Assembly (NCBI RefSeq): GCF_000153345.1
Contig: NZ_CH724126.1
Span: forward strand, 656,493 to 720,492
Direction: 5' to 3'
Source of the DNA: Neptuniibacter caesariensis
GTDB lineage: Bacteria > Pseudomonadota > Gammaproteobacteria > Pseudomonadales > Balneatricaceae
DNA: 64,000 bases
Shown one piece after another: positions 1 through 64,000 of the stretch (the first letter of the stretch is position 1; every line of letters starts with the position of its first letter). The notes under the pieces are model-generated. The model saw nothing but the letters and a program-made list of their open reading frames with translations. It made no database searches and was not told the DNA's origin. Both the position numbers and the translations under genes were made by a program.

Positions 1-2
1 CC

Positions 3-1478
3 AGTACCTCTGTTGCGGTTTTAGCGCTTCGTATGATGGGGCTAGACGATGTCAGATATTTGGTACCAAACCGCTTTGAATATGGTTATGGATTAAGTCC
101 GGAAATCGTTGCAGAAGCGAAAAAGCTAAGCCCAGGTCTGATCGTTACCGTCGATAATGGTATCTCAAGTATCGAAGGCGTAGCCGCGGCTAATCAGGCT
201 GGAATTGATGTGATTGTGACTGACCATCATTTAGCTGGATCTGAGTTACCAGAGGCGTGTGCGATTGTAAACCCGAACCAGCCCCATTGCGGATTTGTCG
301 CGAAAAGTACCTGTGGGGTGGGGGTCATTTTTTATGTGATGATCGCCTTGCGACGGGCTTTACAGAACCAGAACTGGTTTGAACGGATTGCCAGGCCAGC
401 CCCGAATTTAGCGTCTCTTCTGGATCTGGTTGCCTTGGGTACGGTTGCGGACGTTGTACCGTTGGAGCAAAACAACCGAGTGTTTGTTTATCAAGGGTTA
501 CAGAGGATAAAAGCAGGTTACTGCCGCCCAGGCCTCAAAGCCTTAATCGAAGTGTCGGGTAGGCAGCAACATAAAACGACCTCCTCTGATCTGGGCTTTG
601 CTATCGCTCCGAGGCTTAATGCGGCTGGGCGATTAGAAGATATGTCCATCGGTATTGAATGTCTCCTCACCGATTCTGCGGAAAAGGCAAAAGAGTTGGC
701 TATAACTCTGAATGAGCTGAATCAGGAACGGAAAGGTATCGAGCAAGAGATGCAGCAGCAGGCTCTCGAGTTATTGGCAAGGCTCCAGCTAGATGAGCAG
801 CAATTACCTTTCGGTCTGTCCCTCTATGAGGAGGAGTGGCATCAGGGGGTGATAGGTATTCTTGCGTCGCGGATCAAAGAACGAACCCATCGCCCGGTCA
901 TTGCATTTGCTCAAGGTGATGAGGGCGAGCTTAAGGGCTCTGCACGTTCAATTTCTGGCTTTCATATCCGGGATGGTTTAGATGCGATCGCAGCCAGATA
1001 TCCTCAGTTGCTGAAAAAATTTGGTGGTCACGCAATGGCTGCTGGATTGACAATAAGGGTTTCAGATCTTGAGTTGTTTCAGTCTGCTTTTGATGAGGAA
1101 GTTAAACGACAGTTATCAGAGCAGGATCTCGAGCAGCAGGTTCTGACCGATGGATTATTAACTTCAGAGGAAATGACGCTGGAGTTAGCTGAAATGCTCA
1201 GGGATGCCGGCCCTTGGGGGCATCAGTTCCCTGAACCTCTTTTTGAGGGGCAGTTCTCATTATTGCAACAAAGAGTTGTTGGGCAGCGGCACTTGAAAAT
1301 GGTATTGATGGAACCATCTTCAGGGCTAGCTATCGATGCCATTCAGTTTAATGCTGACATGGGTTTATGGCCAGATGAAAGCCGGACTCAGGTGCGTGTG
1401 GTTTACAAGCTAGACGTGAATGAGTTCAGAGGGCAGCGTAATGTACAGATGTTGGTTGAGCATTTGTTGCCAGAATAA
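3..1478 (+). CDS. recJ: Single-stranded-DNA-specific exonuclease RecJ (5' end missing)
   Basis: RecJ is a 5'-to-3' single-strand exonuclease acting in RecF-pathway recombination, mismatch repair and fork processing. The frame is open from the first bases of the window, so the true start and the first DHH motifs lie upstream; the visible part begins inside the DHH domain. Seen here are the TDHH segment (VIVTDHHLAG), the PNQP segment, the conserved GTVADVVPL motif, and the DHHA1 half with GVIGILASRIKER and FGGHAMAAGL. A C-terminal OB-type domain follows. The stop is 24 bases before the next small gene. Identification is secure; only the N-terminus is unseen. Confidence 0.96.
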   Translation, partial: STSVAVLALRMMGLDDVRYLVPNRFEYGYGLSPEIVAEAKKLSPGLIVTVDNGISSIEGVAAANQAGIDVIVTDHHLAGSELPEACAIVNPNQPHCGFVAKSTCGVGVIFYVMIALRRALQNQNWFERIARPAPNLASLLDLVALGTVADVVPLEQNNRVFVYQGLQRIKAGYCRPGLKALIEVSGRQQHKTTSSDLGFAIAPRLNAAGRLEDMSIGIECLLTDSAEKAKELAITLNELNQERKGIEQEMQQQALELLARLQLDEQQLPFGLSLYEEEWHQGVIGILASRIKERTHRPVIAFAQGDEGELKGSARSISGFHIRDGLDAIAARYPQLLKKFGGHAMAAGLTIRVSDLELFQSAFDEEVKRQLSEQDLEQQVLTDGLLTSEEMTLELAEMLRDAGPWGHQFPEPLFEGQFSLLQQRVVGQRHLKMVLMEPSSGLAIDAIQFNADMGLWPDESRTQVRVVYKLDVNEFRGQRNVQMLVEHLLPE

Positions 1479-1502
1479 GTATACAAACACAGGTGGGATA
1501 AC

Positions 1503-1685
1503 GTGAACGAATTTACATTAGAAGAATTGAACCTGCTGCTGGGTGTCTTTGAGAAAGCTGGTGTAGAAGAGAGTGCTGGTGAAGAGGGTGAGATGCTCAA
1601 ACGGCTGAAAGCGGCTCAAGAAAATCGCCAGGAGCTTGAATCCATGGAGTTTGATGATTGTTTAGGTGGTGCTTGTAAGCTGTAA
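1503..1685 (+). CDS. Small acidic protein of unknown function
   Basis: A 60-residue reading frame starting with GTG, 24 bases after recJ and on the same strand, so probably co-transcribed with it. A GGTGGGAT stretch precedes the start. The product is very acidic, leucine-rich and predicted mostly helical, ending in CLGGACKL. I do not recognise a family. Its position between recJ and an obvious convergent hairpin pair, and the absence of a competing frame, argue that it is real, but there is no direct support for a function. Confidence 0.5.
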   Translation: MNEFTLEELNLLLGVFEKAGVEESAGEEGEMLKRLKAAQENRQELESMEFDDCLGGACKL

Positions 1686-1719
1686 ACCTATTAATGCCAT
1701 TCCTATAGCTTCAGCTATG

Positions 1720-1751
1720 CCTACCACCCACAGCCAAAAGTGGATGGTAGG
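1720..1751. terminator. Hairpin after the recJ-small gene pair
   Basis: Arms CCTACCACCCAC and GTGGATGGTAGG (one mismatch) enclose an 8-base loop, 35 bases after the stop of the small gene. There is no strong T-run. Together with the perfect palindrome just downstream it probably separates the convergent transcripts. Confidence 0.5.
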
Positions 1752-1762
1752 GTACCTACCTA

Positions 1763-1782
1763 TAAAATAGAGCTCTATTTTA
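1763..1782. terminator. 20-bp perfect palindrome at the convergent gene end
   Basis: TAAAATAGAG followed by its exact reverse complement. The A-tract and T-tract lie on the outer edges, and the right end includes the stop codon of the autotransporter gene. It could work as a terminator in both directions. Confidence 0.45.
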
Positions 1783-4347
1783 CTGGCTGAAATTTAAGCC
1801 AGTCATGCCTGTGAGATCTAGTGCTGGCGTTGCCGTATTGTTAAGCCTGATATTTTCTAGAGTTATATTGCGGATGGTGTCAGAGCTGTCCCCTGCGTTG
1901 TTAAAGCTAATGCCTGCCTGAGATGTGTTACTGATAGAGATATCCCGTAACAAAACGTCCGTCGTATAAACACCGTTGGCCATATTGGTATAGCGATCAA
2001 ATGAACCGTTAAAATCGATTCCAGGTCCATTTGTTACACCGGTGATCGAAATATTCTCCATAACCAGGGTTGTACTGCCGGTATTATTGCTGAGATCGTC
2101 AAAAGAGAAACCAAAATCTATACCTGCATCCTGAGCATTCTCAATCTGTACATTGCTTAAAGCTAAGCGGTATTCAACATCGGAATTGCTGTAGTCATCA
2201 CTCGAACCCGAAAAGTCGATGGCCGCTGCCAGGTTATTCACAGTGCCTGTATTTTTAATGCTGATATTATCTAAAGCTAGGCTGTATTTTACTTTGCTGC
2301 TAGAGAAGTCCTGCAGCAAGTTATAGTTGATCCCATAATCTGCTACCTGATCGATTGTGATATTTGAAAGGGTTATTTCTGCGTCCAGACTGCTGTTAAT
2401 AAACTCGTCGGTGGAAGCACCAAAATCAATACCTGTCCCCCAGCCTTTAGTGCCGATGTTGGATAGCTGGATATTATTCATGAAGAGTTTGAGCTTTGAT
2501 GTTGCATTATCGAACTCATCAAATGAGCCACGGAGATCGATACCATCGCTACCGGTATTACTAATACGAATTCCATCGAAAATTACAGTGGCATCTGAAC
2601 TACCATTATCAAATTCATCTAATATGCCTATGTCCATGCCTTGATCGCCCGTATTATTGATAGTGATATTTTTAAAGCTCACATAGGCTAAAGCAGAGCC
2701 ATTGAAAAAATTATCTAGCGAACCGCTCATGCGAATGCCAGTCGTTCCTATATTCGCTAAATCGATATCATCAAACTTGAGCTTTAAGTCCCCACGTTTG
2801 AAGCCTTTCAAATTTCCTGAGAAATCAAAACCTGCGCCTGTGATTTCGTCCATTGTGATGTTACTGAAAGAGCTATCAAAGATGATATTGTCGACGTTTC
2901 TTAAGCCACCGTTGCCAGTGAAATCAATGCCGTTACCGCCAATACGATTGAATGCGATCTGATCAGCGCGAAGTTTCAATGTCGACGCTCCGCCTAAATA
3001 GATGCCAGCACCACCTGTATCGGCAATGGAAAGGTTGCTGAAGGCTAAAGCTTGCGGGCTGGTAATGATCGTTCCTGCCGTCTGGTCGGCATTGTTCCGA
3101 TCGCTAAAGCCTTGGTTAAAGGTTAAACCTGAAGCTTTACCCGCACCGGTTAAGTCCAAAGCGATAAAGTGGTTACCGTTATCAACCTGAAAAATGGGGG
3201 TGTTACCGGTATGTTGTATCTGTGGTCTGGACCCCGGTGCGTTGTAATAACCGAAACCGCCTGAGCGTGAGCCCCGTAATGCTACGGAGCCGCTTCCGCC
3301 CAAAATGGTTTGGTGAGCGCCAGTGATCTGGCCCCCTGTAATAGGGCCTTTACTACCATCCAGAATTATCAGGCTGTTTTGTGTGTTAGTGATCGCTTGC
3401 TGGAAGCTGGTGTCGTCATCTGTAAACTCAACGGAGTTTAATGCCACTTCGGTGGCTTTATCTTTTACAGACTCGGTACCTGAAGGCGCGGCAACAATAT
3501 CTGTATCTCGCTCAACGGCCGAGAGCAGTCTTTTTTCCAGAGCCGAAAGGGGGATCGAACGCTTGGCCTTTCCTCCAAGCGGGATGGTGAGCTTAAGGCC
3601 CGCTTCCCACTTGTCATCCCGAACTTTATCGTGGCTATATCCGGCTTCGGCGGTAAGCGAAGATCCGGGGATATCATTAAGAATATTATTCCAGCGCCAT
3701 TCAGCTCTCAGTTTGGGCCCCTCAACGGGAGTGCTTACAAGCTCATCATCAAAACTAAACGCCCCTGCATACAGCCAGATATCCTGATCAGATAAAACTG
3801 AAAACCTGTGTCCCAGCTCAAAGTCATACCCTGATAAAGGCACTTCAGCAGCGCTGGTTATAAAAAGCTGATTACCAATAAGCTCAGCTTCTACGGGTTG
3901 GGGGTAGGCTTGCGCAGAGGAGAGGGCGTTATAAGCATTAATGCGAAAATCCCAGTTGGGGTGCAGAGCTTCCAGGCCCCAGGCCTCCTGATGAAAGCGG
4001 TTGCCGTATTCAGAGGTGCGAATGTCTCTTCCGACCCACATGCCTATGGCCCACCTATTGTTGATCATCTTTCGGTAGCCCAGGGCCAGGTTACCCTCTT
4101 TGCTTCCAGCGTCGAAAAGTTTGCCGCGCAGTTCAGTGAATAAAAGACCACTATCAGTTTGATATATCGGCAGGAGTAATGCTGCTTCGCCTCGGCTGGA
4201 ATTGTCGGTGCCAATGGAAACACCGCTTTCAAGCCAGGGATCCCACTTATCGCTGGATGCCAGGCTATGTTCTGTAAATGTTATGGACAGGGCAAATACA
4301 GACAGTGTTGCTAAAGGAAATGTGCAGGACTTCATTTCAGCGCTCAA
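1780..4347 (-). CDS. Inverse autotransporter (intimin-type) with beta-helix passenger
   Basis: Probable outer-membrane adhesin of 855 residues. A signal peptide spans about residues 1-30 (hydrophobic stretch, then SLASS). Residues about 33-280 resemble the intimin/invasin beta-barrel: WLESGVSIGTDNS, LGYRKMINNRWAIGMWVG and a final KLTIPLGG strand. The rest is a right-handed parallel beta-helix exposed outside the cell. Its last 330 residues (about 500-830) are built from roughly ten modules of about 40-45 residues, most starting with GIDFxGSFDxFxN-like turns followed by LxLxNIxIxN strands. It lies downstream of a two-component system on the same strand, which may control it. Passenger function and ligand cannot be read from sequence. 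The barrel assignment is by recalled family pattern, not a search. Confidence 0.75.
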   Translation of the reverse strand: MSAEMKSCTFPLATLSVFALSITFTEHSLASSDKWDPWLESGVSIGTDNSSRGEAALLLPIYQTDSGLLFTELRGKLFDAGSKEGNLALGYRKMINNRWAIGMWVGRDIRTSEYGNRFHQEAWGLEALHPNWDFRINAYNALSSAQAYPQPVEAELIGNQLFITSAAEVPLSGYDFELGHRFSVLSDQDIWLYAGAFSFDDELVSTPVEGPKLRAEWRWNNILNDIPGSSLTAEAGYSHDKVRDDKWEAGLKLTIPLGGKAKRSIPLSALEKRLLSAVERDTDIVAAPSGTESVKDKATEVALNSVEFTDDDTSFQQAITNTQNSLIILDGSKGPITGGQITGAHQTILGGSGSVALRGSRSGGFGYYNAPGSRPQIQHTGNTPIFQVDNGNHFIALDLTGAGKASGLTFNQGFSDRNNADQTAGTIITSPQALAFSNLSIADTGGAGIYLGGASTLKLRADQIAFNRIGGNGIDFTGNGGLRNVDNIIFDSSFSNITMDEITGAGFDFSGNLKGFKRGDLKLKFDDIDLANIGTTGIRMSGSLDNFFNGSALAYVSFKNITINNTGDQGMDIGILDEFDNGSSDATVIFDGIRISNTGSDGIDLRGSFDEFDNATSKLKLFMNNIQLSNIGTKGWGTGIDFGASTDEFINSSLDAEITLSNITIDQVADYGINYNLLQDFSSSKVKYSLALDNISIKNTGTVNNLAAAIDFSGSSDDYSNSDVEYRLALSNVQIENAQDAGIDFGFSFDDLSNNTGSTTLVMENISITGVTNGPGIDFNGSFDRYTNMANGVYTTDVLLRDISISNTSQAGISFNNAGDSSDTIRNITLENIRLNNTATPALDLTGMTGLNFSQ

Positions 4348-4508
4348 TCAAATTGGGAAATAATCTTGATCAGCTGACAGTAATAATACTGAGAAAAGAG
4401 AAGTGCAAAGCTGCCGGATTGAGAGTCTCCAACTCTTTATGCTGATCCTTCAGTTGCGTGGACAGGGGCACCTGAATCCGCATCAATCCGGAGCTGGGTA
4501 GAGTATTA

Positions 4509-4543
4509 CTGAGGATTCTTAAGAGAGTCTTAAGAATCCTCAG
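4509..4543. promoter_or_regulatory. Perfect 16-bp inverted repeat between sensor kinase and autotransporter
   Basis: CTGAGGATTCTTAAGA, then GAG, then the exact reverse complement. It sits 14 bases downstream of the kinase stop on the minus strand and about 160 bases upstream of the autotransporter start. It may be the kinase terminator, although the minus strand has no following T-run, or an operator for the autotransporter gene. Confidence 0.55.
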
Positions 4544-4556
4544 ATGGTAGAAATGA

Positions 4557-5945
4557 CTATATGGGGAAGTGAAGGGAGACTGTCAGTCCGCCGCCAGGTG
4601 TGTCACTAAGCCGGATAGAACCATTATGAAGATCCAGGATGTTTTGCACGATCGTCATGCCAAGTCCTGCTCCAGAGCTATCACTGGTGTCTGCCCGATA
4701 GAAACGCTCAAACACCTGCTCTTTCTGGGTATCGGACAGCCCTTTGCCATGATCCACAATCTGGATGGAATTACCTGAGTCGGTTGCAGTTAAAGTCACA
4801 ACAATATTATCACCAGCAATACTGTACTTAATTGCGTTTTCAATCAGGTTGCGTAACAGAAGGCTAACCAGCACGGGCTCTCCTTTCATATTCTGCGGTG
4901 CTTCAGTTTCTGACTTTAGCTCAATATCCATCTGACGATTGACTGCAATCGGATAAAGCTCTGCGATAACATTGGTGATGTTGTCGTTCAGAGAAAATAG
5001 GGTTGAATTGAGTTCCGATTCATTCTTGGGGTTTAGCCGTGCGAGTTCTAAGAGCTGATTGATAAGCCGTTCCATCTTGATGACACTTTGGCGGCCTGGA
5101 TCATCCTGATCAAGGTTGACTTTAAAAGCTGCTAACGGTGTACGTAGTTCATGAGCGGCATTATCGGTAAAACGTTTTTCTCGCTCAATGTAAGTGTCTA
5201 CCCGTTGAAATAGCATGTTGAGTGACGATACCGGGCTTTGTAGCTCAAACGGAAGTCCCTGCTCTGGAATAGGGGTGAGGTCGTTTGCATCGCGCAGATG
5301 CAAATCACGGCCAAGTATATTGAGTGGCACCAGGCTCTTCTTAACGATAAGAATCACCAGTAACGTAAGAATGATTCCGGCGATGATCAGAGGGGAGATA
5401 AAGCTAGTACTAATCTCCATCTCTAGCATTTTTCTTAAGGGCATACTTTGTGCACTGGAGAACCAGAGTTGCCGCTGTTCATCAAACAGTGAGAAAACCC
5501 GCCATTCTTCATCATTGGAAACGTGCTGTGAAAACCCGACCGTTAAATCCTTCGGTACGCTATGGTCGGGTAGGGAACTGAACAATAGATTGCCCTGTTG
5601 GTCCTGAATGATGATGGCCAAGCCTTCACTAAAATAAGTGAGCGACTCCTCCTCTTCATCATCATCCAGATTCTTGCTCAGGTAATCGGTCAAAGTTGCC
5701 GTATGTATCTGACTTTGTTCAGCAACCCATTTATTCAGTACTGCCGTATAATCGTTTGGTTCATGGGGGAGCAATTTGTCCAAAAGCGAAATGGCCTGAA
5801 TCAGGGTCGAGTCAAAAACCTCGGTTGATTCGTGCTTGGTTGTATAGACCGCGCTAAGAAGTGATAAGGCTCCACCGAAAATAATCACGGCGATCGTCCA
5901 GCACAGAATGGTCTTCTGGATTGATTTTCTAGCGTTCGGCAACAT
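4557..5945 (-). CDS. Two-component sensor histidine kinase (QseC/PmrB-like)
   Basis: Inner-membrane sensor of 462 residues. It has two transmembrane segments (about 15-37 and 180-202) around a periplasmic sensing region of about 145 residues with an acidic DDDEEEES stretch. The dimerisation/phosphoacceptor motif AAHELRTPLAAFK follows, then a HATPase domain with N-box NLIENAIKYS, G1 DHGKGL, F-box FERFYR and G2 GAGLGMTI. It overlaps the upstream response regulator gene by 17 bases, so the two are translated together. The acidic periplasmic patch resembles cation- or peptide-sensing patches in PhoQ-like sensors, but the signal is unknown. Confidence 0.9.
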   Translation of the reverse strand: MLPNARKSIQKTILCWTIAVIIFGGALSLLSAVYTTKHESTEVFDSTLIQAISLLDKLLPHEPNDYTAVLNKWVAEQSQIHTATLTDYLSKNLDDDEEEESLTYFSEGLAIIIQDQQGNLLFSSLPDHSVPKDLTVGFSQHVSNDEEWRVFSLFDEQRQLWFSSAQSMPLRKMLEMEISTSFISPLIIAGIILTLLVILIVKKSLVPLNILGRDLHLRDANDLTPIPEQGLPFELQSPVSSLNMLFQRVDTYIEREKRFTDNAAHELRTPLAAFKVNLDQDDPGRQSVIKMERLINQLLELARLNPKNESELNSTLFSLNDNITNVIAELYPIAVNRQMDIELKSETEAPQNMKGEPVLVSLLLRNLIENAIKYSIAGDNIVVTLTATDSGNSIQIVDHGKGLSDTQKEQVFERFYRADTSDSSGAGLGMTIVQNILDLHNGSIRLSDTPGGGLTVSLHFPI

Positions 5946-6588
5946 AGTACCCGACCCCTCTTACAGTAGAGATTAATTCTTTGCCAAGTTTCTTACGAAG
6001 GTTATGGATGTGGACTTCGAGTGCGTTGCTTTCTACATCATCGGCGTACAGCGTTGCTTCAATTTTTGCCCGGGTCATAACTCGGCCGGTGTTATTCAAT
6101 AGAAGAACTAACAGGTCGAATTCGCGTCGACTGGCTTCTATTGGACTTCCCTTAAAGAATACCTGGCGAGCTGCAGAATCTATCTTGATATCACCGAAGG
6201 TAATCTCCTCTTTACTTCTGCCATGTAATCGACGTTGAACTGCCCTGAGTCTCGCTTCTAACTCATCCATTTCAAAAGGCTTTGTTAAATAGTCATCAGC
6301 GCCCAGGTCTAATCCGTTGACACGCTCTTCCACGGCATGCCTCGCAGTAAGGATCAGTACTGGCGTTGAAATATTTTCGGCTCTGAGCCTTTTGAGTATC
6401 TCCAGACCGTCAATATCGGGAAGGTTAAGATCCAGAATAATGATGTCTGGATGTAAGTTACGTACGGTACTAAGTACTGCCGAGCCGCTCTGAATCCAGT
6501 CAACCTGGTATTGGCGTTCTTGTAATTTAATCTCAATGACCTGGCCGAGAAGGGGGTCATCTTCGACTAGTAGAACATGCATTAGCAT
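5929..6588 (-). CDS. OmpR-family response regulator
   Basis: DNA-binding regulator of 219 residues. The receiver domain (about 4-115) has the acidic pair EDD, phospho-Asp in IIILDLNLPDIDG, Thr in LILTARH and Lys in YLTKPFEMDELEAR. The C-terminal winged helix (about 127-217) ends with EVHIHNLRKKLG and the ISTVRGVGYY motif. It is the first gene of the pair with the kinase and belongs to the QseB/PmrA/TctD group. Likely targets are its own promoter and possibly the neighbouring autotransporter gene; that link is inferred from position only. Confidence 0.92.
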   Translation of the reverse strand: MLMHVLLVEDDPLLGQVIEIKLQERQYQVDWIQSGSAVLSTVRNLHPDIIILDLNLPDIDGLEILKRLRAENISTPVLILTARHAVEERVNGLDLGADDYLTKPFEMDELEARLRAVQRRLHGRSKEEITFGDIKIDSAARQVFFKGSPIEASRREFDLLVLLLNNTGRVMTRAKIEATLYADDVESNALEVHIHNLRKKLGKELISTVRGVGYYVAER

Positions 6589-6850
6589 TTTTTAATCTTT
6601 CAACTATTAAAAGTAAGAGTGGAATTACAATGTTTCAGAAACGACGATGCAAGCTTTATTGCTATTGCGTCAGGATTTTTAAACAGGCACTAAAGAACAA
6701 TATGATTAATCTGGATCAGTGAGCCTTTACTTAGTTAAAGTTATTGTTGTGAGGCTGCTCAAAAAATCAAAGGATGATTAAGGCGATATTCGATTTTATC
6801 TGAGCAGAATCTACACTTGTATTGCTAAGCCCCACTCGAATAGGAATCTT

Positions 6851-9800
6851 ATGAAACGGTTGTTTCCTGTCATTAATGTCCTGTCGCTGTTCTTGCTTGT
6901 CATTCTTGCGGCAGGTGCTGTCTATGTAGAGTCCCTGATCGCTAAACGTCTGGAAACTGAAACACGGGCGACCTTACAAAATCATCTTTATACCGTAAAA
7001 AATCGTATAGAAAACAATCTGCTAAGTGATTTGCAGCTCGCTAAAGGGTTAGTGGCGGCTGTTGCGACTAAGCCTCAGCTAAGTCAGCGCGAGTTTGCTC
7101 AGGCCGCAAAATCTATTTTGTATAAACACAACCAGCTTCTGAGTGTGTCTGCTGCCCCAGAGATGGTTTTGGAGATGATCTATCCCCTTGAGGGCAATGA
7201 GACTGCTCTGGGGCTGGACCTGAAGAAGGTTCCTGAACAGTTTGTTGCCGCAGAGCGTGCTAAAAAGACCGGCCAGATTGTATTGAGTGGCCCTGTTGAT
7301 TTGGTGCAGGGGGGATCGGCATTTATAGCGAGAATGCCCGTTTTTATTGAAAACCCTCAAGGTAAAAACACGTTTTGGGGGTTGGTCAGTGCGCTGATCG
7401 ATGAGAAAAGTCTGTACATTAACAGCCAGCTCATCGGTACTGATCTGCCAGTAGAGGTTGCTATCAGAGGCAGGGATGCTTTAGGTGAAGAGGGAGAGAC
7501 CTTCTTCGGTCGTGCTGATTTGTTTGAAGATGCGGCAGTATTTGCTGAGTTACAACTGCCCGTCGGCAGTTGGCAATTAGCTGCGATCGCAACCGGTTCT
7601 TTACCTGAAGTGGGGGCTTTTGTCTGGCCCATGCGGATCGGTTACGCCTTGAGCGCTTTTGCTATTCTTTTATCGTTTTTTGTGATGAACATTGCTTTAA
7701 AACGAACAGTCAGTGCTCAGGAAAGAGCGGAAACAGCCCAGTCTGAATTGCAAGCATCGCTTAAGAGTCTGAATGAGCGTGAGACTTTACTGAGAACAGT
7801 TATTGATGAAATGCCAGATGTGCTTGTACTTAAAGATCACAAAGGTAATTTTCTCTTAGGTAACAATACGGTAGCGCGTTTATATAACACCACTCCGGAA
7901 GAGATGGTCGGTAAAAACGATGCTGACTTTGGCGTTCCTCAAGAGATGGCAGACTTCTTTCGTGAAAATGTCCTGGCCATAATGGAAAAGGGCGAGCCTG
8001 AAGTAGTTATGGAAGATAGTACTGATACAGCTTCTGGAGAAGTCAGGCATTTTAAATCGATCAAAAAACCATTCAAGGATGCGGATGGAAATAACCAGAT
8101 TCTAGTTATCGCACAAGATATTACTGAAATTGTTGAAGCCCAGCGGCAATTGGAGATCAGTGAGAAAAAGTTTCGCACCATACTGGATAGCGTCGATGCC
8201 TATATCTATCTGAAAGATAAAGCGGGGCATTACCTCTTTGCAAATCGCAAGGTGCGAGAGCTATGGGGCGCGGCCATGGAAGATATCGTGGGGTTTGGGG
8301 ATGATAAGTTTTTTGATCACCCAACCGCGAAAAATATTCAGCACAATGACCGTTTGGTGCTGGATGATGGTCAGACTCTCAAAGTTGAGGAGGTGAATAC
8401 GCTGCCGGGAGGGGGGACTACAACTTATCAATCAACTAAATTACCCCTACGCTCAGAAGACGGGGATATCTACGCTTTATGCGGTATTTCTGTTGATATT
8501 ACAGAGCTAAAAAATATTGAAAAGGCCCTCCGCATAAGCGAACAGCGTTTCAAAATTGCTGGAGAGGCAGCCTATGATCTGATCTATGAATGGGATGTAG
8601 AGACCGATTCACTGCATTGGTTCGGCGATATAGATGATCTTTTGGGCTATCCCAAAGGCAGTATTTCCCAGGATATTTCTGCCTGGCTCAATCTTATTCA
8701 TCCAGAAGATAAAGATCTGTTAGGCGATGCCGTTGAAAGGCATCGGACTTCTACCCAGCCAATAAAATATGAATATAGGATCCAGCATAAGAAAGGTCAC
8801 TACCTCTATTTGAGTGATCATGCCCTACCTTTACTGGATGAAAACCGTCGCCCCTATCGTTGGATTGGGGTATGCACCGATATCACTACTCAGAAAGAGC
8901 AGCAACTGCTTCTCGAGTTTAATGCCTACCATGATAAGTTGACCAACCTTCCTAACCGTGTGCTCCTGGCAGATCGCTTAAGCCAGGCAATGCACCAGCA
9001 AAAACGCCGTGGACAGACATTGGCTGTGGTGTATATCGACCTGGATGGGTTTAAACAGATTAATGATCAGTATGGTCACGATGTGGGTGATGTTTTACTC
9101 GTCGAGATTGGTCAGCGTTTCCAAACCCTTTTAAGGGAAGGGGATACGATCGCGCGTTTGGGCGGGGATGAGTTTGTTGCGGTAATGCTCGATATTAACT
9201 CAAGTATGGATTCAATCCCTCTGCTACGACGAATTCTGCACGCGATTTCTGTTCCGGTGCTTGTTGATGATGTTGTCCTGCAGGTATCTGCTAGTTTGGG
9301 AGTGACTTTTTATCCCCAGGCTGAGGATGTTGATGGTGATCAATTATTAAGACAAGCTGATCAGGCGATGTATCAGGCCAAGCTGGAAGGTAAGAATCGC
9401 TATTACTTCTTTGATATGGAGCATGATCGAAGCCTCCGTGGACAAAGAGAAACAGTAGAAAGAATAGAGCTGGGTTTGCGTCAACGGGAGTTCGAACTTT
9501 ACTACCAGCCCAAAGTAAATATGCATAGTGGAGATGTGATCGGCTTAGAGGCGCTGATTCGCTGGAATCACCCTGAAGATGGATTGTTGATGCCGGGGCA
9601 GTTTCTGCCCGTTATTGAGGATAAACCTGTCGCCATTGAGATTGGCGAATGGGTAATCGAAGATGCTTTACGCCAGATGGATGCCTGGAGTTTTCAGGGT
9701 CATGACCTATCAGTCAGTGTCAATATTGGTGGGCTGCAATTACAGCAAGACAATTTCGTAGAGCGACTAGAAGCCCTTTTGAAAAAGTTCCCGCGCGTCG

Positions 9801-10603
9801 CATCTGAATGTCTTGAACTTGAAGTTCTGGAAAGTAGCGCCCTGCAGGATATCCAGCTGGTCTCCAAAGTTATGCAACGATGTAATGAACTAGGCGTTAG
9901 CTTCTCTTTAGATGATTTCGGCACCGGTTATTCCTCTTTGACTTATCTGAAGAGCTTGCCGGCGGCTAATTTAAAAATCGATCGTACGTTTGTGAGGGAT
10001 ATGCTGGATGACCCGGATGACCTGGCAATCCTTGAGGGTGTTGTTGGAATGTCGACAGCGTTTCGTCGTGGCGTTATTGCTGAAGGTGTTGAAGAGATTG
10101 CCCATGGGGAAATGTTGATCAAATTAGGGTGCAATCTTGCTCAAGGTTTTGCGATTGCTAAACCGATGAAGGCAGCATTAATACCTGACTGGATCAGTAG
10201 TTGGAATCCGCCAAAAGAGTGGCAAGAGCAAGGGCCGATTAGTCGCGATGATATCTCTTTACTGTTCGCCGAAATAGAACATAGAGCCTGGTTGCATAAG
10301 GTTGACCGCTTTGTCGCTGCAGAGGAACCGGAAGAGTTAGAACTACCTGAATTTGATGTAAGCAAATGTCGCTTTGGCTCATGGTTGGATAAACATGGTA
10401 GAGAGCAGTATGGGGAAGCGAAAGCATTTATCAATCTGGATGATCTTCATGAGAAAGTCCATGTAAGCGGTGAGTTAGCATGCAAAGCGGCCTTAAAAGG
10501 GGATGTGAAAGCGATAAAAAAACATCAGACTGATCTGCACAAATATAGTCACGATTTGCTGAATGTCCTGATGTTAATCTTGCAAGAGCAAAGCCCGGGT
10601 TAA
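6851..10603 (+). CDS. CHASE-PAS-GGDEF-EAL-CZB cyclic-di-GMP enzyme
   Basis: Inner-membrane multi-sensor protein of 1250 residues for c-di-GMP turnover. Order: transmembrane helix (about 8-27); periplasmic CHASE-type domain (YPLEGNETALGLDL); second transmembrane helix (about 257-280); three PAS/PAC units (about 310-690); GGDEF near residue 770 with an inhibitory-site REGD five residues before it; EAL near residue 900 (GLEALIRW, DDFGTGYSSL, AEGVEE); and a C-terminal domain after about 1120. That last domain matches the zinc-binding CZB pattern: HRAW, CRFGSW, HEKVH, then a final His. Both catalytic domains look intact, so net activity cannot be called. The CZB end suggests zinc or hypochlorite-type control. 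It is monocistronic or co-transcribed with mobA 59 bases downstream. Confidence 0.93.
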   Translation: MKRLFPVINVLSLFLLVILAAGAVYVESLIAKRLETETRATLQNHLYTVKNRIENNLLSDLQLAKGLVAAVATKPQLSQREFAQAAKSILYKHNQLLSVSAAPEMVLEMIYPLEGNETALGLDLKKVPEQFVAAERAKKTGQIVLSGPVDLVQGGSAFIARMPVFIENPQGKNTFWGLVSALIDEKSLYINSQLIGTDLPVEVAIRGRDALGEEGETFFGRADLFEDAAVFAELQLPVGSWQLAAIATGSLPEVGAFVWPMRIGYALSAFAILLSFFVMNIALKRTVSAQERAETAQSELQASLKSLNERETLLRTVIDEMPDVLVLKDHKGNFLLGNNTVARLYNTTPEEMVGKNDADFGVPQEMADFFRENVLAIMEKGEPEVVMEDSTDTASGEVRHFKSIKKPFKDADGNNQILVIAQDITEIVEAQRQLEISEKKFRTILDSVDAYIYLKDKAGHYLFANRKVRELWGAAMEDIVGFGDDKFFDHPTAKNIQHNDRLVLDDGQTLKVEEVNTLPGGGTTTYQSTKLPLRSEDGDIYALCGISVDITELKNIEKALRISEQRFKIAGEAAYDLIYEWDVETDSLHWFGDIDDLLGYPKGSISQDISAWLNLIHPEDKDLLGDAVERHRTSTQPIKYEYRIQHKKGHYLYLSDHALPLLDENRRPYRWIGVCTDITTQKEQQLLLEFNAYHDKLTNLPNRVLLADRLSQAMHQQKRRGQTLAVVYIDLDGFKQINDQYGHDVGDVLLVEIGQRFQTLLREGDTIARLGGDEFVAVMLDINSSMDSIPLLRRILHAISVPVLVDDVVLQVSASLGVTFYPQAEDVDGDQLLRQADQAMYQAKLEGKNRYYFFDMEHDRSLRGQRETVERIELGLRQREFELYYQPKVNMHSGDVIGLEALIRWNHPEDGLLMPGQFLPVIEDKPVAIEIGEWVIEDALRQMDAWSFQGHDLSVSVNIGGLQLQQDNFVERLEALLKKFPRVASECLELEVLESSALQDIQLVSKVMQRCNELGVSFSLDDFGTGYSSLTYLKSLPAANLKIDRTFVRDMLDDPDDLAILEGVVGMSTAFRRGVIAEGVEEIAHGEMLIKLGCNLAQGFAIAKPMKAALIPDWISSWNPPKEWQEQGPISRDDISLLFAEIEHRAWLHKVDRFVAAEEPEELELPEFDVSKCRFGSWLDKHGREQYGEAKAFINLDDLHEKVHVSGELACKAALKGDVKAIKKHQTDLHKYSHDLLNVLMLILQEQSPG

Positions 10604-10662
10604 GGTTTGTTGGTCTATATCTTGCTGCTGATAACAGCGATATCAGTATTAAGGTGGAGACT

Positions 10663-11253
10663 ATGGGAACAACTGTCAGTGAATACAAGCTCGCTGCAGT
10701 CGCTTTGGCTGGTGGGAAAGCGGTGCGAATGGAGGGGCTTGATAAAGGCCTTCAGCAATACAAAGGGCGTCCATTGGTGTGCTGGACACTGGATTGCTTA
10801 AAACCCCTGACACAGGATATTGTGCTGAGTTGTAATCGCAATGAAGAGATTTATGCAAACTTAGGTTATCCCACTTGTGCAGATTTGCATGCTCCGGAAA
10901 AGGGCCCGCTAGCCGGAATTGAATCGGCTATGCATTATTTTGGTGCTTGCTGTACTCACCTCTTAGTGCTGCCCTGTGATACGCCAGACATATCAACTGA
11001 GCATCTGAAATTATTGTTGGATGCTTCCCGATCAGAGCCTCAGAGTGTTGTCGTTTTAAAGAGCCCCGAAGGTACCCAATATCTTCATGCCATTATTCCT
11101 GTGGAATATTACTCTGAGCTAGAGCGGTTTCTGGCTCAGGGAAGACGTGCAGTCAGGCACTGGTATCAAACACTCCCCGTGCTTGAGGTTAAGACAACAG
11201 AGTCACTGCCTAATCTAAACTATCAACATCAACTCACTGATTCTGCGGCTTAA
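10663..11253 (+). CDS. mobA: Molybdenum cofactor guanylyltransferase
   Basis: MobA transfers GMP from GTP to molybdopterin, making the MGD cofactor for nitrate reductase, formate dehydrogenase and similar enzymes. Seen are the nucleotide-binding N-terminus LAGGKAVRMEGLDKGL, the GPLAGIESAM segment and the Mg-binding LPCDTPDI motif. The length of 196 residues is normal for the family. ATG at 10663 is chosen because AAGGTGGAG precedes it; a GTG at 10654 is also possible. It is a short distance after the c-di-GMP enzyme and before the broken nfo gene. Confidence 0.93.
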   Translation: MGTTVSEYKLAAVALAGGKAVRMEGLDKGLQQYKGRPLVCWTLDCLKPLTQDIVLSCNRNEEIYANLGYPTCADLHAPEKGPLAGIESAMHYFGACCTHLLVLPCDTPDISTEHLKLLLDASRSEPQSVVVLKSPEGTQYLHAIIPVEYYSELERFLAQGRRAVRHWYQTLPVLEVKTTESLPNLNYQHQLTDSAA

Positions 11254-11315
11254 TGACTTTCGGTCATTCTTCTTAGCTGATATGGTTGCGCCGTTAATAA
11301 TCAGGCTAAAAAGTG

Positions 11316-11456
11316 ATGACCGATCTAAAACCATACTATGTAGGTGCTCATGTAAGTGCCAGCGGTGGCGTGCAAAATGCCCCTATCAATGCGAACCATA
11401 TTGGCGCAAATGCGTTTGCCTTGTTCACAAAGAACCAGCGTATTTGGTTGTTTTAG
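11316..11456 (+). pseudogene. nfo: Endonuclease IV, N-terminal fragment (interrupted by element)
   Basis: The 46-codon frame encodes the Nfo N-terminus ([14 protein letters not shown], then FALFTKNQR). After Gln-Arg it runs into element DNA and stops at TAG (11454-11456). The last native codons are at 11436-11442, the left copy of CAGCGTA. This piece carries the first beta strand but none of the metal ligands. The remainder resumes at 17150 in the matching frame. The gene starts 62 bases after mobA. Confidence 0.93.
11436..11442 (+). repeat. attL core CAGCGTA
   Basis: The left copy of the 7-bp crossover core shared with 17150-17156. Host sequence reads AAGAAC before it; element sequence TTTGGTTGTTTTAG follows. 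The exact crossover may be a subset of the seven bases. Confidence 0.85.
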
Positions 11457-11480
11457 CAAGGCAGTACATGCAGGGGGTGA

Positions 11481-11636
11481 TTCCACCCTAAGCTCCTGTA
11501 AGCCGCTGTAAGACCCCCTAAGACATGAAAACCTCTCAAAACCCCTTAGAGAGCCTCTGAGGGCCTCTGACAGCTCCGATTAGGGTCTCTAATACCCCTG
11601 AGAGCCTCTGTAAGCTCCTGTAAGCCTCTCTGAGGA
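11481..11636. repeat. Array of degenerate 10-bp repeats
   Basis: About sixteen consecutive units with 10-bp (occasionally 11-bp) spacing and a loose consensus AGCCTCTGTA. Clear units include CCCTAAG-N3-CTGTAAG-N3-CTGTAAG-N3-CCCTAAG (11486-11522), CCTCTGA-N3-CCTCTGA (11554-11570) and CTGTAAG-N3-CTGTAAG (11608-11624). Inverted pairs CTTACAG-N3-CTTACAG follow at 11684-11700. One unit per helical turn suggests a protein-binding array, for example for the element's ribbon-helix-helix proteins or recombinases. No gene lies here. Confidence 0.75.
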
Positions 11637-11729
11637 GTTTTTGTGTTTTACCCTAGTGTTTGTATAGGTGAAGGCGAAAACCTCTTACAGGGCCTTACAG
11701 GAGGCCTCAGGACTAAGACTAAAAAAAGC

Positions 11730-11758
11730 TTGACAAGGGTCGGAAATAGGCTTAAACT
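11730..11758 (+). promoter_or_regulatory. Sigma-70-like promoter inside the element
   Basis: TTGACA at 11730-11735, a 17-base spacer, then TAAACT at 11753-11758. It points into the gene-free region 11760-12690. No reading frame of useful size follows for over 900 bases, so it may drive a non-coding RNA or a long leader of the recombinase gene. Confidence 0.45.
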
Positions 11759-11803
11759 ATATTAAGGACTACTTAATAAATACTTATAACGTCTTTAATC
11801 AAT

Positions 11804-12111
11804 CCAAGTAAGTAACACATAGAAACCAAATAAAACATTCAAGTTCTTATTAAATATTTATTAAATATCTTATAACGTATTTTAAAGAATACGGTTTTGG
11901 ATCACTACTATGGTTCTCTTCTGATCTACTCTATTTCAAAGATCTTTCCTAAAGATTTTATAACAGCTTTCCTCAAGCCAAGTAGGTAAAGTCATAGTAA
12001 CCAAATAAAACATTCGAGTCCTTTGAAATATCTTATAAAGCTTCTATAACATATTTTAAAGAATACGGTTTCGGGTCACTACTACTCTTCTCTCCTGATC
12101 TATTCTCTTTT
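11804..12111. repeat. Duplicated AT-rich block of about 130 bp
   Basis: Copy A is about 11804-11934 and copy B about 11978-12111. Shared words in the same order are CCAAGTA, CATAG, AACCAAATAAAACATTC, AAATATCTTATAA, ATTTTAAAGAATACGGTTT, GGTTCTCTTCTGATCTA-like sequence and CTATTTC-like ends. Small insertions and deletions separate the copies. The block has no coding frame. Possible roles are an origin, a binding region or paired small RNAs. The whole gene-free stretch is 11457-12690. Confidence 0.7.
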
Positions 12112-12135
12112 AACGTTATTTCTTAAATCCTTATA

Positions 12136-12189
12136 AATTGTACAGTTATTTGGTGATCCTCTGTTATGTGTGATCAAGTTTGTACAATT
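12136..12189. repeat. Large interrupted palindrome in the element
   Basis: AATTGTACA (12136-12144) and TGTACAATT (12181-12189) are exact inverted 9-mers. TGATC and GATCA form a second inverted pair inside them. It could be a crossover or accessory site for the small serine recombinase 500 bases downstream, or an operator. Confidence 0.45.
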
Positions 12190-12619
12190 CTTGTATAGTT
12201 ACTCCAGAATACCTCTCTAAAAGTAGTTCGAACTACAATCTCCCCATATTTCAAATTCCCAAATCTCCCCCAAAATTTACACCCCCCTTTTCAGATTCCT
12301 GATAATTCCCTTGTTCAAAAAAGATAATCACCCTCTTACGTGTTTGGGTGTTTAGCCCTTGCATACGGTCTTTGTGAAATTAGATACAAAATCAAAAAGA
12401 TGACACCAGCCTTCACAGATCTTCCTGTATCACCTCCTGAGCTTCTCTGAGTGTTACTTGATCCAGTTTCAATATTATTGCTGGTGGACTGCTCAATGGC
12501 TGGTAGAAGCTTCAGGAGTATTTGTGGAAGGTGTATCAGCTTAGGTTACACCAAATCACCTGTCACCATGGGTATACCATTAGTGTACAGATAGAATTCA
12601 CCAGAAATATGTATTTTAT

Positions 12620-12636
12620 AGATTGCATTGCAATCT
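12620..12636. promoter_or_regulatory. 17-bp palindrome over the recombinase promoter
   Basis: AGATTGCA-T-TGCAATCT, perfect 8-bp arms with a one-base centre. It covers the -35 element of the promoter at 12628-12655, so it is a likely operator for control of the small recombinase gene. Confidence 0.6.
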
Positions 12637-12655
12637 TAAGTAGACACATTATACT
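12628..12655 (+). promoter_or_regulatory. Promoter of the small serine recombinase
   Basis: TTGCAA (12628-12633), a 16-base spacer and TATACT (12650-12655), 35 bases before the ATG at 12691. An AGGGAGA ribosome-binding site lies 8 bases before the start. Confidence 0.55.
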
Positions 12656-12690
12656 ATAGATAGCTTAGGAGATTTAAGGGAGACATTTTC

Positions 12691-13326
12691 ATGAAAGTAT
12701 ATGCATATCTACGAGCTTCTACAGAAGAACAAGATGCAACTAGAGCAGCAGAAGTATTAATTAAGTTTGCTCAGGAGAAAGGGTTCGAAATTGCTGAATA
12801 CTTTGTTGAGAATGCTTCAGGAACGAAGCTAGATAGACCAAAGCTAATTGAGCTGATTAATACAGCCGGAGAAGGAGATGTACTGTTAGTTGAGCAAGTG
12901 GACAGACTGACAAGGTTAACGGCTGAAGATTGGAGTACTTTGAAACGTACTATTGAGGATAAGGGGCTGTTGGTTGTGTCTCTGGACTTACCTACCAGCT
13001 TTGCAGCACTACAAGCTGATGATCAATCTTTTACAGGCGATATTCTGAAAGCGGTTAACCGCATGTTGATGGATATTCTTGCTACCACCGCCCGCAAGGA
13101 TCAGGAAGATAGGCTTCGTAGACAGAGACAAGGAATTAAAAGAGCACAGGATGCTGGCAAGTACAATGGTCGTCAACAGACTGAGGAAGGGGCCAAGAAG
13201 GTTAAGAAGTTTTATCAGCAGATAGATCTTGGAAATAATGTGGCAGATAGCGCCAAGGTCGCAGATATTTCCAGAGCCTATGGGTACAAGCTGATTAAGA
13301 TGAGGAAGATGGAAGCTAAATTATAA
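12691..13326 (+). CDS. Small serine recombinase (resolvase/invertase family)
   Basis: A site-specific recombinase of 211 residues with the resolvase N-terminal fold. YLRAST places the nucleophile near Ser10, LVEQVDRLTRL is the conserved Arg region, and the long E helix (about 125-150) ends in EDRLRRQRQGIKRAQ. The C-terminal part is short, with a helix-turn-helix-like tail (about 185-205). Unlike the 544-residue integrase in this element, its size fits resolvases and invertases, so it may resolve dimers or invert a segment. The palindrome at 12136-12189 is a candidate site. It is transcribed towards the operon, with a terminator directly after it. Confidence 0.87.
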   Translation: MKVYAYLRASTEEQDATRAAEVLIKFAQEKGFEIAEYFVENASGTKLDRPKLIELINTAGEGDVLLVEQVDRLTRLTAEDWSTLKRTIEDKGLLVVSLDLPTSFAALQADDQSFTGDILKAVNRMLMDILATTARKDQEDRLRRQRQGIKRAQDAGKYNGRQQTEEGAKKVKKFYQQIDLGNNVADSAKVADISRAYGYKLIKMRKMEAKL

Positions 13327-13352
13327 TATCGTTACACCTCCCTAATGTGAAT

Positions 13353-13379
13353 AGGCTGCCATATGGGTGGCCTTTTTTT
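13353..13379 (+). terminator. Rho-independent terminator of the small recombinase
   Basis: AGGCTGCC pairs with GGTGGCCT (two G-U pairs) around a 5-base loop. Seven T residues follow. The hairpin starts 27 bases after the stop codon. Confidence 0.8.
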
Positions 13380-13410
13380 ATGCCTATAGGAAAATATTTA
13401 AGACAAATAA

Positions 13411-13453
13411 AAAAGCCCCCAAAGTAGTTGCGAGTTCTACTAAGAGGGCTTTT
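13411..13453. terminator. Bidirectional terminator inside the element
   Basis: AAAAGCCC (13411-13418) pairs with GGGCTTTT (13446-13453), and an inner AGTAG pairs with CTACT. On the minus strand the hairpin is followed by a T-run, so it suits the end of the operon reading from 15144. Between here and 13735 is about 280 bases without a supported gene; three more decamer-like units (CTGAGAGCTT, CTGTAAGGCT, CTATAAGAGG) lie at 13671-13700. Confidence 0.75.
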
Positions 13454-13735
13454 GGCACAATGTAAGGAGATTGTTATTTATGGCTATTACATGTGATTTA
13501 ATTAATATGTTAATTGTTTCTGGTATTGTTTAGTATCTCTGAAAGGTGCATGAATACTGAATAAGTTATAGTTTTCAACCTCGATCAGGTATTTTTTATT
13601 TTGAATAGCTAAGAAAGGGTGGATCAGCTAAATCAATAAAGGAGTATTTAATAGGAAATTAACAGGTGTTCTGAGAGCTTCTGTAAGGCTCTATAAGAGG
13701 TTTTAATTAAACCTAATGAATCTATCTAATTTAAA

Positions 13736-14281
13736 TTAAGAGGCTTTCTTGGAGGCTCTCACAGCTTCTCTGAATGCTTTTGAATTCATGTTAATAATTT
13801 TATCACCATTAAGATCTTCAATCAGGGATTTTAATTGATCTTGAGACAGTAATTCTAAATCATTATATTGCTGATATGGATTTGCTCTAACTACTTTAAC
13901 TTCTTGATAGTGGCCTTTTGACTTAATCAGGTCAGTAGATTTAGAGCTTTCAATAATTAAAGGTAACTCAGATTCTTTGTTGTCAGGAGTGATATGTTTA
14001 TTCTTACGAATTCGCTTCATGACCTCTTGGCCTATGCGCTGAGATATATCGTTATCAGAAGTAAGGTCAGTTCTAGAAGAAGATAAGTTATCAGAAAGAA
14101 GCGTTTGTAATCTCTCTTTATGAAGAAGTTCTGAACGTGCTCTCTCAGCTTTAGCTTTAAATACTCTCTTACGTTCTGTTTCAGCTTGTTTAGCTTCTGT
14201 AATCTGTTTCTGAAGATCCCTCTCATACTGTTCTGCTTGTTCCTGTAAATGCTGTTTGATGCTTTCTCTGTAATTCATCAC
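13736..14281 (-). CDS. Element protein of unknown function, coiled-coil
   Basis: A 181-residue protein I do not recognise. Residues 1-65 are highly charged and rich in Glu, Gln, Lys and Arg with few breaks, typical of a long coiled coil. The middle is Ser/Asn/Asp-rich and probably flexible. The C-terminus (about 155-181) is basic, ending AFREAVRASKKAS. It has no signal peptide or membrane segment. Its start overlaps the stop of the preceding gene by four bases (ATGA), so translation is coupled. As last gene of the operon it ends about 280 bases before a bidirectional terminator. Confidence 0.75.
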   Translation of the reverse strand: MMNYRESIKQHLQEQAEQYERDLQKQITEAKQAETERKRVFKAKAERARSELLHKERLQTLLSDNLSSSRTDLTSDNDISQRIGQEVMKRIRKNKHITPDNKESELPLIIESSKSTDLIKSKGHYQEVKVVRANPYQQYNDLELLSQDQLKSLIEDLNGDKIINMNSKAFREAVRASKKAS

Positions 14282-14811
14282 TGTAAACTCCTTAAGAATT
14301 CGTCTTCTTCTGCTTCTGCTTCAATAGCTAAACGTTCTTGTTCACGTTGGTATGCTTTGAAAGCTTCATAGTCTTCCACATAGGCTTTCTTAGCCTCTGA
14401 TAGGGCTTTCTTAAAACCTTCTACGTCTTCACGTACAAGAGCCTCTGCTTCTGTCTGAAGGGCTTCCACTTCCTTCTTCACAAGGTCATTAGGTTTGATT
14501 AATTTGACCTGATTGATTAGTCCTGTACCTGCAAAGATAGCTTCACCGTTGATAGGTTCTAGGTATGAGTGAGATCGAACAAATTCTATTAGTGAATGGG
14601 GATTGTCAGTCTTAAATCTTACGTATTGAGTAGAACCGATTTCACCAAAGGATTCATTCCCATATTGTGATATCTCAGAGACTCCGTTGATGTATTTATC
14701 AAGTAACTCCTGGCATTTGTTGTTAACCATTTGTGTTCCTACACGGGGAACAGGAGCAGAAAGAGAATAAGTATTACCTTTGTAAGTAAATTCACGACTA
14801 GGTTTTTCCAT
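14278..14811 (-). CDS. Element protein of unknown function
   Basis: A 177-residue protein without a recognised family. The N-terminal two thirds look like a compact mixed alpha/beta domain (FTYKGNTYSLSAPVPR, then SLIEFVRSHSYLEP and EAIFAGTGLINQVK). The C-terminal third is a long acidic helix rich in Glu and Ala, ending EAEEDEFLRSLQ. No secretion signal is present. Its start lies 14 bases inside the end of the second ribbon-helix-helix gene, and its end overlaps the next gene by four bases. The tight coupling implies the four products work in one process. Confidence 0.75.
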   Translation of the reverse strand: MEKPSREFTYKGNTYSLSAPVPRVGTQMVNNKCQELLDKYINGVSEISQYGNESFGEIGSTQYVRFKTDNPHSLIEFVRSHSYLEPINGEAIFAGTGLINQVKLIKPNDLVKKEVEALQTEAEALVREDVEGFKKALSEAKKAYVEDYEAFKAYQREQERLAIEAEAEEDEFLRSLQ

Positions 14812-14965
14812 TGTTTTCTTCCTCCTCTTTATCTATTGCATTTTTAAGAAGTTCAATCATGTTTTCGATTAATCGAGATGAACTGATATCTTGTGAATCT
14901 GCATATTCTTTTAGGAAGGTTTTTAATTCAGGTTTGATACGTACGTATAAGTTCTGTCGTGCCAT
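14798..14965 (-). CDS. Ribbon-helix-helix DNA-binding protein (second of two)
   Basis: A 55-residue protein. NLYVRIKPELKTFLKEYA is a classic Arc/MetJ/CopG-type beta strand and first helix, and SSSRLIENMIELLKNAI is the second helix. An acidic tail follows (DKEEEE). Such proteins bind operators as dimers of dimers and often repress their own operons, or act as antitoxins or partition factors. Its ATG overlaps the stop of the preceding gene in TAATG. It is too short to stand out on length alone, but fold and overlaps support it. Confidence 0.8.
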   Translation of the reverse strand: MARQNLYVRIKPELKTFLKEYADSQDISSSRLIENMIELLKNAIDKEEEENNGKT

Positions 14966-15144
14966 TATTGATTACCTCTTAATTCTTTAAGCCCTTTCTC
15001 AATAATTGATCTGATAATCTCAGAGCTACTTGTATTAGAGAGTTCAGCTATCTTGTAGATGAATTTTTTATCTTCAGCTTTAACTGTTGTGCCAATAGCG
15101 TATTTGGCTTGGTACTCTTTCTGATATGTCCGTTTATCTGTCAT
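14965..15144 (-). CDS. Small ribbon-helix-helix-like protein (first gene of operon)
   Basis: A 59-residue protein: a basic N-terminus (MTDKRTYQKEYQAKY), a short strand (IGTTVKAEDKKF), then two helices (IYKIAELSN and SSSEIIRSIIEKGLKEL). This fits the ribbon-helix-helix pattern of small repressors, although the match is weaker than in the next gene. It is the promoter-proximal gene of the element's minus-strand operon, preceded by a leader of about 210 bases with stable hairpins. It could repress its own promoter, where an inverted repeat is seen. Confidence 0.72.
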   Translation of the reverse strand: MTDKRTYQKEYQAKYAIGTTVKAEDKKFIYKIAELSNTSSSEIIRSIIEKGLKELRGNQ

Positions 15145-15232
15145 GGTTATAACCTCGCAATAGATTGATTAAAATAGAAACGGAAATACCCCGTAGGTAC
15201 GAGGTAAGTTGAATAGAATGGTGTAAAAAGAT

Positions 15233-15291
15233 CCCCCTCAGTAGCTGAGGATATCTATAAAAGATATTTGATGATGAATGCTAAGAGGGGG
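15233..15291 (-). promoter_or_regulatory. Structured leader of the element operon
   Basis: An outer stem of CCCCCT (15233-15238) and AGGGGG (15286-15291) encloses two hairpins: CCTCAG-TAG-CTGAGG (15236-15250) and ATATCT-ATAAA-AGATAT (15251-15267). The outer stem and first hairpin share a few bases, so they may be alternatives. The region lies between the operon promoter and its first gene. It could be an RNA control element or a DNA-binding palindrome. Confidence 0.45.
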
Positions 15292-15363
15292 TATGTTAAT
15301 CCCTAAATATGACTTAATAGGAACAACCCATTAATAAAGATTAAAATTAATAGGTCATAATAT

Positions 15364-15392
15364 ATTGTACAATGGATATTGCGATTTGTCAA
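15364..15392 (-). promoter_or_regulatory. Strong sigma-70-like promoter of the minus-strand operon
   Basis: On the minus strand TTGACA (15387-15392), a 17-base spacer and TACAAT (15364-15369). Inverted TATTGCGA (15377-15384) and TCGCAATA (15408-15415) flank the -35 box, a probable operator. The half-site core ATTGC is shared with the palindrome at 12620-12636. The gene-free stretch 15145-15451 holds this promoter and the structured leader. Confidence 0.75.
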
Positions 15393-15451
15393 GTAAATAA
15401 TAATCATTCGCAATAAGTTTTTAATAGATTTTAGGTGTTTTTATACTAATT

Positions 15452-17086
15452 TCACTCTGGATCGAATTCGAAATAATCTTCAATGTTCAGAGCTAAATCA
15501 GTTTTATCAATATAGTCAGACAGAAGTTCTGGATTGTTATAGTTTGCCCCTAAAGGAGCGCGTATTGGGTCGGGGATTTGCTGTGACAGGAAGGTGACGT
15601 AAACATCATTTTTCGTAACTTCAATCTTCTTAATGTACTGCTTTAAAAATAAGTTTAAATCACGCCTTCCCTGTTCTGATTCTAGATCTAATGAATCAAT
15701 CGATTTCATAGCTTCAGAGGGTTCAACGCTAGATAGTTTAGCTTTAGTGCTATCAATATCTGTTTTGATCTCATCTAGACTACTAGATAGCCTGTTGGCA
15801 TCTTTAACAAAGTTGGGAGCAGTAACACCAGCCTGAATAACAGCAGATAGGTTATTAAGTTTGGCTTCTGTATCTATCCTGTTTGTTTCCAGTTCTGCAA
15901 GTTTAGCTGTAAGGGCTTCATAATCTTCTGAATTGATCTTATTGAAGTTCAGGTAAGCTGTCATAGCTATCACAGAGCTAAGAACACCAGAGTAATTAAT
16001 CATTCCCTTGAAACAGGTAGTCTTTCTTTCATAGGTAGACTTACAGCGTAGATATTGATTAGGAGCGTGTTTCCTTCCTTTCTTTGGTGGTACATGATCA
16101 AACTTAATTGGACCTCCACAAACATGACAGCTTAGGAGGCCTGTGAGAGCGTTTCTGAAGGTTGTAGTCCTGCCTTTAGTTACTTTGGTGAAGGTGTCTT
16201 GAACTCGATAGAACAGCTCAGGATCAATCACAGTAGGGAAGTAATCAGTGATAGGGTCACCGACAGGTACACCCCTCTCTTTCAGTTGGTATTCACCGAT
16301 AACAGCTCTAGACTTAAGATAATTTACAACGGTAGTCTGTGACCATTTTGAAGGAACTTTTTTAACCTTCCCTGTCTTATCCTTGACGGGTTCACCATTC
16401 TCATCCTTAACTATCTTCAAACCGAATGCTCTGATTCCCTCTTCATTGAGAGTCTTCAAGATCTTAACTATTCCATAGCCTTTTGATCTCATGTCGTAGA
16501 TACGTTTAAGGGTTTCCACAAATTCTGGGATCTCTTCAAAGGTTTGAGTGTCTTTATTCAGCTTTAACCACTTAGGACAATTACCAGTGAACTTAACTTC
16601 CCCTGCTAAGGTTTTCTCCCTCTTAGCTTGTTTCGCCTTCCTAACCCTATCTGACTTAGTTTGTGATTCTTCAGCCCCTCGGCTCATGTAGGTCAAAGCA
16701 ACCATGAGGTCCATTTGATCACAGTCAGGGGAGTAAACCTTCTCATCCATCAAGGTGATGATAGTTACATCAAGATCCAGAAGCTGTAGTAGTAGGCCGA
16801 ATGCTTTACGTACATGCTCTCTGGATAACCTATCAAGGTTTTCTACAAGCAATGAGCAGGGGGTTTGGATAGCTCCACTCTCACACCCTTTGATGAAAGC
16901 ACCCAGAGCACCAGTATCAGCGTTAGCTCCCTTCCATGCTGATATACCTAAGTCTTCGAAGGTTTGAGTAGATAGGGTTAGGTTATTCTTAGTACAGTAA
17001 GAGCGGATAGCTTCCGTTTGTCGCCTGAGTGAATCTCCTTGAGCTTGTGATTGTTTACTGAATCGGATGTATGAATAAGCTTTCAT
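15452..17086 (-). CDS. Large serine recombinase (integrase)
   Basis: The 544-residue integrase expected to insert and excise the element. The catalytic domain (about 1-150) has YIRFSKQSQ with the nucleophile at Ser10, and [12 protein letters not shown] recombinase domain follows (about 170-290, with [13 protein letters not shown] and [19 protein letters not shown]). A zinc ribbon (about 315-355) has CHVCG and two further Cys in YLRCKST and TTCFKG. The coiled-coil motif (about 375-450) controls directionality in this family. It starts 64 bases inside attR, the usual location, and reads into the element. No separate recombination directionality factor was identified; the small operon proteins are candidates. 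Confidence 0.93.
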
Positions 17087-17119
17087 TCTGGCTATCCCCT
17101 GTCGGTTGTTAATGGGGAC

Positions 17120-17148
17120 ATTCTACGCTTTGCCATAACAATTAACAA
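17120..17148 (-). promoter_or_regulatory. Integrase promoter overlapping the attachment arm
   Basis: On the minus strand TTGTTA (17143-17148), a 17-base spacer and TAGAAT (17120-17125), 34 bases before the integrase start. The -35 box abuts the crossover core. TCTACGCT (17123-17130) and AGCGTAGA (17151-17158) form an inverted pair around it, so integrase binding could repress its own promoter. Confidence 0.55.
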
Positions 17149-17149
17149 T

Positions 17150-17156
17150 CAGCGTA
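17150..17156 (+). repeat. attR core CAGCGTA
   Basis: The right copy of the crossover core. Element DNA ATTAACAAT precedes it; nfo sequence AGATGGGTAGCC, in the correct frame, overlaps its end and continues. Joining element ends gives an attP with imperfectly inverted arms, each starting TGCC and containing AACAA. Confidence 0.85.
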
Positions 17157-17896
17157 GATGGGTAGCCAAACCGTTAGATAACAAGACGGTCAGTTCATTT
17201 AAGAAAAATTGCCAGGCCTTGGGGTTTACTCCTGAACAGATCCTTCCGCACGATTCCTACCTGATTAATTTAGGGCATCCTGAAGAGGAAGCTTTGCAGA
17301 AATCTCGTGATGCTTTTCTCGATGAGATGCAGCGCTGCGAGCAGCTAGGGTTGGTTTATCTCAACTTTCATCCGGGTAGCCATCTGCGCAAGATTAGTGA
17401 AGATGAGTGTATTTCGAGGATCGCAGATTCCCTGAACTGGGCAATTGCTCAAACTGATTCTGTAATCGCCGTCATTGAAAACACGGCGGGTCAGGGTAGT
17501 AATCTGGGATTTAGCTTTGAGCAATTAGCAGCAATTATTGATCAAGTAGAAGATAAAAGCCGGGTAGGTGTGTGTATCGATACCTGCCACATGTTTGCAG
17601 CGGGTTACGATATTCGTACTCAAGAAAGTTGTGCAGAAGTTTTTCAAAGCTTTGAAGAGATTGTCGGATTCAAATATCTAAAAGGTATGCACCTGAACGA
17701 CTCCAAAGGTGGTTTGTCTTCCAATCTGGATCGTCATCATAGCCTTGGACAGGGAGAGATCGGTTTAGAAGTCTTTAGGTTTATTATGCGTGATGATCGT
17801 TTTCGTGGGATTCCGTTAGTACTGGAAACCATTGATGAGACGATATGGGCCGAAGAGATTCAGATGCTTCGTTTCTTTAATGCCGAGCAAACCTAG
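17150..17896 (+). pseudogene. nfo: Endonuclease IV, C-terminal fragment
   Basis: The rest of Nfo, an AP endonuclease that cuts at abasic sites in base excision repair. All nine tri-zinc ligands known for the E. coli enzyme fall here: [44 protein letters not shown] and VLETI. The fragment lacks about the first 42 residues, including strand one, and has no ATG. A TTG at 17219 (GFTPEQ) is the nearest usable start, so any product would miss more of the barrel. It is probably non-functional until excision. It reads in the same direction as the N-terminal part. Confidence 0.93.
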
Positions 17897-18006
17897 GCTC
17901 TATAGGTTTTGGTAGTTTGCCTGCTGCTTAGATAAACATTTTCACTCAAATGTAATATACAAAAGCTAGGCTACCGGGATAGTAATGATACCCGCTAGGT
18001 TTTGTA

Positions 18007-19818
18007 ATGTTGCCTTCAACTGATGAAGTCGGTGCCGATACTCGTCGCCAGTTGCTGTTAGAAATATTGGAAACAGAATCCCTTTTTCCTCATTTCCAGC
18101 CCATTGTGGATATGAAAAAAAATGAGGTGATAGGGCATGAAGCTCTGATTAGAGGCCCTGCTGGCAGTGTTATGGCATCGCCTGGCGCGCTCTTTCAAAC
18201 AGCGATAGAAAATAACCTTCTTCATACGCTCGAATTGCTTTGTCGTCGGTTTGCGATAGAAAAATTTGCAGAGTTAAAGCCGGGTGGGAAATTATTCCTC
18301 AATATCAGCGCTTCCTTGCTAGGTACACCCGAGCATACAGAAGGGTTTACGTCTGAACTTCTTCAGGAGCTGGGTATCTCGATCCAGGATATTGTTATCG
18401 AGCTGTCCGAGCAGCACCCTTTTGATCAACATGGGCTGACAAACAGTGCCGTCCAGTATTATCGCAATATGGGATTCCAGGTTGCTGTTGACGATCTGGG
18501 GACCGGATACTCCGGACTCAAACTTTGGTCAGAGTTAAACCCTGAATATGTAAAGATCGACCGGCATTTCGTTTCCCGTATCGATACTGATGCTGTGAAG
18601 CGGGAATTTGTACGCTCCATCTGCAACATCAGTAGTGCAATGGGTTGTAAAGTCATTGCGGAAGGGATTGAGCGAAGGGAAGAGGTCCAGACCCTGATGG
18701 AGTTAGGCATATCCATCGGTCAGGGCTTCTATCTTGGTTATCCTAGTCCTGAACCACAGCCTACCTGGACACCACTGGCGATCAATGAAATTCAGGTTGC
18801 AGAATCCATCGCTGAATCGGAAACAAACGAAACGGCTCTGGCCTTATTGCGACAGGCGCCAGCCGTCGCTCCCGACGACACAGTACTGGCGGTTAGCGAG
18901 TTGTTCAGGGCAAACTCAGATATGAGTGCTTTAGCCGTTGTTCAGGATGGGATCCCTTTAGGTGTTGTGCGCAAATCAGACCTACTTGAGTTGTTCTCAA
19001 CGCAATATGGTCGCGCGCTCTATGAGAAAAAACCGGCTTCCAGAATTCTATCTGACGATGTCCTTTTGGTTGAAAACGATATGAGCCTGGTTGATGTGTC
19101 GCGATTAGTTACCGGGCAGGAACATAGTGCACTGCAGCAGGATATCATTATTACTCAGGACGGCTGTTATCTTGGGATGGGTAACCTAAGAGATCTTTTG
19201 AAACGCATAACCGAATTGAAAATTCAGAATGCCCGCTATGCGAATCCATTGACTTTGTTGCCCGGCAATGTCCCTATTAATCAGGAGCTCGAAGCCCTGT
19301 TAAAACGGACTGCCGATTTCTATGTTGCCTATTTTGATCTGAATAACTTTAAGCCATTTAATGACAGCTATGGTTACTCAAAAGGGGATCAGGTTATTCG
19401 TCTGTTGGGTGAGCTTTTAACTTGTCACGCTTCGCATGCGAATAACTTTATCGGGCATATAGGCGGTGATGACTTTGTGGTGATCTTTAGAAGCCCTGAC
19501 TGGCAAATGAGTTGCGAAAGAATTCTGCGCGAGTTTGATAAAGAGGTCAGAGGGTTCTACTCACCTAAAGATCTGCAAAATGAGGGGTTGTGGTCCACAG
19601 ACCGTAAAGGGGTACGTTCATTTTTTCCATTGTTGGGCCTTGCTATCGGTGTTGTCCATCCTGACCCATACCGTTGTGGTAGTTTCCATGAAGTTGCAGA
19701 GCTCGCTGCGATGGCTAAGAAAGAGGCAAAAAAACATACTCATAGCGCGTTGTTTGTATCGAGAAGAAGAACAACGGGTTTATCGGTATCTGGCTCGGAC
19801 GATAAGCGTCAGGCTTAA
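18007..19818 (+). CDS. EAL-CBS-GGDEF cyclic-di-GMP phosphodiesterase-like protein
   Basis: A soluble protein of 603 residues. The N-terminal EAL domain (about 15-255) keeps GHEALIRG, LFLNIS, VIELSE, VDDLGTGYSG, VKIDRHF, AEGIE and GQGFYLGYP, so it is probably an active c-di-GMP phosphodiesterase. Two CBS units (about 280-400) may bind an adenine nucleotide. The C-terminal GGDEF domain (about 410-590) has GGDDF near residue 485 instead of GGDEF and no clear inhibitory site, so cyclase activity is doubtful and it may bind GTP as a regulator. No membrane segment is present. Its stop overlaps by four bases the end of the convergent SulP gene. Confidence 0.9.
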   Translation: MLPSTDEVGADTRRQLLLEILETESLFPHFQPIVDMKKNEVIGHEALIRGPAGSVMASPGALFQTAIENNLLHTLELLCRRFAIEKFAELKPGGKLFLNISASLLGTPEHTEGFTSELLQELGISIQDIVIELSEQHPFDQHGLTNSAVQYYRNMGFQVAVDDLGTGYSGLKLWSELNPEYVKIDRHFVSRIDTDAVKREFVRSICNISSAMGCKVIAEGIERREEVQTLMELGISIGQGFYLGYPSPEPQPTWTPLAINEIQVAESIAESETNETALALLRQAPAVAPDDTVLAVSELFRANSDMSALAVVQDGIPLGVVRKSDLLELFSTQYGRALYEKKPASRILSDDVLLVENDMSLVDVSRLVTGQEHSALQQDIIITQDGCYLGMGNLRDLLKRITELKIQNARYANPLTLLPGNVPINQELEALLKRTADFYVAYFDLNNFKPFNDSYGYSKGDQVIRLLGELLTCHASHANNFIGHIGGDDFVVIFRSPDWQMSCERILREFDKEVRGFYSPKDLQNEGLWSTDRKGVRSFFPLLGLAIGVVHPDPYRCGSFHEVAELAAMAKKEAKKHTHSALFVSRRRTTGLSVSGSDDKRQA

Positions 19819-21536
19819 ATGCCGGCCAGTTCACGCATCGCCTGGTCTGTTGTGAAGTAGATCTTCCCCTGACCCATCTGCTCGACAAAGCGGGTGCTGT
19901 TAAGCTGGTCCATCACAGGGCCTTTAACCTCTGACAAGTGCAGAACAACTTCATCATCTCTAAGGTTTTTTACCAGTTGCTCCAGAGTTTCCAGTGCGCT
20001 GGCATCGATAAAGTTCACTGCTGTGCAAATTAGCACGACATGCTTGATTTCGGGGTTATCCGCACAGTGCTTCAGTATGAATTCTTCAACAAACCGTGTA
20101 TTGGCGAAATACAGACTCTCATCAACACGCAATGCCAGAGTGCTCGTATCGGTCACAACATCGTGACGTGTAACGTTACGGAAATGCTCGCTAGCGCCGA
20201 CCCTGCCGACAACCGCAATATGTGGCTGGCTGGAGCGGTACAGAAGTAAGGCTATGGATATGGCTATTCCCATTAGTATTCCGAGTTCTACACCGAGAAA
20301 TAGCACCATCAGAAAGGTTGTCGATAGCGTCAAAGCATCCGCTTTATTGAAGGTCCAGCTGGTTTTAAAGGCTTGTAGGTCCACCAGCGGAATAACAGCC
20401 ATGATAATGATTGCTGCCAATACTGTGTTCGGCAGGTAATAGAATAGAGGGGTGAAAAAAGCCACGGTAATTGCCACCAGTGTAGCACTGACAAGCGAGG
20501 CAACCGTACTTTGCGCGCCTGCGCTGTGGTTAACCATCGAACGGCCAAATCCGCCTGCGACAGGGTAGGTTCCGCTTAATGCGGAGCCAATATTAGCGGC
20601 TCCCAGAGCAATCAATTCTTTATTTGGATCAATCCTTTCTTGGCGCTTACTGGCGAGTGCTGTACCAACAGATACGCTTTCCAGAAATCCTATCAGCGCG
20701 ATTAGCAGGGCAGGGGTGAAGAGCTGTTTCCAAAGCTCCAGATCAAGGTGGATACCTTTAAGCCCAGGCAATCCTTGCGGGATCATTCCGACGGTAGTCA
20801 CACCAGCCTGAGTTTTTAAATCCAGTTGCCAAACAATCAGGGTGCCGAATAGTACGGCAAACATGGGGCCTGCTTTACAGATCGGTTGAACCAGCCAATC
20901 AGGCATCGCCATTCTTTGTAGATGGCAGCAAAGGCTATTCTTACAGTACCAAAGAGTGAAAAAGGCAAAGCCGGCCAGTAAAACAGTGGTTAAGTTCGTG
21001 TCTTGGCTATGCTGTAGCAGGTTCTCAATGTTCTGGTCTAAGGTCGATGCGCGAGGAGTATCAAGGCCTGCAATATGTTTGAGTTGGCTTACGGCTATCA
21101 CAATGGCGGCAGCGCTGGTGAAGCCTGATAAAACCGAATGACTAATAAAATTTACGACAGAGCCGAGCCTAAGGCTGCGAAGCACGAGCAAAATAATGCC
21201 AACTAAAAATGAAAGATTAATAGCCGCATTCAGATAATCAGCGCTGCCCTGTTCAGCAACCTGGCTGATTGCTGTGCTTACCATTAACGAAGCAATAGCA
21301 ACCGGGCCTACTGCAAGGGAGCGGCTGCTACCTAATAATGAGTAAAGATAGAGAGGTACAATACTGGCGTATAACCCATACTCCGCGGGTAAGCCTGCCA
21401 AAAGAGCATAGGCCATTGCTTGCGGGATAAGTAGGATGGCTACAATGACTCCGGCCATCAGATCACTGATGAATGTTTCTCGCTGGTAGTCCTTGAGCCA
21501 GCCTAGCAGTGGGAAGTATTCAGCCAGGGGGCGCAT
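19815..21536 (-). CDS. SulP-family anion transporter with STAS domain
   Basis: A membrane transporter of 573 residues with 10-14 predicted segments, matching SulP/SLC26 proteins. The N-terminal motif IPQAMAYALLAGLPAEYGLYAS is diagnostic, followed by GFTSAAAIVIAVSQLKH and GTYPVAGGFGRSMVN. The C-terminal STAS domain (about 450-565) contains VNFIDASALETLEQL. Substrate could be sulfate, bicarbonate or another anion and cannot be read from sequence. It stands alone and ends against the EAL-CBS gene. It is clearly distinct from the BicA-like protein at 62160. Confidence 0.92.
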   Translation of the reverse strand: MRPLAEYFPLLGWLKDYQRETFISDLMAGVIVAILLIPQAMAYALLAGLPAEYGLYASIVPLYLYSLLGSSRSLAVGPVAIASLMVSTAISQVAEQGSADYLNAAINLSFLVGIILLVLRSLRLGSVVNFISHSVLSGFTSAAAIVIAVSQLKHIAGLDTPRASTLDQNIENLLQHSQDTNLTTVLLAGFAFFTLWYCKNSLCCHLQRMAMPDWLVQPICKAGPMFAVLFGTLIVWQLDLKTQAGVTTVGMIPQGLPGLKGIHLDLELWKQLFTPALLIALIGFLESVSVGTALASKRQERIDPNKELIALGAANIGSALSGTYPVAGGFGRSMVNHSAGAQSTVASLVSATLVAITVAFFTPLFYYLPNTVLAAIIIMAVIPLVDLQAFKTSWTFNKADALTLSTTFLMVLFLGVELGILMGIAISIALLLYRSSQPHIAVVGRVGASEHFRNVTRHDVVTDTSTLALRVDESLYFANTRFVEEFILKHCADNPEIKHVVLICTAVNFIDASALETLEQLVKNLRDDEVVLHLSEVKGPVMDQLNSTRFVEQMGQGKIYFTTDQAMRELAGI

Positions 21537-21676
21537 CTGCTTTTTGTTATTCCTGAAAAACCAAGTATTCTTTTAAAGAATAATAATATATCAACCAATT
21601 ATAAACGAGGCGCTGGTGCATATTCCAGTCGTTGCTATAGTTGGTTTTTCTAATCGGCCTGACAGGGATCAAAAAT

Positions 21677-22297
21677 ATGTCTGAACAATGGCAACCGGAT
21701 TATGGTCAAAAAGATTTCAGCATAGAGAAGAAGGAAACCTTGTACGATGGTTTCTTCAAGATGTACAAGCTTCACCTTCGGCATAAAACGTTTGCCGGTG
21801 AGGAAATTCTCATCCAAAGGGAGTTGTTTTGGCGTGATGACGCTGTTTGTGTGGTGCTCTACGATGCTCGCAGACAAAGTGTTGTGTTGATCGAGCAGTT
21901 TAGGGTGGGCGTTTATGATGATCCACAAGGCCCCTGGATGCTGGAGTTGGTTGCAGGCATTGTTGAGCCGGGTGAAGGACCTCATGATGTAGCCCGAAGG
22001 GAAGCTGTTGAGGAAGCGGGGGCTGATCTGGGCGAGATTATGCATATTACTCGCTTTTCACCGAGTACGGGCGCCACCCGTGAGTATATCGACCTTCTCT
22101 GTGCTCAGGTCGATTCTGAGGGAATTGGTGGCTTGCATGGACTAGAGGAAGAGGGGGAAGATATTAAAGTACATACCCTACCTGTAAAGGAAGCCTATGC
22201 TTTGGTTCGAAGTGGTAGAATTAATAATGCACCTGCAATTATTGCCCTGCAGTGGTTAGAGTTAAACCAGGCTGAGTTGGATCAGCGCTGGGGCTAG
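21677..22297 (+). CDS. nudF: ADP-ribose pyrophosphatase
   Basis: A Nudix hydrolase of 206 residues that splits ADP-ribose into AMP and ribose 5-phosphate. The Nudix box GIVEPGE-N7-REAVEEAGA is intact, and the N-terminal part (VVLIEQFRVGVY) and the P-S-T-G-x-T-x-E loop (SPSTGATREYI) fit the ADP-ribose subgroup. ATG at 21677 is chosen; a longer frame from TTG at 21641 has no ribosome-binding site. The order nudF-yqiB-cpdA-yqiA-parE-parC matches that in many gammaproteobacteria. Confidence 0.93.
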   Translation: MSEQWQPDYGQKDFSIEKKETLYDGFFKMYKLHLRHKTFAGEEILIQRELFWRDDAVCVVLYDARRQSVVLIEQFRVGVYDDPQGPWMLELVAGIVEPGEGPHDVARREAVEEAGADLGEIMHITRFSPSTGATREYIDLLCAQVDSEGIGGLHGLEEEGEDIKVHTLPVKEAYALVRSGRINNAPAIIALQWLELNQAELDQRWG

Positions 22298-22327
22298 GTA
22301 GCTTGGAAATAGAGAGTTAAGTGAGTA

Positions 22328-22771
22328 ATGAAGCGTAAGTATATACCTGATCTGACAAGGCAGATGTCACAATGTGAGGCGAACTATCATCGCATCATGA
22401 AGCTGTTGCCGGATCTGGATAGTTGTGATGAGCGTGAGTTCAAGGTCAGCTGGCCTGAACATCAGGCTTACTTACGTCTTCGGGTTGATGAACGTTTCAA
22501 ATACACATCGACACTCCTGGTGAGTCATAGTTATGAGAAAAGCTCTCCCTGGTTGGATAGTCCGGGGCTGGTGGTTCGCCTCTATCATGACGCTGCGATG
22601 GCCGAAGTGATCTGTATGCAGAAGCGTAAACAGTTATCCGGTGTTTATCCTTATCCAAACCGTAATATGCATCAACCGGATGAGAAAGTTCAGTTAAACG
22701 AATATTTGGGTGAGTGGCTGAGTGAGTGTTTGAGTCATGGTTATTCAATGGAGACGGTCTTTAGTGGCTGA
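22328..22771 (+). CDS. yqiB: YqiB-like protein (DUF1249)
   Basis: A protein of 147 residues belonging to the conserved YqiB family found between nudF and cpdA in enterics. It has the family start KRKYIPDLTRQMSQCEANYHRIMKL, split here only by naming, and the C-terminal HQPDEKVQLNEYLGEWLSECL. The molecular role is not established in my knowledge. It starts 30 bases after nudF, and the cpdA start lies inside its last codons. Confidence 0.9.
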   Translation: MKRKYIPDLTRQMSQCEANYHRIMKLLPDLDSCDEREFKVSWPEHQAYLRLRVDERFKYTSTLLVSHSYEKSSPWLDSPGLVVRLYHDAAMAEVICMQKRKQLSGVYPYPNRNMHQPDEKVQLNEYLGEWLSECLSHGYSMETVFSG

Positions 22772-23534
22772 CACTGCGCCTATCTTATTGCTCCAAGTCA
22801 GTGATATGCATCTGCAACAAGAACCCGATATGTTGTTGAAAGGAGTCAATGTCGAGCAACGTTTTCAGCAAGTACTGGTGGAGATTGAATCTCAATCTGC
22901 AGATGCCTTGCTGCTCACCGGTGACCTTACTCATCATGCGCCTCGAGCCTATGAACGTTTAGTCTCTTACGTTGATTGTCTTCCGTACCCTGCCTATTGG
23001 ATCCCGGGTAATCACGACCTGCCAGAGGAGATGGCGCGCTTTACCGGTACAGAATTAGCTCAGAGAGTTAAAACATTTGGCGGTTGGAAACTGATCTTTC
23101 TAGATAGCAGTTCCAATCCCGACGGCAAAGGTAGTGGTTCGCTTTCTGAGACAGAATTGAGCTTTTTAAAAGCCGAATTAAGTCAGACAGCGGCCGATCA
23201 ACATGTGCTTTTAGTTCTGCATCATCACCCTGTGCCTGTGCAAAGCCGCTGGCAGGATGAGATCTGTTTGGCTAATGCTGAGCAGTTTTGGCAGATTGTT
23301 GATCTTTATCCACAGGTCAAAGGCGTTATCTTTGGCCATGTGCATCAAAGCTGGGAGCTTCAGAGAGGAGATATTCAGCTCTTCTCTGTACCAGCAACTG
23401 CCGCGCAGTTTAAAGCTCAGACAGATAGCTCCGAAGTAGAAAATGATCCTAAGCTAGCGGGCCCTGCTTATGGCCGCTATCAGCTCCATTCTTGCGGGAA
23501 AATTAGCCAACAAGTGATTAGATTACCCGCATAG
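22764..23534 (+). CDS. cpdA: 3',5'-cyclic-AMP phosphodiesterase
   Basis: A class III cAMP phosphodiesterase of 256 residues with the metallophosphatase signature: QVSDMHL, LLTGDLTHH, PGNHD, LVLHHHPV and FGHVHQSW. These supply the two-metal site. GTG at 22764 is preferred: GGAG lies upstream and it overlaps the yqiB stop by eight bases, a normal coupling. ATG at 22737 is an alternative start. It lowers cAMP and so affects CRP-dependent genes. Confidence 0.92.
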   Translation: MADTAPILLLQVSDMHLQQEPDMLLKGVNVEQRFQQVLVEIESQSADALLLTGDLTHHAPRAYERLVSYVDCLPYPAYWIPGNHDLPEEMARFTGTELAQRVKTFGGWKLIFLDSSSNPDGKGSGSLSETELSFLKAELSQTAADQHVLLVLHHHPVPVQSRWQDEICLANAEQFWQIVDLYPQVKGVIFGHVHQSWELQRGDIQLFSVPATAAQFKAQTDSSEVENDPKLAGPAYGRYQLHSCGKISQQVIRLPA

Positions 23535-23593
23535 CTTTACTGGCTATTGCGCCTAGCTTTCCCCTCCGGTAAGTTCTTTTCCAGAGGAAGAGA

Positions 23594-24205
23594 ATGAATA
23601 CACCGCTTTATATTTATGTTCATGGCTTTAACAGCTCGCCGCAATCGATGAAGGCGAGGTTGTTTGTCGAATATCTGCAGGGTAAAAGTCTTGGCGATCA
23701 GGTGATGATACCGGAGTTATCCCATTGGCCCGCAGAGGCTATGCAGCAGTTACGCGCTCTTGTAGAGCAAAACCAACAGCGAACCGTCATCTTATTAGGC
23801 AGTTCGCTCGGCGGTTATTACAGTACATGGCTAACTGAGCATTATGATCATGTCCGTACGGTTTTAATTAATCCATCGGTAAGACCGTTTGAACTGTTGC
23901 CTCAGTATCTTGGGCCTAATGTGAATCTGTATTCTGGTAAAGAGTACGAGCTTACCCAAGAACATTTGACGCAATTGTTGGCATTAAATTGCCAAGAGAT
24001 CGAGCGGCCAGAAGCTTATCTGCTATTAACCCAAACGGCAGATGAAACATTAGATTACCGAGAAGCGGTCGAGAAATTTTCTGCATCACCGCAATTTGTT
24101 CAGCCTGGTGGTAGTCACGGTTTTGAACAGTTTGAAAACCTGATTCCTGCCATTATGGCATTTGCAGAAGGGCGTATTGATCTGCCCGAAGCACAACCGA
24201 TTTAA
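23594..24205 (+). CDS. yqiA: YqiA-family esterase
   Basis: A small alpha/beta hydrolase of 203 residues. YVHGFNSSPQSMKA carries the oxyanion loop, LLGSSLGGYYSTWL the nucleophile elbow (GxSxG), and GGSHGFEQFE the catalytic His near the end, with an acidic residue in QTADETLDYR. The family occurs next to cpdA and parE, as here. The natural substrate is unknown; the E. coli relative is described as an esterase. A GAGGAAGAG ribosome site precedes the ATG. Confidence 0.9.
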   Translation: MNTPLYIYVHGFNSSPQSMKARLFVEYLQGKSLGDQVMIPELSHWPAEAMQQLRALVEQNQQRTVILLGSSLGGYYSTWLTEHYDHVRTVLINPSVRPFELLPQYLGPNVNLYSGKEYELTQEHLTQLLALNCQEIERPEAYLLLTQTADETLDYREAVEKFSASPQFVQPGGSHGFEQFENLIPAIMAFAEGRIDLPEAQPI

Positions 24206-24233
24206 ATATCGTTAAACGTTGATTCATAGATAA

Positions 24234-26150
<1,917 letters not shown>

Positions 26151-26280
26151 ACGTTGAAAGTGGTATTAGTTTTCTCTGTGATGAAACACTGTAGGCAGAG
26201 AAACAGGATAGTTTTTACAGCTGGTTGCTAGGTTTGCGTTACAGCAGCGAGTTGAGCTTATTACGAGTGTAATGTGAATT

Positions 26281-28560
26281 ATGACGGTACAAACAACCTT
26301 CGAAGATGGCACTGAGCGCCTCGCGTTAAAAGATTTTACCGAGAAAGCGTATCTGGATTACTCCATGTACGTAATTTTGGATCGTGCGTTGCCTCATGTC
26401 GGTGACGGCATGAAGCCGGTTCAGCGTCGCATCATCTATGCGATGTCCGAGCTTGGCTTGAAAGCGTCTGCTAAATACAAGAAGTCAGCACGTACTGTGG
26501 GTGATGTGTTAGGTAAATTCCACCCGCACGGTGACTCAGCTTGTTATGAAGCGATGGTGTTGATGGCTCAGCCGTTCAGTTATCGCTATCCGTTGGTGGA
26601 TGGTCAGGGTAACTGGGGTTCTCCGGATGACCCTAAATCCTTCGCAGCGATGCGTTATACCGAATCCCGTTTAGCCCGTTATGCCGAAGTTTTACTGTCT
26701 GAAATCAGTCAAGGTACGGTTGATTGGGTGCCTAACTTCGATGGCACTATGCGTGAGCCGGCGATTTTGCCAGCGCGTTTACCAAATGTGTTGTTGAATG
26801 GTACAACGGGTATTGCCGTAGGTATGGCGACCGATATTCTGCCGCACAACCTCCGTGAAGTGGCTAAGGCTTGTGTTCACTTGCTAGATAACCCGCGTGC
26901 TGATCTGGATGAGATTACCGAGATCGTTCCTGGCCCTGATATGCCAACCGATGCGGAGATCATCACCTCCCGTAGAGAACTGAAAAAAGTATACGAAACC
27001 GGGCGTGGCTCGGTGCGTATGCGTGCGGTGTACACGAAAGAGCAGGGTGAAATCATTATCACGGCGCTGCCTCATCAGGTATCGGGCGCTAAAATTCTGG
27101 AACAGATTGCGGCTCAGATGCAGCAGAAAAAGCTGCCGATGGTAAGCGACCTGCGTGATGAATCGGATCATGAAAATCCAACCCGCTTGGTGATTATCCC
27201 GCGCTCGAATCGTGTTGATGTTGAGCAGTTAATGGCTCACCTGTTTGCCTCTACTGATCTTGAGCGCACTTACCGTGTGAATATGAATATGATCGGTGTG
27301 GATGGTAAGCCACAAGTTAAGGATCTTCGCCAGATTTTGGTTGAATGGCTGAGCTGGCGCACAGAGATTGTACGCAAGCGCCTAAACCACCGCTTAGCTA
27401 AAGTTCTGGATCGCCTGCATATCCTTGAAGGTTTGATGGTCGCGTACCTCAATATTGATGAGGTGATTGCGATTATCCGCCATGAGGAGGACCCGAAAGC
27501 GGAGCTGATTAAGCGTTTTGGCCTGACTGAAATTCAAGCAGATGCGATTCTGGACCTTAAACTTCGTCACTTGGCAAAATTGGAAGAGTTTAAGATCCAG
27601 TCTGAGCAGAACGAGTTGGAAGAAGAGCGTAAGAAGCTGGAAGGTATTCTGGGTTCTGACGCGAAGATGCGTAAGCTGATCAAAAAAGAGATTCAAGATG
27701 CAGCTGAAGAGTACGGAGATGACCGTCGCTCGCCAATCGTAGAGCGTGAAGAAGCGCAGGCATTCAGTGAGAAAGATCTTCTGTCTTCGGATCCTGTAAC
27801 CGTAGTGATCTCTAAGCAGGGCTGGATTCGTGCGGCTAAAGGGCATGAGATTGATGCGGTGGGGCTTAATTATAAGTCTGGTGATGCCTTCAAACTTGCC
27901 TGCAAGGGGCGAACAAATCAGCCGACTATTCTGCTAGATACGACAGGAAGAAGTTTTACAATCGAAACACATAATCTTCCATCTGCCCGAGGTCAGGGCG
28001 AGCCGGTGACGGGTAGGATAACCCTTCCAAAAGGGTCGACTATTGATGCGGCTGTGGCCGGGAAAGATGCAGATAAAATACTGATGGCTTCAGATGCTGG
28101 ATATGGCTTTGTTGCCAAAATCAGTGACCTGACCAGTAAAACTAAAAACGGTAAAGCAGCGCTTACCTTGCCTAAAAACGCCAACATAATTTCGCCGATT
28201 AAAGTTGCTACCCCTGAAACTGATCTGCTGGCTGCGGTAACAAATGAGGGGCGCTTGCTGGTGTTCCCTGTGTCCGAGCTTCCGGAGCTTGCCAGAGGTA
28301 AAGGGAATAAGATAATCAATATCCCGTCGGCACGCGCTGCGGCACGTGAGGAACTGGTTGTAGCTTTAGCGACTTTGAGTAAGGATGATACGTTGATGGT
28401 GCATGCGGGTAAGCAGCATTTACGGCTTAAACCATCCGATATTGAACATTATCGTGGCGAACGTGGCAGACGAGGTAATAAGCTGCCACGTGGATATCAG
28501 CGTGTTGACAGTCTTGAAGTAGATTCCAAACAGCAAGAGGCTGAGCAGCCTGAGGAATAA
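26281..28560 (+). CDS. parC: DNA topoisomerase IV subunit A
   Basis: The breakage-reunion subunit of topoisomerase IV, 759 residues. The active-site Tyr is about residue 126 (AAMRYTESR). The quinolone-determining region reads [12 protein letters not shown] with Ser86 and Glu90, equivalent to E. coli Ser80 and Glu84, so no common resistance change is present there. The C-terminal beta-pinwheel (about 500-740) has degenerate repeats, and the tail is acidic. It is followed 10 bases later by an SH3-domain gene. Confidence 0.97.
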
Positions 28561-28570
28561 GGAATAAGGA

Positions 28571-29182
28571 ATGAAGAATTTTGCGCCACTGCTCTTTTCA
28601 TTGTTTTGTATCCTAAGTGCTAATGCTAGTGCGCTAGATTACTTCAATGTAAACGCCGATAAGGTCAATGTCCGAAAGGGGCCAGGGCAAAACTGGAAAG
28701 TGGTGGCGCAAGTGGATGCCGGTCAGTTGGTGCTTGAAACCCAAAGGGCAGGGCAGTGGTCAGAAATATTCTTCGTTAAAAACAGTAATCGAAAGTTTCA
28801 GGGATGGATCTTTAACGCTTTTCTTACGCCACAACAACTTGATGGTTCGGAGAAGAAACAGCCTTATCAGTTGGATGTGTCGGCACTCAAACCTGTTTGC
28901 ACAGATCGAACGGTTGTGGGGATTGGTTCGCTCTGTTATCTGGATGTCTCGTTTGTCGTCACTTTTGAAGATGAATCGACCCGACAAACCAAAATCAATT
29001 GCTGGGCCGATTTTGTGGTCCCGGGTGATAAGGAAGTTGTTCCGATTCAAACGAGTGATACGCAACTCTATCATGTCTTAGGGGGTAAGGCTGAAGGGGT
29101 TATGCGTTTAAATGCAGGTATGCAACGCCGCGTAGATTCTGAAGGTTTGAATCTGGCTTACTATAATTGCGCGGTAGAATAA
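28571..29182 (+). CDS. Secreted SH3-domain protein
   Basis: A 203-residue protein with a signal peptide (about 1-21, ending ANASA). A bacterial SH3 domain (about 27-85) has VNVRKGPGQNWKVVAQV and WSEIFF. The remaining region (about 100-203) is not recognised; it has four Cys that could form disulfides in the periplasm. Such SH3 modules often bind cell-wall peptides. The start is 10 bases after parC, with AAGGAAT before the ATG, so it is probably part of the parE-parC transcript. Confidence 0.85.
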   Translation: MKNFAPLLFSLFCILSANASALDYFNVNADKVNVRKGPGQNWKVVAQVDAGQLVLETQRAGQWSEIFFVKNSNRKFQGWIFNAFLTPQQLDGSEKKQPYQLDVSALKPVCTDRTVVGIGSLCYLDVSFVVTFEDESTRQTKINCWADFVVPGDKEVVPIQTSDTQLYHVLGGKAEGVMRLNAGMQRRVDSEGLNLAYYNCAVE

Positions 29183-29217
29183 CCTTGTTACAAATTAATC
29201 CTTGCAGCTGAATTCAA

Positions 29218-29239
29218 ACGGCTTATTATAATAAGCCGT
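29218..29239. terminator. 22-bp perfect palindrome after the SH3 gene
   Basis: ACGGCTTATTA followed by its exact reverse complement; as RNA a 9-bp stem with a TATA loop. It lies 36 bases after the SH3 gene and 42 before the diguanylate cyclase. It may terminate one or control the other; its centre contains TATAAT. Confidence 0.5.
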
Positions 29240-29280
29240 AGTAAATTTGTGGTTTATTGAAAACGATAGGTTTTGGCGTC

Positions 29281-30516
29281 ATGGATGGACGTTTACTGCG
29301 CAAGCGGTATGGTCGGCGGATCGCAGCTTTAGCAAGCACATTGTCCATAGGAATTCTCCTCATGGGCGGTGTGTTACTGTACCTGTCTTCTGGGGTATTG
29401 TACGCCTGGAAAGAATATAGCTCTGTCTCTGAAACACGCTCCTCTACTCTTTCTGAACTTCACCGGGCGATTGGTTACGGTGGGTTTATCCATAATTTCA
29501 AGAATTATGTACTTCGTAAAGATACGACACTTCTCCAGGAGCTGGGGGAGGATCTGGAACAGTCTTCGCGGGTTATTAATAAGTATTCAGATCTCGATCT
29601 CAATGCTGAAGAGCTTAGTGCACTCAGTGTCATCAGCGGAACTCTATCCCAATACAAAGAAAATGTTGAGGTTGCGACTGAGGCAATTCACAGAGGTGAA
29701 AGTCCAGCTGAGATAGATCGTTATGTTCGTGTTGATGATCAGCCTGCGTTAGCGGCCTTTGGCATAATGCAGCAGCAGAACAAACAATATACTGAGAGCG
29801 TTGGGCAGGTTATGCAGGAGCGAATTAATCAACTGATGAATACGCTGCTGATTGGTTTGCTGGCTATGCCGTTTGTGGTGCTAGCGGCTTTTCATTATCA
29901 CAGGGTAATGAACCGCTTTGTTGCGCTGATGATTGAAAAGCGCCAGGTTGAAAGGGTGCTTGAGGATACTGCTGCTGAGGTTGCGGAGGTTCAGGAGAAG
30001 CATCTGGCAATGGCCTACGAAGCGCATCATTGTGAGTTGACCCGTGTACCAAATCGTAAGGCTTTCATGAAAAAAGGGCAGCAGATTCTTGATGATGTTG
30101 CCAGTAAGAGCAAGTGTCTCACAGTCCTTTTTGTCGATGTGGATGACTTTAAGGCGATTAATGATAATTTTGGACATGAGGCCGGAGACCTAGTGCTTGT
30201 TGAGGTGGCTAATCGGTTGACTGTGGCGCTCAGGGAGGGGGACTTTGTAGCACGTATTGGTGGAGATGAGTTCGCCATGATAGTCCAGTGTCCCGAGTCA
30301 GGGGCTAACTCGCAAAGATTAGCTGAGCGACTTTTGGATGTAATGAATCAAAGCTATGAACACCTGGCTGAAGGATTAAGTGTAAGCTGCTCAGTGGGTG
30401 GAGCGGTATTCCCTGAGGAAGGAGAAGACTTGGCTGCGTTGATTCGGGTGGCAGATGAGCGTATGTACCGGGTGAAGAAAAGCGGTAAAAACGGGGTTTT
30501 TCTTCATGAAAGCTAA
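29281..30516 (+). CDS. Membrane diguanylate cyclase
   Basis: A 411-residue protein. Two transmembrane segments (about 19-41 and 189-207) enclose a mostly helical periplasmic region of about 145 residues. This is followed by a short coiled coil (about 215-250) and a GGDEF domain (about 255-408). The catalytic ARIGGDEFAMIV is intact near residue 324, and REGD five residues earlier is the inhibitory site, so the protein should make c-di-GMP under product control. ATG at 29281 is selected; a TTG 24 bases earlier is possible. It appears monocistronic. Confidence 0.92.
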   Translation: MDGRLLRKRYGRRIAALASTLSIGILLMGGVLLYLSSGVLYAWKEYSSVSETRSSTLSELHRAIGYGGFIHNFKNYVLRKDTTLLQELGEDLEQSSRVINKYSDLDLNAEELSALSVISGTLSQYKENVEVATEAIHRGESPAEIDRYVRVDDQPALAAFGIMQQQNKQYTESVGQVMQERINQLMNTLLIGLLAMPFVVLAAFHYHRVMNRFVALMIEKRQVERVLEDTAAEVAEVQEKHLAMAYEAHHCELTRVPNRKAFMKKGQQILDDVASKSKCLTVLFVDVDDFKAINDNFGHEAGDLVLVEVANRLTVALREGDFVARIGGDEFAMIVQCPESGANSQRLAERLLDVMNQSYEHLAEGLSVSCSVGGAVFPEEGEDLAALIRVADERMYRVKKSGKNGVFLHES

Positions 30517-30550
30517 TTGTAGAAATGACTTATAAGCTACCAATAATTGT

Positions 30551-30645
30551 CTAGCCTCTAGCCTCTAGCCTCTAGCCTCTAGCCTCTAGCCTCTAGCCTC
30601 TAGCCTCTAGCCTCTAGCCTCTAGCCTCTAGCCTCTAGCCTCTAG
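30551..30645. repeat. Heptamer tandem repeat, 13 perfect copies
   Basis: CTAGCCT repeated thirteen times without change, plus a final CTAG. On the minus strand it supplies the last codons and the stop (TAG) of the AhpA-like gene. The copy number is likely to vary between isolates. The array is not a CRISPR: there are no spacers. Confidence 0.95.
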
Positions 30646-32230
30646 AAAAAATCTTGGTTAACAAATGGTTTGCTTGTTTCTGAAGCAGGGCCTGGTGTTT
30701 AGGCGTTACTTTTAATAGCAGTACCTTGTCTTCATCTTCCCGACGGATATCGGCCTCTTCAAACATGGCTTCTTTCAGCTTTGGTGCTTCGGTTAAAGCA
30801 GTGTGGCTGATCAGCTCATTACTTGATGTCGTACGGGTGAGAAAATGTGCTTCTTCCTGCACTAGGTTGTGCTTATCGTGATGTCCTCTTGCCAGTGACA
30901 TCTGTAAGCTAAGAACAGGCTGGAAACCGCGAATTCTGGACTGATTGAAACCTTTATAGAGAAGGCTGAAGAGCATGGCTGCGCAAACCGCGTTGACTCC
31001 ATGGCTATCTCCATCATCTCTTAATTCGAACCGTAATAAGATGTCTTTATTGTCCAGTAACTCAGCGTCACCGTTATAGATCCGCGCAACCTGTTTAGCC
31101 AGATGGTGGTAGACATTTAGCAGTGTCGCTTTTTCATCGGCATGCATATTCTCAGAGCTTGCGGTATGGCTGTCGATGTAGAACAGATAAATAGCATCCT
31201 GAGGTGCAAGGATCAGTTCTAACTCATGCTCAAATGAATACAGGTCAAGTTGTACCTCTTCTCTATCGTTGAGGCTTTTCAGTAGAGGGTTTTCGGAAAG
31301 AGGATAAGAGGCTTGCTCAGCCATGCTGTTGTCGTGAATCTCCTCTTCCTCAATGACCAGTGGCGCCTCGTCAGGCTTTTGGGCTTCATCTTCTGGGAGG
31401 TCTTCAGGATGATGCTCAAATTTAGGCATCTGCGGGTTTGCGGACGCCTCAGGCTTAAGAAGATCAACTAATGCGTTTGTCTGCAGAAGATCTTGAGGCT
31501 GTTCTTGCTCAGCTTGTTCTTCTTGTTGCTGGTCGAAGTGTGGCGGGCTACTTTCATTCTCTGGTGAGGAGGGTGGGGGAGTCCGCTCGAAATACTGCTT
31601 TTCATCTTCGATATCAGTGGTGTGATTCTCTGTTTCAGTAGAATAATCATTTGCCTGCTGGGCAAGGGCTTCTTTAAAGCTGACCTGCTCTTGCTGAATG
31701 GTTTCAGTCTCACTTCCCGCATTAAGTTCAAACTGACGGCAGCTAAACCACAAGGTTAATAAGGCGATCAGAGCGGTGAATAGCGAAATGATGCCAATTG
31801 GCCATAGCTGACGGAGAAGTGTTTGCTTAGATACGGATGAATCAAGCCAGAGTGTTGTGCTACCAATAGTTTTTTCCTGCTGTAGCAGGCGAGTTTTAAT
31901 GGTTAGCTCTGAACTAATACCCGCGCGTGCCACTACGAAACCTTTCGCATCGACGACCTCAATACCAGCAACCTGCTCCAACTCATTAAGTTCATTGAGT
32001 AGGTAGTTAAGGCTTACGCGGTCGGAAGATAGGAGCAGCGGCCGGATTAGTAGCTCACTTTGTTTACTAAGTTGCTGCCCAGTTATGAGTGTTTCGGCTT
32101 TAGCCTGGCGGGAAGAGGCCACGGACGTGTAAAACACGCTCAACAAAAAGCCCGCAAGCAATACCAAACCGACAGACACCGTCAGGTTACGTCTGAAGTT
32201 GGAGTTGTGGTTTTTGTTGTCGTTTTTCAC
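30635..32230 (-). CDS. AhpA/YtjB-like membrane protein
   Basis: A 531-residue inner-membrane protein. Two transmembrane segments (about 14-36 and 143-163) flank a periplasmic domain of about 105 residues containing LEQVAGIEVVDAKGFVVARAG. That pattern resembles the AhpA/YtjB (SMP_2) family next to serB or proA-type genes in Pseudomonas. A long acidic Glu/Gln/Pro-rich linker (about 170-330) is probably disordered. The C-terminal domain (about 340-525) is not recognised; a degenerate nucleotide-cyclase-like fold is possible but unproven. The last residues Ser-Arg-Gly and the stop are encoded by the heptamer repeat. Confidence 0.6.
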   Translation of the reverse strand: MKNDNKNHNSNFRRNLTVSVGLVLLAGFLLSVFYTSVASSRQAKAETLITGQQLSKQSELLIRPLLLSSDRVSLNYLLNELNELEQVAGIEVVDAKGFVVARAGISSELTIKTRLLQQEKTIGSTTLWLDSSVSKQTLLRQLWPIGIISLFTALIALLTLWFSCRQFELNAGSETETIQQEQVSFKEALAQQANDYSTETENHTTDIEDEKQYFERTPPPSSPENESSPPHFDQQQEEQAEQEQPQDLLQTNALVDLLKPEASANPQMPKFEHHPEDLPEDEAQKPDEAPLVIEEEEIHDNSMAEQASYPLSENPLLKSLNDREEVQLDLYSFEHELELILAPQDAIYLFYIDSHTASSENMHADEKATLLNVYHHLAKQVARIYNGDAELLDNKDILLRFELRDDGDSHGVNAVCAAMLFSLLYKGFNQSRIRGFQPVLSLQMSLARGHHDKHNLVQEEAHFLTRTTSSNELISHTALTEAPKLKEAMFEEADIRREDEDKVLLLKVTPKHQALLQKQANHLLTKIFSRG

Positions 32231-32370
32231 GGATTGGGTCGGCTCAAAAAGATATGCAGGAGCAGATAATAACAGCAGTTTAGGGGGTGGGTGAATATCT
32301 ATTACGCCGAGGCTATGGTTCAGATAGTTTACGGGGTTATAATAGGCGGCTTATCGAAGGAAGGACGGCT

Positions 32371-33627
32371 ATGAACGTACAAGAATATATGATCGAACTG
32401 GGTGAGAATGCACGTGATGCAGCTCGCTTAGTAGCAAAAGCAGACACTAACCTGAAAAATCAGGCGTTGCTGGCAATGGCTGATGCAATCGATAACAGCC
32501 GACCGGCACTGCGTGAAGCTAATGCTATCGATCTGGAAAATGGTCGTAACAATGGTTTGGATGCCGCGATGCTGGATCGCCTTGAACTCACTGATGCTCG
32601 CATCGATACAATGATCGAAGGCTTGCGTCAGGTAGCTGCTCTTCCTGATCCGGTTGGCGCCATTAATGATCTAAAATTTCTTCCAAGTGGCATTCAGGTT
32701 GGGAAGATGCGAGTGCCTCTCGGGGTGATTGGCATTATTTATGAATCACGCCCGAACGTAACAGTCGAGGCGGCGAGCCTTTGTCTGAAATCGGGAAATG
32801 CAACTATCCTGCGTGGTGGTTCGGAGGCGATCAACTCAAATAAAGCTGTTGCTGAATGTATCCAGCAAGGCCTTAAACTTGCCGGTTTACCTGAAAATGC
32901 AGTTCAGGTGGTAGAAACTACCGATCGTGAGGCGGTTGGACAGATGATCACCATGCCTGAATATGTTGATGTTATCGTACCTCGTGGCGGTAAAGGGCTG
33001 ATTGAACGAATTAGTCGCGATGCCAAAGTGACCGTTATCAAACACCTTGATGGTATCTGTCATGTGTATATCGATGATGCGGCGGATAAAGGTAAAGCGA
33101 TTAATGTTGCGTTGAATGCCAAAACTCATCGCTATGGAACATGTAATACGATGGAGACGCTTCTGGTTAATGCTGGGATCGCTGCTGAAGTATTGCCAGA
33201 ACTGGCTGAACGTTATCAGGCGGTAGGTGTTGAGCTGCGTGGCTGCGAACGTACCTGTGAGCTTGTTCCATTTGCGAATCAAGCGAGCAGCGAAGACTGG
33301 GCTACCGAGTATCTAGCGCCAATTTTGGCAGTGAAAATTGTCGATACAATGGATGAAGCAATTTTGCATATCAACCGTTACGGCTCGCATCACACAGATT
33401 CCATTATTACTGAGAATTACACTAAATCGCGTGCATTTTTGCGCGAAGTGGATTCCAGTTCGGTCATGGTCAATGCATCGACGCGCTTTGCCGACGGTTT
33501 TGAGTATGGCCTGGGAGCTGAAATTGGTATCTCTACCGATAAGATCCATGCACGCGGCCCTGTGGGGCTGGATGGTCTGACATCTGAGAAGTATGTGGTG
33601 CTTGGGGACGGGCACATCCGTCAGTGA
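32371..33627 (+). CDS. proA: Gamma-glutamyl phosphate reductase
   Basis: The second step of proline synthesis, reducing glutamyl 5-phosphate to glutamate semialdehyde with NADPH. The 418-residue protein has the family [13 protein letters not shown], the [12 protein letters not shown] segment, the catalytic Cys in [14 protein letters not shown], and [12 protein letters not shown] at the end. ATG at 32371 follows GAAGGAAGG; a frame opening 84 bases earlier lacks a ribosome site. nadD starts 8 bases after the stop, so the genes form an operon with rsfS and rlmH. Confidence 0.97.
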
Positions 33628-33634
33628 TACTGAT

Positions 33635-34294
33635 ATGAGTGCGGACGCTTTCATTTTTATGGGAGGGACCTTTGATCCTATCCATAATGGACATCTGCGC
33701 ACGGCCCTTGAGATAAAAGAGTGGGCTGGGGTTGAGCAGGTATACTTAATGCCTGCGCGTGCCCCGGTTCACAAACAAGCGCCAGGGCGTACGTCTGAAC
33801 AGCGTTTGATGATGGTCAAGCAGGCGGTGCAAAATGAAGCTGGGTTAAACGCTGATGAACGTGAGATAAGAACTGAACAGCCCTCGTACTCATTGCTAAC
33901 TTTGCAGTCTCTGCGAGAGGAGTTCGGTCCAGACAGGCCGATTTGCATGGTGATGGGAATGGATTCTTACCAGACCTTACCGAGTTGGCATGGATGGCAT
34001 CAGTTCACTGACTATGCGCATTTAATTGTCGTTAAACGGCCTGGCTATGAACTTCCTGAGGAAGAGGTAATAGCTGAATTCACGCAGCAACATAAGACCG
34101 AGAAACTGGAAGATCTGTTCTCCACCGCTGCAGGTAGAGTGATTTTTCATGAACTAACACCGCTGGGGATATCAGCGACGCAGATTAGGGGAATTATCTC
34201 CCGGGGTGAATCTGCCCGTTATCTTCTACCAGACAGTGTTTACCAATTTATTCTTGAAAACCGTCTTTACGGTTTAGATGACAAACAGGGTTGA
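33635..34294 (+). CDS. nadD: Nicotinate-nucleotide adenylyltransferase
   Basis: Joins nicotinate mononucleotide and ATP to form deamido-NAD in NAD synthesis. The 219-residue protein shows the nucleotidyltransferase motif GGTFDPIHNGH and the C-terminal ISATQIRG signature. The ATG at 33635 lies eight bases after proA. rsfS follows, as in most bacteria. Confidence 0.95.
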   Translation: MSADAFIFMGGTFDPIHNGHLRTALEIKEWAGVEQVYLMPARAPVHKQAPGRTSEQRLMMVKQAVQNEAGLNADEREIRTEQPSYSLLTLQSLREEFGPDRPICMVMGMDSYQTLPSWHGWHQFTDYAHLIVVKRPGYELPEEEVIAEFTQQHKTEKLEDLFSTAAGRVIFHELTPLGISATQIRGIISRGESARYLLPDSVYQFILENRLYGLDDKQG

Positions 34295-34323
34295 ATTATC
34301 AGCCCGTCAATTGAAGCGAACTA

Positions 34324-34656
34324 ATGCAAACTGAGAAAATTTTAGAACTGGTGCATGGTGCACTGGAAGATATGAAAGCCAAAGAAATCACTGACCTTGA
34401 TGTACGTGGTCGTTCTACGGTTACCGATTATATGATTATCGCTTCTGGCACCTCGAAACGACATGTCGCAGCAGTTGCTGAAGAAGTTGTTGTTAAAGTG
34501 AAAGAGGCTGGATTAATGCCTCTGGGCTCAGAAGGGCAAGGCGCAAGTGATTGGATTTTGGTCGATCTGGGAGATGTGGTTGTTCATGTCATGATGCCAG
34601 ATGCCCGCTCCTTCTACGATTTAGAGCGCCTTTGGGGCGTTGATGCAGACGCATAG
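34324..34656 (+). CDS. rsfS: Ribosome silencing factor
   Basis: RsfS binds ribosomal protein L14 and blocks subunit joining during starvation. The 110-residue protein has the family motifs [16 protein letters not shown] and the [20 protein letters not shown] stretch, given here only in part. It lies between nadD and rlmH, eight bases before rlmH, the usual arrangement. Confidence 0.95.
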
Positions 34657-34664
34657 AACTTTCT

Positions 34665-35132
34665 ATGAAAATCAGGATCATAGCTGTTGGCGGAAAAATG
34701 CCTGCTTGGGTAAACGAAGGCTACAACGAGTACGCTAAACGTTTACCGTCGGATTTTCAGATTGACATGATCGAAATCCCTTTGGGGCATCGTGGAAAAA
34801 GTAGCGATGTCGCCCGGGCGAAAAAGCAGGAAGGGGATCAGATGCTTGCGGCCATTCCTAAAGGTGATCGTGTGATCGCTCTTGAGGTGCTGGGTAAGAA
34901 CTGGTCGACCGAAAAGCTGGCAGCTCAAGTCGAGGACTGGCGAATGGATGGGCGCAATATCAGCCTGTTGATTGGTGGTCCTGATGGCTTGGATAGTCGT
35001 TGTTTGGCTATGGCTGATCAGAAATGGTCGTTGTCCGCGTTAACTTTGCCTCACCCTCTGGTTAGAGTGTTGTTGGCGGAACAATTATATCGGGCCTGGA
35101 CAGTCATTCAGGGACACCCTTATCACAAGTAG
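34665..35132 (+). CDS. rlmH: 23S rRNA (pseudouridine1915-N3)-methyltransferase
   Basis: A SPOUT methyltransferase of 155 residues modifying helix 69 of 23S rRNA. The SAM-binding knot includes [10 protein letters not shown] and [21 protein letters not shown], and the C-terminus is the family's GHPYHK. The length is standard. mrdA starts 15 bases downstream, linking ribosome and cell-wall genes in one transcript. Confidence 0.96.
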
Positions 35133-35147
35133 AAGATCAGATAGGAT

Positions 35148-37052
35148 ATGGCTGCAGAGCGCCTAAAAGACCATTCCAAAGAGAGTCGTACGTTTCGTTT
35201 TCGTGCGACTCTAGCGTTTATAGTGGTTGTTCTGATGTTGTGCGTACTTGCTGGCAGGATGTATTACCTGCAAGTGGTTGAGCATGAACGATTTTCAGCT
35301 ATGTCAGAAGATAACCGGGTTCAATTGCAGCCGGTTCCCCCTACACGGGGTCTGATTTATGACCGTAACGGGATTTTATTAGCTGACAACCGTCCCAGTT
35401 ATTCAGTGACACTCCTTAAAGAGGAGATGAAAGATCTGGATAAAACCCTGGCGGATCTTAGTGAGCTGATTCCGATAACCGAGCGTGAAATCAGCCGTTT
35501 CAAAAAACGCTTAAAACAGCGCCGTCGTCCATTCCAGTCGGTGCCCGTCCGATTCCGTTTAACCGAAGAAGAGATCGCCAAAATTTCGGTGAATTATCAT
35601 CGCCTGCCTGGTATACGTGTTGAAGCTGAGTTAATTCGTTATTACCCCTACGGGCGGTCTTTGGTTCATGCTATGGGGTACGTAGGGCGCATTAACGAAA
35701 AAGAGCTGAAGCGTGTTGATGAAACCAACTATGCGGCAACCCATTACATAGGGAAGCTGGGTATTGAGAAGTTTTATGAAGATCAGTTGCATGGTGAGGT
35801 CGGTTTTCAGAAGGTAGAGACCAATGCCCGGGGCAGGGTTATGCGCGTTCTGGAAAGGACTGATCCTAAACCCGGAGAGGATCTGGTTTTGCATTTGGAT
35901 CTTCGACTACAACAGATTACTGAGAAGCTTTTGGAAGGCCGGCGTGCCTCCGTGGTGGCAATAGATCCGGAAACCGGGGGAATTCTTACCATGGTTTCTA
36001 CACCTGCTTATGATCCTAACCTGTTTGTTACAGGCATCTCATCGAAAGATTATAAAGCGTTGAGGGAATCCAGAGATCTGCCTTTATTTAACCGGGCGAT
36101 TCGTGGCGGTTATCCTCCAGGTTCAACGATCAAGCAGATTGTTGCGCTGGCGGCTATCGATACGGGGGTGGTGAAGCCTAGCTACACCATCTTTGATCCG
36201 GGCTTTTACACCCTGACTAAAGGTGGACGGAAATACCGCGACTGGAAACGAACCGGGCATGGCCGTGTGGATATGTATGATTCAATCGCGCAGTCTTGTG
36301 ATGTCTGGTTTTACGATGTGTCACATAAGATGGGTGTCGACCCTATGTCTGACTATCTGGGTAAATTTGGTTTTGGTCAGGTAACCAGTCTGGATTTGCC
36401 AGAAGCCCTTGGGGCTATTCTCCCTTCAAGAGAATGGAAAAAACGGGCCCGTAAAACGCCTTGGTATACCGGTGATTCTCTGAATATGAGTATCGGGCAA
36501 GGCTTCTTTGTCGCGACCCCATTGCAGTTGGCAACGGCCACTGCTGTAGTGGCAAATCGTGGTAAATGGCACTCGCCAAGGATGCTGAAAGGTATTAAGT
36601 CATTAGATGATGCCGGGGCGGAAGTATTGTCTATGCCTGATATCAGCGGGGTAAAGCGTCCCTTGGCTGATGTGAAACTGAATAATGAGAAGCATTGGGA
36701 CGACATCATTAAAGGGATGCGTGAAGTAATGCACGGCAAGCGAGGTACTGCACGTAGCTCTGGTGCCAATTCAGCCTATGAGATTGCTGGGAAAACCGGT
36801 ACTGCTCAGGTTGTCGGCATCAAACAGGATGAAGAATATGATGCGGAAAAGCTGGCTGAAATCCATCGAGATCATGCGTTGTTTGTCGCATTTGCGCCGA
36901 TTGAAGACCCTAAAATAGCCATTGCTGTCATCGTAGAAAATGGCGGTGGTGGGTCCAGTACTGCCGCGCCTATTGCGCGAAAAGTTATGGATGCCTACCT
37001 TCTGGGTAAAGACCCTGAGCAGGAGATTGAGGGTGAGGTGGCGCTACGATGA
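35148..37052 (+). CDS. mrdA: Penicillin-binding protein 2
   Basis: The transpeptidase of the elongation machinery, 634 residues. One N-terminal membrane anchor (about 22-44) precedes the non-catalytic dimer region (PTRGLIYDRNG) and the transpeptidase domain. That domain has SxxK (GSTIK, Ser about 326), SxN-type QSCDVWF and KTG (GKTGTAQ). The stop overlaps the rodA start by four bases (ATGA). It works with RodA, which polymerises the glycan chains. Confidence 0.97.
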   Translation: MAAERLKDHSKESRTFRFRATLAFIVVVLMLCVLAGRMYYLQVVEHERFSAMSEDNRVQLQPVPPTRGLIYDRNGILLADNRPSYSVTLLKEEMKDLDKTLADLSELIPITEREISRFKKRLKQRRRPFQSVPVRFRLTEEEIAKISVNYHRLPGIRVEAELIRYYPYGRSLVHAMGYVGRINEKELKRVDETNYAATHYIGKLGIEKFYEDQLHGEVGFQKVETNARGRVMRVLERTDPKPGEDLVLHLDLRLQQITEKLLEGRRASVVAIDPETGGILTMVSTPAYDPNLFVTGISSKDYKALRESRDLPLFNRAIRGGYPPGSTIKQIVALAAIDTGVVKPSYTIFDPGFYTLTKGGRKYRDWKRTGHGRVDMYDSIAQSCDVWFYDVSHKMGVDPMSDYLGKFGFGQVTSLDLPEALGAILPSREWKKRARKTPWYTGDSLNMSIGQGFFVATPLQLATATAVVANRGKWHSPRMLKGIKSLDDAGAEVLSMPDISGVKRPLADVKLNNEKHWDDIIKGMREVMHGKRGTARSSGANSAYEIAGKTGTAQVVGIKQDEEYDAEKLAEIHRDHALFVAFAPIEDPKIAIAVIVENGGGGSSTAAPIARKVMDAYLLGKDPEQEIEGEVALR

Positions 37053-38191
37053 TGGGAAGAGAGTTTGAGCGCTACATGCCGGAAGCGCATGATCATCTGC
37101 GCCAACGGCCAAGCCTCTGGAGCTATACGAACCTGGATGGTTGGCTACTGCTTCTGTTAATTGCATTATGTGGTTTTGGCTTATTTATTCTATACAGCGC
37201 CTCCGGTCAGGATATGGGCTATGTGACCCGTCAGGCGATCCGTATGGGTGCCGGTTTTTTTGTCATGATCGTTTTGGCACAATTAACCCCCAGATTTCTG
37301 GGTCGTTGGGCACCCTGGCTCTATGTGATAGGTGTCGCGTTGCTGGTGGGGGTCATACTCTTTGGTGTAGGTGCAAAGGGTGCACAGCGCTGGATCGCGC
37401 TCCCGGGCTTTCGCTTCCAACCTTCTGAAATCATGAAACTTGTGCTGCCGCTTACCGTTGCATTCTATCTAGCTCACAGACCTTTGCCGCCAGGTTTCAG
37501 GCATATCATTATCAGTTTGGTGTTAGTAGGACTGCCTACCGTTCTGATTATGAAACAGCCGGATCTGGGAACTTCGTTACTGATTGCTTCTTCGGGTATT
37601 TTTGTATTGTTGCTATCGGGTATACGTTGGCGTTACATCTTCTCTGCTTTAGGTGTTGCAGCGGCAGCTTTACCAGGCCTTTGGGCCGTGATGAAAGATT
37701 ATCAAAAACAGCGGGTACTTACTTTTCTCGACCCGGAAAGTGATCCTTTAGGTTCAGGATGGAATATTATCCAGTCGAAAACAGCAATCGGCTCTGGCGG
37801 TGTTTCTGGTAAGGGGTGGTTAAGCGGTACGCAGTCACAGTTGGACTTTTTACCGGAATCGCATACGGATTTTATCATTGCGGTGGTGGCTGAAGAGATG
37901 GGACTGATTGGTGTATTAGTTCTGTTGACACTTTATCTGTTGATTATTGCTCGTGGGTTAGTTATTGCTGCACGTGCTCCAGATAGTTTTGGGCGTTTGT
38001 TGGCGGGCAGTTTGATTTTAACTTTCTTTGTCTATGTGTTTGTTAATATCGGTATGGTGAGCGGCTTGTTACCTGTAGTGGGAGTGCCGTTACCATTGGT
38101 GAGTTACGGTGGGACGTCTATCGTAACCTTGATGGCCGGGTTTGGTATTATTATGTCGGTTCACAGTTATCGAACGATGTTGCTCAAGTAA
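37049..38191 (+). CDS. rodA: Rod shape-determining glycosyltransferase RodA
   Basis: A SEDS-family peptidoglycan polymerase of 380 residues with about ten membrane segments. Conserved features are GAKGAQRWIALPGFRFQPSE, trimmed in naming, KQPDLGTSL in the catalytic loop, and GVPLPLVSYGGTSIV near the end. It is coupled to mrdA by a four-base overlap. mltB follows after about 90 bases. Confidence 0.97.
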   Translation: MMGREFERYMPEAHDHLRQRPSLWSYTNLDGWLLLLLIALCGFGLFILYSASGQDMGYVTRQAIRMGAGFFVMIVLAQLTPRFLGRWAPWLYVIGVALLVGVILFGVGAKGAQRWIALPGFRFQPSEIMKLVLPLTVAFYLAHRPLPPGFRHIIISLVLVGLPTVLIMKQPDLGTSLLIASSGIFVLLLSGIRWRYIFSALGVAAAALPGLWAVMKDYQKQRVLTFLDPESDPLGSGWNIIQSKTAIGSGGVSGKGWLSGTQSQLDFLPESHTDFIIAVVAEEMGLIGVLVLLTLYLLIIARGLVIAARAPDSFGRLLAGSLILTFFVYVFVNIGMVSGLLPVVGVPLPLVSYGGTSIVTLMAGFGIIMSVHSYRTMLLK

Positions 38192-38282
38192 CGAATTTTT
38201 GAACTTTTGAGTCTGAGTTTTATCTGTATGCTCTGGCTTGAGGAGATGTTTATGTTGGTATTGGAAATTAAGGAGATCAGGG

Positions 38283-39461
38283 ATGAAGCGTAGTTCAGTT
38301 GTATCGGTTTTAGTAACTACCGGACTTTTACTTATGGGTTGTACAGCAACCGCTGAAAAAGAAGTGGCCTCGTCATCTGCTAAACCGCAGGTCAAAACAG
38401 ACAAGGCTGACACTTCAGTTGCTCAGAAGAAAGCCGCAATGCCTGCTGCATCAAAGCGGATGACTCAAGAGGAACTACTGGCTTCAGTGAGGGGCGGTTC
38501 TTATCTGGATTATCCTGAAGCCAAAGTGTTTATCGAAGAGATGAAAGCAGAAGGCTTTGATGAAGCCTATTTGAGAAAAGTGCTTGGCGAAGCAAAGCGC
38601 CAGACTTCAATTCTGAAAGCGATTTCCCGTCCGGCAGAACGACGTCTGACCTGGGGGGGGTACCGTAAGATTTTTATTGAGCCTAAGCGTATCAAGCAAG
38701 GCGTTAAGTTTTGGCAGGACAATCAAGAGAGTCTTGCTAAAGCGGAACAAAAATACGGTGTTCCAGCTGAAATCATTGTGTCGATTATCGGTGTGGAAAC
38801 CCGCTATGGTCGGATTATGGGTAGCTATCGTGTCTTAGATGCCTTGGCAACACTGGGTTTTGATTATCCTCGCCGTAGTAAGTTCTTTCTCGGGCAGCTG
38901 AAAGAGTACCTGCATCTCGTCAAAGAGGAGAAGGTCGATTTTACTTCTCTAAAAGGCTCCTATGCTGGAGCGATGGGCTTTGGACAGTTTATTCCTTCAA
39001 GCTATCGTAATTTTGCCATCGATTTTGATCAGGATGGTAAGCGTGATATCTGGAGCAATAAAACGGATGCGATTGGTAGCGTGGCCAATTACTTTGCTGA
39101 ACATAAATGGAAACCCGGGCAGCCTGTCATCAGTGGAGTTTCTTTCACTAAGGCCGCTGATGAAGCTTGGTACAGCGTTGGTCGCAAGGGTTTGATTCCG
39201 CAAAATACGCTCGCTGAATGGGTCGATCGTGGTGTAGAACCGCAACTGAACTTATCCCCGGAAGAGAAAGCGATCCTGATGCAAATGGAGATCGGTGATG
39301 ATAAGCAATACTGGTTAGGTCTGCATAACTTCTATGTTATAACTCGTTACAACCACAGTAAGTTGTATGCCATGGCTGTTTATCGCTTAAGTCAACAGAT
39401 CAAAGACGCTTATGAGAAAGCGACTGTTAAATCAGTGGCCATGCAGACTAAGAGTAACTAA
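38283..39461 (+). CDS. mltB: Lytic murein transglycosylase B
   Basis: A periplasmic lipoprotein of 392 residues that cleaves glycan strands. The signal peptide ends in the lipobox LLMGC (Cys about 20). The catalytic domain contains the Glu in IIGVETRYGRIMG and GSYAGAMGFGQFIPSSYRNF-type residues, trimmed to twenty. ATG at 38283 follows AAGGAGATCAGG. rlpA starts 11 bases downstream. Confidence 0.95.
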   Translation: MKRSSVVSVLVTTGLLLMGCTATAEKEVASSSAKPQVKTDKADTSVAQKKAAMPAASKRMTQEELLASVRGGSYLDYPEAKVFIEEMKAEGFDEAYLRKVLGEAKRQTSILKAISRPAERRLTWGGYRKIFIEPKRIKQGVKFWQDNQESLAKAEQKYGVPAEIIVSIIGVETRYGRIMGSYRVLDALATLGFDYPRRSKFFLGQLKEYLHLVKEEKVDFTSLKGSYAGAMGFGQFIPSSYRNFAIDFDQDGKRDIWSNKTDAIGSVANYFAEHKWKPGQPVISGVSFTKAADEAWYSVGRKGLIPQNTLAEWVDRGVEPQLNLSPEEKAILMQMEIGDDKQYWLGLHNFYVITRYNHSKLYAMAVYRLSQQIKDAYEKATVKSVAMQTKSN

Positions 39462-39472
39462 GAGACGGTGCT

Positions 39473-40303
39473 ATGTTGCGCAAGTTAGTTGTACTTTGTA
39501 TTTCGCTAGTTATTGTAGGTTGTTCGTCAACCAGTACGAATAATGGCCGCTATTCGATGCGTCATGATAAAGCGCCGGACCAGCCTGTTGATGTCTCGCA
39601 TGTCAAAGATGCTGTTCCAAAGGTTGAGCCTAAAAGCCGTGGCGGGAATAAAAGCCCCTATACTGTTTTAGGCAAGCAGTATCATATAATGAATAGTGCC
39701 GCGGGTTACCGGGAAGTGGGAACCGCTTCCTGGTACGGGAAGAAATTTCACGGTCATAAAACCTCTAATGGTGAGGTTTACGATATGTATAAGATGTCGG
39801 CCGCGCATAAGTCCTTGCCTATTCCTACCTATTTGAAAGTGACCAACCTGGATAATAACCGTCAGGTTATCGTTAGGGTTAATGACCGGGGCCCTTTTCA
39901 TGGCAACCGATTAATTGATCTGTCTTATGCTGCTGCTTCTAAGTTGGATATGCTAAAGAAAGGCACGGCACGTGTTCGCCTGGAAGCAATAGATCCACAC
40001 GCTTGGCATAAAGCTGCGGGTACAACCGCCGTGGTAGTACAAAATTCGTTACCGGATACGGCCTCTGGGCGTTATTTGCAAGTAGGTGCTTATTCCAGCC
40101 GCAATACCGCAGAGTTTGTTCAGAGTCAGTTATCTCCTTTATTGGCGGGGCTCAGCGTTCAGGTGAGACCAACAACGAATAGCGGTCGAACGCTGTACCG
40201 AGTGCAAGTAGGACCATTGAAAAGTTCTACCTCCGTACCTGATTTAGTTAATCAGGTTGAGCAGATGGGCTATCCGGGCTCACGTTTGGTAGACTTCCCA
40301 TAA
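39473..40303 (+). CDS. rlpA: RlpA septal lipoprotein transglycosylase
   Basis: A 276-residue lipoprotein with lipobox IVGCS (Cys about 17). The double-psi barrel (about 80-170) has GTASWYGKKFHGHKTSNGE and RVNDRGPFHGNRLIDLS. A SPOR domain at the end (about 198-272) binds denuded glycan at the septum. In Pseudomonas RlpA is a lytic transglycosylase acting on peptide-free strands, which fits the neighbouring mltB and dacA. Confidence 0.94.
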   Translation: MLRKLVVLCISLVIVGCSSTSTNNGRYSMRHDKAPDQPVDVSHVKDAVPKVEPKSRGGNKSPYTVLGKQYHIMNSAAGYREVGTASWYGKKFHGHKTSNGEVYDMYKMSAAHKSLPIPTYLKVTNLDNNRQVIVRVNDRGPFHGNRLIDLSYAAASKLDMLKKGTARVRLEAIDPHAWHKAAGTTAVVVQNSLPDTASGRYLQVGAYSSRNTAEFVQSQLSPLLAGLSVQVRPTTNSGRTLYRVQVGPLKSSTSVPDLVNQVEQMGYPGSRLVDFP

Positions 40304-40368
40304 GGGCTTAAGTACAGTTGTTCGCGGCGATATGTGGACTTCACTTTAAATCAATACAGTAATACTGG

Positions 40369-41532
40369 ATGACAATGTTTAATAAGGTTTCTAAATATTT
40401 CTACGCGTTAGTACTAACGCTCTTTGCTATTCAGGTTCATGCCGTTGCGCGTCTTATTCCTGCCGAGCCGCAAATTGCCGCCACTGCCTATCTGGTTATG
40501 GATGCCGATACGGGGAAGGTTATCGCCTCCAAAAATGCGGATAAGCCTTTCGCACCGGCGAGTCTGACCAAAATGATGACGGCTTACATTCTTGAATATG
40601 AACTAAGTAAAGGAAATGTGGGTCTAGAGGATTTGGTACTTATCAGCGAGAAAGCATGGCGAACTCAGGGCTCGCGTATGTTTATTCGTGAAGGCACTCA
40701 AGTACGTCTGGGTGATCTGATGAAGGGGATTATCATCCAGTCCGGGAACGACGCCTCAGTAGCCGTAGCGGAGCATATTGCTGGCAGTGAACCCGCTTTT
40801 GCGGACCTGATGAATCAGCATGCTGATCTGTTAGGTATGAAAAATACTAATTTCTTAAATGCTACGGGGTTGCCAGCCGACGGGCATGAGTCATCTGCGG
40901 CTGACCTGGCAACACTGGCAAAAGCGATCATTAATGATTTCCCCGACCTTTATAGTATCTACTCTGAAAAGTATTTTACTTACAACGATATTCGCCAGCC
41001 GAATCGAAATAAGCTGCTCTGGAGAGATAAAACGGTTGATGGCATGAAAACCGGCTACACCGATGCAGCAGGTTACTGTTTAGTAGCGTCGGCAAAGCGT
41101 GACGGCATGCGTTTGATCTCTGTTGTATTGGGGACTAAAGATGAAGAAGCGCGTGCACGTGAAAGTCAGAAACTGCTCTCTTATGCCTTCCGTTATTACC
41201 GTACTCATAAGCTTTATGAGTCAGGAGTCATGCTCAATACCACCAAGGTTTGGTCGGGTGTTCAAGATCAACTGAAAATTGGCATTAATGAGTCGCTCTC
41301 TGTAACGATTCCGCGTGGTCAGGCTGATAAGCTTCAGGCGACGATGGATGTTGATCGAGTGATTAAAGCACCCATAGAGAAAGGTCAGGAACTAGGTCAG
41401 GTTAGAGTGACATTGGATGGTGAGCTTGTGACAGAGGTGCCACTGGTTGCGTTGGAAGCTATACCTGAAGCAGGTCTTCTCAAACGTATCTGGCATGCCA
41501 TTTTGCTATTTTTTAGCAGCTTGCTAGGTTAG
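40369..41532 (+). CDS. dacA: D-alanyl-D-alanine carboxypeptidase (PBP5/6)
   Basis: Removes the terminal D-Ala from peptidoglycan stem peptides. The 387-residue protein has a signal peptide (about 1-27), SxxK in ASLTKMMTAY, SGN in IQSGNDASVA and KTG in VDGMKTGYTDAAGYC. A beta-rich C-terminal domain follows, with an amphipathic membrane-anchoring helix ending the protein (LLKRIWHAILLFFSSLL). A strong hairpin terminator lies after it. Confidence 0.96.
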   Translation: MTMFNKVSKYFYALVLTLFAIQVHAVARLIPAEPQIAATAYLVMDADTGKVIASKNADKPFAPASLTKMMTAYILEYELSKGNVGLEDLVLISEKAWRTQGSRMFIREGTQVRLGDLMKGIIIQSGNDASVAVAEHIAGSEPAFADLMNQHADLLGMKNTNFLNATGLPADGHESSAADLATLAKAIINDFPDLYSIYSEKYFTYNDIRQPNRNKLLWRDKTVDGMKTGYTDAAGYCLVASAKRDGMRLISVVLGTKDEEARARESQKLLSYAFRYYRTHKLYESGVMLNTTKVWSGVQDQLKIGINESLSVTIPRGQADKLQATMDVDRVIKAPIEKGQELGQVRVTLDGELVTEVPLVALEAIPEAGLLKRIWHAILLFFSSLLG

Positions 41533-41568
41533 TGATTACTTGGCTGTCAGGCCTTTAAATTTGCAAGG

Positions 41569-41608
41569 ATGCCCACATCTATAATCACTAGATGTGGGCA
41601 TTTGTGTT
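41569..41608 (+). terminator. Strong hairpin between dacA and the aminotransferase gene
   Basis: A perfect 13-bp stem, ATGCCCACATCTA with its reverse complement, around a 7-base loop, followed by TTGTGTTT. It ends 9 bases before the downstream ATG at 41617, so it may also hide that gene's ribosome-binding site. Confidence 0.75.
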
Positions 41609-41616
41609 TAGGTGAT

Positions 41617-42474
41617 ATGAGCACAGTATATCTCAACGGTCAGTTTATCCCCGAAGAGGAAGCAAAGGTTTCGGTCTTTGATCGAGGTTTCTTGTTTGGT
41701 GATAGTGTTTACGAAGTTGTTCCTTATTATCAGGGTGTTGGCTTTCGTTTGCAGGAGCATATTGATCGTCTGGCTCACAGCCTGAGAGCTGTGAGCATTA
41801 AAAATGCACAGGATTGGCAGGCTATAATGGATAAGCTGGTTGCCCTCAATGGAGGAGGTAATCTGTCTGTTTATCTACAGGTGACCCGAGGCAGTGCCGG
41901 TAAACGCAGCCATGCTTATGGTGATGAACTGGAACCAACTATCTTTGCGTGCTGTACAGATATTAAAGATGTCTGGCAGGCGGGGGTAGATGAAGTTGTG
42001 CCCTTAAAAGCGATCGTAACAGAGGATCTGCGCTGGCATCGTTGTGATATCAAATCGACCTGTTTGTTACCCAATATTCTGGTCTTACAGCAGGCGAAGG
42101 ATGAGGGTGTTCAGGAAGCGCTGTTTTCACGTGATGGAAAGTTAACTGAAGGTTCTGCATGTAACCTTTTTCTGGTGAAGCGTGGAGTCATCTATACACC
42201 TAAGCGAAGCTCAGAAATTCTGGGTGGTATCACCCGGGAATTGATATTGGAGCTTGCGGATCAGCACGGCATTCAATATCAAGAGATAGATATAGACTAT
42301 GAACGTTTATTGGCCGCCGATGAGGTTTGGGTTTCCAGCTCAACCCGCGGTGTAATTCCAATAGTGGAAATTGATGGTCAGCAGATAGGAGAGGGCAATA
42401 AAGGCCCAGTCTGGATGCGAATGTTCACTCTTTTTTCCGGTTTTCAGCGAGCACTGATGACAGGAAGTAAATAA
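41617..42474 (+). CDS. dat: D-amino acid aminotransferase (class IV PLP enzyme)
   Basis: A fold-type IV PLP transaminase of 285 residues. FDRGFLFGDSVYEVVP marks the N-terminus. The PLP lysine lies in DIKSTCLLPNILV, and LTEGSACNLFLV and EVWVSSSTRGVIPI are the phosphate-binding segments. The closest pattern is D-alanine transaminase, which supplies D-Glu or D-Ala for the wall, fitting the dacA neighbourhood; a branched-chain or ADC-lyase role is less likely. ATG at 41617 is chosen because an upstream in-frame ATG sits in the terminator stem. Confidence 0.88.
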   Translation: MSTVYLNGQFIPEEEAKVSVFDRGFLFGDSVYEVVPYYQGVGFRLQEHIDRLAHSLRAVSIKNAQDWQAIMDKLVALNGGGNLSVYLQVTRGSAGKRSHAYGDELEPTIFACCTDIKDVWQAGVDEVVPLKAIVTEDLRWHRCDIKSTCLLPNILVLQQAKDEGVQEALFSRDGKLTEGSACNLFLVKRGVIYTPKRSSEILGGITRELILELADQHGIQYQEIDIDYERLLAADEVWVSSSTRGVIPIVEIDGQQIGEGNKGPVWMRMFTLFSGFQRALMTGSK

Positions 42475-42488
42475 CCGAAATAAACAGT

Positions 42489-42767
42489 ATGACCGATACT
42501 CAGAAAGAACCACCTAAGATTGAATTTCCATGCCCTAACTACCCAATCAAGGTTGTGGGTACCAACAGTGATAACTTTCGCGAGTTTGTTATCGAGATTG
42601 TTAAGTTGCATGCGCCGGATTTAGATCTGGCAACCGTGTCTGTGCAGGATAGCCGCAACGGCACATTTCAGTCAGTACGCTTCAAAATCACCGCGCAGGG
42701 TGTGGAGCAACTACGTGCTATTCATGAAGCACTGATCGCATCTGATCGAGTGAAGATGGTTATCTGA
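42489..42767 (+). CDS. ybeD: YbeD-family protein (DUF493)
   Basis: A 92-residue protein of the YbeD/DUF493 family, with the ACT-like alpha/beta fold. Features are [12 protein letters not shown] and [19 protein letters not shown]. In enterics it also lies between dacA and lipB. Its role is unproven; a regulatory link to lipoate synthesis has been suggested from location. Its last base is the first base of lipB, so translation is coupled. Confidence 0.92.
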
Positions 42768-43414
42768 TGCTGACTGAACAGCTGATTGTACGTAATCTGG
42801 GTTTACAGCCCTACGAGCCAACCTGGCAAAAGATGCAGGCTTTCACCAATGAGCGTGATGAAAACGCGCTCGATGAAATCTGGTCATTACAGCATGAACC
42901 CGTTTTCACTCAGGGGCAGGCGGGTAAAGAGGAGCACTTGTTAGGTACAGGTGATATTCCGGTTGTGCAGGTCGATCGTGGGGGGCAGGTAACTTATCAT
43001 GGTCCGGGGCAGGCCATTGTTTACCTGTTATTGAACCTGAAGCGTAAGAAACTTGGGGTTCGCGAGCTGGTCTCCATTATGGAAGATGCCGTTGTGGAAA
43101 CGCTGGCTGATTTTCAGATAGAGGCTTATGCAAAACCTGATGCTCCCGGTGTGTATGTTGCGAATAGCAAAATTGCATCTTTGGGGCTAAGGGTAAGGAG
43201 GGGATGTTCTTTTCATGGTCTGGCACTCAACCTGGCTATGGACCTTGAACCCTTCCTAAGAATTAATCCATGCGGCTATGCCGGAATGGAAATGACACAG
43301 TTGGGAATGCTGGTTTCGGATCTTGATCAGAACGAAGCGACAGAGCGACTTCTCGACCATTTGATCACTAAGCTTGGGTATACCCAAATAACCCGGGCGC
43401 AAACTCTGGATTGA
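42767..43414 (+). CDS. lipB: Octanoyl-[acyl-carrier-protein] transferase
   Basis: Transfers octanoate from ACP to lipoyl domains, the first step of lipoate synthesis. The 215-residue protein has [16 protein letters not shown], the catalytic Lys in [13 protein letters not shown] and the catalytic Cys in [14 protein letters not shown]. The start overlaps ybeD by one base, and lipA starts six bases after the stop. Confidence 0.96.
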
Positions 43415-43420
43415 TCCTAG

Positions 43421-44404
43421 ATGTCAGAACATAACAACAAAGAAACAGCGAAGAAGAGAGTGGAGCAAGGTGTTAAGCTCCGGGGTGCAGATAAAGTCGA
43501 TCGTATTCCTATCAAGGTAATACCGACCGAAAAAGAAGACATGCCGCGTAAGCCGGACTGGCTGAGAGTGCGCATGGGATCGAATGCTAAGGTTAAGCGT
43601 ATAAAGGACAAGTTGCGTAAGCACAAATTGGCGTCCGTTTGCGAAGAAGCAAGCTGCCCTAATCTGGGTGAATGTTTTAGCCACGGTACCGCCACTTTCA
43701 TGATTATGGGTGATATTTGTACCCGACGTTGCCCCTTCTGTGATGTTGCTCACGGTCGTCCAAATGCGCTGGATGAAAACGAGCCGAAAGAGATGGCCGA
43801 TGCTATTGCCGACATGGAGCTGCGCTATGTCGTTGTGACCTCGGTTGATCGCGATGACCTAAGGGATGGTGGTGCTCAGCATTTTGCCAACTGTATCACT
43901 GAAACCCGTAAGCAGGTACCAACCATTGAGATGGAAATACTGGTGCCCGATTTCCGCGGTCGTATGGATATTGCGGTTGATATTCTGACAGAGACGCCAC
44001 CTGACGTATTCAACCATAATATGGAAACGGTGCCGCGTTTGTATAAAGCTGTGCGCCCTGGTTCTGACTACGAATGGTCTTTGCAGTTATTGAAAAAATA
44101 CAAAGCTAAGAACCCTGATGTACGGACTAAGTCCGGTTTGATGGTGGGTATTGGCGAGACTAATGAAGAGATTATTCAGGTTATGAAAGATCTGCGAGCT
44201 CATGATGTGGATATGCTGACGATTGGCCAGTACTTGCAGCCAAGCCGCAGTCACCTCAAGGTTGAACGATTTGTTACGCCGGAAGAGTTTGATGAGTTCA
44301 GTCGATTGGCGAAAGAGATGGGCTTCAAACATGCCGCTTGTGGTCCGTTGGTGCGCTCCTCTTATCATGCTGATTTGCAGGCTAAAGGTGAAAAGGTCGG
44401 ATAA
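43421..44404 (+). CDS. lipA: Lipoyl synthase
   Basis: A radical-SAM enzyme inserting two sulfurs into octanoyl groups. The 327-residue protein has the auxiliary cluster motif [12 protein letters not shown], the radical-SAM CTRRCPFC motif, and a C-terminal RSSYHAD with the Ser ligand. It is the last gene of the cluster and is followed by a strong terminator. Confidence 0.97.
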
Positions 44405-44425
44405 TCTTATCTGTATCTAAGTTAG

Positions 44426-44455
44426 AAAAAGGCTGTTCTTAGAACAGCCTTTTTT
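44426..44455 (+). terminator. Rho-independent terminator after lipA
   Basis: AAAAAGGCTGTTC pairs exactly with GAACAGCCTTTTT around a 3-base loop; more Ts follow. It begins 22 bases after the lipA stop. Confidence 0.9.
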
Positions 44456-44493
44456 ATTGCTAACTGTTCTTGTTGATTGTCAAAAAAACATCT

Positions 44494-44513
44494 AAATTAG
44501 TTTGCTCTAATTT
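44494..44513. promoter_or_regulatory. Inverted repeat before the OsmC-like gene
   Basis: AAATTAG and CTAATTT, exact 7-bp arms six bases apart, 23 bases before the ATG at 44536. It has the form of a MarR/OhrR-type operator and would overlap the promoter. Confidence 0.45.
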
Positions 44514-44535
44514 AATTGATCGGTGAGGACTATCG

Positions 44536-44970
44536 ATGGGTTTAAAAACGATCTCAGTGACTGCCAATATGGCAGCCGGTTGGGCGATTAATGCTGATAT
44601 TCGTGATCATAAAGTTGTGATCGATCAGCCACAGGCAGGTGGTGGTACCAATGAAGGCCCTACCCCACTGGAATTCTTTTTGTTCTCAATCGCTGGGTGC
44701 ATAGGTACGATTGGCCGCATCGCTGCAAGCCAAAAGCGTATTGAACTTCGTTCTATGGAGATCAAAGTCGATGCCGACCTGAACCCGATGGGACTCATGG
44801 GGAAAGCAACCGATGATCGTGTGGGCTTTCAGCAGATTCGAGTCATGGCCGAGATCGATGCCGACCTGACAGATGACGAGAAAAAAGCTTTTCTTGATGA
44901 AGTCTGTGATCGCTGCCCGTTGCACGATAATGTAAAACTAGCTACGGAAGTGGTGCACTCGCTCTCCTGA
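44536..44970 (+). CDS. OsmC/Ohr-family protein
   Basis: A 144-residue protein of the OsmC family. The two redox Cys expected for thiol-dependent peroxide reduction are present: one in SIAGCIGTIGR and one in DEVCDRCPLHDNVKL. It could detoxify organic hydroperoxides; some OsmC relatives have other roles. It is between terminators and so has its own transcript, perhaps under the inverted repeat upstream. Confidence 0.88.
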   Translation: MGLKTISVTANMAAGWAINADIRDHKVVIDQPQAGGGTNEGPTPLEFFLFSIAGCIGTIGRIAASQKRIELRSMEIKVDADLNPMGLMGKATDDRVGFQQIRVMAEIDADLTDDEKKAFLDEVCDRCPLHDNVKLATEVVHSLS

Positions 44971-44974
44971 TGGC

Positions 44975-45010
44975 AAAGGCTAAGTCAGGTGATACTGGCT
45001 TAGCTTTATT
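44975..45010 (+). terminator. Hairpin terminator after the OsmC-like gene
   Basis: GCTAAGTCAG pairs with CTGGCTTAGC (one G-U pair) around a 6-base loop, then TTTATT. It starts four bases after the stop codon. Confidence 0.7.
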
Positions 45011-45049
45011 CCTCTGCTCTTTCCTGGCATGACCGGCTATACTAGCCAC

Positions 45050-45446
45050 ATGGTCAAAGCTCTTTTTATTTCCGCCGTTACTTTCCTTCTGTTGGCTTGC
45101 CAGCCAGTTAAAAAAGGTCACGCCTGCGCCTGTCATGATTAATAAGATTCAGGTGCTAAACCTATCCAGTCATACACTGGAGGCAGTAAGAATATCGGTT
45201 CCTTCAAGTGGTAGTCGGGTAAATTGTGATCAACTGGCCCCTGGGGGATTCTGCGCTAACCAATTTAAGCCCAGGGTATTCCGAAATAACAGGGCAGAGG
45301 TGATCTGGGAAATTGCCGGGCAGCGCTGGCATAAAACAGTTGAGCCTGATCAGATAGAAATACCCAATGGATGGACATTAGTAAGCCTGGAACTGGTGCT
45401 GGATGCATCAGGTGGGGCATACGTCAGGCCTGTCAGGGCCGACTAA
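45050..45446 (+). pseudogene. Lipoprotein gene with apparent frameshift at an A6 tract
   Basis: The ATG at 45050 opens a typical lipoprotein signal (MVKALFISAVTFLLLACQP, lipobox LLAC), but this frame stops after 30 codons. Skipping one A in the AAAAAA run at 45110-45115 joins it to the frame that continues to 45446, giving VKKVTPAPVMINKIQ. The rest (from 45135) is a beta-rich domain of 103 residues with two Cys that I do not recognise. Either the gene is inactive, or the sequence has one extra base, or slippage restores it. If the frame from ATG 45135 alone is used, the product would lack secretion. Confidence 0.6.
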
Positions 45447-45484
45447 CATTTGCAGATTGGGAATTCCTTGTGCGTCAGAAAACC

Positions 45485-46030
45485 ATGTTTAATACACCGC
45501 TGGTGCAACCACTTCTTTATGGTTTCTCGAAAGTGTTATTGAAAATTTTGGGGTGGAAGGTGGTGGGTGAAATACCCAAAGATCTCAAGAAGTGCGTCGT
45601 GATTGCTGCGCCTCATACCACCAACTGGGATATGCCGTTCAGTTTAATGATCGCCTTCTGCTTGCAAAGGTCATTATATTGGGTAGGCAAGGCCAGCATT
45701 TTTAAATTTCCTTTTTCTGGATTGATGCGCTGGATGGGGGGAATACCTGTTGATCGTAGCCAATCCAATAATATGGTGGATGCTACTGTCGCTACTTTCG
45801 CTGAAAATGATGAACTCCGCATTATGATGGCCCCTGAAGGCACTCGCTCTCAGGTAAAGGAGTGGAAGTCTGGTTTTTATCATATAGCGAACGGGGCTGA
45901 AGTGCCCATTATTCTCGGCTTTATTGATTACAAGAACAAAGTAGGTGGGGTGTTGGGCGTGTTCACGCCGACAGGGGATTATGAAGCTGATTTAAAGGAG
46001 ATAAAGGCAAAGTACGCTTCATACTTGTAG
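45485..46030 (+). CDS. PlsC-like acyltransferase
   Basis: A 181-residue protein with the acyltransferase HX4D motif in APHTTNWDMP and the acceptor motif MAPEGTRS. The length is shorter than classical PlsC, as in small 1-acylglycerol-3-phosphate acyltransferase relatives. The role is probably membrane phospholipid synthesis or lipid remodelling. A start at ATG 45485 is used; GTG at 45470 is possible. It ends four bases from the convergent cytochrome gene. Confidence 0.85.
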   Translation: MFNTPLVQPLLYGFSKVLLKILGWKVVGEIPKDLKKCVVIAAPHTTNWDMPFSLMIAFCLQRSLYWVGKASIFKFPFSGLMRWMGGIPVDRSQSNNMVDATVATFAENDELRIMMAPEGTRSQVKEWKSGFYHIANGAEVPIILGFIDYKNKVGGVLGVFTPTGDYEADLKEIKAKYASYL

Positions 46031-46033
46031 GCT

Positions 46034-46363
46034 TTATTGCTGTCGATGGGACATCTGAAGCATCACAACATGGCGGGCTACAGCATCGGCTTGCTCTTCC
46101 GATAGCTGGTCGAAGACGGGCATGCTGTGCTTGTCTTGGTTGTATCCATACTTAATCATCAGGATGATTTTATAGGGTTTCATCGGCTCCTGATCTGCCA
46201 GGTACTCCATGTGAGCTCCCGGGCCACGATTTTCGTGACAGGTTTTACAGTAGTAGTTATACAGATCTTCACCTGATTTCATCCTTTCAGGGGGGATCTC
46301 CCGGTCACAGCCGGTGAGTAGTAATGAGCCGCACAATGTCAGGAGCAGAGTGAAAAATCGCAT
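46034..46363 (-). CDS. Class I cytochrome c lipoprotein
   Basis: A 109-residue protein. The signal peptide ends in lipobox LLTGC (Cys about 19), so it is lipid-anchored. Heme binding is by CKTCH (about 40-44), with an axial Met in HSMPVFDQLSEEQ. The arrangement is that of a mono-heme cytochrome c acting in the periplasm. No partner oxidase or reductase is nearby, so the pathway is not clear. It converges on the acyltransferase gene. Confidence 0.88.
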   Translation of the reverse strand: MRFFTLLLTLCGSLLLTGCDREIPPERMKSGEDLYNYYCKTCHENRGPGAHMEYLADQEPMKPYKIILMIKYGYNQDKHSMPVFDQLSEEQADAVARHVVMLQMSHRQQ

Positions 46364-46457
46364 AAGCTATCTATCTGTTTGATATACAAGCCATCATAAC
46401 GGATAGATAGTGTTGTCACTAGCGCTCTATGTTAATTAGAAGATATAACGGGGCAAA

Positions 46458-46485
46458 GCCCACTACTATGTACTATGTAGTGGGC
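46458..46485 (-). terminator. Hairpin after the MipA-like gene
   Basis: GCCCACTAC pairs exactly with GTAGTGGGC around a 10-base loop, 31 bases after the gene's stop on the minus strand. Confidence 0.6.
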
Positions 46486-46515
46486 AAACTAAGAAAGGGT
46501 AAATATTTTCGATGA

Positions 46516-47262
46516 TCAGAAACGATAGATATACATAGCGCTTAAGTCATAGTTGCTGTCTTTTTCAACAATGCTGCTATTTGAAATCTCATTACCGTAA
46601 TGGGTGTAACCTGCTCCTAGGCGAACCATCTGCTGCTGATCGATCATGTAATCGGCATTGATTCCAAAACCGTATACCGACCCACTATCGGCTGTATAAA
46701 CAGCTCTGTTAGCCGTTGCTTCGCTGGCTTTAACACCGTAGTAATAGTTGTTCAGATCTTTGCTGCGATAGCTGATAGTGGCTTCAGGTGTTAGGCTCCA
46801 TTGACGGGATAACTCAATACGTTTTTCCCATCCCAGTGCCAGTTCGTAACCATCATGTTCGTTGCTAACATCCGCAAGAGCGGTTGCTGACCATTCACCG
46901 TAAGCGGTGTCAAAACTAGCGCCGATACCCAGTTCGATAGCACCCTTGCGTTCGTCCATTCCAGCCAGTGCTGTACTGTCTCCAGCCTCATAGCCTTCCA
47001 GTCTGTAGCTGGCAATCGCGGTGAGCTGGAATTGTTCGTTATTAACAAGGTGGTAACCCAGTTCAGGCCCCATCAGGTAAAAATCACCTTTCTCATAGGC
47101 GAACATCGGGATGACATCTGTTTCGGTTCCAACGCCTTTGTAAATACTCTTGCCTGATGAGACGCCAAGGCCGAGCATGAACTCTGCATCTTCATTAGCC
47201 TGAGCCTGTGAAATAAAACCGATTCCCAGAATGAATGGGAGCATAACTTTAGTTGTGCGCAT
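46516..47262 (-). CDS. MipA/OmpV-family outer membrane protein
   Basis: A 248-residue beta-barrel with a signal peptide (about 1-22, ending AQA). It has the family start FMLGLGVSSGKSIYKGVGTE, VIPMFAYEKGDFYLMGPELG near residue 50-70, and a final strand ending YIYRF with a terminal aromatic residue, used for BAM assembly. MipA relatives scaffold peptidoglycan enzymes or act in metal and antibiotic stress responses; the function here is open. The gene is preceded by a duplicated leader motif. Confidence 0.87.
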   Translation of the reverse strand: MRTTKVMLPFILGIGFISQAQANEDAEFMLGLGVSSGKSIYKGVGTETDVIPMFAYEKGDFYLMGPELGYHLVNNEQFQLTAIASYRLEGYEAGDSTALAGMDERKGAIELGIGASFDTAYGEWSATALADVSNEHDGYELALGWEKRIELSRQWSLTPEATISYRSKDLNNYYYGVKASEATANRAVYTADSGSVYGFGINADYMIDQQQMVRLGAGYTHYGNEISNSSIVEKDSNYDLSAMYIYRF

Positions 47263-47277
47263 TTAATATTCCTCTGC

Positions 47278-47510
47278 TAGAAGATCCGTAGCTGAACGGT
47301 AATTGATTGTGGGAGAGAGAAAAATATGCAAAAGCCCGTATTGCATCTAAACGCAGGGCTGTGCATTTTGATTTTCTGAAAGAGGAATGAGCTCCCTGTA
47401 GGGGTACTGATAGCTGGTTTTATATCACCACCTCCGAAAAGAGATGGGGATATCATTTGAGCTATGAGCATACGCTTTGCCTCAGTTAGAAAATCTGTAG
47501 GCGCACGGTA
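47278..47510 (-). repeat. Duplicated leader motif upstream of the MipA-like gene
   Basis: TAGAAGATCCGTAG...ACGGTA (47278-47301) and TAGAAAATCTGTAG...ACGGTA (47487-47510) agree at 19 of 24 positions, 209 bases apart. Both are followed by purine-rich sequence and A-runs on the plus strand. Between them a stem AGCCC/GGGCT (47333-47360), followed by Ts on the minus strand, could be a terminator or attenuator. The stretch 47263-47545 has no convincing gene. Confidence 0.5.
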
Positions 47511-47545
47511 CTATCTGAGAGGTAAAAAAAAGGTGAAATAACGTT

Positions 47546-48562
47546 CTAAACGGACAGCGGTTGGCCGGCAAGCGTTAGAGATATCGAAGTGAGTAGTAGC
47601 CAGGCATCGCCATTGCTCATGCCCTTAACAATTTTATCGACCTCAGCGCATTGGCGAAGTGCCTGATTAATTTGCTGAGGTTTCAAGCGTTGAGCGGCCT
47701 GGCGGGCCATGGGTTTCCGTTTTCCCCAGATACGCTCCCTCTGGCAGACCGCATCAAAGGACTGACCGGAACTTTGCGCTTGCTGGATGGCTGCCAAAGA
47801 TCGGAGTTCTTTTGAGAGTGCCCATAAGACGACCGGAGGCTCTGTGCCATCCTGGCGTAACACCTGCAGAATCTTGCAGCAGCGGGCAGATTGTCCCTGA
47901 AGGGCAGCATCGGAAAGCCCGTAAATGTCATATCTGGAGCTGTCAGAAACTGCATCTACAACGGCGTCAGCGGTTACCATCTGGTTAGGGAACAGCAGGC
48001 TGAGTTTGCTGAGTTCCTGTTTGGCTGCAAGCAGATTACCTTCGATTCGGTCGCAAAGCAGCTGGATCGCTTCATCATCCAGTTGCAATTCGATCTGCGC
48101 TGCGCGTTGCCTTATCCAGTTGGGTAGCTGGGCTGTTTCAACCGGCCAGATTTCAACAATTGCGCCGCATTTATCGATTGCTTTGAACCACGCACTTTTC
48201 TTGCTGGAGCCATCCAGTTTGTCGGCGATGATCATCAGAATATTGTCGGGAGCTGGGTTGCTCAAATACTGCTGAAGGATTTCACTGGATTTCTTATTCA
48301 GCTTGCTGCTACCCAAGCGCAGTTCAATGATTTTCTTCTCTGCAAACAGGGAGAGCGCGTTAGCGCATTCCAGCAAGTACTCCCAGCTGAAACTACCATC
48401 GACATGAAGAACTTCGCGCTCGGTAAAACCTTGTTGTTGTAGGGTTTGTCGTAACAGGTCGGAGGCTTCTTCAGAAAGGAGAGGTTCATCACCGGTAATT
48501 AGATACACCGGTGATAAGCCTTTATTTAGATGGCCAGCGAGTTGCTCCGGGCGAAGTTTCAT
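47546..48562 (-). CDS. holA: DNA polymerase III delta subunit
   Basis: The clamp-loader subunit that opens the beta clamp, 338 residues. The start MKLRPEQLAGHLNKGLSPVY and the following LITGDEPLLSEEASDLLR are the typical N-terminus; MIIADKLDGSSKKSAWFKAI is the central part. It follows lptE by nine bases and forms the leuS-lptE-holA transcript. Confidence 0.95.
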   Translation of the reverse strand: MKLRPEQLAGHLNKGLSPVYLITGDEPLLSEEASDLLRQTLQQQGFTEREVLHVDGSFSWEYLLECANALSLFAEKKIIELRLGSSKLNKKSSEILQQYLSNPAPDNILMIIADKLDGSSKKSAWFKAIDKCGAIVEIWPVETAQLPNWIRQRAAQIELQLDDEAIQLLCDRIEGNLLAAKQELSKLSLLFPNQMVTADAVVDAVSDSSRYDIYGLSDAALQGQSARCCKILQVLRQDGTEPPVVLWALSKELRSLAAIQQAQSSGQSFDAVCQRERIWGKRKPMARQAAQRLKPQQINQALRQCAEVDKIVKGMSNGDAWLLLTSISLTLAGQPLSV

Positions 48563-48571
48563 AGCTGAAAA

Positions 48572-49081
48572 CTACTGAGCCTTGTTGGTGGCCAGGTAGC
48601 GGCGCAGCATGGATTGCACGACAGAGTTGTACAGCTCTCGTTTTAAGAGGGCTTCCTGCTCTGAGCTTGCTGCTGCTGCGTTTTTATCGTAACTGTAAAT
48701 GCGTTCGCGCTGGATACGAATATCAGAAGTCAAAGGTTTGCCCTGCTTGTCAGCAATAAGCATGGTGACTGTGACAGAAATTTCGTATTCATCGACATCG
48801 GAGTTACTGCTGATCGTTGCCGCTCTACGGTTGTAGCGTTGATTTAATATCTGCAACTGATAAGGAGCGCCACTGACTTCAGAAATACCATTGAACTTCA
48901 TGTTCTGGCGCAGACTGCGAATGAGCTGCTGATCGGCATTGCCAGTGATTAAAGTCACCTGGCGTTTGTCTTCAGACACCTCTTGCGCGCCACGCAAGTG
49001 AAAGCCGCATGCGCTGATTATTGCTGTCAGCGCGCTTAATAGAATGACTTTCGTGAAGATCGCTTTCCAATGCTGGACCAT
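48572..49081 (-). CDS. lptE: LPS-assembly lipoprotein LptE
   Basis: An outer-membrane lipoprotein of 169 residues that plugs the LptD barrel and helps export LPS. The signal peptide ends with SACGFHLRG (Cys about 25), the family signature. The ATG at 49081 follows AAGGAG by six bases and is preferred; an ATG at 49102 overlapping leuS would lengthen the signal. Confidence 0.95.
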   Translation of the reverse strand: MVQHWKAIFTKVILLSALTAIISACGFHLRGAQEVSEDKRQVTLITGNADQQLIRSLRQNMKFNGISEVSGAPYQLQILNQRYNRRAATISSNSDVDEYEISVTVTMLIADKQGKPLTSDIRIQRERIYSYDKNAAAASSEQEALLKRELYNSVVQSMLRRYLATNKAQ

Positions 49082-49101
49082 GGTCCGCTCCTTAAACTGC
49101 A

Positions 49102-51705
<2,604 letters not shown>

Positions 51706-51827
51706 TTATGCGTAGGATGAAAAACCGGCATCCATTGACGCCGGTTAATAAAAATTTGCTAATTGCCCCATAGGATACAATATATACATAGAAGCAAACA
51801 GGGTTTCAGTGCAGATAGAGGTGATTT

Positions 51828-52358
51828 ATGGATCAATCTGGCGATAAAAAAACCAAACTGGCCTCAGCCGACTACGATCGAGTGCTCCTGCGTCTAACAA
51901 AAGATCTTAAGGGTGCCGAAGCAGGTTCCTGGGATCTGCTTCAGGAAAAGATTCATGATGCCGTGGAACTAGAATTGGCTGCTGAGGAGCTAACCCGGGA
52001 TGAACTGGATCTGTTAAAAGCATATCTGGCGCGAGACCTTAAACAACTTGGGTTTTATGCCCACGAAACCGGCGCGGGTATTGCTGCCTGGTTAAAGTTT
52101 GATTTGAATGCCCTTGAGCATACTTTCGCCGAGCAGCTAAAACTGATTGCGGATCAAACCCGGGTTGGCCAAGAGGCGCTAAGAGAGCGTCTAGATCATG
52201 ATGAAGATCACTACCTGAGTGGAGAGCTTGCGACTGTAGGCACGCTGGAGTGTCTTAATTGTGGCGAACAGATCGTGCTGCAGAAGACAGAGAAACTTGA
52301 GGCCTGCAAAAAATGCGATAAGACCTATTTTAAGCGGGTTTCGCACCCTTGGCCCTAG
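51828..52358 (+). CDS. ybeL: YbeL-like zinc-ribbon protein (DUF1451)
   Basis: A 176-residue protein. It is helical and charged in the N-terminal 125 residues, then has a zinc ribbon at the end with two Cys pairs in LECLNCGEQI and LEACKKCDKTYFKR. The pattern matches the YbeL family, which lies near leuS in enterics. Its molecular role is not established. It diverges from leuS and converges on lnt with a ten-base gap. Confidence 0.88.
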   Translation: MDQSGDKKTKLASADYDRVLLRLTKDLKGAEAGSWDLLQEKIHDAVELELAAEELTRDELDLLKAYLARDLKQLGFYAHETGAGIAAWLKFDLNALEHTFAEQLKLIADQTRVGQEALRERLDHDEDHYLSGELATVGTLECLNCGEQIVLQKTEKLEACKKCDKTYFKRVSHPWP

Positions 52359-52368
52359 GTTAACTGGC

Positions 52369-53865
52369 TTAGCGGAAGCTAGGGTAAGGGTTTTCAGCTG
52401 ACAGGTTTTGGCGTTTGCCTAAGCCGCAGAGACACAGCAGCAAGGCCAGTAAAATTACGGGTAGTGAGCCGTATTGCTGGAAAGGCGTTAAGCCCTGCAT
52501 CGCATAGACTTCGCCCCGCAGTACCCCTGCTCTGAATTGTGGCAGACTGTCGATGATCTGCCCCTGTGGGTCGACTAGGCCGCTGATGCCGTTGTTTGTG
52601 CCGCGGATTAGCCAGCGCCCGTTCTCCAAAGCGCGTGTTCTGGCTATCTGCATATGTTGTGCGGGTGCTATCGATTGGCCAAACCAGGTATCGTTGGACA
52701 CTGTTAGCAATATGTCTGCCTTCTTCGCGCTATTTCGAACCAGTTCAGGGTAAGCAATCTCATAGCAGATGGCGGTACTGATTTTGTACTTCCCTACGTT
52801 GAGAAGGGGTTGCTGTTCACGGGGTAAAGAGAAGCTCGACATCGGCAGATTAAAGAAATCCAGAGTGCCACGTAACAGGTCCTCCATCGGGACATACTCA
52901 CCGAAGGGAACTAAGCGTTGCTTATGATAAACACCGCTGCCAGCCGTTAGAATTGCCAGACTGTTATAGATCCGGTACCCCCGAGGGTAGGAAGGATCAG
53001 GTTCTGCACTGGGCAATCCGCTAATCAGAATGGCTCCATTACTATCCAGATTATTAAGTAACTCAGCCAGTGGTGATGCCGCATACTGAATAAGTGCGGG
53101 AATAGCTGTTTCCGGCCAAAGCACCAGTTCAGCATCTAGATGGGGAGAGGTCAGCTCTTCGTACTGGGTAAATATTTCAGGGCGATAATTCGGATTCCAC
53201 TTAATTTGCTGAGGTATGTTTGGCTGTACTACCGCTACTTTTAGAGCAGAGCCCTTGGGTTGGGTCCAGCTTTGTTCAAGTAATAGACTGCCGATAAGTG
53301 GCAAGGGCAGGCACAGAAGCGGGAGCAGCTTACGAGTGCGAAGAAGTTCGGCGCCGCAAACTGAAGTTATAAGTATAGCAAGCGAGGATAACCATACGCC
53401 GCCTATAGGCAGTAGGTTTTCATAAGGTGTGTCTAATCCTGCGGTGCCCAGGTACAGCCAGGGGAAGCCCGTAAAGAACCAGCTTCTTAGCCATTCGAAA
53501 GCTATCCAGATGCCAATATAGCTTAGTAGTTGCCATCGACCGGAAAAGAGCTTTTTCCATATGAATAGCTGTAATAAAAACAGAATGGCTAGGCCAGCTA
53601 CAAACAAGCCTGTGAGTGCGACTGCGACAGGTAATGGGGTTTGGCTGTGTTCACTGATGCTGACGAAGACCCAGGAGACACCACTGCCAAAAAAGCCAAG
53701 ACCAAACAGATAGCCCAGCCAACTGGCTTGTTTTACGGTTTTATTTGCGCTGCACAGGTAAAGCAGTGCCGGAGCAATAAAGACGAGATAGGGAACCGAA
53801 AAGGGTGCTAATGAGGGGGCGATGCTTGCCCCTGCAAGCAAAACTACGAGCAATTGCAGAGGCAT
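52369..53865 (-). CDS. lnt: Apolipoprotein N-acyltransferase
   Basis: The last step of lipoprotein maturation: adds a third acyl chain to the N-terminal Cys. The 498-residue membrane protein has about seven membrane segments and a nitrilase-type periplasmic domain. The catalytic Glu, Lys and Cys are in LVLWPETAIPA, YHKQRLVPFGEYVPM and ISTAICYEIAYPE. It follows corC by five bases and ends the miaB-ybeZ-ybeY-corC-lnt operon. Confidence 0.97.
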   Translation of the reverse strand: MPLQLLVVLLAGASIAPSLAPFSVPYLVFIAPALLYLCSANKTVKQASWLGYLFGLGFFGSGVSWVFVSISEHSQTPLPVAVALTGLFVAGLAILFLLQLFIWKKLFSGRWQLLSYIGIWIAFEWLRSWFFTGFPWLYLGTAGLDTPYENLLPIGGVWLSSLAILITSVCGAELLRTRKLLPLLCLPLPLIGSLLLEQSWTQPKGSALKVAVVQPNIPQQIKWNPNYRPEIFTQYEELTSPHLDAELVLWPETAIPALIQYAASPLAELLNNLDSNGAILISGLPSAEPDPSYPRGYRIYNSLAILTAGSGVYHKQRLVPFGEYVPMEDLLRGTLDFFNLPMSSFSLPREQQPLLNVGKYKISTAICYEIAYPELVRNSAKKADILLTVSNDTWFGQSIAPAQHMQIARTRALENGRWLIRGTNNGISGLVDPQGQIIDSLPQFRAGVLRGEVYAMQGLTPFQQYGSLPVILLALLLCLCGLGKRQNLSAENPYPSFR

Positions 53866-53870
53866 AAGGT

Positions 53871-54707
53871 TTATCCGTTTCGGCTGACCTGTAAAAGTCG
53901 GATGCGACGTGTATCCGCAGACAGAACTTTAAACTGGAAATCTTCGATCTCAACCGTTTCATCTTTTTTCGGTAAACGGCCAAATTTCTGTGTGACGATC
54001 CCGCCAATGGTGTCGAATTCCTCGTCAGGGAATCCGCAGTCGAAATATTCATTAAAGTCGTCAATCGGCGTTAGTGCTTTGACAATATAAGCATTCTCTT
54101 CGAAAGGTTTGATGTTGCCATCTTCCTCTTCGCTATCATGCTCATCTTCGATCTCGCCAACGATCTGCTCTAATACGTCTTCAATCGTGATTAGGCCCGA
54201 AACACCGCCATATTCATCCATGACAATTGCCATGTGGTTACGGGTGACCCGAAACTCTTTTAGAAGAATGTTCAGGCGTTTAGATTCAGGAATAAAGGTA
54301 GCTGAGCGTAGTTTGCTCTTTAGATCGAACTGGTCCAGGTTGCCTTCAAGAATGAGCGGGATCAGGTCTTTAGCCAGCAATATGCCGAGAATCTCATCGG
54401 GTGTTTCCCCGATGACTGGGAAGCGTGAGTGGGCGCTGGAAATAACCACCGGAAGAAACTCTTTCGGGGTTTGGTCGGCCTCGACTACGACCATCTGCGA
54501 ACGTGGGATCATGACATCGCGAACCTGCATATCAGATACCTGCATAGCCCCCTCCATAATAGTAAGGGCTTCGTTATCCAGCAGATTTTCGTCGGTGGCT
54601 TGTCGTAAATCGGTTAACAGGTCCTCGCGGCTACGAGGTTCATCACTGAATGCCTGGGTTAGTTTGCCCAACCAGCCCTTAGGCTGTCCCGTTCGATCTT
54701 CGCTCAT
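53871..54707 (-). CDS. corC: HlyC/CorC-family protein with CBS domains
   Basis: A cytosolic protein of 278 residues. Two CBS domains (about 68-185) contain VRDVMIPRSQM and MDEYGGVSGLITIEDVLEQIVGE, trimmed to the core, followed by a C-terminal CorC/HlyC domain (about 200-275). In enterics (YbeX) it is linked to cobalt/magnesium efflux and, more recently, ribosome metabolism. It has the usual position between ybeY and lnt. Confidence 0.93.
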   Translation of the reverse strand: MSEDRTGQPKGWLGKLTQAFSDEPRSREDLLTDLRQATDENLLDNEALTIMEGAMQVSDMQVRDVMIPRSQMVVVEADQTPKEFLPVVISSAHSRFPVIGETPDEILGILLAKDLIPLILEGNLDQFDLKSKLRSATFIPESKRLNILLKEFRVTRNHMAIVMDEYGGVSGLITIEDVLEQIVGEIEDEHDSEEEDGNIKPFEENAYIVKALTPIDDFNEYFDCGFPDEEFDTIGGIVTQKFGRLPKKDETVEIEDFQFKVLSADTRRIRLLQVSRNG

Positions 54708-54725
54708 TTGGTCAGTTGTCCTGAA

Positions 54726-55181
54726 TTAGGTTTCGTCCCTATAGGGGTCGGCAATGTCTAAGCTTGCCAGTATTTGCCGCTCAAGGTTTTCCATCTCTTC
54801 GGCTTCATCGTCCTTTATATGATCGAAACCGATAAGATGCAAGCAGCCATGTACTACCATGTGTGCCCAGTGATCAAATAATGCTTTGTTCTGCTCACTT
54901 GCTTCTGTTACAACGACTTCAGCACAGATAATCAGATCGCCCAGAAGCTGAATAGGGATGCCTTCAGGGATGTCAAAGGGAAAAGAAAGGACATTGGTGG
55001 GTTTATCTTTATCCCTATAAGTATGGTTGAGCTCCTGGCTTTCTTCAGGTGAGACGACACGAATGCAGATCTCACCTTCGTCACGAAACTCAGAGAGTGC
55101 AGCTTCAACCCAGCGCTGGAAGTCGGATTCTGAGGGAAGATTACCCTCAACTTCGAACTGGATATCGCAATCAAAACTCAT
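54726..55181 (-). CDS. ybeY: Endoribonuclease YbeY
   Basis: A single-strand RNase active in 16S rRNA 3'-end maturation and 70S quality control. The 151-residue protein has the metal-binding motif [11 protein letters not shown] with three His residues, and [16 protein letters not shown]. Its start overlaps the end of ybeZ by four bases. Confidence 0.96.
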
Positions 55182-56170
55182 GCTTTCTTGTCCTGTTTGT
55201 TTTCCTGCTTTTCGAAGCGATCGTAAGCACGAACAATATGTTGTACCAGCGGGTGGCGCACCACATCTTTAGCGGTGAACTGTGTAAAGCCAATATCCTT
55301 CACGCCATCCAGAACCTGCATCGCATGGATTAAACCGGAGCGGGTGCCTTTTGGCAGGTCGACCTGGGTAATATCACCGGTGATCACTGCGGTGGAACCA
55401 AAACCGATACGGGTCAGAAACATCTTCATCTGTTCGCGAGTTGTATTTTGGCTTTCATCCAGGATTACGAAAGAGTTATTCAGGGTTCTGCCGCGCATAT
55501 AAGCGAGGGGAGCAACTTCGATAACATTGCGCTCAATCAGCTTGCCGACGCGCTCAAATCCGAGCATCTCATAGAGTGCGTCATAAAGTGGGCGAAGATA
55601 AGGATCTACCTTCTGGCTCAGGTCGCCGGGAAGAAAGCCAAGCTTCTCGCCCGCCTCAACGGCAGGGCGGACCAGCAGAATGCGGTCAACCTCTTCACGC
55701 TCTAGTGCATCAACTGCGCAAGCAACCGCAAGATAGGTTTTACCTGTGCCTGCAGGACCAATGCCGAAATTGATATCGTGCTGCAAAATCGAACGAACGT
55801 AGCCCTGTTGATTCTCGCCACGCGGACGAATCAGCGCTTTCTTAGTGCGAATGCTGATATCGGTGTCTTGAATCTGTTGGTGGCTGTTTTTCTGCTCAAG
55901 GCCGCTTTCCTGAATTAACAGATGGATCTGTTCAGGAGAAATACGCTTATCGGTTTTAGCATCCTTATAAAGGGCCTCAAGCATCTCCGATACAAAGGTG
56001 ATGTTTTCAATATCACCGAGTAGTTGAAAGTGATTGCCGTGGCTACGGATCTCAATTCCAAGGCGTTTTTCAATCAGCTTATAGTGCTCATTAAACGGGC
56101 CGCCGAGGTTAGCCAGGAACTCGGCATTTTCGGGTTCCAGGGTAACTTTGATTGATTGTGCTGTGCTCAA
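55178..56170 (-). CDS. ybeZ: PhoH-like ATPase YbeZ
   Basis: An NTP-binding protein of about 330 residues that works with YbeY in RNA metabolism. The Walker A is [11 protein letters not shown], Walker [10 protein letters not shown], and an N-terminal KH-like region carries [21 protein letters not shown] at 56170 is preferred: it lies one base after the miaB stop with AAGG nine bases before it, and matches the family N-terminus. A longer start inside miaB (56230) has no family counterpart. Confidence 0.93.
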
Positions 56171-56171
56171 G

Positions 56172-57539
56172 TTAGCTTGCCTTAAAAATTGTGTAGTTAT
56201 CGTCGAGTTCGGAGCTTTCCAGTTTGCCAACCAGCGAGTTAGCGTAAGCTTCTACGATCTCTACATCAGCAAAATGGCCGATCAGATCCGGGTTGTCGCA
56301 GCGGAAATTCACTACACGGTTGTTTTCGGTTCGTCCAGAGAGTAAACCTGGGTCCTTCTTCGAATAACCATTGACCAGAATCGTTTGTGTACTACCAACC
56401 ATACGGCGACTGATCAGTTGCGCATTCTGAATGATGCGGCTCTGAAGGATCTTCAGACGCTCTTTCTTGGTCTCTTCGTCGATGTTATCAGGTAGATCAG
56501 AAGCCGGTGTACCAGGGCGGCGGCTGTAGATAAAGCTATAGCTGTTATCGAAACCTATATCTTCGATGAGCTTCATTGTTGCTGCGAAGTCAGTATCGGT
56601 CTCATTGGGGAAGCCGATAATAAAGTCAGACGAGATTTCGATGTCTGGGCGTGCTTTACGGATGCGGCGAATTTTTGACTTATATTCTAGTGCCGTATGG
56701 CCACGTTTCATCGCCATGAGAATTTTGTCCGAACCGCTCTGTACCGGAAGATGCAGGAAACTCACCAGTTCAGGGACGTCTTCATAAGCTTCGATCAGGC
56801 TATCGGTAAATTCAACCGGATGGCTGGTAGTAAAGCGGATACGGTCAATGCCCTCGACGGCTGCAACACAACGAATCAGCTCTGCAAGGTCTGCTGTGTC
56901 ACCATCATGGGTTTCGCCTAAGTAAGCATTTACATTCTGGCCCAGCAGATTAACTTCACGTACGCCTTGTTCTGCAAGTTCGACGCATTCGGTAATGACA
57001 TCATCCAGAGGGCGGCTAACTTCTTCTCCACGTGTGTAAGGCACAACGCAGAATGTACAGTATTTAGAACAGCCTTCCATCACAGAGACAAAGGCTTCAG
57101 CCCCTTCCACTTTTGGTGCTGGCAGGTGGTCAAACTTTTCAATTTCCGGGAAGGAAACATCCACAATACCTACACCACCGGCGCCGGTCTCGGTAATCAT
57201 CTCCGGTAGGCGGTGCAGCGTCTGAGGGCCAAAAATCATGTCCACATATGGGGCGCGTTTAAGGATGTTATCCCCTTCCTGACTGGCTACACAGCCACCC
57301 ACACCAATCTTAAGGTTTGGGTTGTTCTCTTTTAGTTTGCGCCAGCGCCCTAGCTGATGGAAAACCTTCTCCTGGGCTTTTTCGCGAATAGAACAGGTGT
57401 TCAGGAGCAAGACGTCCGCATCATCGGCATCTTCCGTTAACTCCAGATCATGACTTTCCCCCAGCAGATCGGCCATACGCGCCGAGTCATATTCATTCAT
57501 TTGACAGCCGTGGGTCTTAATAAACAGCTTTTTAGCCAT
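56172..57539 (-). CDS. miaB: tRNA-2-methylthio-N6-dimethylallyladenosine synthase
   Basis: A radical-SAM methylthiotransferase acting on A37 of tRNAs that read UNN codons. The 455-residue protein has three N-terminal cluster Cys ([31 protein letters not shown]), the radical-SAM CSKYCTFC motif, and a TRAM domain at the end (about 380-445). It is first in its operon, with ybeZ directly after it. A hairpin CCGGGC/GCCCGG (57570-57587) lies 31 bases upstream, in its leader. Confidence 0.97.
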
Positions 57540-57770
57540 TGCTCACCTGTATCTTGCGTGGATCATCAACCGGGCAGAAAGGCCCGGAGGTATAAAAGGA
57601 CCGCGCATTATACTGAAACGTCTAGATAATGAACAGTTAACTGATGTTGAAATCGGCTCATTTAATCGTGCTTTTACCCGTCATTTCCATTGATTTATAA
57701 GGGACTTTTACATCTGGAAGCTGATGACAAGCGTAGTTAGACTAGTGGCTGGTATTAAAGGGGCAGTGAT

Positions 57771-58456
57771 GTGGAAAAGCTAGGTGTTGTGCAGGCGGTC
57801 TTATCTGGAAAAACAGGTCCGTTTCATCGTGGGGTGGAAAGCGCGATTAACAAACAGGTCTTAAAGGATGCTGCGTCAGTAAAGCGATTGGGGATAGCGG
57901 GAGATCAACAAGCGGATAAACGTCATCATGGCGGCGAGGATAAAGCATTGCACCTTTACCCCGAAGAGCACTATACGCACTGGTTATCCGAGCTGGGGGA
58001 GCATGCTTATTTCTCTGCAGGTGGGTTTGGAGAAAACCTCAGTACAAAAGGTGTGTCTGAAGCTACTGTTTGTATCGGGGATCACATAAAGATTGGAACA
58101 CCCCTGCTTGAAGTAACTCAGGGAAGAATGCCCTGCTGGAAACTTAATGAGCGTTTTTCACAACCGATATGGCACTTAGGCTGCAAATGACGCGGAAAAC
58201 CGGGTTGTACTTCCGAGTACTCGAAGAGGGGGAGATAATCGCGGGTGATGAGGTTCTGTTAGTTGAAAGGATGTTTCCTGAATGGACAGTTTCGCGTGTA
58301 ATGCAGCTGATCTTTTCCGGGGAGCTAAATCCTGAATACCTGCGACCTGCCCTTGAGCTTCCACTGCCTGATTCCTGGCGGTCGCTGATCGAAAAACGCC
58401 TGGAGACAGGCATAGTAGAAAACTGGTCATTCCGACTTTTCGGCTCTTATTTATAA
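57771..58456 (+). pseudogene. YiiM-like MOSC-domain protein, frameshifted
   Basis: Two overlapping frames make one YiiM-like protein. The first (57771-58190) has the MOSC core GIAGDQQADKRHHGGEDKAL, GGFGENLST and GRMPCWKLNERF, with the sulfur-binding Cys. Just after QP at about 58165 the frame is lost: one base appears missing before ATGGCACTTAGGCTG. The second frame (58169-58456) continues MALRLQMTRKTGLYFRVLEEG to the family's end. In E. coli YiiM acts with molybdenum cofactor in detoxifying N-hydroxylated bases. Either the gene is inactive or the sequence has a one-base error. The start is GTG. Confidence 0.78.
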
Positions 58457-58489
58457 AACCCTATCTTTAGGCGGGCATTATGGTGCGTT

Positions 58490-58509
58490 GATTGTGCGGA
58501 TGCACAATC
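58490..58509. promoter_or_regulatory. Perfect inverted repeat, candidate enhancer site
   Basis: GATTGTGC-GGAT-GCACAATC, 8-bp arms. It is centred about 108 bases upstream of the predicted sigma-54 start, a usual distance for an NtrC-type activator. The sequence is not an exact NtrC consensus (GCAC-N7-GTGC type), so the binding protein is unknown. Confidence 0.4.
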
Positions 58510-58582
58510 ATATTGCGCTGTATCAGCTGGGTTTTGTGCTTTTTTATATTATCTATATGAAATAATTGGTTTTTTTTGTTTT

Positions 58583-58596
58583 GGCATGGCTTCTGC
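58583..58596 (+). promoter_or_regulatory. Sigma-54-type promoter of the FNT gene
   Basis: TGGCATGGCTTCTGCTT has GG (58583-58584) and GC (58595-58596) separated by ten bases, the -24/-12 pattern. The start would be near 58608, immediately before the first leader hairpin. Confidence 0.6.
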
Positions 58597-58611
58597 TTTA
58601 ACAAGCGCAGA

Positions 58612-58714
58612 TAGATCAATGGCGATCTAAGAATAAAAATAAAACTCTGATGAACTGGACAACGGCGTCCACACTTTTCCGGCCAAAGCCTGAAGAGGGT
58701 GGATGCTTTTTTTT
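58612..58714 (+). promoter_or_regulatory. ANTAR-type antitermination leader
   Basis: Hairpin 1: TAGATC-AATGGC-GATCTA (58612-58629). Hairpin 2: TGGAC-AACGGC-GTCCA (58656-58671). Both hexaloops have A at position 1 and G at position 4, the known ANTAR target pattern. The terminator pairs GCGTCCAC (58665-58672) with GTGGATGC (58699-58706), followed by eight Ts. It shares bases with hairpin 2, so binding of an ANTAR protein to the hairpins would prevent termination. A further inverted repeat, GCTGCGAAT/ATTCGCAGC (58732-58770), lies between the terminator and the gene. Confidence 0.8.
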
Positions 58715-58817
58715 GCCGCTGGGAAGCGGGAGCTGCGAATAGGTCTGCATTTTTGGGATTTATTCGCAGCTTCCAGATCAGTGCATAGCTTAAAAACTAC
58801 AGAAGAGAGGCTTTATT

Positions 58818-59660
58818 ATGGCTTACTTAGAACCGAGTGAATTTGCGACCAAAATGGTCGATGCAGGTGAACAGAAGATATTTATGTCCACCAAGGATAC
58901 TTATATCCGTGCGTTTATGGCGGGTGCTATCCTTGCATTGGCGGCGTTCTTTGCGATCACCGTTATCACCAAAACCGGTAGTGCACTGCTAGGTGCAGTT
59001 CTATTCCCGGTTGGTTTCATCATGCTCTATTTGATGAAGTTTGACCTTCTCACTGGTGTATTCACTCTGGTGCCGCTGGCGATCATTGATAAACGTCCGG
59101 GTTGCACAATGAATCAGCTGTGGCGCAACTGGGGATTGGTGTTTCTTGGTAACCTGTCAGGTGCTTTGATGGTTGCTTTCTTTGCCTCTTTCATCCTCAC
59201 CTACGGCTATCAGATTGATGGTGGTGCGGTTGCAGATAAGGTAAGTACGATCGGTGAATCAAGGACGCTGGGTTATAAAGAGCAGGGAGTATTGGGTTGG
59301 TTCACAATCTTTATTCGCGGCATGCTGTGTAACTGGATGGTATCTATGGGTGTTGTGGGTGCCATGATTTCTACGTCTGCAGGTAGCAAGATGGCTGCGA
59401 TGTGGATGCCAATCATGCTGTTCTTCTATATGGCTTTTGAGCATTCAATTGTAAACATGTTCCTGTTCCCATTCTCTATGATCATGGGTGGTGACTTCAC
59501 TATCATGGAATACCTGATCTGGAACGAGATCCCAACAGCCCTGGGTAACTTGTTTGGTGGCTTCCTGCTGGTAGGTCTGCCGCTTTACCTGACGCATGTA
59601 AAAGAAAGCAAAGCGCGTAAAGCAGCGACAGGTTCTGCTAAAACTGTTGCGGCCCTGTAA
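58818..59660 (+). CDS. Formate/nitrite transporter family channel
   Basis: A 280-residue membrane protein with six predicted helices of the FNT family. Family features are AGAILALAAFFAIT, the GALLGAVLFPVGF-like region, and LGNLSGALMVAFFASFILTYG, trimmed to twenty. The regulated leader with ANTAR-type hairpins and the neighbouring cyanase suggest it carries nitrite, or cyanate or formate, into the cell rather than being fermentative FocA. An AGAAGAGAGG ribosome site precedes the ATG. Confidence 0.9.
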   Translation: MAYLEPSEFATKMVDAGEQKIFMSTKDTYIRAFMAGAILALAAFFAITVITKTGSALLGAVLFPVGFIMLYLMKFDLLTGVFTLVPLAIIDKRPGCTMNQLWRNWGLVFLGNLSGALMVAFFASFILTYGYQIDGGAVADKVSTIGESRTLGYKEQGVLGWFTIFIRGMLCNWMVSMGVVGAMISTSAGSKMAAMWMPIMLFFYMAFEHSIVNMFLFPFSMIMGGDFTIMEYLIWNEIPTALGNLFGGFLLVGLPLYLTHVKESKARKAATGSAKTVAAL

Positions 59661-59693
59661 AACAAGACTGTTCAGATAGTTATCTGACGTATA

Positions 59694-59730
59694 GATCCGG
59701 CAGCTTAACAGGTTGTCGGATCTTCCTTTC
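59694..59730 (+). terminator. Hairpin after the FNT gene
   Basis: GATCCGGCA pairs with TGTCGGATC (one G-U pair) around an 11-base loop; TTCCTTTC follows. It could end or attenuate transcription before the kinase gene, 46 bases downstream. Confidence 0.6.
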
Positions 59731-59775
59731 TATTCATCCAGTCGGCTTCAAGCAGAATCCATGTGAGCTGTACCT

Positions 59776-61512
59776 ATGAGGAAGCAACTTAAAATAAGTA
59801 CAGGGCAGTATTCTGATAAAGGGGTTAAGCCTCTGAATCAGGACTTTCATGGCGCTATTGTGCCTAAGGAACCGCAACTTAGTTTAAAAGGTGTCGCCCT
59901 GGCGTTGGCTGATGGGATTAGCTCCAGTGATGTAAGTCAGATTGCCAGCGAAACAGCCGTTAAGAACTTTCTGGAAGATTTCTATAGCACATCGGACGCC
60001 TGGACAGTACAGCGATCGGGTGAACGGGTATTGGAGGCAATTAACGGTTGGCTGTATTCGCAAACCCAGCGAAGTGAGTACCGGCTCAATAAAGATAAGG
60101 GCTATGTATGTACTTTAAGTGCGCTGGTGTTTAAGGCCAGGATTGCCCATCTGTTCCATATCGGGGATAGCCGTATCTATCGGTTACGAGAGGGAGGAAT
60201 TGAACAGCTAACTAAGGACCACAGGGTATGGAAATCGAAAGATGAAAGTTATCTGAGCCGGGCACTTGGGGTCTCTTTAGATCTGGATTTGGACTATCAG
60301 CAGCAGCACCTTAAGGAAGGGGATATCTATCTGCTCTGCACTGATGGTGTTTATGAATTCAGCGAAACACAGTTTGTCTTAGACACGCTGGAAGCATGTA
60401 AAAACAATTTAGATGAAGCGGCAAAACTGATTGTCCATCAGGCACTCAATGAAGGCAGTGCCGATAATCTGACGTTGCAGATCGCCAGGGTTGAACAATT
60501 GCCGCAAGCTTTGGAGAGCTCTCTGAAACAGCAGGTCGATCAGCTCGCTCTGCCCCCCATCCTTTATGCGCGGGATGAAATTGATGGCTATCGTATTCTG
60601 CGTGAGCTGCACGCGAATAGCCGTAGTCGGGTCTATCTAGCCGAAGATATTGAAAGCCAGGCTCAGGTTATTTTGAAAACACCCTCTGTTGATATGAGTG
60701 ATGACCCCGCCTATCTGGAGCGTTTTCTCATGGAGGAGTGGGTCGCCAGGCGGATCAGTAGCGCCCACGTTATGAAAGCGGCGAAGCAAGATCGCCAGCG
60801 GAACTATCTTTATACCGTCATGGAACATATTGAGGGCCAAACGCTGGCGCAATGGCTCAGAGATACGCCGAACCCTGATTTAGAAACGACACGCAACATC
60901 GTTGAGCAGATCGCGCATGGATTGCAGGCGATGCACCGTAAGGAGATCTTGCATCAGGACATGCGCCCGGAAAATATCATGATTGATACTACCGGGACGG
61001 TAAAAATTATCGATTTTGGTGCTGTTTTGGTTGCCGGCATTGTCGAAGCTGAGAATACGCTTGAGCAGCCTGACATGCAGGGAACCGCTTTGTATATGGC
61101 GCCAGAATATTTTGTTGGCGAGGTCATATCCCGGCGTGCTGATTTTTATTCGTTGGCGGTGATTACCTACCATATGCTTTCAGGACGGTTTCCCTACGGA
61201 ACCAATATGGCTAAAGCCAGAACAACGGCTGCTCAGCATCGGTTGAAATACCGTTCTGTATTGGATGATGAGCGAGAACTTCCCGCTTGGGTGGATGAAA
61301 CGTTGCGTAAGGCTTTGCAGCCCAATGTGTATAAGCGTTACGCGGAACTCTCAGAGTTTATCTATGATCTTCGCCATCCTAATGCGTCTTTTATCGGTAG
61401 ATCTCGCCCTCCCTTGATTGAACGAAACCCCCTGTTTTTCTGGAAAAGCCTGTCGTTCGGTCTGGCCATCACGGTGGCTGGCCTGCTGGCTTATATCCAA
61501 ACCCATCTATAA
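59776..61512 (+). CDS. Bifunctional PP2C phosphatase / Ser-Thr kinase
   Basis: A 578-residue fusion. The N-terminal PP2C domain (about 10-245) has ALADGISSSD, FHIGDSRIYRL, LLCTDGVYEF and SADNLTLQI metal-binding motifs. A protein kinase domain (about 270-530) has a glycine-rich loop region, the lysine of VILKTPS, HQDMRPENIMI (HRD variant) and IDFGAV. One transmembrane helix ends the protein (about 555-575). Both enzymes act on Ser/Thr, so it may switch a partner. Such fusions occur in nitrate/nitrite assimilation clusters of Pseudomonas-like bacteria. Its target here is unknown. Confidence 0.93.
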   Translation: MRKQLKISTGQYSDKGVKPLNQDFHGAIVPKEPQLSLKGVALALADGISSSDVSQIASETAVKNFLEDFYSTSDAWTVQRSGERVLEAINGWLYSQTQRSEYRLNKDKGYVCTLSALVFKARIAHLFHIGDSRIYRLREGGIEQLTKDHRVWKSKDESYLSRALGVSLDLDLDYQQQHLKEGDIYLLCTDGVYEFSETQFVLDTLEACKNNLDEAAKLIVHQALNEGSADNLTLQIARVEQLPQALESSLKQQVDQLALPPILYARDEIDGYRILRELHANSRSRVYLAEDIESQAQVILKTPSVDMSDDPAYLERFLMEEWVARRISSAHVMKAAKQDRQRNYLYTVMEHIEGQTLAQWLRDTPNPDLETTRNIVEQIAHGLQAMHRKEILHQDMRPENIMIDTTGTVKIIDFGAVLVAGIVEAENTLEQPDMQGTALYMAPEYFVGEVISRRADFYSLAVITYHMLSGRFPYGTNMAKARTTAAQHRLKYRSVLDDERELPAWVDETLRKALQPNVYKRYAELSEFIYDLRHPNASFIGRSRPPLIERNPLFFWKSLSFGLAITVAGLLAYIQTHL

Positions 61513-61533
61513 ATCGAGAATGAGGAACTTAGT

Positions 61534-61983
61534 ATGATCAGTAATCGTGAAGAAGTGACCGCATTAATACTCGCTAAAAAGGTCGCTAAAGGCGTGCAGT
61601 GGAAGGAGGTTGCAGATGCGATCGGTCTTTCTAAAGAGTGGACGACGGCGGCTTGTCTTGGTCAGATGACCTTTAATAAGGAACAGGCGACCATTGTTGG
61701 TGAGATTTTTGAGCTGCCTGATGAAGCAGTAGCCTGGCTGCAAATTGTGCCTTACAAAGGCTCCCTGCCAACTGAAGTGCCCACCGACCCATTGATCTAT
61801 CGCTGGTATGAGGTGGTGAATGTCTACGGCAGCACCATCAAAGAGCTGATCCATGAAGAGTTTGGCGATGGCATCATGAGCGCCATCGATTTTTCTATGG
61901 ATATCCAGCGCGAAGAAAACCCTAATGGTGACCGGGTTAATGTAGTGCTGTCGGGTAAGTTCCTGCCTTATAAAACTTACTAA
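61534..61983 (+). CDS. cynS: Cyanate hydratase (cyanase)
   Basis: Converts cyanate and bicarbonate into ammonia and CO2. The 149-residue protein has an N-terminal helical domain and the catalytic C-terminal part: Arg and Glu in LIYRWYEVVNVYG and Ser in GDGIMSAIDFSM, the known active-site trio. It starts 22 bases after the kinase gene, so is co-transcribed. It lets the cell use cyanate as nitrogen source, consistent with the regulated FNT upstream. Confidence 0.96.
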   Translation: MISNREEVTALILAKKVAKGVQWKEVADAIGLSKEWTTAACLGQMTFNKEQATIVGEIFELPDEAVAWLQIVPYKGSLPTEVPTDPLIYRWYEVVNVYGSTIKELIHEEFGDGIMSAIDFSMDIQREENPNGDRVNVVLSGKFLPYKTY

Positions 61984-62008
61984 AAAAAACACTTCATATT
62001 AAGAGAAT

Positions 62009-62028
62009 GACCCTGTAGTTTCAGGGTC
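62009..62028 (+). terminator. Hairpin after cynS
   Basis: GACCCTG-TAGTTT-CAGGGTC, 7-bp perfect arms, 26 bases after the stop. There is no T-run, so termination is uncertain. Confidence 0.4.
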
Positions 62029-62159
62029 TACTCCCCCATAAAATCGCGTTTTTATACAATTGAATAGAAAATAGCCGTTTTCTATAAGATAAGCCTTGCT
62101 CACCCGCGTACCGCTAGTAAAATTAGCGCCTGTAATTCCGCTTTCAAAGAGAAAATTCG

Positions 62160-63833
62160 ATGCTTAAGTTAAATGCTCTTGGGAAGAGTAACCTTCGTGG
62201 TGATGTATTAGGTGGTTTAACCGCCGCGGTTGTTTCTCTTCCATTGGCTCTGACCTTTGGTGTTGCTTCCGGAGCCGGTGCTGAAGCTGGTTTGTATGGC
62301 GCAATACTGATCGGTTTGTTTGCATCTCTCTTTGGTGGTACCTCTACGCTAATCTCTGAGCCAACCGGCCCGATGACCGTGGTAATGACTGCGGTGATCA
62401 GTACCTTGATTGCGGCTAACCCGGAAAAGGGCCTCGCCATGGCCTTTACGGTCGTGATGATGGCGGGTTGTTTCCAGATAGTCTTCGGTTTTTTAAAGCT
62501 CGGTAAGTATATTACCCTGATGCCCTATTCCGTTGTCTCCGGCTTCATGTCCGGGATAGGGGTGATCCTGATTCTAATGCAGTTGGCACCCGCGCTGGGT
62601 CAAAGTTCCCCCGGAGGCGGTGTTGTCGGGACATTAGTCAATCTGCCCGAACTGGTAATGAATATCCAGTTGGGTGAATTTTTGCTGTTCGTGGTAACCC
62701 TGCAGCTACTCTTTTTTACACCGGAAAAGGTTAAAAAGTATGTACCCCCGCAACTGGTTGCGTTGGTCTTCGTCAGCATACTTTCCGTTATTGTTTTTGA
62801 TTTTGCACAGATTCAGCGTATTGGCGAGATTGATGCGTCACTGCCTTCGTTTGTGATGCCTCATTTTACCCATGCGGAGCTCAGTATCATGCTGGTGGAA
62901 GCAATGGTGCTGGGGATGTTGGGTTGTATCGATTCGATGCTGACTTCGGTAATTGCAGATAACCTGACACGTTCGGAGCATGATTCAAATAAAGAGCTGG
63001 TGGGGCAGGGCCTGGGTAATATCATGTCCGGCTTATTTGGTGGCCTGCCGGGTGCGGGTGCCACGATGGGGACGGTCGTCAATATTCAATCGGGAGGGCG
63101 AACCGCGTTATCTGGAGTGATACGTGTGATCGCTTTAGCGATAGCCGTGTTTGGTGCTGCATCTTTGATAGAGAATATTCCCCTGGCAGTACTTGCGGCG
63201 ATCGCGGTGAAGGTCGGGATGGATATTCTCGATTGGTCGTTTATCAAGCGTGCGCACAGAGTCTCACGTCACAGTACCCTGATTATGTATACCGTACTGT
63301 TGCTCACGGTATTTGTGGATCTGATTGTTGCTGTGGGGATCGGTGTTTTCGTGGCAAACATCATCATTATTCAGAAGCTCTCTATGGTCGAAGCGCAGAA
63401 AGTACGCGCGATGTCTGATGTTGATGATGAGCTGCCACTGGATGATGAACAACGGGAGCTTTTGAATAAAGCCGATGGGCGAGTGCTGCTGTTCTATTTA
63501 TCAGGCGCGATGATTTTCGGAGTGTCCAAAGCCATTGCCCGTGAGCGACAGGATATTGCTCATCATGATGCGGTTATCTTTGATCTGAGTGATGTGTCGT
63601 TTTTAGATGACACTATGGCTTTATCCATCGAAAACGTTGTTTTAGAAGCATTAGATATGGGTAAGCATGTTTCCATTGTAACTTCGCAAGAAGAAGCTCA
63701 GGAAAAACTGCTGAAACTCTGTATGGATTCGCGTTTGACCCGTGAGCACTTTGCCGACTCAAGAACCGTTGCCCTTCAGCGTGCGACAAAGCATATTGAT
63801 GAGTCTCAGGTTCTTATGTATTCAGGCGCATAA
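62160..63833 (+). CDS. BicA-like SulP bicarbonate transporter
   Basis: A 557-residue SulP protein with N-terminal RGDVLGGLTAAVVSLPLALT, FGVASGAGAEAGLYGA, ISEPTGPMTVVMTAV and a C-terminal STAS domain (about 435-545, FDLSDVSFLDDTMALSIEN). The N-terminal half and the PGAGATMGTVVNIQSGGRTA segment closely resemble the cyanobacterial Na+/bicarbonate transporter BicA as I recall it. Bicarbonate is the co-substrate of cyanase encoded 176 bases upstream, so supply of bicarbonate is a reasonable role. Sulfate or another anion remains possible. Confidence 0.83.
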   Translation: MLKLNALGKSNLRGDVLGGLTAAVVSLPLALTFGVASGAGAEAGLYGAILIGLFASLFGGTSTLISEPTGPMTVVMTAVISTLIAANPEKGLAMAFTVVMMAGCFQIVFGFLKLGKYITLMPYSVVSGFMSGIGVILILMQLAPALGQSSPGGGVVGTLVNLPELVMNIQLGEFLLFVVTLQLLFFTPEKVKKYVPPQLVALVFVSILSVIVFDFAQIQRIGEIDASLPSFVMPHFTHAELSIMLVEAMVLGMLGCIDSMLTSVIADNLTRSEHDSNKELVGQGLGNIMSGLFGGLPGAGATMGTVVNIQSGGRTALSGVIRVIALAIAVFGAASLIENIPLAVLAAIAVKVGMDILDWSFIKRAHRVSRHSTLIMYTVLLLTVFVDLIVAVGIGVFVANIIIIQKLSMVEAQKVRAMSDVDDELPLDDEQRELLNKADGRVLLFYLSGAMIFGVSKAIARERQDIAHHDAVIFDLSDVSFLDDTMALSIENVVLEALDMGKHVSIVTSQEEAQEKLLKLCMDSRLTREHFADSRTVALQRATKHIDESQVLMYSGA

Positions 63834-63924
63834 TGCTAGCGCTGTGCTTGAATTGAGTGGGCGTGCCCACATAAATAGGTCTGAATCAATATTGTAAGTT
63901 TTTAGCGGGTTTCTCAGAGATAAG

Positions 63925-64000
63925 ATGGCAAACAAAGAAGATCGAATCTACAAAGTGATTTTTGTGAACCAGGACCAGGTTTTCGAAATCTACGCAAAGC
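63925..64000 (+). CDS. DUF1820-family protein (3' end beyond window)
   Basis: The first 25 codons of a gene running off the end: ATG at 63925, then RIYKVIFVNQDQVFEIYAK. This is the conserved start of the small DUF1820 family of gammaproteobacteria, whose function I do not know. A CAGAGATAAG stretch precedes the start. Confidence 0.75.
   Translation, partial: MANKEDRIYKVIFVNQDQVFEIYAK

Follow-up and report, generated by a model that had tools for sequence, protein, structure and literature searches.

The nfo gene of Neptuniibacter caesariensis is interrupted by a 5.7-kb mobile element that encodes a large serine recombinase

The insertion of mobile elements into coding genes by large serine recombinases is a mechanism class that is already known. 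According to the accessible text of a catalogue of such elements (PMC10083194), those found in coding genes carry the integrase at one end, have a very short core and target conserved protein genes, and competence genes are enriched among the targets. In Streptococcus pyogenes, the SpyCI islands reside in mutL, as described in the accessible text of two reports (PMC3430984, PMC4689407). Here, we analysed a window of 64,000 nucleotides from N. caesariensis, a species of probable marine origin. In this window, nfo, the gene for endonuclease IV, is confirmed to be precisely interrupted by a 5.7-kb mobile element with the same integrase position, core length and kind of target as the catalogued ones. 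Neither nfo nor endonuclease IV occurs in the main text of that catalogue. Moreover, we found no report of nfo as an integrase attachment site in the open literature, where the sole partial term match was a work on Escherichia coli genome modification (PMC9504249).

The 5' part of nfo (11313..11442, forward strand) is correct from 11313 to TKNQR, that is to Gln36/Arg37, where it is fused to element DNA, and its frame ends in ...TKNQRIWLF at the TAG at 11454, after 47 codons. The frame resumes at 17150 with an open 3' part of 248 codons (17150..17896, forward strand), which scores 438 bits against the deoxyribonuclease IV equivalog (cut-off 315). The first residue of this part corresponds to Gln36 in an alignment with E. 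coli endonuclease IV, which places the element at Gln36-Arg37. Arg37 is among the residues that E. coli Nfo inserts into DNA. The motif CAGCGTA is present at both junctions, as the attL core (11436..11442) and the attR core (17150..17156), both on the forward strand and offset by 5714 bp, which corresponds to one copy plus 5707 bases. When the nfo flanks are joined, a single open frame without a gap is obtained, which speaks for the site-specific integration proposed below. The first-pass annotation had described this stop and resumption of the Nfo frame, the CAGCGTA at each junction and the gapless restoration of Nfo upon removal of one copy and 5707 bases, and all of this was seen again. It had also held that the exact ends of the element can be read; the shared core is indeed located, but because the 7 bp are a shared run, the ends are exact only within it.

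The G+C content of the element (0.38 versus 0.474 in the rest of the window) also speaks for that integration. Upstream of nfo lies a gene identified as MobA-like by Pfam, and the same order was read in a relative (L005). The host assembly comprises 3.9 Mb in 6 contigs, and the closest nfo among the named genomes returned is that of Neptuniibacter, with 82-84% of amino acids identical.

At the right end, the element encodes a large serine recombinase of 544 aa (15452..17086, reverse strand), whose start codon lies 63 bp inside the right junction. This integrase contains the Pfam domains Resolvase (69 bits, cut-off 23.3) and Recombinase (49.7 bits, cut-off 21.1), with a zinc ribbon just under its cut-off (24.6 of 25.3), and it matches the integrase family PHROG 95 with 259 bits. 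The junction of the two ends of the element, as expected in the excised circle, gives a putative attP with dyad symmetry: around the AG of the core, 13 of 22 arm positions match, a score that the best of six candidate centres attained in 57 of 20,000 shuffles. This AG (11437-11438 in attL), where the dyad symmetry of the putative attP is highest, is the likely crossover. The inferred attB has no such symmetry (8 of 22, a value reached by 11,497 of 20,000 shuffles), which counts against the integration proposed below. Hence, the earlier attribution of the insertion to a serine integrase finds support in the recombinase domains, the short core and the symmetry of attP, all of which place the element among those integrated by large serine recombinases, but none in attB.

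No relatives of the integrase were detected in viral contigs or genome contigs by scans that reach close relatives only, and its sequence matched no solved structure at E 0.001. Within the order, large serine recombinases were found at 8 places in 5 of 390 genomes, the host included (E 1e-30), and three other members of the genus (G003, G004, G010) were among the matches listed.

A comparison with relatives free of the element, as suggested by the first-pass annotation, bore out the reconstruction of the empty site. Among 38 genomes searched as relatives, 22 contain nfo, the host included, and FTKNQR(R/Q)W is uninterrupted in the 21 others with the gene; the remaining 16 of the 37 genomes besides the host gave no nfo match. 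In a scan of genome contigs, from which the best 80 of 580 loci were kept, the site was uninterrupted at all 80, in 79 cases by an automatic test that required the upstream motif to be in frame and in one (L131, with GAHCSAS) by reading its frame; some of these loci probably belong to the same species as those among the 38 genomes. At the level of the class, 52 of 369 genomes have nfo at E 1e-20, the host included, and the match runs across the insertion site in 49 of the 51 others. The two exceptions are G435, where the match from residue 43 was considered as a second split nfo and rejected, as it reflects an assembly gap filled with N, and G478, matched over residues 158-283 only, the C-terminal half. 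In G643, nfo is broken by stops and frame shifts, and no element was seen in the inspected part of the region. In E. coli, at least 80% of nfo lies in one place in 5372 of 5375 genomes with a match; 3 were partial and 51 further genomes had no match. A filled site was thus found in one genome only. No second copy of the element was found in the searched genomes, which weighs against the preferred reading, as the site preference then rests on one case.

Besides the integrase, five genes were recognised in the element. A small serine recombinase of the resolvase/invertase type (211 aa; 12691..13326, forward strand) matches Pfam Resolvase with 81.8 bits and the DNA invertase family PHROG 125 with 140.8 bits. 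Within the order, 29 of the 380 genomes searched besides the host have relatives of it, of 27-58% identity (E 1e-15), and a scan of viral contigs, which reaches close relatives only, detected none. Among its relatives in the phage collection is a protein annotated as parA, a plasmid stabilization resolvase (37.2% identical), in favour of the reading preferred below.

The other four genes form a leftward run on the reverse strand, in the order 59 aa, 55 aa, 177 aa and 181 aa. The 55-aa protein (14798..14965) matches the Arc-like repressor family PHROG 3180 (E 2.4e-5) and, under the cut-offs, Pfam RHH_3 (17.5 of 21.6 bits) and the NCBIfam RelB antitoxin (20.2 of 50). The 59-aa protein (14965..15144) has still fainter matches to Pfam RHH_1 (E 0.03, below cut-off), PHROG 876 (E 0.008) and the NCBIfam RelB antitoxin, also below cut-off. 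Both proteins therefore weakly resemble ribbon-helix-helix regulators or antitoxins. The 177-aa protein (14278..14811), with a predicted long C-terminal helix, is an orphan without a match in the order (389 genomes besides the host) or in plasmid or phage records. Its structural model has a mean pLDDT of 61 and is thus too poor for a fold search, and the matches of its sequence to solved structures, at E 0.0048 at best, were dismissed as weak. The 181-aa orphan (13736..14281), the last gene of the run, has a GTG start that overlaps the end of the preceding gene; it reached no family cut-off in Pfam or NCBIfam and matched nothing in plasmid or phage records. In the order, 389 genomes besides the host gave it a single weak match, to a 1041-aa frame (29%, E 2.4e-4), which was taken as chance. 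PADLOC, run on four element proteins, returned one weak match, of MTase_II (E 0.0068) to this orphan. Neither orphan had relatives in viral contigs, in scans that reach close relatives only.

In the six element proteins, no replication, relaxase, packaging, capsid-altering, primase, conjugation or transfer family was recognised by Pfam, NCBIfam or PHROG. This counts against the preferred reading, since autonomy and transfer of the element are then matters of inference. A relaxase, as expected of an integrative mobilizable element, was thus not recognised among the six proteins. Packaging, capsid-altering and helper-dependent genes as in satellites of the PICI and PLE type were likewise not recognised in the six proteins, although the orphans could hide such a function. 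Neither a ParA, ParM or TubZ motor family in these proteins nor a directionality factor or regulator in the element was recognised.

The 1.2 kb adjoining the left junction contain no convincing gene. A stretch of 153 bp (11488..11640), long enough for about 15 degenerate units, has a strong 10-bp periodicity. Its self-match at 10 bases is 0.552, whereas the best of the periods 5-15 in 2000 dinucleotide shuffles did not exceed 0.420, and no other part of the window attains its period-10 value (0.567; the others stay at or below 0.475). The count by Tandem Repeats Finder, however, is only 2.6 copies (11549-11574, score 38). No comparable array was seen in ten further loci that hold large-recombinase elements or flanks of such elements, where period-10 values did not exceed 0.442. 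Related stretches lie at 11677-11713 and 13668-13704. In plasmid centromeres, 10-bp repeats are bound by ribbon-helix-helix ParR proteins (accessible text of PMC5016525), and by this analogy the array suggests a partition or repression site; of the features of a partition locus, the periodicity is strong, the array counts as 2.6 Tandem Repeats Finder copies and the ribbon-helix-helix matches are weak. The non-coding left part also holds an imperfect 174-bp direct repeat of 1.9 copies according to Tandem Repeats Finder (11784..12110), which we infer to be a possible candidate origin region. No second genuine copy of the left region was found in the host genome, where one partial match is the element's own 13668-13704 and two are marginal, and the region has no match in phage records. 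Rfam returned nothing at gathering scores over 10000-19000, and promoter-like matches were no more frequent than expected by chance (15 versus 15.2 in shuffles).

Of the 8 places in the order with a large recombinase, 5, among them the window, also have a small serine recombinase within the stretch that was fetched, which agrees with the preferred reading, but the small ones at L037-L040 are only 25-29% identical, which does not. In the reverse direction, none of 32 stretches around relatives of the small recombinase, some of them cut by contig ends, contains a large one, again to the disadvantage of that reading; these stretches cover 34 of the 40 matches listed outside the window, 6 being left out. 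A joint family of elements with both recombinases, with 5 of 8 in one direction and none of 32 in the other, was dropped. That the relatives of the small recombinase are plasmid-borne, as short contigs had seemed to hint, was not borne out on reading four of their loci (L156, L160, L170, L177), and L156 and L170 look chromosomal, a further point against.

Three of the other large recombinases lie in or beside comM, a competence gene (L034 and L036 by Pfam, L040 by reading). One of these three is in the host itself: its comM gene is cut, and the roughly 10 kb that separate the two parts (L043:17010-17672 and L034:8592) encode a Mob_Pre relaxase and a Phage_GPA replication protein. Like the nfo element, this element has its integrase at the right end and cuts a conserved gene. 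It differs in its size of about 10 kb and in its Mob_Pre and Phage_GPA proteins; the two large recombinases are 33% identical over residues 4-400, and no core repeat could be read. The comM cases fit the enrichment of competence genes reported in the accessible text of PMC10083194. In two further records, MT836130.1 and PQ189284.1 (Vibrio phage record), a forward small serine recombinase and a reverse large one are arranged as in the nfo element, and the pair adjoins a YchJ-like or UPF0153-like gene. Identities to the nfo element are 28.7% and 23.4% for the large recombinases and 45.6% and 29.6% for the small ones, and its orphans have no match in these records.

With regard to the host, the frame upstream of 17150 is open back to the TGA at 17072 and has no ATG, GTG or TTG between, and the first listed in-frame start of the right part is the TTG at 17219, which would omit about the first 58 residues (E. 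coli numbering). Given this and the stop of the left frame, full-length Nfo should not form, and nfo should be off, while the element is integrated. Two host genes exceed the curated cut-off of the Xth family of AP endonucleases, so that the loss of nfo is probably tolerable; this too is in line with the preferred reading. The right part of nfo contains no stop, and its mean pN to nine congeners is 0.127. The corresponding means of the congeners themselves span 0.105-0.157, and eight of the nine are lower than 0.127; synonymous sites are near saturation. This speaks weakly against a long-standing loss of nfo, and a recent or a reversible insertion would give the same outcome.

Taken together, we consider it probable that the 5.7-kb element entered nfo by means of its own large serine recombinase, with nfo as attachment site. 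Integration would occur between attP on the circular form and an attB made of the conserved codons around Gln36-Arg37. The element may have a plasmid-like circular stage, which perhaps replicates; the small serine recombinase would resolve multimers of this form, the ribbon-helix-helix-like proteins might act in repression or partition by binding the 10-bp repeats, and a helper would be needed for transfer. The break in nfo is most likely a by-product of the use of a conserved target, tolerated by the host, and would be undone whenever the element departs.

We regard it as unlikely that the element can no longer leave and that nfo is lost. The absence of a recognised transfer family would suit such an outcome, as would the relatives in which nfo is unmatched and seems dispensable; however, the integrase frame is open with its recombinase domains, and both parts of nfo are otherwise undamaged. 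Three other readings could each hold together with site-specific entry into nfo, and their probabilities are not exclusive. Packaging by a helper phage, as a satellite, would agree with the small size, with the combination of an integrase and small regulators and with the matches of the recombinases to PHROG 95 and 125, but it is quite unlikely given that no capsid-altering, packaging or primase family was recognised and that the left region is unmatched in phage records. The flipping of the 2-kb stretch between 11677-11713 and 13668-13704 by the small recombinase is highly improbable. These 37-bp arms are inverted repeats, 84% complementary, on either side of its gene, and its best PHROG match is a DNA invertase, yet they resemble copies of the 10-bp array motif and no gene was seen that flipping would newly express.

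The third such reading, which develops the first-pass suggestion that endonuclease IV activity could depend on excision as in phage-regulated switches in comK, is that the element leaves on a growth or DNA-damage cue and thereby activates endonuclease IV, in the manner of SpyCI and mutL (accessible text of PMC4689407 and PMC3430984). The defining feature of such a switch would be conditional excision. This precedent and the open right part of nfo, with a pN within the range of the congeners, would favour such a regulated switch. Nevertheless, it appears decidedly doubtful: that pN exceeds most congener means, the filled site is known from one genome, no directionality factor or regulator was recognised, the Xth homologues could cover the loss of nfo, and a recent insertion explains the open frame equally well. 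We give very little weight to an extended form of the preferred reading, in which a minimal 5.7-kb episome would move in and out of nfo, and be partitioned without a motor by ribbon-helix-helix proteins on the 10-bp repeats, so that part of the population would have conditional base-excision repair.

SpyCI, as presented in the accessible text of these reports, and the nfo element have in common that a small island breaks the 5' part of a DNA-repair gene. SpyCIM1 is larger, a prophage-like island of 13.5 kb for which excision, episomal replication and growth control are reported (PMC4689407). What the nfo element offers is an integrase with readable attL, attR, attB and attP, directly testable, at a target unreported in the literature searched. 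The interruption of nfo could be reversible, and if excision proves conditional, nfo would be, besides mutL, another DNA-repair gene controlled by a mobile island.

The small serine recombinase gene of the nfo element (window 12691-13326, plus strand) is flanked by 37-bp inverted repeats, located at window 11677-11713 and 13668-13704 and 84% complementary to each other. These repeats look like copies of the motif that makes up the 10-bp periodic array in the non-coding left part of the element (window 11488-11640). Elsewhere in the window, at 30550-30645, a 7-base unit is repeated in tandem without mismatch (13.7 copies, 100% match).

In the same genome, comM is split by a second large-serine-recombinase element of ∼10 kb (fetched loci L043:17010-17672 with L034:3464-9476; contig C4, about 493,000-504,500), whose cargo includes a relaxase (Mob_Pre) and a replication protein of the Phage_GPA type. 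The core repeat of this comM element could not be read from the sequence. Elsewhere in the order, two more large-serine-recombinase genes lie within or next to comM, each in a different genome (L036 in G329 and L040 in G288), and by reading, their positions along comM differ from one another.

Finally, a separate element seems to occupy the start of a Vibrio phage record (PQ189284.1, L033:1-6568). It carries two serine recombinases, adjoins two pieces annotated as UPF0153 or zinc- or iron-chelating, and is itself adjoined by P2-like phage genes.
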